Shown piece by piece: positions 1 through 22,450 of a DNA stretch of 22,450 bases. Within the stretch, counting starts at the first letter, position 1; every line of letters starts with the position of its first letter. This DNA is from a virus. The DNA lies in the IMG/VR virus record IMGVR_UViG_3300008114_000624, positions 1 to 22,450 of that record; one strand, written 5' to 3'. The position numbers and the translations under genes were made by a program. A model generated the notes under the pieces. That model did not search any database. It was not told the origin of the DNA and worked only from the letters and a program-made list of their open reading frames with translations.

Positions 1-657
1 TGTTATGGGTAAGCGATTTAGTGTTGGCTGATTAGCGTCTACTAATGCTTTAAGTTTCGATATCTTATCCTCTGGGTTTAAGCTAGAATTAACTAGCTGT
101 TCAGACATTTGATCAAATTTTGCTTGCCATGTCAATACATCCGATACCTCTATTGGGTCTTTATTAGGAATATAGAAGGTATATTCCTTAGTTTGTGGCT
201 TTTTTACAACACTGCCAGACCTTTCTGTAGCTAAATTACCATCATCATCCTCTGGAGCTATGCCACAAGCAGCCATAAGGCTACCTCTACGACAGTAAGT
301 CAATGATGCCATAACGCCATGCGGATCTATCTTAGATGCTGGGATGTGCAAGATACCACCACTTAAAGTCTCACCTGATTCATGGATAAATACAGTCTCT
401 ACCTTAACACCATCATCACAATCGTGAGTCTTTTGGATAAGACCAATACCATTGTTATGTAGTGCGTCAATGACTGCTTCAATACACCCTTCTAAGTTCA
501 CATACTTACTGCGGAAGTGCGGGTTAGTAGCTGTCTTAATTGCTGGGGCAAACTCCTTCTGTGCTTTAATAAATGCTGCTGATATAGTTTTCATACTTTT
601 CTCCTGTTGTTGTAATTCATTCATAACTTCTGCTTCAAAACGATTTTGGTCATTCAT
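1..657 (-). CDS. ERF-family single-strand annealing protein (C-terminus beyond window edge)
   Basis: The frame is open from ATG at 657 to the left edge, giving 219 residues with no stop. It matches the ERF recombination protein family (phage P22 Erf type), which anneals complementary single strands during phage recombination and genome circularisation. Visible hallmarks are TNPHFRSKY at residues 44-52, the SGE motif near 94, and an Arg/Gly segment leading into GIAPEDDDGN at about 132-141, the usual conserved end of the ERF core. The ATG lies one base after the stop of the methyltransferase gene upstream, so the two are probably translationally coupled. With the YqaJ-type exonuclease it would form a Red-like exonuclease/annealase pair. 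Family assignment is from recognised motifs; the DNA-end partnership is inferred. Confidence 0.88.
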   Translation of the reverse strand, partial: MNDQNRFEAEVMNELQQQEKSMKTISAAFIKAQKEFAPAIKTATNPHFRSKYVNLEGCIEAVIDALHNNGIGLIQKTHDCDDGVKVETVFIHESGETLSGGILHIPASKIDPHGVMASLTYCRRGSLMAACGIAPEDDDGNLATERSGSVVKKPQTKEYTFYIPNKDPIEVSDVLTWQAKFDQMSEQLVNSSLNPEDKISKLKALVDANQPTLNRLPIT

Positions 658-658
658 A

Positions 659-1255
659 TCAATTAAACCAATCTATAGTTGTTGTACCTTGATAACCTTT
701 TTCCCATACAAACCAAGCATAAGAAACTGCCGATCCTTTTTGTTTATCAAACTCTCCGTTAATTGCACATACTAATCTACTGCTACTTACATAGATAATT
801 TTAGGTGGGTTTTCTTTAAATATCTTTTTGCGAGCTTTGCCTTCTAAATATCTTATTGGCAAAAATAATGCTAACTTTTTACCTGTTTGCATAATAGACA
901 GAGACCTAACAATAAAATCATTAGCATATTTATATGGTGGATTAGTAATAATATTCATATCTATTTGTTGATTATTTGCAATAGAAAGAAAATCTTTTAC
1001 TTCTCCATAACCCCTATCAACTAAATCTGAACTATAAACATCATACCCAAGTGCTTTCATTTCATCTGATAAACTACCTTCACCACAAGCACATTCCCAA
1101 ATCTTACCTTCAAATTTTTCTATTTCAAGAAACAATCTAACTGCTTTAGGTTCTGTAGCATAATAATCATTTGCTTCTCTTTCATAGCTAGCATGACTAC
1201 TAGCTCCCAATGTTTTAGCATAAGCTACACTATTTCCTGTCCAATCTTTACTCAT
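659..1255 (-). CDS. DNA adenine-type methyltransferase (phage, NPPY class)
   Basis: A 198-residue protein with the layout of a class I S-adenosylmethionine-dependent DNA methyltransferase. The cofactor-binding motif I-like segment is WECACGEGSLSDEM at residues 53-66, an acidic motif II-like SSDL follows at about 75-78, and the catalytic NPPY is at 105-108, typical of N6-adenine or N4-cytosine enzymes. There is no obvious large target-recognition domain, so specificity cannot be read. ATG at 1255 overlaps the stop of the exonuclease fragment upstream as ATGA, and the ERF gene follows one base after its own stop, so it sits inside the recombination operon. Such orphan phage methyltransferases may protect DNA from host restriction or mark it; which one applies here is unknown. 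Confidence 0.8.
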   Translation of the reverse strand: MSKDWTGNSVAYAKTLGASSHASYEREANDYYATEPKAVRLFLEIEKFEGKIWECACGEGSLSDEMKALGYDVYSSDLVDRGYGEVKDFLSIANNQQIDMNIITNPPYKYANDFIVRSLSIMQTGKKLALFLPIRYLEGKARKKIFKENPPKIIYVSSSRLVCAINGEFDKQKGSAVSYAWFVWEKGYQGTTTIDWFN

Positions 1256-1881
1256 ATACGATCCTTGATTGAAAGTTTAGACTGACGAATGACGTACGCT
1301 TCTTTAGCTGGCACAGTTTTTGCTGGCTGTGCTTTGTAAGAACGCATAGGCCATGAGATTTTGTAACGACCCGCATTACATACTTCGTGATCCCTCATAT
1401 GTTCCATGATGTTGATTTGCAAGCGATCAATCTGTGCTTCTAACTCCGCAATTTGCTCACGAATTGTTATGATCTTCTCAGCTTGGATCTCAACTTCGGG
1501 TAACTCAATCGTACTCTTTTCAGCACGATCAAACACACGACTGGCTTCAAAAGAGTTTTGTAAGTCATACCATTCAATCTCTTGATTTGTTTTGTACTTA
1601 TCCAAACGCATCTGAAAATCCTCGACAGCATTGTGAATCATGTTGATGTGATCTTCATTAATGGGGTATAGGAAGATACGCAATGTTGTACCCTTGTATA
1701 ACACACAAAGAGCGCCCCATGATGCTTTCATAATATCCATTTGACCTTGAAGCTGGATCACACCACGATATGGCGCTGGCTCATTCTCGACTTCTAGTGT
1801 AGATTGTTGTGCCATTGCCAGACGCAGTGCCATCAAGGCTTGTAGCCAATGGTATATCAGGATGAAAGTATGGTTTATCAT
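1252..1881 (-). CDS. YqaJ-type recombination exonuclease, C-terminal fragment (frame-shifted)
   Basis: Only the part from about 1787 downstream resembles a protein family. From residue 31 on, the segment ENEPAPYRGVIQLQGQMDIM and the following LYKGTTLRIFLYP look like the second half of phage YqaJ/lambda-Exo-like nucleases; a helical, partly coiled tail (residues about 120-160) follows. The first 30 or so residues, from ATG at 1881, are the out-of-frame overlap with the N-terminal fragment and are probably not a real start. Compared with the family as I remember it, a block of roughly 30-40 residues with the catalytic Glu-x-Lys is absent between the two fragments, so the enzyme is probably dead. 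The ATGA at its end overlaps the methyltransferase start. Confidence 0.6.
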   Translation of the reverse strand: MINHTFILIYHWLQALMALRLAMAQQSTLEVENEPAPYRGVIQLQGQMDIMKASWGALCVLYKGTTLRIFLYPINEDHINMIHNAVEDFQMRLDKYKTNQEIEWYDLQNSFEASRVFDRAEKSTIELPEVEIQAEKIITIREQIAELEAQIDRLQINIMEHMRDHEVCNAGRYKISWPMRSYKAQPAKTVPAKEAYVIRQSKLSIKDRI

Positions 1882-2116
1882 GGGCTAGATCATCAATATC
1901 AACGCCAAGCCTTTTACAGCTCTCGGACAATATTAACTTCTCTGTAAGGTTTCCCCATAACATAGGCTCTTGTTCTGTAAATTCATTAGCCTCTCCGTTA
2001 AGTGCATTAATTGAATACTTCAATTCATCATTAGGCGTTCTAAACTTACTGAAACCTAATAATGCTGGAAGCCTTGAGCATGACATCATGTCATCGGGCG
2101 TGACTTTTCCTACCAT
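1781..2116 (-). CDS. YqaJ-type recombination exonuclease, N-terminal fragment
   Basis: A 111-residue frame that resembles the start of phage YqaJ-like (PD-(D/E)xK) exonucleases, which chew double-stranded ends to expose strands for an annealing protein such as ERF. Family-like segments are LPALLGFSKFRTPNDELKYS near residues 17-36, a WGNLTE region near 54 and IPLATSLDGTASGNG near 88-102, where the Asp of SLDG is the expected metal-binding residue. The frame then runs to a stop at about 1783 where homologues continue to the catalytic Glu-x-Lys. The rest of the protein reappears in another frame of the same strand. ATG at 2116 overlaps the recombinase stop by 7 bases. See the finding on the putative deletion. 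Confidence 0.6.
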   Translation of the reverse strand: MVGKVTPDDMMSCSRLPALLGFSKFRTPNDELKYSINALNGEANEFTEQEPMLWGNLTEKLILSESCKRLGVDIDDLAHDKPYFHPDIPLATSLDGTASGNGTTIYTRSRE

Positions 2117-2799
2117 TTTATGTTTTCCTTGTCTTTGATATTGTTTAGATAATAAGATACGTTAGGCGCTGTCCACGTGCTTCCTGAGTACGTTTTAACG
2201 CCTAGTTCATTGAGCTTCTTTGCGATGTTGCGACATGATGCTCGGCCACAATTTTCCATGGCCAAGTCAAACATAGGTTTGATTTTTAATGCGTAGGCTA
2301 TCTTAACTTTGGCTTGTGCTTGACCGCCTTTGACAGCGATGACTCTCATCATCTCTCTAGGTGCGCCAAGTTTAACGCCTCTTGCTTTGGCGGCCATTAA
2401 CGCATTGCGCGTATTGATTGAGATCTGCCGCCTTGTTTCCTCATTTAATACCGCTCGAATATGTAATTCAAAAATACTAGCTTCGGGCGTTTCCGCTATG
2501 GTAAGCGGCACCTTCTTTTCCAATAGGCTACTCATCAATGCAACCGATCGAGTAAGTCTACATTGCTTCGCTACAAGTAAGCGGGAACCATTCTCAATTT
2601 CCAATAATGCCAACGCCTTGAGCAGCTCTGGCCTATCATTATGAGAGCCGCTCTCAATGTCAGTATATTCTGAGATGATTTCCGCATTAATGCTACGCGC
2701 ATAGGCGTAGCATATAGTCCTTTGAGCTTCCAAACCTAAGCCTGATTGGCCTTGCTTGTCAGTAGACACGCGATAATATGCGATAAATTTATTCATCAT
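2110..2799 (-). CDS. Small serine recombinase (resolvase/invertase family)
   Basis: A complete 229-residue serine recombinase. The N-terminal catalytic domain shows YYRVST with nucleophile Ser12 and Arg10, the SGSHNDRPELLKAL segment with the conserved Asp-Arg-Pro, CRLTRS in place of the usual DRLSRS, and an E-helix region ending in ARGVKLGAP near residues 140-148. A C-terminal helix-turn-helix (GRASCRNIAKKLNELG, then a Tyr-rich end) would bind the recombination site. It is the size of resolvases and invertases, not of the large serine integrases. It overlaps the 65-residue gene upstream by 11 bases and the exonuclease downstream by 7, so it is part of the operon. ATG at 2799 or the next ATG at 2796 could both start it. 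It could act as integrase, invertase or dimer resolvase; the sequence does not decide. Confidence 0.88.
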   Translation of the reverse strand: MMNKFIAYYRVSTDKQGQSGLGLEAQRTICYAYARSINAEIISEYTDIESGSHNDRPELLKALALLEIENGSRLLVAKQCRLTRSVALMSSLLEKKVPLTIAETPEASIFELHIRAVLNEETRRQISINTRNALMAAKARGVKLGAPREMMRVIAVKGGQAQAKVKIAYALKIKPMFDLAMENCGRASCRNIAKKLNELGVKTYSGSTWTAPNVSYYLNNIKDKENIKW

Positions 2800-2986
2800 A
2801 AAAGCTCACTTGCTGGCCTATATTAAAAGCAATTCCAGCCGCTTCAAATTCATTGACTATAAGATAATTGTTAGCTTGATGAATATTAAAACGATCCACA
2901 GCATCATTTAAAGCATCCTCTCTATCTAAATGCTGGCCTAAAAAAATAGATCCATGCTCAGTTATAGCTATATAGTTCTTTTTCAT
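2789..2986 (-). CDS. Small hypothetical protein (65 aa)
   Basis: A 65-residue soluble, mildly acidic protein without recognised motifs. It has a short beta-like start (YIAITEHGSIFL), a helical stretch around DREDALNDAVDRF, and no membrane segment. ATG at 2986 is 7 bases after the AAAGGT of a leader module shared by four genes in this operon, which makes the start firm. It overlaps the recombinase gene by 11 bases. Function unknown; position in the leftward early operon suggests a host-takeover or regulatory accessory, but that is inference only. Confidence 0.65.
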   Translation of the reverse strand: MKKNYIAITEHGSIFLGQHLDREDALNDAVDRFNIHQANNYLIVNEFEAAGIAFNIGQQVSFYDE

Positions 2987-3007
2987 TTTGTTTACCTTTC
3001 GTGGTTT
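2984..3007 (-). promoter_or_regulatory. Leader/RBS module, copy 1
   Basis: On the minus strand this reads AAACCACGAAAGGT, then 7 bases, then the ATG at 2986. It matches the consensus AAACYWYRAAAGGT-N7-ATG found before three other leftward genes (starts 3216, 3998 and 4437). The AAAGG core is the Shine-Dalgarno site. Confidence 0.6.
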
Positions 3008-3009
3008 AG

Positions 3010-3216
3010 TTAGTCTTGAAAATCAATTGCATTTTTAACAGCATATTCAATCAAGTTATATAATTCCTCGCCATATTCAGTATTGCGAGTGCCGTCTTGA
3101 TTTTCTGGATCATGCTCAATACATTTTTTAGCAATGCCAAAATGATCCACAATATCAAAATAAACTTCCTGAGTGATATTGCATACTTGATCTAGTTCTA
3201 AAATGTTGATAGTCAT
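3010..3216 (-). CDS. Small acidic hypothetical protein (68 aa)
   Basis: A 68-residue, strongly acidic protein (many Asp/Glu, for example HDPENQDGTRNTEYGEE) with no recognised family. Its N-terminal half is predicted from composition to be mixed helix and strand; there is no membrane segment or signal peptide. The start ATG at 3216 is fixed by leader module copy 2, and the gene is separated from the next by 23 bases that contain module copy 1. Very acidic small early phage proteins sometimes mimic DNA, but nothing specific supports that here. Confidence 0.65.
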   Translation of the reverse strand: MTINILELDQVCNITQEVYFDIVDHFGIAKKCIEHDPENQDGTRNTEYGEELYNLIEYAVKNAIDFQD

Positions 3217-3237
3217 TATTAATACCTTTCATGGTTT
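3214..3237 (-). promoter_or_regulatory. Leader/RBS module, copy 2
   Basis: On the minus strand this reads AAACCATGAAAGGT, then 7 bases, then the ATG at 3216. It is one of four near-identical leaders in this operon. Confidence 0.6.
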
Positions 3238-3256
3238 AATGGCCAAAATTAGCCCC

Positions 3257-3282
3257 TTAAAGCCCCTAAAAAGAGGCTTTAA
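3257..3282 (-). repeat. Strong stem-loop in leftward transcript
   Basis: Arms 3257-3266 and 3273-3282 (TTAAAGCCCC and GAGGCTTTAA on the plus strand) pair over 10 positions with one mismatch that is a G-U wobble in the leftward RNA; the loop is 6 bases. It lies between the 28-residue gene and the gene starting at 3216. The leftward RNA continues with GGGGCTAATTTTGG, so a clean U-run is missing; it may be an attenuator or an RNA-processing/stability element and not a full terminator. Confidence 0.45.
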
Positions 3283-3291
3283 AAGATAACT

Positions 3292-3378
3292 TTAGAATGC
3301 TAGTAATAAGACAAGCCAGCAATAAGCGCTTATAAACCCTAATACAAGCCAAATAAATTGCTTTAATAAGTTAGTCAT
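3292..3378 (-). CDS. 28-residue single-pass membrane peptide
   Basis: ATG at 3378 to TAA at 3292 encodes 28 residues, nearly all hydrophobic after a short N-terminus with one Lys: FIWLVLGFISAYCWLVLLLA covers about residues 8-27. It would span the membrane once. The ATG follows the TAA of the 55-residue gene by one base and has AAGGGG about 6 bases upstream, both good signs of a real gene although it is very short. Function unknown; tiny hydrophobic early phage peptides can act on host membrane proteins or superinfection, which is only a suggestion. Confidence 0.5.
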   Translation of the reverse strand: MTNLLKQFIWLVLGFISAYCWLVLLLAF

Positions 3379-3379
3379 A

Positions 3380-3547
3380 TTAAGCCCCTTGTCGTTTCAT
3401 TTTTAAGACTGTAATGACAGCTTCAAGCCTTAAATTGTCATCATCAGAGTTAAGAAAACCTCCAAGCGATGACAAGGCTTTTTTAATGTTTAAGAGTTCC
3501 CATTTTGGATGGCTTTTATAAATTGCAATATACTGTTCGAGTTTCAT
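3380..3547 (-). CDS. Small hypothetical protein (55 aa)
   Basis: ATG at 3547 to TAA at 3380 gives 55 residues, beginning MKLEQYIAIYKSHPKWELL and containing an acidic SDDDNLRLEAV stretch before a basic C-terminus (KMKRQG). It looks alpha-helical and soluble; no family is recognised. It starts one base after the stop of the gene upstream and ends one base before the next start, so it is well embedded in the leftward operon, and its reading frame contains no interruption. The AAGGGG that serves as ribosome binding site of the 28-residue peptide is inside its last codons. Confidence 0.55.
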   Translation of the reverse strand: MKLEQYIAIYKSHPKWELLNIKKALSSLGGFLNSDDDNLRLEAVITVLKMKRQGA

Positions 3548-3548
3548 A

Positions 3549-3998
3549 TTAAGCCGCCTTTCTAGCCAAATATTCGGCTTTCATAACTTGCTGACGCTCA
3601 TATTCTGGATAGTCAATTAATTGAATATAATCTAGGTTTGCAAGCTCGTGTATGTCCTCATCTTTTAAAGCATCCATGATGCGATCATAATAAGTATTGA
3701 CTAGGGCTTGAGATTTAATGGCGCTTTCTCTAACTTGCAATAAATCAGAGACTTGATATAAATTTGGCGCAATAAGTGACTCGGCGATGTTACGAACGAC
3801 AAACAACCTAGCACAATCGGCCATTGGTGAATCAAACTTTCGGCCACTACCGAACGACTGGCGGTGTCTTTTTTCGTCTCTTAGATTGAGATTAAATAAT
3901 TCGTCTCTGTATGCTGTCCACTTAATATTATTAAGAATGGATAGTTTTGTGTACGCTCTATTGATAATTTTAATAGTTGCTTTTTGTGTCTTATTCAT
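3549..3998 (-). CDS. Hypothetical protein (149 aa)
   Basis: A 149-residue protein, mostly helical by composition and rich in Arg and Lys in the first half (NLRDEKRHRQSFGSGRKF), with an acidic second half (KDEDIHELANLDY) and an AEYLARKAA end. No recognised domain. A GTG at 4007 would add three residues, but the leader module shared with three neighbouring genes places its AAAGGT exactly 7 bases before the ATG at 3998, so ATG is the better start. The basic segment might contact nucleic acid; this is inference. Confidence 0.65.
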   Translation of the reverse strand: MNKTQKATIKIINRAYTKLSILNNIKWTAYRDELFNLNLRDEKRHRQSFGSGRKFDSPMADCARLFVVRNIAESLIAPNLYQVSDLLQVRESAIKSQALVNTYYDRIMDALKDEDIHELANLDYIQLIDYPEYERQQVMKAEYLARKAA

Positions 3999-4019
3999 AA
4001 TATTCACCTTTTAAAGTTT
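3996..4019 (-). promoter_or_regulatory. Leader/RBS module, copy 3
   Basis: On the minus strand this reads AAACTTTAAAAGGT, then 7 bases, then ATG at 3998. The conserved spacing decides the start codon of the downstream gene (ATG at 3998, not GTG at 4007). Confidence 0.6.
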
Positions 4020-4023
4020 GTTA

Positions 4024-4437
4024 TTAATATAAAGCTGATAATTTGTTTTCTTCAATGCAGTCCATCGTTGCTTCGATTTGAGCTGCAAACATCCAAGCTT
4101 CGTTAGCATTCTTAAAAAAGAACCTTAACGAGTCTTGGCAGTTCTTTTCTGAGTAGCGTGGATAGTCTTGTCCCGAACATACATCCACCTCGGGAACGAA
4201 GCCAAGATCAGTAGCAATTTTATGAGCGCTGTTATTATGAATGAAATCATCTTGATCCCAACCGCTTTTAAATTCAACGAATGTAAAAGACTCGGGAACT
4301 TTAACGCTATATTTAAAGCCTAGGTTTGAATAAGACTCCCAAGCGTTAAGAACAGGCTCAAGATAAGTTTTCATTATCGCGTCGTGTTCGGGCGTGAATT
4401 GTTTGAATTGGCTTGCGTTTTTATATGTATGTGTCAT
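4024..4437 (-). CDS. Hypothetical protein (137 aa), first gene of leftward operon
   Basis: A 137-residue soluble protein rich in aromatic residues (many Phe, Tyr, Trp; for example FKQFTPEHDAIMKTYLEPVL and FTFVEFKSGWDQDDF). No recognised family, signal peptide or membrane segment. It is the first gene of the leftward operon: a sigma70-like promoter at 4494-4522 should start RNA near 4487, leaving a leader of about 50 bases, and leader module copy 4 provides the ribosome binding site 7 bases before the ATG. First-in-operon position suggests early, abundant expression. Confidence 0.7.
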   Translation of the reverse strand: MTHTYKNASQFKQFTPEHDAIMKTYLEPVLNAWESYSNLGFKYSVKVPESFTFVEFKSGWDQDDFIHNNSAHKIATDLGFVPEVDVCSGQDYPRYSEKNCQDSLRFFFKNANEAWMFAAQIEATMDCIEENKLSALY

Positions 4438-4458
4438 TTTATATACCTTTTATAGTTT
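4435..4458 (-). promoter_or_regulatory. Leader/RBS module, copy 4
   Basis: On the minus strand this reads AAACTATAAAAGGT, then 7 bases, then ATG at 4437. It lies in the 5' leader of the leftward operon. Confidence 0.6.
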
Positions 4459-4493
4459 ATTTAAAATATCGCTTGTGTTGCTGCGATGTGTGA

Positions 4494-4522
4494 ATCATGG
4501 ACCCGTTTTTAAGGGTTGTCAA
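4494..4522 (-). promoter_or_regulatory. Leftward early promoter with internal inverted repeat
   Basis: On the minus strand a perfect TTGACA (4522-4517) and CATGAT (4499-4494, four of six matches to TATAAT) are separated by 17 bases, the ideal sigma70 spacing. The spacer contains the inverted repeat ACCC (4501-4504) and GGGT (4513-4516), a possible operator. It would drive the leftward operon and lies next to the oppositely directed regulator promoter. Confidence 0.6.
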
Positions 4523-4542
4523 TAGATTAAAACACTTATTTT

Positions 4543-4551
4543 TGATACAAT
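4543..4551 (+). promoter_or_regulatory. Extended -10 promoter of the regulator gene, probably leaderless
   Basis: TGATACAAT is an extended -10 element (TG, one base, TACAAT). No good -35 lies 16-18 bases upstream. The -10 ends 6 bases before the ATG at 4558, so the usual start point falls on the A of the ATG, predicting an mRNA without a leader. No Shine-Dalgarno sequence precedes the gene, which agrees. Confidence 0.5.
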
Positions 4552-4557
4552 GTTTAT

Positions 4558-5235
4558 ATGAATGGAAGCAATTCAATAAGTAAAAGTTATCACATACCTG
4601 AGCCAATAAAGCTCAAAGTCGTTAAAAACGAGGACTTGCGGAAGTTCTGCGTGGTGCCATTAAAAGCTTTTTTAAATAGAAAAGTATCAGGTGAGAATCT
4701 AAGAGTGCTGGCAGTGTTGGCTAGTTATTGCAATAAGGGCGGTTATAGTTTCGTAAGTTTGCAGCGCATTGCTGATGATCTAGGATGTACTCAGCAGAAT
4801 ATCAGTAAGCATTTAAAACGACTAGAAAAGGCTGGCATTATCTCAAGTGTGCAGAATTCATGGCCAGCTTTAAAAGGCAATACTAGGCGCATTATCTATG
4901 ACGAAAAGATAAAAGACGACGATTTAAAAGAACATCAATTCTTAAATGCTGATATCTCAGCGATCAGAAAACATACCAAACTCATCAACGAGATAGATAA
5001 AACGATACAACCTCAGGAAGTTGTAAGATCAAAGAATCAGCAAGTGGATGATATAACTAGTTTGTTTATATATATCACAAGTGACAGCGATCTATTGAAG
5101 CTCGAGAAGCTCATCAATAGCGGTCATTCAATTGAATCACTTAAGACTCGCTTGGCTCAAGGCTTAAGACTCGCTTGGCTCAAGGCATTCAAGTCAGTGA
5201 GTTATAATAATCAAGGCGGCTATAGGTTCGTTTAG
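4558..5235 (+). CDS. Winged helix-turn-helix DNA-binding protein, probable phage regulator
   Basis: A 225-residue protein. Residues about 43-98 form a winged helix: GENLRVLAVLASYCNKGG, a strand, then SLQRIADDLGCTQQNISKHL as recognition helices and RLEKAGIIS leading into the wing. This arrangement is shared by plasmid/phage replication-initiator-like and MarR-like regulators. The remainder (100-200) is charged and helical without a recognised domain. It is transcribed away from the leftward operon across a 120-base control region, the place of a phage repressor or early regulator. No ribosome binding site is seen; a leaderless start is likely. The C-terminus is altered by a 23-base tandem duplication (5141-5186): a single copy would end the protein about 5 residues after the repeat, whereas now the frame continues to 5235. 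A role in replication initiation is the main alternative. Confidence 0.72.
   Translation: MNGSNSISKSYHIPEPIKLKVVKNEDLRKFCVVPLKAFLNRKVSGENLRVLAVLASYCNKGGYSFVSLQRIADDLGCTQQNISKHLKRLEKAGIISSVQNSWPALKGNTRRIIYDEKIKDDDLKEHQFLNADISAIRKHTKLINEIDKTIQPQEVVRSKNQQVDDITSLFIYITSDSDLLKLEKLINSGHSIESLKTRLAQGLRLAWLKAFKSVSYNNQGGYRFV
5141..5186 (+). repeat. Perfect 23-base tandem duplication inside the regulator gene
   Basis: 5141-5163 and 5164-5186 are identical and adjacent. Because 23 is not a multiple of three, the second copy is read in a different frame: the first as LKTRLAQG, the second as LRLAWLKA. Removing one copy gives a stop (TAA) shortly after, so the C-terminal tail of the regulator exists only because of the duplication. 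Confidence 0.9.
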
Positions 5236-5350
5236 CATCCTTCAAAATCAATAGGGCTGTCAGCGCATCCCTCATATTGTAGGCATTGCAAGCGTTGAGC
5301 CTACAGGAAAGCATATCTCTTTTAATTCGGAAGGCACATGCTTGCCCCCC

Positions 5351-5376
5351 GTACCCTCTCATATACCGAGGGGTAC
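5351..5376 (+). repeat. GC-rich hairpin
   Basis: GTACCCTC (5351-5358) pairs with GAGGGGTAC (5368-5376) leaving one bulged G, with a 9-base loop. It follows a run of six C. Only a distant T-run (TTTTT, about 12 bases later) follows, so it is a weak terminator candidate for the regulator transcript. Confidence 0.35.
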
Positions 5377-5587
5377 TACACACAAATTTTTCCCATAAAT
5401 TAGAGATTAATAACAACAGATATCTTATCAACATGGTATGTCTTAGCAGAAGCAGACCTTACCTACTGACTGCCTTTACAAATATATAGATTAAGTACAA
5501 ACCAAACACAAAGGTATCTAGTAGCTTATAGGTAATATAGAGGATCATGTGATAGAGTTCGTGCGAATAATAGACCTAACCCGATAA

Positions 5588-5603
5588 TAAACAGTATTGT
5601 TTA
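5588..5603. repeat. Operator-like inverted repeat
   Basis: TAAACA (5588-5593), GTAT, TGTTTA (5598-5603): a perfect two-fold symmetric site with 6-base arms, of the size bound by small dimeric repressors. No second copy was found by eye in the window, so the binding protein is unknown. Confidence 0.35.
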
Positions 5604-5784
5604 AATTATCTTACTAATCCAGATGGATTGTAGCTTCTCGTTTATCTAGTTTGGATGTAATGCACTACTTCACATCCCCAGTGGTCTGATCCCCGATACT
5701 GTTACTTGATCTCATCCGAGAGCAACTTGTAAGAAGAATCCACCGATTAAACACGTTTATCCCTATCTGTCAGCTACTACATTT

Positions 5785-5816
5785 AGGAGGGCTGGGTAAT
5801 GGCCCCGTATGAGTAA
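5785..5816 (+). other. Shine-Dalgarno site with five-codon minigene
   Basis: AGGAGG (5785-5790) is followed 8 bases later by ATG at 5799 and an in-frame TAA at 5814 (Met-Ala-Pro-Tyr-Glu). A second ATG (5810) overlaps it. GGGC (5789-5792) can pair with GCCC (5802-5805) and would hide part of the site. Translation is unproven and the match may be chance. Confidence 0.2.
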
Positions 5817-5855
5817 TATAAGCCATATTTATTTTTAAGTCAAGCGAACATACTA

Positions 5856-5884
5856 TTGACTTGTATATCTATAAGATATATATT
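5856..5884 (+). promoter_or_regulatory. Rightward sigma70 promoter, probably leaderless
   Basis: TTGACT (5856-5861) and TATATT (5879-5884), each five of six matches to consensus, with the ideal 17-base spacer. The -10 ends 6 bases before the ATG at 5891, so transcription should start on or within a base of the ATG. It would drive the rightward early genes and possibly the packaging genes after them. Confidence 0.7.
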
Positions 5885-5890
5885 GAGCAT

Positions 5891-6064
5891 ATGAGCAAAG
5901 GATCAACACCCAGACCATTTACTGATAGAGAAATCTTTGAAGCCAACTTCGATAAGATCTTTGGCAAGAAGAAAGTATCTTCTGTTGAGACAATTAAAGA
6001 ATATGAATACGAACTCCATCCTTCTACTGGTAATGTAGAGAAAGTATTTAAAGATGGAAGCTAA
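5891..6064 (+). CDS. Small hypothetical protein (57 aa)
   Basis: A 57-residue, highly charged protein beginning MSKGSTPRPFTDREIFEANF, with basic KIFGKKK and a mixed-charge end. No family recognised. An in-frame TTG at 5861 would extend it by ten residues, but that stretch overlaps the promoter -10 element and encodes an unusual Tyr/Ile run, so ATG at 5891 is preferred. There is no Shine-Dalgarno site, in line with a leaderless message. It overlaps the next gene by 11 bases and is the first gene of the rightward early operon. Confidence 0.6.
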   Translation: MSKGSTPRPFTDREIFEANFDKIFGKKKVSSVETIKEYEYELHPSTGNVEKVFKDGS

Positions 6065-6308
6065 AGAGTGGATGCAATCCATGGCTAAAGCTTTCGGTAA
6101 GTATGAATATAAAGTTAAATACAAAAATGATAAAGGTCAAGTGGAATTAAAGTCACCAGGCTGGCGAGAAGATCCACCTAATCTAAAAGCCTATAAAGCA
6201 ATTGATTGTATTTTGCCTGAATTTTTAAGACCTAAGAAAAAAACAGGCCAAAAAGATATTAAGAAGAAAGTAGTCAAGCAATTAACCAAGTATAAGGAGA
6301 TAGAATGA
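6054..6308 (+). CDS. Small basic hypothetical protein (84 aa)
   Basis: An 84-residue, strongly basic protein with a Lys-rich C-terminal third (RPKKKTGQKDIKKKVVKQL). No recognised family. The Lys content would allow nucleic acid binding, which is inference only. Its start lies inside the end of the preceding gene and its stop overlaps the next start as ATGA, so it is translationally coupled in the early operon. Confidence 0.6.
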   Translation: MEAKEWMQSMAKAFGKYEYKVKYKNDKGQVELKSPGWREDPPNLKAYKAIDCILPEFLRPKKKTGQKDIKKKVVKQLTKYKEIE

Positions 6309-6478
6309 GTACCGAACTAAAACCATTCCTAGTAAGATTGACACCATCTAGTGTTGAACTATTAGATAAAGCATCTAAAGAACAAGAGAAACCAAAGGCT
6401 AGTATTATTAATGATGCAATTAAAGCTTATCTTTCTAAAGGTGGCGATATTAATTCAAGACTGAATAAAATAATTTAA
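6305..6478 (+). CDS. Ribbon-helix-helix (CopG/Arc-like) small DNA-binding protein
   Basis: ATG at 6305 to TAA at 6478 encodes 57 residues with the pattern of the ribbon-helix-helix fold: a beta strand KPFLVRLTP (residues 6-14), a first helix SSVELLDKASKEQ, then a turn with KASIINDAIKAYL as second helix. Proteins of this kind (Arc, Mnt, CopG) bind operators as dimers through the strand. It overlaps the gene upstream as ATGA and the RusA fragment downstream as TAATG. As the third gene of the rightward operon it could repress an early promoter, for example one with the inverted repeat at 5588-5603; that link is a guess. Confidence 0.65.
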   Translation: MSTELKPFLVRLTPSSVELLDKASKEQEKPKASIINDAIKAYLSKGGDINSRLNKII

Positions 6479-6669
6479 TGATATTAGAGCTTCCATATCC
6501 ACCCTCAGTCAATACATATTGGAGAGCAAATGGCAAAAGAAGATTCATATCGAAAGAAGGCGTATTATTCAAGACAGCAGTCCAAGCCATCTGCTTTAGA
6601 GACAAAGTGGGATCTTTTGGCGATGCTCGCCTTTCTGTTAATATTTATATTCATCCTAGATGGAACTAA
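6478..6669 (+). CDS. RusA-like Holliday junction resolvase, truncated
   Basis: A 63-residue frame that begins like RusA-family crossover junction nucleases: LELPYPPSVNTYWRANGKRR at residues 3-22, an ISKEG segment, a helix with FKTAVQAICF, then RLSVNIYIHP. Full family members are about 120 residues and carry their catalytic Asp residues after this point, in a region that continues with an Arg-rich, Asp-Asn-containing helix. Here the frame stops at WN right after IHPR, so all catalytic Asp residues are missing and the next gene starts within the same bases. The product is presumably inactive in cutting Holliday junctions. Start ATG overlaps the previous stop (TAATG). Confidence 0.65.
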   Translation: MILELPYPPSVNTYWRANGKRRFISKEGVLFKTAVQAICFRDKVGSFGDARLSVNIYIHPRWN

Positions 6670-6845
6670 AGGATAAGTATGTACATGCAGAACCTAGTCC
6701 ACTTGGTGATAGATTCTGTTCAACATGCTACCAATACAAGTTTAGTGTCAATGGTAAATGGAAGATTGCAGCACATGGTAAGAATCGCAGATGGATATGC
6801 GAAGAATGTATGACGAAAAAAGTAAAACCCACGCCAATTAAATAA
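6660..6845 (+). CDS. Small zinc-ribbon-like protein (61 aa)
   Basis: A 61-residue basic protein with two Cys pairs: FCSTC near residues 19-23 and WICEEC near 45-50, the spacing of a treble-clef or zinc-ribbon knuckle that would hold one zinc ion. The C-terminus is Lys/Pro rich. Function unknown; such small phage proteins often bind DNA or RNA. The start is uncertain because the ATG at 6660 overlaps the end of the truncated RusA frame, lacks a Shine-Dalgarno site and may sit at a deletion junction, so the authentic N-terminus could be different. Confidence 0.55.
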   Translation: MELKDKYVHAEPSPLGDRFCSTCYQYKFSVNGKWKIAAHGKNRRWICEECMTKKVKPTPIK

Positions 6846-6856
6846 AGGAGAATATA

Positions 6857-7123
6857 ATGGCAGAACAAAAACCACGCAAACCAGGAACAGGTGTAGCGTT
6901 TATTAATGAGAATAAAAAAGAAGATTGGCATGCAGACTTCACTGGTGAATTTGCAGACCATGATGGCAATTTATTTTACCTAAATGTTTCTAAGAAACTT
7001 AGTGGCCACTCTGGTATTGAATATATTGCTGTATCTTTAGGTAAACCAAAAGCACCAAAGGCTGCTCCAGCTAATGCAGCAAAGCCAACTTTTGATGACA
7101 TTCCTGACGATTTACCATTTTAA
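6857..7123 (+). CDS. Small protein with SSB-like acidic C-terminal tail (88 aa)
   Basis: An 88-residue protein starting at ATG 6857 behind a clear AAAGGAG. The body is beta-rich (ADFTGEFADHDGNLFYLNVS, IEYIAVSLGK), followed by an Ala/Pro/Lys linker and the end DDIPDDLPF. This resembles the acidic tip ending in Pro-Phe of bacterial and phage single-stranded DNA-binding proteins, the part that recruits partner proteins. The body is too short for me to call a full OB fold. It is therefore a candidate SSB or a decoy of the SSB tail, beside recombination genes. The stop overlaps the terS start as TAATG. Confidence 0.55.
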   Translation: MAEQKPRKPGTGVAFINENKKEDWHADFTGEFADHDGNLFYLNVSKKLSGHSGIEYIAVSLGKPKAPKAAPANAAKPTFDDIPDDLPF

Positions 7124-7590
7124 TGGATGAAGTCAAAAAGAAAAATCCAATCCCTTCTCTTGCTGGCTATGGTGGTGTCCGTAGCTTGCAAAAGAAACTT
7201 GAGCGTTCGACTACGCTTCAGCAGAATCGTGAAGCTGTTAGTTATTCTCTCTTATGTTTGGCGAATACAAAGCTTACTGATATTATGGAATGGGATGAGC
7301 AAGGTAATATTAAAGTTAAACCAAGTAAGGATATACCAGACCATGCTCTACAGGCCATTAAGTCCATTAAGTCGAATACTAAAGTTGATAAGGAAGGCAA
7401 TAGTTATACGACTTTGGACATTGAGTTGTGGGATAAAGTTGGCGTATTAAGGCTATTGGCAAAAGCATCTGGCTTATTAGATAATCCAGAAGAATCCGAT
7501 AAACCAAGCGTATTAGGTATTAACATACGCGCACCAGAGATTATAGATAATGGCGAAACCACAGGACCAGATAACAAAGATACTGAATGA
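7123..7590 (+). CDS. terS: Terminase small subunit (probable)
   Basis: A 155-residue protein placed two small genes before the large terminase. Features that fit phage small terminases are LTDIMEWDEQGNIKVKPS (a strand pair near residues 51-68), IPDHALQAIKSIK with a following charged hairpin, and WDKVGVLRLLAKASGLL near 103-119, the usual helix before the C-terminus. It would recognise the packaging site and regulate the large subunit's motor. No clear N-terminal helix-turn-helix is seen, so the call rests on the C-terminal pattern and on location. The start overlaps the preceding stop (TAATG) and its end overlaps the next gene by 41 bases. Confidence 0.7.
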   Translation: MDEVKKKNPIPSLAGYGGVRSLQKKLERSTTLQQNREAVSYSLLCLANTKLTDIMEWDEQGNIKVKPSKDIPDHALQAIKSIKSNTKVDKEGNSYTTLDIELWDKVGVLRLLAKASGLLDNPEESDKPSVLGINIRAPEIIDNGETTGPDNKDTE

Positions 7591-7852
7591 GCGTCAAGCA
7601 ACACATGGGGATTATTTATCTAAATGTGTTTTCATTCAAACGACCAAAGAAGCCATGAGGAGTGAAAACGGAAATTGGTATAGATTAGATTCAGATATGC
7701 AAGAATCATTAGATATGGTGGTACATAAGATTAGTCGTATTCTTTATGGAGATCCATATCATACTGATAACTGGTTAGACATAGCTGGTTATATTATGTT
7801 AGTTGGCAATCGTTTAAAACTTGAGGAGGAATTTAATGAGCGCACCAAATAA
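7550..7852 (+). CDS. DUF6378-type phage protein
   Basis: A 100-residue helical protein with the signature of a widespread phage family (DUF6378, recalled from memory): NERQATHGDY at residues 13-22, MQESLDMVVHKISRILYGDP near 51-70, and WLDIAGYIMLVGNRL near 75-89. The two His/Asp-rich segments resemble a small all-alpha nucleotide-pyrophosphohydrolase-like helix bundle, but I would not claim activity. It lies between the terminase subunits, overlapping terS by 41 bases. Function is unknown in the family. Confidence 0.7.
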   Translation: MAKPQDQITKILNERQATHGDYLSKCVFIQTTKEAMRSENGNWYRLDSDMQESLDMVVHKISRILYGDPYHTDNWLDIAGYIMLVGNRLKLEEEFNERTK

Positions 7853-8003
7853 TTTAGAAGATCGTATACAAAAGTTACGAGATGCTTATGCATTGAATAA
7901 CATTTACCAAACGGAGTCATTGCAGATTATTGATGCATTACAAGCACAGATCAATGTGCTTAATCAATTGTTAGCTTTAGAAATTAAAGATATAGATGGC
8001 TAA
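7836..8003 (+). CDS. Small coiled-coil hypothetical protein (55 aa)
   Basis: A 55-residue protein from ATG 7836, chosen because GAGGAGGA lies 5 bases before it; a TTG at 7821 lies within or before that ribosome binding site and is unlikely. The sequence is a continuous amphipathic helix with Leu/Ile at regular spacing (LEDRIQKLRDAYAL, IIDALQAQINVLNQLLALEI), so it should form a coiled coil. It sits immediately before terL (overlap 8 bases) and may be a packaging accessory; function is unknown. Confidence 0.6.
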   Translation: MSAPNNLEDRIQKLRDAYALNNIYQTESLQIIDALQAQINVLNQLLALEIKDIDG

Positions 8004-9549
8004 TAAAAAGGAAGTATCTCAGAAGTCCCTTCATGGACCTGGGATTGACTTAGACTTTTCTACAGCACCAACTACATGGAGCTTCTTACAGTCAGATGCA
8101 TTCGTGCGTGGACTGATGGGACCTGTAGGTTCTGGTAAATCCTATGCATGTGCCGCAGAGATTATGATGCGAGCAGTTAGACAAAAGCCATCACCTATTG
8201 ATGGTATTCGTTATACACGATTTGTCATTGTACGTAACTCATATCCTGAATTAAAAACTACAACGATTAAAACATGGCAAGATTTATTTCCAGAAAACAC
8301 TTTTGGTCCGATGCTATATACTCCTCCTATTACTCATCACATCAGACTCCCATCAAGAGGTGATGCTGCGGGGATTGATTGTGAAGTAATTTTTTTAGCA
8401 TTGGATCAACCTAAAGATGTACGTAAATTACTATCACTTGAACTAACAGGAGCGTGGGTAAATGAAGCTCGTGAACTTCCTAAAGCAGTTATTGACGGAC
8501 TTACTCATCGTGTGGGTCGATATCCGACACAACGTGATGGTGGACCTACCTGGCATGGTGTGTGGATGGATACTAATCCAATGGATGATGACCACTGGTG
8601 GTTTAAACTAGCAGAGAAAACAAAACTCACTGGCAAGTATGCTTGGGATTTCTTTAAACAACCTGGTGGTGTCACAGAAGTAGATCCAGGAAACTTACCA
8701 GAGAATCCAGAAGCTAACGATCATATATTTTCTGGTGGTCGTTGGTGGAAGATTAATCCTAAAGCTGAAAACGTAAGTAACTTACCAGCGGGTTATTACA
8801 TGCAGATGTTAGGTGGTAAGAACTTAGACTGGATTAAGTGTTATGCCGAAGGTAAGTATACCTATGTTCAAGAAGGTAGACCCGTATGGCCAGAGTATGA
8901 CGATAGTTCTATGAGTGGTGAAGTCGATTATGATCCTGAGCATGCATTGCAAGTGGGTCTTGACTTTGGTTTGACACCAGCCGCAGTGGTAGGACAACGA
9001 TTACCTAATGGCAGATGGATTATTTTAGATGAGATCGTAACATTTGACATGGGGCTAGAAAGATTTGGTCAGCAGTTATTAGCAGAACTCAATGCTCGCT
9101 ACCCTAAAGCACAGATTATGATGTGGGGTGACCCAGCGGGTATGCAACGAGATGCGATTTATGAGGTTACTGCATTTGATTATCTTAGAACATTAGGCTT
9201 ACGCGCACAACCTACACCATCGAATGACTTTAAAGTAAGACGAGAAGCAGCAGCCGCACCTATGCAAAGACTTATTGCTGGTAAACCTGGTCTTATGATT
9301 GCAACTAAATGCAAAATGATACGCAAATCATTGGCGGGTGGCTATCATTTCAAGCGTGTAGCTGTCGGTGCTGGTCAAGAACGATTTAAAGATGCACCTA
9401 ACAAGAACGAACACTCTCACGTAGGCGATGCCTTTGGATACTTACTTCTTGGTGGTGGCGAACATAAGAGATTAACTAAGAGTCCATTGTCTGCATCAAC
9501 TATTATTGCTCAAACTATAGCTAAGTCTGACTTTAATGTTTTCGACTGA
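7996..9549 (+). CDS. terL: Terminase large subunit (packaging motor and nuclease)
   Basis: A 517-residue protein that drives DNA into the prohead and cuts it. The ATPase domain has Walker A GPVGSGKS at residues 42-49, a Walker B-like TGAWVNEARE at 151-160 with the catalytic Glu, and a motif III-like DTNPMDDDHW at 192-201. The RNase H-like nuclease domain has metal-binding Asp residues in VGLDFG (Asp323), MMWGDPAG (Asp379) and HVGDAFGY (Asp478). Length and order match intact large terminases. It starts 8 bases before the end of the coiled-coil gene, and its last codons overlap the start of the next gene. Confidence 0.95.
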   Translation: MANKKEVSQKSLHGPGIDLDFSTAPTTWSFLQSDAFVRGLMGPVGSGKSYACAAEIMMRAVRQKPSPIDGIRYTRFVIVRNSYPELKTTTIKTWQDLFPENTFGPMLYTPPITHHIRLPSRGDAAGIDCEVIFLALDQPKDVRKLLSLELTGAWVNEARELPKAVIDGLTHRVGRYPTQRDGGPTWHGVWMDTNPMDDDHWWFKLAEKTKLTGKYAWDFFKQPGGVTEVDPGNLPENPEANDHIFSGGRWWKINPKAENVSNLPAGYYMQMLGGKNLDWIKCYAEGKYTYVQEGRPVWPEYDDSSMSGEVDYDPEHALQVGLDFGLTPAAVVGQRLPNGRWIILDEIVTFDMGLERFGQQLLAELNARYPKAQIMMWGDPAGMQRDAIYEVTAFDYLRTLGLRAQPTPSNDFKVRREAAAAPMQRLIAGKPGLMIATKCKMIRKSLAGGYHFKRVAVGAGQERFKDAPNKNEHSHVGDAFGYLLLGGGEHKRLTKSPLSASTIIAQTIAKSDFNVFD

Positions 9550-10027
9550 TTACTCTACTATACTAAAACACATGCCACCCGTCAAAGGTGGCTATTTTTT
9601 GCCATACATGCAACATCATTTAGATGAATTAGATTGTGTAGAAATGAAAACTCAGAAAGCAATTACTGTTAGTGAGTTTAAATATATGATAAATCATCAA
9701 GCAGAGTGTGGTCCAACCATTACAGCATTCCTTTATGGTAAGCCAGTCGCTGTATTTGGGGCTACAATGCTATGGAAAGGTGTTGCAGAGTTCTGGTCTT
9801 TACTATCAGAGCAATCTCGTAGATATCCAATAGCTATGACAAAAGCGGGATTAACATTTATTGATATCGTTGAGATATTATTTCACTTGCACAGAGTCCA
9901 AATAACTGTTAAAACCTCAGATACTCGTGCTATGTCCTGGGCTAAGGCGTTATATTTTGTACCAGAATGCAATATGCTACGTTATAGCGCAGATAAAGAC
10001 GATTATACATTACTTAGGAGACAATAA
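9536..10027 (+). CDS. T7 gp13-like / GNAT-fold phage protein (probable)
   Basis: A 163-residue protein. The middle (FLYGKPVAVFGATMLWKGVAEFWSLLSEQ, positions about 65-93) followed by a helix and VQITVKTSDTRAMSWAKALYF resembles the acetyltransferase-like fold of the T7 internal virion protein A family (gp13, DUF2833 from memory). In T7 gp13 is needed for virion assembly. The likely Acetyl-CoA loop is not clear, so enzymatic activity is doubtful. ATG at 9536 overlaps terL without a Shine-Dalgarno site; ATG at 9572 is a second candidate. A terminator-like hairpin lies inside the first 25 codons (see below). Confidence 0.55.
   Translation: MFSTDYSTILKHMPPVKGGYFLPYMQHHLDELDCVEMKTQKAITVSEFKYMINHQAECGPTITAFLYGKPVAVFGATMLWKGVAEFWSLLSEQSRRYPIAMTKAGLTFIDIVEILFHLHRVQITVKTSDTRAMSWAKALYFVPECNMLRYSADKDDYTLLRRQ
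9574..9600 (+). terminator. Intrinsic-terminator-like hairpin inside a gene start
   Basis: GCCACC (9574-9579), loop of 7, GGTGGC (9587-9592) and then TATTTTTT (9593-9600): a perfect 6-base stem followed by seven T in eight bases. It lies just after terL but inside the N-terminal codons of the next gene, so it may act as partial terminator separating packaging genes from virion genes. Confidence 0.5.
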
Positions 10028-10272
10028 TGGGCGGATTATTCGGCGGTGGTAAGCCAGATACGTCAGCAGCCGAAGCTCAAATTAGGGCGCAGCAAGCTGA
10101 AACAGACAGATTAAGAGCGCAAGCAGAACAAGATAAAGTTAAACTTGCAGAAGATTTAGCAGCAAAACGTATAGCTCGCCAACGTGGCGGAGCAAGAGCA
10201 TTATTAGCAGAAGAACGTCTTAACCCAGAAACTGGTGTAGAGACTTTAGGTTCTTCAGGAATGGTAGGTTAA
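10027..10272 (+). CDS. Small virion-region protein with Gly-rich start (81 aa)
   Basis: An 81-residue protein with MGGLFGGGKP at the start, a helical AEAQIRAQQAETDRLRAQAEQDKVKLAEDL coiled-coil in the middle (written here in pieces: AEAQIRAQQAE, TDRLRAQAEQD, KVKLAEDL), and a C-terminus RQRGGARALL followed by GVETLG. I recognise this layout from many podovirus genomes upstream of the portal, but know no function. GGAG precedes the ATG by 7 bases. It shares both its Gly-start and its RG-rich, ETLG-containing end with the next gene. Confidence 0.6.
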   Translation: MGGLFGGGKPDTSAAEAQIRAQQAETDRLRAQAEQDKVKLAEDLAAKRIARQRGGARALLAEERLNPETGVETLGSSGMVG

Positions 10273-10274
10273 TC

Positions 10275-10475
10275 ATGGGCGGAAAATCAAGACCATCAGC
10301 ACCACCACCAGCTCCACCACCACCACCACCAAAGCCAGTTGATGTAGCGCCAGCTAGAGTAGAAGCTGAAAAAGCTGCATCATTTAAAAGAGCTAGACGT
10401 GGTAGATCAGCTGGACTTATGTCATCTACAGCATCAGAGACATTAGGAACAGATACAACTTTAGGAGCATCATAA
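10275..10475 (+). CDS. Proline-rich small virion-region protein (66 aa)
   Basis: A 66-residue protein starting MGGKSRPS, then a run of Pro/Ala (PPPAPPPPPP near residues 10-20), a short helix, and an Arg/Ser-rich end with SETLG and TTLG. It lies 2 bases after the previous gene and ends in a TAATG overlap with the next. The end resembles that of the T7 gp7.3 family of small tail-assembly proteins (Ala/Arg-Gly-Arg then Ser-Leu), which is only a loose similarity. Its DNA is a CCA/CCT microsatellite-like stretch (about 10295-10332) that could slip during replication. Confidence 0.5.
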   Translation: MGGKSRPSAPPPAPPPPPPKPVDVAPARVEAEKAASFKRARRGRSAGLMSSTASETLGTDTTLGAS

Positions 10476-10639
10476 TGAAAAAAGATAAGATGCAAGCTAA
10501 AGTTCGTAAAGTCATGCGTGAATACAAAGAAGGTAGTTTGCATTCAGGCAAAGGTGGTAAGGTAGTTAAATCACAAAAGCAAGCTGTAGCTATTGCAATG
10601 TCAGAAGCTGGCATGGCTAAAAAATCTAAAGGGTATTAA
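10475..10639 (+). CDS. DUF6496-like small basic protein (54 aa)
   Basis: ATG at 10475 to TAA at 10639 gives 54 residues. It matches a widespread phage family (DUF6496 from memory): KVMREYKEGSLHSGKGGKVV at residues 11-30, then QKQAVAIAMSEAGMAKKSKG. It is basic and would bind nucleic acid or acidic protein surfaces; its function is not known. The start overlaps the previous stop as TAATG, and it is followed one base later by another small gene. Confidence 0.7.
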   Translation: MKKDKMQAKVRKVMREYKEGSLHSGKGGKVVKSQKQAVAIAMSEAGMAKKSKGY

Positions 10640-10640
10640 T

Positions 10641-10793
10641 ATGAAAGAAGTTTGGGATAAGGAAAGACCTAAAGAATTAGGTAAGTCTAAAAAACTAACG
10701 CCTATGCAAAAATCAGTAGCAAAGCAAATGGCTAAGAAAGCTGGCAGACCTTATCCTAATCTTGTAGATAACATGAGGGCATCTAATAAATGA
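10641..10793 (+). CDS. Small basic hypothetical protein (50 aa)
   Basis: A 50-residue protein from ATG 10641; a TTG at 10593 would extend it into the previous gene and is unlikely, because AAAGGG lies 7 bases before this ATG. It contains KKLTPMQKSVAKQMAKKAG and ends GRPYPNLVDNMRASNK, a pattern I recognise from small phage proteins next to DUF6496 genes. It is Lys-rich and helical; function unknown. The stop overlaps the next start as ATGA. Confidence 0.65.
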   Translation: MKEVWDKERPKELGKSKKLTPMQKSVAKQMAKKAGRPYPNLVDNMRASNK

Positions 10794-10939
10794 AAGCAGA
10801 AATTTCAATTGAGTTAGAAGCAGAAGATCTTAAAGATAAAAAGTTATCAGCTTATGTAATGAAGTTGTTAGCAAAGCAATCTAAAGAAAAGAAAAAAGGC
10901 ATGATGGATGAGATGCCAGAAGAAGAAGAAGAAGATTAA
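10790..10939 (+). CDS. Small charged hypothetical protein (49 aa)
   Basis: ATG at 10790 to TAA at 10939 encodes 49 residues: a beta-like EISIELEAEDL start, a helix KKLSAYVMKLLAKQS, a basic KEKKK segment, then an acidic Glu run ending EEEEED. The GAA repeat (about 10919-10933) codes for the Glu run. No recognised family. It overlaps the previous gene as ATGA and the next one as TAATG, so it is coupled in the operon. Confidence 0.55.
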   Translation: MKAEISIELEAEDLKDKKLSAYVMKLLAKQSKEKKKGMMDEMPEEEEED

Positions 10940-11517
10940 TGGCAATTAATGTATTTAGAGAATCTGATAATACTAAATCACGTCATGTTAATCCAGCTTA
11001 TGTAGATAAGGATGGCAATAGTTATATTGCTAGTTCTGATAGACCATTTCCTGTAGTAGATGTAAATCATTTACGTCTGCATGAAGGTCGTGCATATTAT
11101 ATATATAAAATGTATCCATATGCTTCTGGACTTGCAGCGGGAGCAAGTATAAATATTGCTATAGCTTTTCCAGCTGGTATTTTGCCACACATGGTATTTC
11201 AATATGAAAGCCCAGGAGAGTCTGAGTTTTATTTGTATGAAGCACCTACTACAAGCAGTGGAACAGCTATGACAATATATAGACGCAATAGAAATATATT
11301 AACAGAAAGTTCTGGAGCTGCTGTATTAAATCCTACTGTGTCATCTGTTGGAACAGAAATATTTTCTGAGTTTATTCCAGCGGGTAATAAAGGCGGTGGC
11401 AGTGCAACATATAGTTTTGAGTATGTATTAAAACCATTAACAACTTATTTATTAAGATTAACTAATGTAAACTCTCAGGCACATCCATCAAACCTAAGAG
11501 TAGAATGGTATGAATAA
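10939..11517 (+). CDS. Beta-rich virion protein, probable capsid-decoration or fibre-like (192 aa)
   Basis: A 192-residue beta-rich protein (many Thr, Ser, Val, Tyr, alternating hydrophobics) without Cys. Segments such as LYEAPTTSSGTAMTIYRRNR and FEYVLKPLTTYLLRLTN (residues about 150-175) give the pattern of a phage jelly-roll structural protein found in many podoviruses before the portal. It would lie on the virion surface. The exact role (head decoration, fibre base or virion adhesion) cannot be read. Start overlaps the previous stop (TAATG), as does its stop with the next. Confidence 0.6.
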   Translation: MAINVFRESDNTKSRHVNPAYVDKDGNSYIASSDRPFPVVDVNHLRLHEGRAYYIYKMYPYASGLAAGASINIAIAFPAGILPHMVFQYESPGESEFYLYEAPTTSSGTAMTIYRRNRNILTESSGAAVLNPTVSSVGTEIFSEFIPAGNKGGGSATYSFEYVLKPLTTYLLRLTNVNSQAHPSNLRVEWYE

Positions 11518-11789
11518 TGACTTTAAAGAAATATCAGAATCCTAAAGGTGGATTAAATGAGGCTGGCAGAAAACACTTTGAAAGCAAAGAGGGTGGTAAC
11601 TTACAGTCTCCAGTCAAGAGTGGTACAAATCCTAGGCGCGTGTCTTTTGCTGCTCGTTTTGGTGGAATGGATGGTCCGTTAGTAGATGACAAGGGTAGAC
11701 CAACCAGATTAAAGTTAGCATTAAAAGCATGGGGATTTGGTAGTAAAGAAGCAGCAAGAAATTTTGCAAATAAAAATAAGAAAGATTAA
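11517..11789 (+). CDS. DUF6321-like small basic protein (90 aa)
   Basis: A 90-residue basic protein matching a phage family I recall as DUF6321: NPKGGLNEAGRKHFESKEGG at residues 8-27, NPRRVSFAARFGGMDGP at 38-54, and PTRLKLALKAWGFGSKEAAR around 62-81. It is small, soluble and Arg/Lys-rich. Such proteins lie beside terminase and portal genes and may bind DNA, but their function is not known. The start overlaps the previous stop as TAATG, and the portal gene begins 2 bases after its end. Confidence 0.65.
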   Translation: MTLKKYQNPKGGLNEAGRKHFESKEGGNLQSPVKSGTNPRRVSFAARFGGMDGPLVDDKGRPTRLKLALKAWGFGSKEAARNFANKNKKD

Positions 11790-11791
11790 TT

Positions 11792-13372
11792 ATGGCAGAG
11801 ATGATGAGATTATCCGCTGAAGATGTTTTAAAAAGACATGATAAAGCGCTAACAAAAAAAGAAGATTTTAGATCTTTATACGAAGAATGTTATGAGTTTG
11901 CATTGCCACAACGTAATCTTTATGACGGATATTACGAAGGTAAAGTAGGCGGTCAAAAGAAAATGAATCGTGTGTTTGATTCTACAGCCATTAATTCTAC
12001 ACAACGCTTTGCTAATCGTATGCAATCTGGCATATTCCCACCACAACGTAAGTGGTGCAGACTTGAACCAGGACCAGATATTCCTGAAGATCGCAAAGAA
12101 GAAGCACAAGCAGCATTAGATATTTACTCAGATAAACTATTTGCATCATTAAAGCAATCAAACTTTGATATTGCTATTGGTGAGTTCTTGCTTGATCTAT
12201 CTGTAGGTACTGCTGTGATGATGGTACAACCAGGTGATGACATTAATCCACTTAACTTCATTCCTGTGCCACAATTCTTAGTATCATTTGAAGAAGGTGC
12301 TAATGGTCAAGTAGACAATGTATATAGACGTATGCGCCTTAAAGGCGAGTCTATTATGCGTCAATGGCCAGATGCAGTTATTCCAGATGACTTACAAAAG
12401 AAGATTGACCAAAAGCCAACAGACGATTTAGAATTTATTGAAGCTACTATCTTAGATCAAAAGCGTGGTGATTTTTGTTATCACGTTATTCATAAAGAAT
12501 CTAAAACAGAGTTAGTTTATAGACGTATGGTAGAAAGCCCATGGATTGTATCACGCTATGCAAAAGTAGCTGGTGAGATTTATGGTCGTGGTCCATTAAT
12601 TACTGCATTGCCAGACATCAAGACGCTCAATAAAACATTAGAACTATTACTTAAAAATGCATCATTAGCTATTGCTGGTGTATATACCGCAGCAGATGAT
12701 GGCGTATTAAATCCTAACACAGTGAAGATTATACCTGGCGCTATTATTCCTGTTGCAAGGAATGGCGGTCCACAAGGTGAATCATTGAAACCATTGCCAA
12801 GAGCTGGTGACTTTAATGTATCTCAAATCATTATGAATGATTTACGCATGAGCATTAAGCGTATTTTATTAGATGAGTCTTTACCACCAGACAACATGTC
12901 AGCACGTTCAGCTACGGAAGTGGTAGAGCGAATGAAAGAGTTATCACAAAATCTAGGATCAGCTTTTGGCAGACTGATTAATGAAACTATGATACCATTA
13001 GTTACTAAGATTTTAAGAGTAATGGATGAGCGCGGTCTTATTGATCTACCTCTTAAAGTCAATGGTCTTGAAATTAAAGTGTCAGCAGTTGCACCATTAG
13101 CTATGGCTCAAAGCATGGAAGATGTACAGAACGTATTGCAGTTTGCACAAATTGTTCAAGGTGCTGGACCACAAGCTCAGATGACATTGAAAACAGATGC
13201 TATGATGGACTTCATTGCTGAGAAGTTAGGTATCCCACAAAAGATACGTAACACTCAAGAAGAACGTATGATGATGACTCAACAAATGGCTGAAGCTGCA
13301 CAACAAGTAGCTCAACAAAATCCAGAAGCAGTACCTGGTATGGTAGAAGCTGCAACTAAGGGGATGATGTAA
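11792..13372 (+). CDS. Portal protein (head-to-tail connector)
   Basis: A 526-residue protein of the T7-like head-to-tail connector family, which forms the 12-subunit ring through which DNA is packaged and leaves. Typical features: LYEECYEFALPQRNLYDG near residues 28-45, VFDSTAINSTQRFANRMQSG near 61-80, FPPQRKWCRLEPGP following it, a central beta-rich wing (80-300), LLLKNASLAIAG near 285-296, and a helical C-terminal crown ending in Gln/Met-rich ERMMMTQQMAEAAQQ. Length fits complete members (about 500-540). Its stop overlaps the next start as TAATG. Confidence 0.92.
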   Translation: MAEMMRLSAEDVLKRHDKALTKKEDFRSLYEECYEFALPQRNLYDGYYEGKVGGQKKMNRVFDSTAINSTQRFANRMQSGIFPPQRKWCRLEPGPDIPEDRKEEAQAALDIYSDKLFASLKQSNFDIAIGEFLLDLSVGTAVMMVQPGDDINPLNFIPVPQFLVSFEEGANGQVDNVYRRMRLKGESIMRQWPDAVIPDDLQKKIDQKPTDDLEFIEATILDQKRGDFCYHVIHKESKTELVYRRMVESPWIVSRYAKVAGEIYGRGPLITALPDIKTLNKTLELLLKNASLAIAGVYTAADDGVLNPNTVKIIPGAIIPVARNGGPQGESLKPLPRAGDFNVSQIIMNDLRMSIKRILLDESLPPDNMSARSATEVVERMKELSQNLGSAFGRLINETMIPLVTKILRVMDERGLIDLPLKVNGLEIKVSAVAPLAMAQSMEDVQNVLQFAQIVQGAGPQAQMTLKTDAMMDFIAEKLGIPQKIRNTQEERMMMTQQMAEAAQQVAQQNPEAVPGMVEAATKGMM

Positions 13373-13635
13373 TGGCTGGATGGGAAGATTTAGATCAAGC
13401 ACTTCCGTTAGATGTAAGAGATGTAGCACAAGCAAGAGAAGATTTAGATAGATTAGCATTAAGAGTTTTTGGTAGTGATGACGGACAAAAGTTATTAGCA
13501 TGGTTACGTCAAACAGTTTTAGAGCAACCAGTTGCTTTGCCTGGTAGCGACTCAAGTTATGCGTACTATCGTGAAGGTCAAAATAGTATTGTGAGAGATA
13601 TTGAAGCAAAGTTAATTAGAGCAAGGAAAATGTAA
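13372..13635 (+). CDS. Bbp19-family small phage protein (87 aa)
   Basis: An 87-residue protein resembling Bordetella phage BPP-1 Bbp19 and its relatives: a helical start with REDLDRLALRVFGSDDGQKL, then LAWLRQTVLEQPVALPGSD, and YAYYREGQNSIVRDIEAKL, the family's conserved ReGqn helix. It stands between portal and scaffold and is assumed to assist head or tail assembly; its role is not established. It is coupled at both ends by TAATG start-stop overlaps. Confidence 0.75.
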   Translation: MAGWEDLDQALPLDVRDVAQAREDLDRLALRVFGSDDGQKLLAWLRQTVLEQPVALPGSDSSYAYYREGQNSIVRDIEAKLIRARKM

Positions 13636-14426
13636 TGATAGACGACAACATCGAGCCTAGTGGTAATGAGGAAGCATCTCAAGAAACTGGCCTACTCGAC
13701 AGTGCATCAGTTGAAACAGAAGCAGTAGAATCAAATCCGCAAAAAACAGAAATATCACATCTTGAAGCATCAGATGAAGATGATGATAGTCCTTTAGAAC
13801 GACCCGATTGGTGGCCAGAGAATTTCTGGAAAAAAGATGAAGCAGAGCCAGACTTACAGGCTATGGCTAAATCTTGGGGCGATCTAAGAAAACAAATCTC
13901 ACAAGGCAAACATAAGGCACCAGCAGATGGTAACTATGATGTAGCCGCATTTAAAGATATTCCAGCAGAAGATCCCGTACGAAATCACGTACTATCTTGG
14001 GCTAAAGAATATGGTGTAAGTCAAGCAGCTTTAGATACTTTAGTGGGTAAAGTTGTTGAGATGGGATTTGAAGCTAATCAAACTAGCTCTGTTAATTTAG
14101 CAGAAGAAAAGAAAGCACTTGGTCCTAATGCCGATGCCCGTATTAATGGCATGGTTAAGTGGGCTAGTGGTTTAGTTAATAAAGGTATTTGGGGTAAAGA
14201 TGACTTTGAGGAGTTTAAATACATGGGTGGTACTGCAAAAGGTATCGCTGCATTAGAGAAACTTCGTGGTGCTTATGAAGGTCGTGTACCTACAGATAGC
14301 GCTCCAGTTCAAGGCGCTGTATCCAAAGAAGAACTCTACGCTATGGTCGGAGATCCTAAGTATCAAACAGATCCTGGCTTTAGAAAGAAAGTAGAAAGAA
14401 TGTTTGAATCTAATTTTGGTTCATAG
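13635..14426 (+). CDS. Scaffold (capsid assembly) protein
   Basis: A 263-residue acidic, low-complexity protein with no aromatic-rich core at the start (many Glu, Ser, Asp up to residue 55), a conserved RPDWWPENFWKKDEAEPDL at 57-75, MAKSWGDLRKQISQGKHKAP near 77-96, and helical AKEYGVSQAALDTLVGKVV segments. The layout and position between connector and capsid match phage scaffolds, which build the prohead and are then released. The basic C-terminus (FRKKVERMFE) would bind the capsid. A strong terminator follows the gene. Confidence 0.8.
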   Translation: MIDDNIEPSGNEEASQETGLLDSASVETEAVESNPQKTEISHLEASDEDDDSPLERPDWWPENFWKKDEAEPDLQAMAKSWGDLRKQISQGKHKAPADGNYDVAAFKDIPAEDPVRNHVLSWAKEYGVSQAALDTLVGKVVEMGFEANQTSSVNLAEEKKALGPNADARINGMVKWASGLVNKGIWGKDDFEEFKYMGGTAKGIAALEKLRGAYEGRVPTDSAPVQGAVSKEELYAMVGDPKYQTDPGFRKKVERMFESNFGS

Positions 14427-14448
14427 TAAGACTCCGTAGTTCGCGTTT

Positions 14449-14473
14449 GACCCACTTCGGTGGGTCTTTTTTT
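14449..14473 (+). terminator. Strong intrinsic terminator after the scaffold gene
   Basis: GACCCAC (14449-14455), UUCG tetraloop (14456-14459), GTGGGTC (14460-14466), then seven T (14467-14473). This is a textbook intrinsic terminator and ends or reduces the packaging/portal/scaffold transcript before the capsid gene. Confidence 0.9.
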
Positions 14474-14491
14474 GCCTAAAACGCAAAATAC

Positions 14492-14520
14492 TTGCACAAA
14501 TTTGTAAAATATGCTAAAAA
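14492..14520 (+). promoter_or_regulatory. Possible capsid promoter
   Basis: TTGCAC (14492-14497; four of six) and TAAAAA (14515-14520; four of six), 17 bases apart. It directly follows a strong terminator, so a promoter is expected here for capsid expression. The -10 match is weak. Confidence 0.35.
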
Positions 14521-14630
14521 CCATACAAGGCTAATTGCATTCGCAACCCTTCACACAAGTCGTCTTGTCGTTTGGCTATCGTAAATAGCAAGCACTGGCC
14601 CAGGTTTTGTCTGGCTAACCAAAGCGATAA
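14521..14630 (+). other. Capsid leader with several small hairpins
   Basis: Between the terminator and the open capsid frame lie stem-loops TTGC/GCAA (14535-14546), ACAAG/CTTGT (14555-14568) and CCAG/CTGG (14600-14614). No ribosome binding site and no ATG connected in frame to the capsid sequence are present. It ends in TAA (14628-14630), in frame with the capsid. Confidence 0.4.
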
Positions 14631-15389
14631 ACTTTATTTTTATCAATCGGTGTTGAAGGCTCAGTAGTAAAATTTCCTAAAGTAGGCAGAGGCGTTGCTA
14701 CTTTAAGAATCCCACAAACAGATGTATCACCATTGAATGCTGGCTGGAGTCAAGTAACTGCTACTTTAGCAGACTGGAATGCAGCAGAATATTCTGACAT
14801 CTTTATGCAACAAAAAGTAAACTTTGACGAAAGACAAGAGTTAGTACAATTAGTATCTAACGCTATCGGTCGTAGACAAGATCAAATGATTATTGATGCG
14901 CTTGTAAACTCATCAACATCATTAACAGTGTCTAACGATATCGGTGGTTCAGACACTAACCTAAGCGTAGCAAAACTACGTGAAGCTAAACGTCTATTAG
15001 ACAAAAACAACGTACCACCAGAAGGTCGTCACATTGTTCTTCATGGTAACAGCTTGGCTTCATTACTTTCAGAAACAGCAGTAACTTCTTCTGACTTTAA
15101 TACAGTTAAAGCTCTCGTAGCTGGTGAATTAAATACTTTCTTAGGCTTTACATTCCATTTATTGGGTGATCGCTCAGAAGGTGGTTTACCAATTGATGGT
15201 TCTTTAGATCGTAAAGTTTTTGCTTTCCATAAAGACGCTGTTGGTTACGCAGAAGGTATCGCTCCTCGCACAGAAATCAATTACATTCCAGAAAAAACTT
15301 CATTCCTTGTGAATGCTGTATTCTCTGCGACTGCAACTGCTATCGATGCTGAGGGTATTGTTCAACTCACATGCCGCGAATCAGCATAA
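14631..15389 (+). CDS. Major capsid protein, 5' end missing
   Basis: In frame from 14631 to 15389 (252 codons) runs a phage capsid-like protein: EGSVVKFPKVGRGVATLRI near codons 9-27, then ATLADWNAAEYSDIFMQQ, NFDERQELVQLVSNAIGRRQ, and a beta-rich C-terminal half ending TCRESA. Phages I remember start this protein with 30-40 more residues. Here a stop codon (14628) lies just upstream, no ATG or GTG exists in frame before the conserved part, and the first TTG (14733) lies inside the fold. So the beginning of the gene appears deleted. As the main head subunit it would be essential, which makes this striking. Confidence 0.7.
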   Translation, partial: TLFLSIGVEGSVVKFPKVGRGVATLRIPQTDVSPLNAGWSQVTATLADWNAAEYSDIFMQQKVNFDERQELVQLVSNAIGRRQDQMIIDALVNSSTSLTVSNDIGGSDTNLSVAKLREAKRLLDKNNVPPEGRHIVLHGNSLASLLSETAVTSSDFNTVKALVAGELNTFLGFTFHLLGDRSEGGLPIDGSLDRKVFAFHKDAVGYAEGIAPRTEINYIPEKTSFLVNAVFSATATAIDAEGIVQLTCRESA

Positions 15390-15406
15390 TTTAAGGAGAT
15401 TAAAAC

Positions 15407-15682
15407 ATGGCTTATTCATCAACTGGTTTAAACTCTGCTGGCGGTCAATCAAAAGCTGGTAATGCTCCACAAATTTGGACATATACTAGTGCTGATGCAA
15501 TCGCTACAGTAAACACAGCTGCTTACTTTAATGATGCTTCTTCACTTTTAAAAGTGGGCGACATCATTTTTGTTTACGATTCAGCAACTCCTACAATGAG
15601 CATTGTATTTGTATTATCAAATGCATCTGGCGTTGTAGACGTATCTGATGGTTTAACAGTAACAGCAACAGATACAGATTAA
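15407..15682 (+). CDS. Small capsid-decoration-like protein (91 aa)
   Basis: A 91-residue, Thr/Val/Ala-rich, beta-sheet protein that follows the capsid gene in the same orientation, with a strong AAGGAG 8 bases before ATG. It contains an Ala-Thr-Val-Asn repeat region (VNTAAYFNDASSLLKVGDII) and ends VTATDTD, a pattern common in small podovirus proteins after the capsid. It could be a minor head or cement protein. Its tight coupling to the capsid and the terminator-like hairpin behind it suggest a capsid expression unit. Confidence 0.6.
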   Translation: MAYSSTGLNSAGGQSKAGNAPQIWTYTSADAIATVNTAAYFNDASSLLKVGDIIFVYDSATPTMSIVFVLSNASGVVDVSDGLTVTATDTD

Positions 15683-15710
15683 TAGTCTGTATTGCAGTAA
15701 GTAACTTGGG

Positions 15711-15743
15711 TAGGGCGGGTGTTTTGCACTCGCCTTATTCTTA
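15711..15743 (+). terminator. Terminator-like hairpin after the capsid unit
   Basis: Arms 15711-15721 and 15727-15737 pair over 11 positions including two G-U wobbles, with a 5-base loop (TTTTG), followed by TTCTTA (weak T-run). It lies between the decoration gene and tail tubular A, and probably lowers read-through. Confidence 0.65.
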
Positions 15744-15759
15744 CATTTGGAGATAGAGT

Positions 15760-16374
15760 ATGGCAGCTGGAGATTCAGCATTATCAGTTTGTTCTGATTC
15801 ACTATTAATGTTAGGTGCTAAACCTATTGCGTCTTTTACCGAAGGCACAGATGAAGCGTCTATATGCGATAGACTATATCCAGATATTAGAGACCAAGCA
15901 TTATCAACATATCCATGGTCTTTTTCATTTAAGAAAGTTCAATGTGCTAGACTGGTCACTACACCAGTTACCGAATACAAATACGAATATCAACTACCTT
16001 CTGATCGCATAAACTCACCAAGAGCAGTCTATGATGCTAATGAAGTAGGATCTCCTGTACGCAATGCATACAGAATCATGGGAGATAAAGTGCTAACAGA
16101 TTATGAAGAAGTATGGGTAGATTATCAATACTCAGTACCAGAATCATCAATGCCAACATATTTTGTTCAACTGCTTAAATATATACTTGCATGGCATTTA
16201 TCTGTGCCTATTACAGATCAAACAGAAAAGGCTGGATATTGGCAAACTGTTGCTGTAGGTACACCAGGAGAAAATGGTCGTGGTGGCTACATGAGACAAG
16301 CTATGAATATTGATGGCCAAGGACAACCAGTAAACGCAATACAAGACTTCTCATTGATTAATGTGAGATACTAA
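15760..16374 (+). CDS. Tail tubular protein A-like (204 aa)
   Basis: A 204-residue protein with the layout of podovirus tail tubular protein A (T7 gp11-like): an N-terminal helical part with SVCSDSLLMLGAKPI and ICDRLYPDIRDQALSTYPWS, then a beta core with YEYQLPSDRINSP and WVDYQYSVPESSMPTYF, and a helical LLKYILAWHLSVPITDQT. It bridges portal and nozzle. GGAGATAG lies before the ATG at 15760. It is intact, unlike the neighbouring tail gene. The stop overlaps the start of tail tubular B (TAATG). Confidence 0.82.
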   Translation: MAAGDSALSVCSDSLLMLGAKPIASFTEGTDEASICDRLYPDIRDQALSTYPWSFSFKKVQCARLVTTPVTEYKYEYQLPSDRINSPRAVYDANEVGSPVRNAYRIMGDKVLTDYEEVWVDYQYSVPESSMPTYFVQLLKYILAWHLSVPITDQTEKAGYWQTVAVGTPGENGRGGYMRQAMNIDGQGQPVNAIQDFSLINVRY

Positions 16375-17582
16375 TGGCTCGTTTTGTAACCATTCAAACT
16401 AACTTTACTGCGGGTGAAATAGATCCACTATTACGCTCACGTATAGATATTAAATCATATGAGAATGGTTTAGAGACTGCTCAGAATGTATTATGCCAAC
16501 CACAAGGTGGCATTACTAGACGCAGTGGCTTACGTTATATCAATGCATTGCCAAATTCAGGCACAGAATCTGCTGCCAATGGTGTGCGATTAGTAGCTTT
16601 TGAGTTCTCAACATCAGATAGTTATATGCTTGCATTTACACATAATCGTATGCATGTATATAAGAATGGCGCATTAATTACAAACATCAATGGATCTGGC
16701 AATAGTTATCTTGATACATCAGGCGTATCATTATCATCAGCTAGATTAGCTAATATGTGCTGGACACAATCTGCTGACACACTTATTGTTGTACATGAAG
16801 ATTTAGCGCCAATAAAAATTGTACGTGGTGGCACAGACGCTACATGGACTGCATCTGCTATTTCATTTGACAGTATTCCTAAATATGCATTTACATTAAG
16901 CGTATCTAATCCAGCTGGTACATTAACGCCATCAGCTGTATCAGGTAAAGTGACACTTACTGCATCATCATCTGTATTCTCTGCTGGCTCTGTAGGACAA
17001 TATATTAATGTTATTCCGCAAGGCAGAGCTAAGATTGTTCAATATACAAGCGGTACAGTAGTCAATGCTATTACTGAATTTCCATTCTTTAATACATCAG
17101 CTATTGCTAATGGTAATTGGGAATTAGAATCTGGCTACGAAAATGTATGGTCAGCTGGAAAAGGATGGCCTAGAACAGTAACATTCCACCAAGGTCGTTT
17201 ATACTTTGGCGGATCTAAATCAAGACCATCTACAGTATGGGGATCTAAAGTTGGTATTTTCTTTGACTTTGAAGGCACAGAAGGTTTAGATGATGACTCA
17301 GTAGAAGCAACATTAGATACTAATACATTTAATGCGATTACAGATATTATCTCTGGTCGTGATTTAATGATCTTTACAACGGGTGGTGAGTTCTATGTAC
17401 CACAACAAGGCTTAGAGCCAATCACACCTACGTCATTCTTTGTGTCTACTACAGGTCGTGCTGGTAGTAACATATTCAATTATGCGATCACAGAATGTTA
17501 TAGCCCCATCAGAGTTTGTAACTGCGGGTGGCGAGTTTTTAGATGTTGGCGTAGACATTACTACTATTTATGTCGTAGTTAA
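16374..17582 (+). CDS. Tail tubular protein B-like (nozzle), N-terminal fragment (frame-shifted)
   Basis: A 402-residue frame in which the first ~366 residues are the N-terminal part of a podovirus tail nozzle: ARFVTIQTNFTAGEIDPLLR near residues 2-21, the QNVLCQPQGGITRRSGLRYI segment next, and GRLYFGGSKSRPSTVWGSK near 282-300, TTGGEFYVPQQGLEPITPTS near 338-357. After GRAGSN (about 366, position 17473) the protein turns into unrelated Cys/Arg-rich residues to a stop at 17582, while the true continuation is in another frame (next entry). It begins by TAATG coupling to tail tubular A. Confidence 0.7.
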   Translation: MARFVTIQTNFTAGEIDPLLRSRIDIKSYENGLETAQNVLCQPQGGITRRSGLRYINALPNSGTESAANGVRLVAFEFSTSDSYMLAFTHNRMHVYKNGALITNINGSGNSYLDTSGVSLSSARLANMCWTQSADTLIVVHEDLAPIKIVRGGTDATWTASAISFDSIPKYAFTLSVSNPAGTLTPSAVSGKVTLTASSSVFSAGSVGQYINVIPQGRAKIVQYTSGTVVNAITEFPFFNTSAIANGNWELESGYENVWSAGKGWPRTVTFHQGRLYFGGSKSRPSTVWGSKVGIFFDFEGTEGLDDDSVEATLDTNTFNAITDIISGRDLMIFTTGGEFYVPQQGLEPITPTSFFVSTTGRAGSNIFNYAITECYSPIRVCNCGWRVFRCWRRHYYYLCRS

Positions 17583-18138
17583 ACGTACAATTAGTGGTAC
17601 TGCTCAATACTATGTAGAACGATTTGACCATACATTATTAACTGATAGTGCTAAAACAGGTGGTGTAGCATCAACAGTGTCTATGTCTCATGTAATAGGC
17701 AAAGAAGTTAATGTATTATTAGATGGTATTGTACAAGCCAACCAAACAGTTCCTGGAGGTGGTACAGTAACATTTCCTAGGGCATCTGCATCATCTTATG
17801 AGGTAGGATTGCCTATTGTTGTACAAGCAACAACTATGCCAATTGACTTAAAGATACAGTCTGGTACACGATTAGGCTTTAAAAAGCGTATTGTTGAAGT
17901 TAATGCATTAGTCTATGAAACACAGAATATGGTCATTAATGGCATAGAAGTACCATTTAGATCATTTGACACAGCATCAACATTAGATGCTGATGTACCA
18001 GATTATACAGGCACTAAAGTATTACATGGCATTTTAGGGTATAGTAATGAAGCAAAGATTACAATTACTCAAAACGCACCATTGAAATTAACATTATTAG
18101 GTTTAGAATATAAAGTAGGAGTCCATCAAGGAACATAA
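17482..18138 (+). CDS. Tail tubular protein B-like (nozzle), C-terminal fragment
   Basis: From ATG 17482 (frame open from further upstream) the sequence continues the tail nozzle protein: RSQNVIAPSEFVTAGGEF, YVVVKRTISGTAQYYVERFD and further beta-rich stretches. In homologues this part is preceded by a segment ending about A-Y-x-L-L-R-S-Q, which I see as TYSIMRSQ near 17473-17495. A piece of about 90-100 residues between GRAGSN and this point is missing compared to my memory of the family. Without it the nozzle would not fold normally. Confidence 0.65.
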   Translation: MRSQNVIAPSEFVTAGGEFLDVGVDITTIYVVVKRTISGTAQYYVERFDHTLLTDSAKTGGVASTVSMSHVIGKEVNVLLDGIVQANQTVPGGGTVTFPRASASSYEVGLPIVVQATTMPIDLKIQSGTRLGFKKRIVEVNALVYETQNMVINGIEVPFRSFDTASTLDADVPDYTGTKVLHGILGYSNEAKITITQNAPLKLTLLGLEYKVGVHQGT

Positions 18139-18140
18139 TT

Positions 18141-18647
18141 ATGTCAGCAGCCATACCTTTTATTAAAGCAGCAGCTCCATATATATCAGCAGCTAGTTCA
18201 GCGTTTAGTGCGTTTTCAAGCTTTTCTCAAGGGAAAAGCCAACAAGCTATGTATAACCTACAAGCTATGCAGACAAAAGCTGATTCTGCTCGCAAAGCAC
18301 TTCAATACGAAGAAAGAGCTAATGAGACATTGCGTAAAGTTACAGCAGCTAATGCTGCTAATGCATCCCGTAGATATGCTGGCGGTGTATTAGGGCTTGA
18401 AGGATCAGCTAAATTAGTTGAAACAATGAATTTAAAAGAAGCTGGCAGAGACTTTATGGCGGATATTAGCAATGCGTCTAATGCGCTTATGACTGGATCA
18501 ACACAAGCAGATATATTTGGAACAGCTGGAAAAATTGCTGCAAGAGGAGGTTTGCTTGATGCTGCTGGTAAACTTGCCACTGGAGCATATGAATTTAGTA
18601 AAGTTATTATACCAAAAGAAAAAACAGAAGAACCACCTAAGGCTTAA
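18141..18647 (+). CDS. Internal virion protein-like (168 aa)
   Basis: A 168-residue, Ala- and Ser-rich helical protein (AAAPYISAASSAFSAFSSF near residues 10-28; KADSARKALQYEERANETLR near 46-65; NAANASRRYAGGVLGLEGSA near 71-90). It follows tail tubular B and precedes two large helical virion genes, the position of the T7 gp14-like ejection protein. An amphipathic, Ala-rich helix could insert into the host membrane at infection, which is inference. AAGGA lies 9 bases before the ATG. Confidence 0.55.
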   Translation: MSAAIPFIKAAAPYISAASSAFSAFSSFSQGKSQQAMYNLQAMQTKADSARKALQYEERANETLRKVTAANAANASRRYAGGVLGLEGSAKLVETMNLKEAGRDFMADISNASNALMTGSTQADIFGTAGKIAARGGLLDAAGKLATGAYEFSKVIIPKEKTEEPPKA

Positions 18648-18649
18648 CT

Positions 18650-20383
18650 ATGGCTGATAATCCAAGATATCAAAGACAAAATATTATGTTGGCTGAAACA
18701 CAGCCATTGCAATTTGCTGACATTAAAGAAAGTGTTGCTAGTTCTAAATCATTGCAGTCTGGCCTTGACAGAATATCAAAGTTTGCATTTGAACAAGCAG
18801 CAGAAACAGCAAAAAAAGCTGGTGCAGAATATGGTATAAATAATAGACCTACTTTACAACAGTATGCAGAGGCTATTCAAAACAATATAGACCCTGAAAC
18901 ATTGTTTTCAGAAGATTATACTATATTTGGAGAAGCAGCAAGAGAAGTGCAATCTTTAGGATTAAGAACAGATTTAGAAACTGAAGCTCGTAAAGAAATG
19001 AGCAAGATTAAATCAGTCATTAAATCTGGCTTGCCTATTAACAAAGAAGAAATAGAATCAACATTAAATGGTTTAGTAGAAGGCTATGCAAGAAGTTTAG
19101 CTAAGATTAGCCCAGAGCAAGCATTAAAATTTAAAGCTGGTATTACTCCTGAAGGCCGTCAATTATTAGATCAAGCTGATGAAGAAATAACAAAAAGATT
19201 TGTAGCGGACAATGTTATTAAAACAGATGAGGCTATTAACAATTTGCGAAATGATCTTCCAGATCTCATTAAATATAATAACCCAGCTGATTTTGCTATC
19301 AAAATACAAACATATAGAAATACAATAAAAAACCATATAGCAATGTTGCCAGTAGAATATAAACTGAAATTTGCAAATAAAGATCAAGAGGTTATTGACT
19401 TTGCTATTATGGATGGAGTTGTAACTCACCTTACAGATAAGAAAACATTTACAAATGATTACGAAGTCATTAATAACCTTAATCAAGGTATTGCTGGTGA
19501 TATGACTGATTACTTTGGTATGCTAGGGTTTGATGAGCAAGGCAATAGTAAAAAATCTAAAGTTATTGATATGGTAAGAACAAGACTTAATAACTTAGAT
19601 GGCGCTCGTAAGGATGCATTAGCATTGCAAACAGAGCAAGATAAAACAATCTTTAATGATTTAGAAAACAAATTTTATGAAACTAAAGATCCTAAATATC
19701 TTGCTCAAATGACATCTATGACTATAAAAAATCCTAATCTTGGATCTCCAAAAACTATAGATGCTATACGTAAAGATGCTGAAGCAGAAGCTGAGTATAC
19801 TGACAGTGTAGTAAAAATTAAAGATGAAATTCGCAGAGGTAGATTTGATACATGGGATCAAGTATTGGCAAGAGGTGCTGAATTAGGTGTATCAAGAAAA
19901 TCACTTAACAAACATGTATATGGTGTGTATTCAAATAAATCAGAAGCATACCTTGATGAGCAAGTTAAAGATTATGTAGATCAAGTTGTTCCTTCTGGCA
20001 ATAGATCTCAAAGAGCAAAAAAAGAAGATTCTGTAAGATCTGAAATTCAATCTATTAGCGCTGCTAATGAAGAACATAATAAGTCAGTGGGTAAAAATGA
20101 AAAGCCAACTAGATATTCAGATATACTAGATTCTATTAAAGAAAAGAGAAAAAAGGAAGTTGCTGCTAGATCTACAGTAAATAAGAATAAAGAAGCATAT
20201 GGTGCTTTTATTGAAACTAAAAATATTAAATTGACATTGCCAACAGAGTCATTAGCAAATGATGACGCGTATAATATGTTTAAACAAAATGTAATGCGTA
20301 GCAAATACAAAAACAAAGATGAAATTATGAAGTATGTTGATGCAGTTAGAAAAGCAGAGCAAGACGAAGCCAACTTAAAATAA
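18650..20383 (+). CDS. Large helical internal virion protein (577 aa)
   Basis: A 577-residue, highly charged alpha-helical protein with long stretches of Lys/Glu/Asp and Asn/Thr and no membrane segments. Segments such as LSNGLVEGYARSLAKISPEQ-type helices (residues about 135-155) and KDARALQTEQDKTIF-like stretches (about 320-335) point to internal core/ejection proteins (T7 gp15-like). No enzymatic motif is visible. It is likely packed inside the head near the portal and injected with the DNA. The frame is uninterrupted and its end is 8 bases before the next gene. Confidence 0.6.
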   Translation: MADNPRYQRQNIMLAETQPLQFADIKESVASSKSLQSGLDRISKFAFEQAAETAKKAGAEYGINNRPTLQQYAEAIQNNIDPETLFSEDYTIFGEAAREVQSLGLRTDLETEARKEMSKIKSVIKSGLPINKEEIESTLNGLVEGYARSLAKISPEQALKFKAGITPEGRQLLDQADEEITKRFVADNVIKTDEAINNLRNDLPDLIKYNNPADFAIKIQTYRNTIKNHIAMLPVEYKLKFANKDQEVIDFAIMDGVVTHLTDKKTFTNDYEVINNLNQGIAGDMTDYFGMLGFDEQGNSKKSKVIDMVRTRLNNLDGARKDALALQTEQDKTIFNDLENKFYETKDPKYLAQMTSMTIKNPNLGSPKTIDAIRKDAEAEAEYTDSVVKIKDEIRRGRFDTWDQVLARGAELGVSRKSLNKHVYGVYSNKSEAYLDEQVKDYVDQVVPSGNRSQRAKKEDSVRSEIQSISAANEEHNKSVGKNEKPTRYSDILDSIKEKRKKEVAARSTVNKNKEAYGAFIETKNIKLTLPTESLANDDAYNMFKQNVMRSKYKNKDEIMKYVDAVRKAEQDEANLK

Positions 20384-20391
20384 GAGATATT

Positions 20392-20928
20392 ATGGATAAC
20401 ATATTTGATAACTATGAGAATTGGAGATTAGATCAAGAGTTTGGTCCAGTACCTCTTGTTGCAGAAGAACCAAAACCAGTTCAAGTTGCACAGGCTCCAG
20501 TTGTTCCTATGCCTAAAACAGAAGTATTAACAGAAATAGCACCATCACCATTACAACAAGGATTGGGTGAGCTTGGTGTAGGCTTAGAAAAAATTGGCAA
20601 TCTTATTGATGAAGCATCACCATTAACTCTTAATGAAGCATTAAAGATTAATATACCTATTTTGGGTGAATTAACATTTAGAGATTTAGTTCCTCTTGTT
20701 GGATCTAAACAAACAAGACAAACTATGACAGGATCTGAAACAAGAACGGAAGGTACTCCAGCTGCATTACAAGCTGCTGGTCGTGGAGAATCTTTAATTA
20801 GAGGTAAAGGTGTGACTACAAGTTTAACTCCAGATGCTAAACTTATGGCAGCAGACGTGCTTACAACAACTACTGGTAGTAAAGCTATATCCAAAGGTAT
20901 ATCAGCAATGACAAAGGCTATTAAATGA
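20392..20928 (+). CDS. Virion-region hypothetical protein (178 aa)
   Basis: A 178-residue protein with a Pro/Glu/Val-rich N-terminal third (PVPLVAEEPKPVQVAQAPVV), a helical centre (LQQGLGELGVGLEKIGNLID near residues 54-73), and a Thr/Gly/Ala-rich end (TTTTGSKAISKGISAMTKAI). No recognised domain. It lies between two large internal virion proteins and ends by an ATGA overlap with the next. It may be a minor core or ejection protein; the Pro-rich segment suggests a linker or unfolded part. Confidence 0.55.
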   Translation: MDNIFDNYENWRLDQEFGPVPLVAEEPKPVQVAQAPVVPMPKTEVLTEIAPSPLQQGLGELGVGLEKIGNLIDEASPLTLNEALKINIPILGELTFRDLVPLVGSKQTRQTMTGSETRTEGTPAALQAAGRGESLIRGKGVTTSLTPDAKLMAADVLTTTTGSKAISKGISAMTKAIK

Positions 20929-22450
20929 CAATCCCAAATCAAACATTAGATGATCGTTTAAATCAACTTCAAGAAGATACAGCTCTATCTATAACTAAAG
21001 ATGCAGCTACAGAACAAGTTGTTCAAGATGCTCTTGAAGGCGCACCATCGCCATTTATAGATGAGCCATCAGATCCTATTGAACCATCAATATTTACAAA
21101 CGAAGAACCTACATTAGTTGCTGGCATTGGTACTAAATTAGGAATTAAAGCTGGCGAGAAAGCTGCTGAAATTGCTGGAAGAAAAGTACTCAAAGAAACA
21201 TTAGAAGTTCCTGGCACAAAAGTACAGCGTGAGATTCAAGTTGGCCCAGCTACACAAAGACCTAAACGCGCACCTACTGGAAGTGAAGCAGAAGTAAATA
21301 TACCAGACAATCCTACACCTATTGATGTTAAGCCTGTAACAGAAGGCAAAATAAAAAAGGTAACAACTAAGAAACAAGAGATTCAAGCTGCTGGTGTAGA
21401 AGGTATTAAGCCACCAGAGTTAAGAATATCTACAGTTCCATTTGATGATGATTCATTAAAATCTACTGTACAAGCTACTACAGAAACTCTATTAAAAAAT
21501 CAAACTGTTACAACTAAAACAGTGCAAGAGATGTTTGATGCTGCTATTGAGCGTGGCATTCCAGAACAGTCTGCACGTCAAGTATTAGCTGGTGAGGATT
21601 TTGCATCTAAAGTAGGCGGATCAGAACTTGCTACTCGATTAGCTGGCTTTATTAAATTGCATGATGATAGTGCTACATATCTTGATGATCTTATGAATAG
21701 ATACGTTACAGAAGGTTTAAACGATGTAGATAAACTTAATCTTAGACAGCAATTAGCATATCACGATGTTATCTTAAAGCAAATGTCTGGTATACAAACT
21801 GACGTAGCTAGATCATTGAATGTATTTAAACGTGCTAAAGAAATGGGTCCAGCATTAAAAGGTGAGCAATTCCAAGCGTTATTAGATGAAACAGCAGATG
21901 AAAATGTATTACGTAGATTTGCTGAGGCGTATGTAAGTTCACCTAAACGCAAAGGTAAAAATGATCTTATTAAGAATCAAAAGAATGTTTGGGATAAACT
22001 GCAAGAAGGTATGTGGTATACCTTCCAAAGCAATCTTCTTAATGATGTTAAAACATGGGTAGAAAACTTAACTGGCTCTATTGCTCATGGCACATTAATG
22101 TCTGTAGAAGATGGAATACAATCTGGATTTACTAAACGCAGATTGAAAGCTGCTGGCGAAGAATATGTTGATGGTGCTTTAATAGCTGGATGGCATGGAT
22201 GGCGTAATGGTATGCTTGATGGTCTTGAAAGTGCATCCAATGTTGTTAAGACTGGTAAACGTGCTGGCTATAAAGGAGAGGCAAGAGAAAATCCATTATC
22301 AGCAGAATACTTATCTGATACTTCTGTAACCATACCATTTACATCAAAAGAATTATTAAGAACTGGTGAACTTAAAGATACATTTATGGGTGGAAGTTTA
22401 GACTCTATTGGATTTATCACGTCTCTTTCTTTTAGAGCTTTAGGCTCTGG
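20925..22450 (+). CDS. Large internal virion (ejection) protein, N-terminal part (right edge)
   Basis: From ATG 20925 (overlapping the previous stop as ATGA) the frame is open to the window end, 508 codons, so the protein continues beyond it. The first ~170 residues are a Pro/Thr/Glu/Lys-rich low-complexity stretch. Then come helical segments (LATRLAGFIKLHDDSATYLD), RRFAEAYVSSPKRKGK, and LNDVKTWVENLTGSIAHGTL around residues 370-390. The last resembles the 'LSGPxTHxxN' region I recall from large podovirus virion proteins that form the ejection channel. No lytic transglycosylase motif is visible in this part. Confidence 0.62.
   Translation, partial: MTIPNQTLDDRLNQLQEDTALSITKDAATEQVVQDALEGAPSPFIDEPSDPIEPSIFTNEEPTLVAGIGTKLGIKAGEKAAEIAGRKVLKETLEVPGTKVQREIQVGPATQRPKRAPTGSEAEVNIPDNPTPIDVKPVTEGKIKKVTTKKQEIQAAGVEGIKPPELRISTVPFDDDSLKSTVQATTETLLKNQTVTTKTVQEMFDAAIERGIPEQSARQVLAGEDFASKVGGSELATRLAGFIKLHDDSATYLDDLMNRYVTEGLNDVDKLNLRQQLAYHDVILKQMSGIQTDVARSLNVFKRAKEMGPALKGEQFQALLDETADENVLRRFAEAYVSSPKRKGKNDLIKNQKNVWDKLQEGMWYTFQSNLLNDVKTWVENLTGSIAHGTLMSVEDGIQSGFTKRRLKAAGEEYVDGALIAGWHGWRNGMLDGLESASNVVKTGKRAGYKGEARENPLSAEYLSDTSVTIPFTSKELLRTGELKDTFMGGSLDSIGFITSLSFRALGS

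Follow-up and report, generated by a model that had tools for sequence, protein, structure and literature searches.

The put antiterminator RNA of phage HK022 is a structured, cis-acting element located at the start of the phage transcript, and the same traits are proposed here for a leader RNA that precedes a phage capsid gene. Other phage-carried, structured and cis-acting candidates that resemble this leader are the manA and wcaG RNA motifs of cyanophages (PMC2864571). In the case of the genes themselves, the closest known system is Methylophilales phage MEP301 (MW452941), which shares the head and tail gene order of the window, that is, the whole stretch of 22,450 bases analysed here, which is also the entire IMG/VR record. 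The capsid protein of MEP301 is 82% identical to that of the window and its gene is intact, unlike the window's, while the main text of the MEP301 genome paper is silent on promoters, terminators and intergenic or noncoding elements. The comparison of this locus with its relatives leads to two results: the capsid gene without a start codon most likely reflects a damaged record and holds no biological novelty, and the leader RNA in front of it is the part worth keeping.

As printed in the record, the capsid open reading frame (14631-15389) opens after a TAA stop codon at 14628-14630. Re-reading of this frame agreed with the original prediction that the gene is startless, with neither ATG or GTG nor a Shine-Dalgarno sequence upstream of the first TTG, at 14733. 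The prediction had also counted 30 conserved-looking codons before that TTG. Genuine capsid codons before the TTG number 28, since capsid homology starts at the codon at 14649 and every relative matches from query residue 4, but the codons before 14648 belong to the leader and are not protein-coding. The feature left in the record is a 5'-truncated major capsid protein gene (14649-15389, plus strand), identified by Pfam, PHROG and its relatives, and followed on the same strand by a small gene of unknown function (15407-15682, a match to phrog_18004). Truncated as it is, the protein falls clearly within Pfam family PF19821, Phage_capsid_2 (215 bits against a cut-off of 25), and within PHROG 3437 (major head protein). 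Because the Pfam match covers profile positions 33-293 of 293 and the PHROG match begins at position 40 of 294, about 35 N-terminal residues are absent. A complete capsid N-terminus with an ATG and a ribosome site is not found in the record; the relatives have both.

Comparison with the relatives L083 and L002 and with other records places a junction at 14647-14648, at which 119 bases are absent, a size that falls within the 100-150 missing bases guessed beforehand. Ribosome site, ATG and the opening codons of the capsid gene all lie within the block, and its absence explains both why the gene is startless in the record and why the first 32 positions of the PF19821 profile are gone from the protein. 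L083, the closest relative fetched, is 99.2-100% identical to the window over 9 kb and has exactly two extra blocks, the one of 119 bases and another of 236 bases at 17470-17471. The alignment is broken at 14647-14648 in all 12 near relatives found by searching with positions 12000-18600 of the window, and the block was not found at any other place in the record. Among 46 records having the same leader 3' end, the ribosome site and ATG are present in 44, including one that is 99-100% identical to the window, with three of these 44 loci stopping within the block. The two records without it are L091, whose junction is identical to that of the window, and L129, in which the right edge lies 3 bases further on. 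L091 is a partly different haplotype and differs from the window elsewhere. An intron or split gene was also considered and is rejected because, in the relatives, this stretch codes for conserved residues of the capsid protein.

Three further junctions were located in the record by comparison with relatives. The 236 bases absent at 17470-17471 split the gene of tail tubular protein B, about 158 bases absent at 6660-6661 truncate RusA, and about 86-87 bases absent at 1795-1797 split a YqaJ-like nuclease gene on the minus strand, which falls into two frames at 1795; this last loss was sized against a relative further removed, which leaves an uncertainty of one base. None of the losses of 119, 158 and 236 bases is a multiple of three. 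The exact comparison gave a junction homology of 0-1 base at 6660, 14647 and 17470, and a repeat-mediated loss is rejected for the junctions that could be measured, the YqaJ junction and one junction of L129 having given no usable exact comparison. The junctions at 17470 and 6660 were sought in viral_contigs, where no second record carries either of them. Two other minus-strand genes were noted in the record. Relative G006 lacks the gene at 659-1255 in the corresponding position; the DNA of this gene gives short matches to Staphylococcus phage methyltransferases, and it has no Pfam match. The gene at 2110-2799 encodes a serine recombinase (Resolvase domain, Pfam).

A scan counted private losses over 192 non-redundant loci, 1.66 Mb in total. 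The records grouped as the IMG sample series 33000081xx-82xx contribute 5 sites in 123 kb (4 without the window, which is counted in this series by inference), and the remaining 1,536 kb contribute 2, of which one also occurs in another record and is not private. The capsid junctions failed the size filter of the scan and were found by separate comparison, and they are additional to the 5 sites; L091 and L129, with the identical and the 3-base-shifted capsid junction, both belong to this series. Clean private losses were seen in the same sample batch in L103, at 4327 and 6682, and in L129, at 1612 (75-76, 148 and 196 bases). Record 3300008259_000411 (L087, position 7265; the same contig as L011) has a 59-base private difference in the gene 3' of the capsid gene. 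Relative to L083, tail tubular B has 13 synonymous differences and 1 nonsynonymous difference and the capsid gene has none; the differences being mostly synonymous, the broken genes are without sign of decay.

Three options had been offered for the startless gene, namely a missing piece of sequence, a defective genome and an unusual start codon, and the first is the one supported. The block is in all probability missing through a fault of the record or its assembly, which would mean that the startless capsid gene is not a biological feature, and this reading is favoured because four separate losses occur in one record and such losses cluster in one sample batch. Pieces of the assembly would have been joined with nothing left in the gap, producing four clean losses, and the real phage would have an ordinary ATG start for its capsid gene. 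Runs of N were sought in 90 loci and none was present, so that a stripped gap is not directly visible as the cause.

A real deletion, carried either by a defective variant that persists by co-infection with an intact phage or by a dead genome, is disfavoured and quite improbable. It keeps that small share because L091 has the exact junction: two records that differ elsewhere and have a common junction also fit an inherited deletion, and the junction of L129 is shifted by only 3 bases. Such a deletion does not account well for three further losses in the window and different ones in L103 and L129, all from one sample batch, nor for the lack of decay in the broken genes and of homology at the junctions. 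The use of ATC at 14646 or another non-ATG codon on the printed sequence, for which the frame is indeed open back to 14631, is very unlikely, because the missing block supplies both the ribosome site and the ATG start in intact relatives, and about 35 conserved N-terminal residues would be lost. With the fault in the record or its assembly as the preferred reading, the case serves as a caution: unmarked joins disrupt genes in this record as well as in other records from its sample batch, and such breaks could pass for biology or for defective phages.

Directly 5' of the junction, and left intact by it, lies a conserved structured leader RNA of about 110 nt (14523-14633, plus strand), detected by a covariance model and by covariation. 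The hairpin leader of the original prediction is real and corresponds to this RNA, which has several stems. P1 pairs 14527-30 with 14548-51, P2 pairs 14535-38 with 14543-46, P3 pairs 14556-59 with 14564-67, P4 pairs 14575-79 with 14585-89, P5a pairs 14597-98 with 14619-20, and P5b pairs 14600-03 with 14611-14; the unpaired motifs CAAGC and GCGA are also conserved. The covariance model (R1) gives the window leader 98.6 bits (E 8e-22). In a MAFFT alignment of 40 sequences (A1), read against the predicted structure minus its last two nearly invariant pairs, 91.9% of the cells are paired, versus 72.5% in shuffled and 23-39% in slid controls; because the structure was predicted on this very alignment, the comparison with the slid control is biased towards it. 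Changes on both sides were seen at 13 of the 16 pairs in this alignment. The fifth hairpin, P5b, is misaligned by MAFFT and was counted on anchored sequences, where its two variable positions are 98% paired versus 59% when permuted; in this anchored count P3 was chosen by its pairing and is not independent evidence.

The compensatory changes in the leader thus exceed both the shuffled and the slid controls, as looked for in a conserved structured RNA. The folding energy of single sequences does not fall below that of shuffles, 5 of 6 leaders being no better. A stem closing the 5' and 3' ends in some folds is not kept in all of them, and no covariation was visible by eye between the 3' GCGA and an internal stretch considered as its pairing partner; neither was retained. 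On the strength of the covariation, the leader is very probably a real conserved structure.

The leader is tightly associated with the capsid gene. Model R1 matches all 66 of the sources tried, many of which are its own training sequences, and each of 24 long records has a single significant copy. Distinct leader sequences number 107. In a pattern search, 195 of 210 matches (duplicates included) are followed by a capsid start, the remaining 15 being records that lack the block, contig ends and capsid starts missed by the search expression. In nearly all pattern matches about 60 nt separate the GGCCC of P5 from the capsid ATG. The one match in a scan of bacterial genomes lies in a small contig that ends in the same capsid start. 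L137, a leader-bearing phage contig inside a metagenome-assembled Flavobacteriaceae genome, is probably misbinned. No significant match to the leader was obtained for the more distant capsid genes of Dunaliella virus SI2, a Vibrio phage and pelagiphage HTVC100P; the capsid leader of Dunaliella virus SI2 (L245, 900-990) loosely resembles the RNA core by eye, and the model gives this no support.

The surroundings of the leader suggest where its transcript begins and ends. The upstream capsid assembly gene is closed by an intrinsic terminator (14449-14473, plus strand) with a 7-pair GC-rich stem and a T run; it was called by the scanner at 14449-14466, as the original prediction had expected, and near relatives carry the same one. 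A possible promoter had been claimed as well, and here the outcome is mixed: putative, weak promoter-like hexamers (14492-14520, plus strand) stop 8 nt short of the leader's GGC, but no 9/12 match exists in the window and the scanner made no call in the record, while some relatives have better matches at the aligned place. Relatives of the MEP301 type have 11/12 sigma-70 matches, with a -10 element ending about 7-9 nt before the same GGC, and for this reason the RNA is taken to form the 5' end of the capsid mRNA, where transcription would start. Across all leaders the promoter matches are only modestly above those of shuffles (7.9 vs 6.7 of 12).

No terminator was called between 14467 and 15707, a range in which the missing block itself lies outside the window, and the relatives' version of the block region holds only an A/T-rich linker and the ribosome site. 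A terminator-type riboswitch or attenuator is not supported, as no terminator is called between the leader and the gene. Folding predicts a long hairpin (15708-15740, plus strand) that separates the capsid unit from the tail genes, the first being tail tubular A, and most of the relatives folded have a hairpin at this place with different sequences.

The leader may act in cis from the 5' end to increase the level or the stability of the capsid mRNA, and a role in boosting or protecting this message is tentatively favoured; the long hairpin after the next gene would then mark the 3' side of the capsid unit. An unlikely alternative is antitermination in the manner of HK022 put, in which the RNA would act on the polymerase as the late transcript begins. 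It would suit a leader placed where transcription of a long late operon would begin, with a terminator-like hairpin downstream, but only one copy is present and that hairpin is kept in place in the relatives, for which reason partial termination fits better than read-through. Binding of the capsid protein to its own leader, limiting its synthesis, is rather unlikely: it would explain why this RNA goes strictly with the capsid gene, but the protein is needed in bulk. Whether it serves as a boosting or protecting 5' element or otherwise, the leader could possibly be a new phage RNA class with its own mechanism, involving RNA polymerase, the ribosome or the sensing of capsid protein, in widespread aquatic podovirus-like phages. 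If functional, it would be a cis-acting RNA, so far unlisted, that belongs to the gene whose expression a phage needs most.

The leader is, as judged from the alignments and models, a conserved RNA element new to Rfam and of a known general kind, the structured 5' leader. It has no match at gathering score in Rfam 15, where the best weak scores are far below gathering, and no description of it was found in the part of the literature covered by the search. Compared with the HK022 put RNA, it has more stems, occurs in one copy and precedes a capsid gene. The manA and wcaG motifs are tied to metabolic genes (PMC2864571), unlike the leader, which has no Rfam match to these two families. MEP301 carries the leader RNA at the same place as the window, and as this relative is cultured, the leader is testable there.
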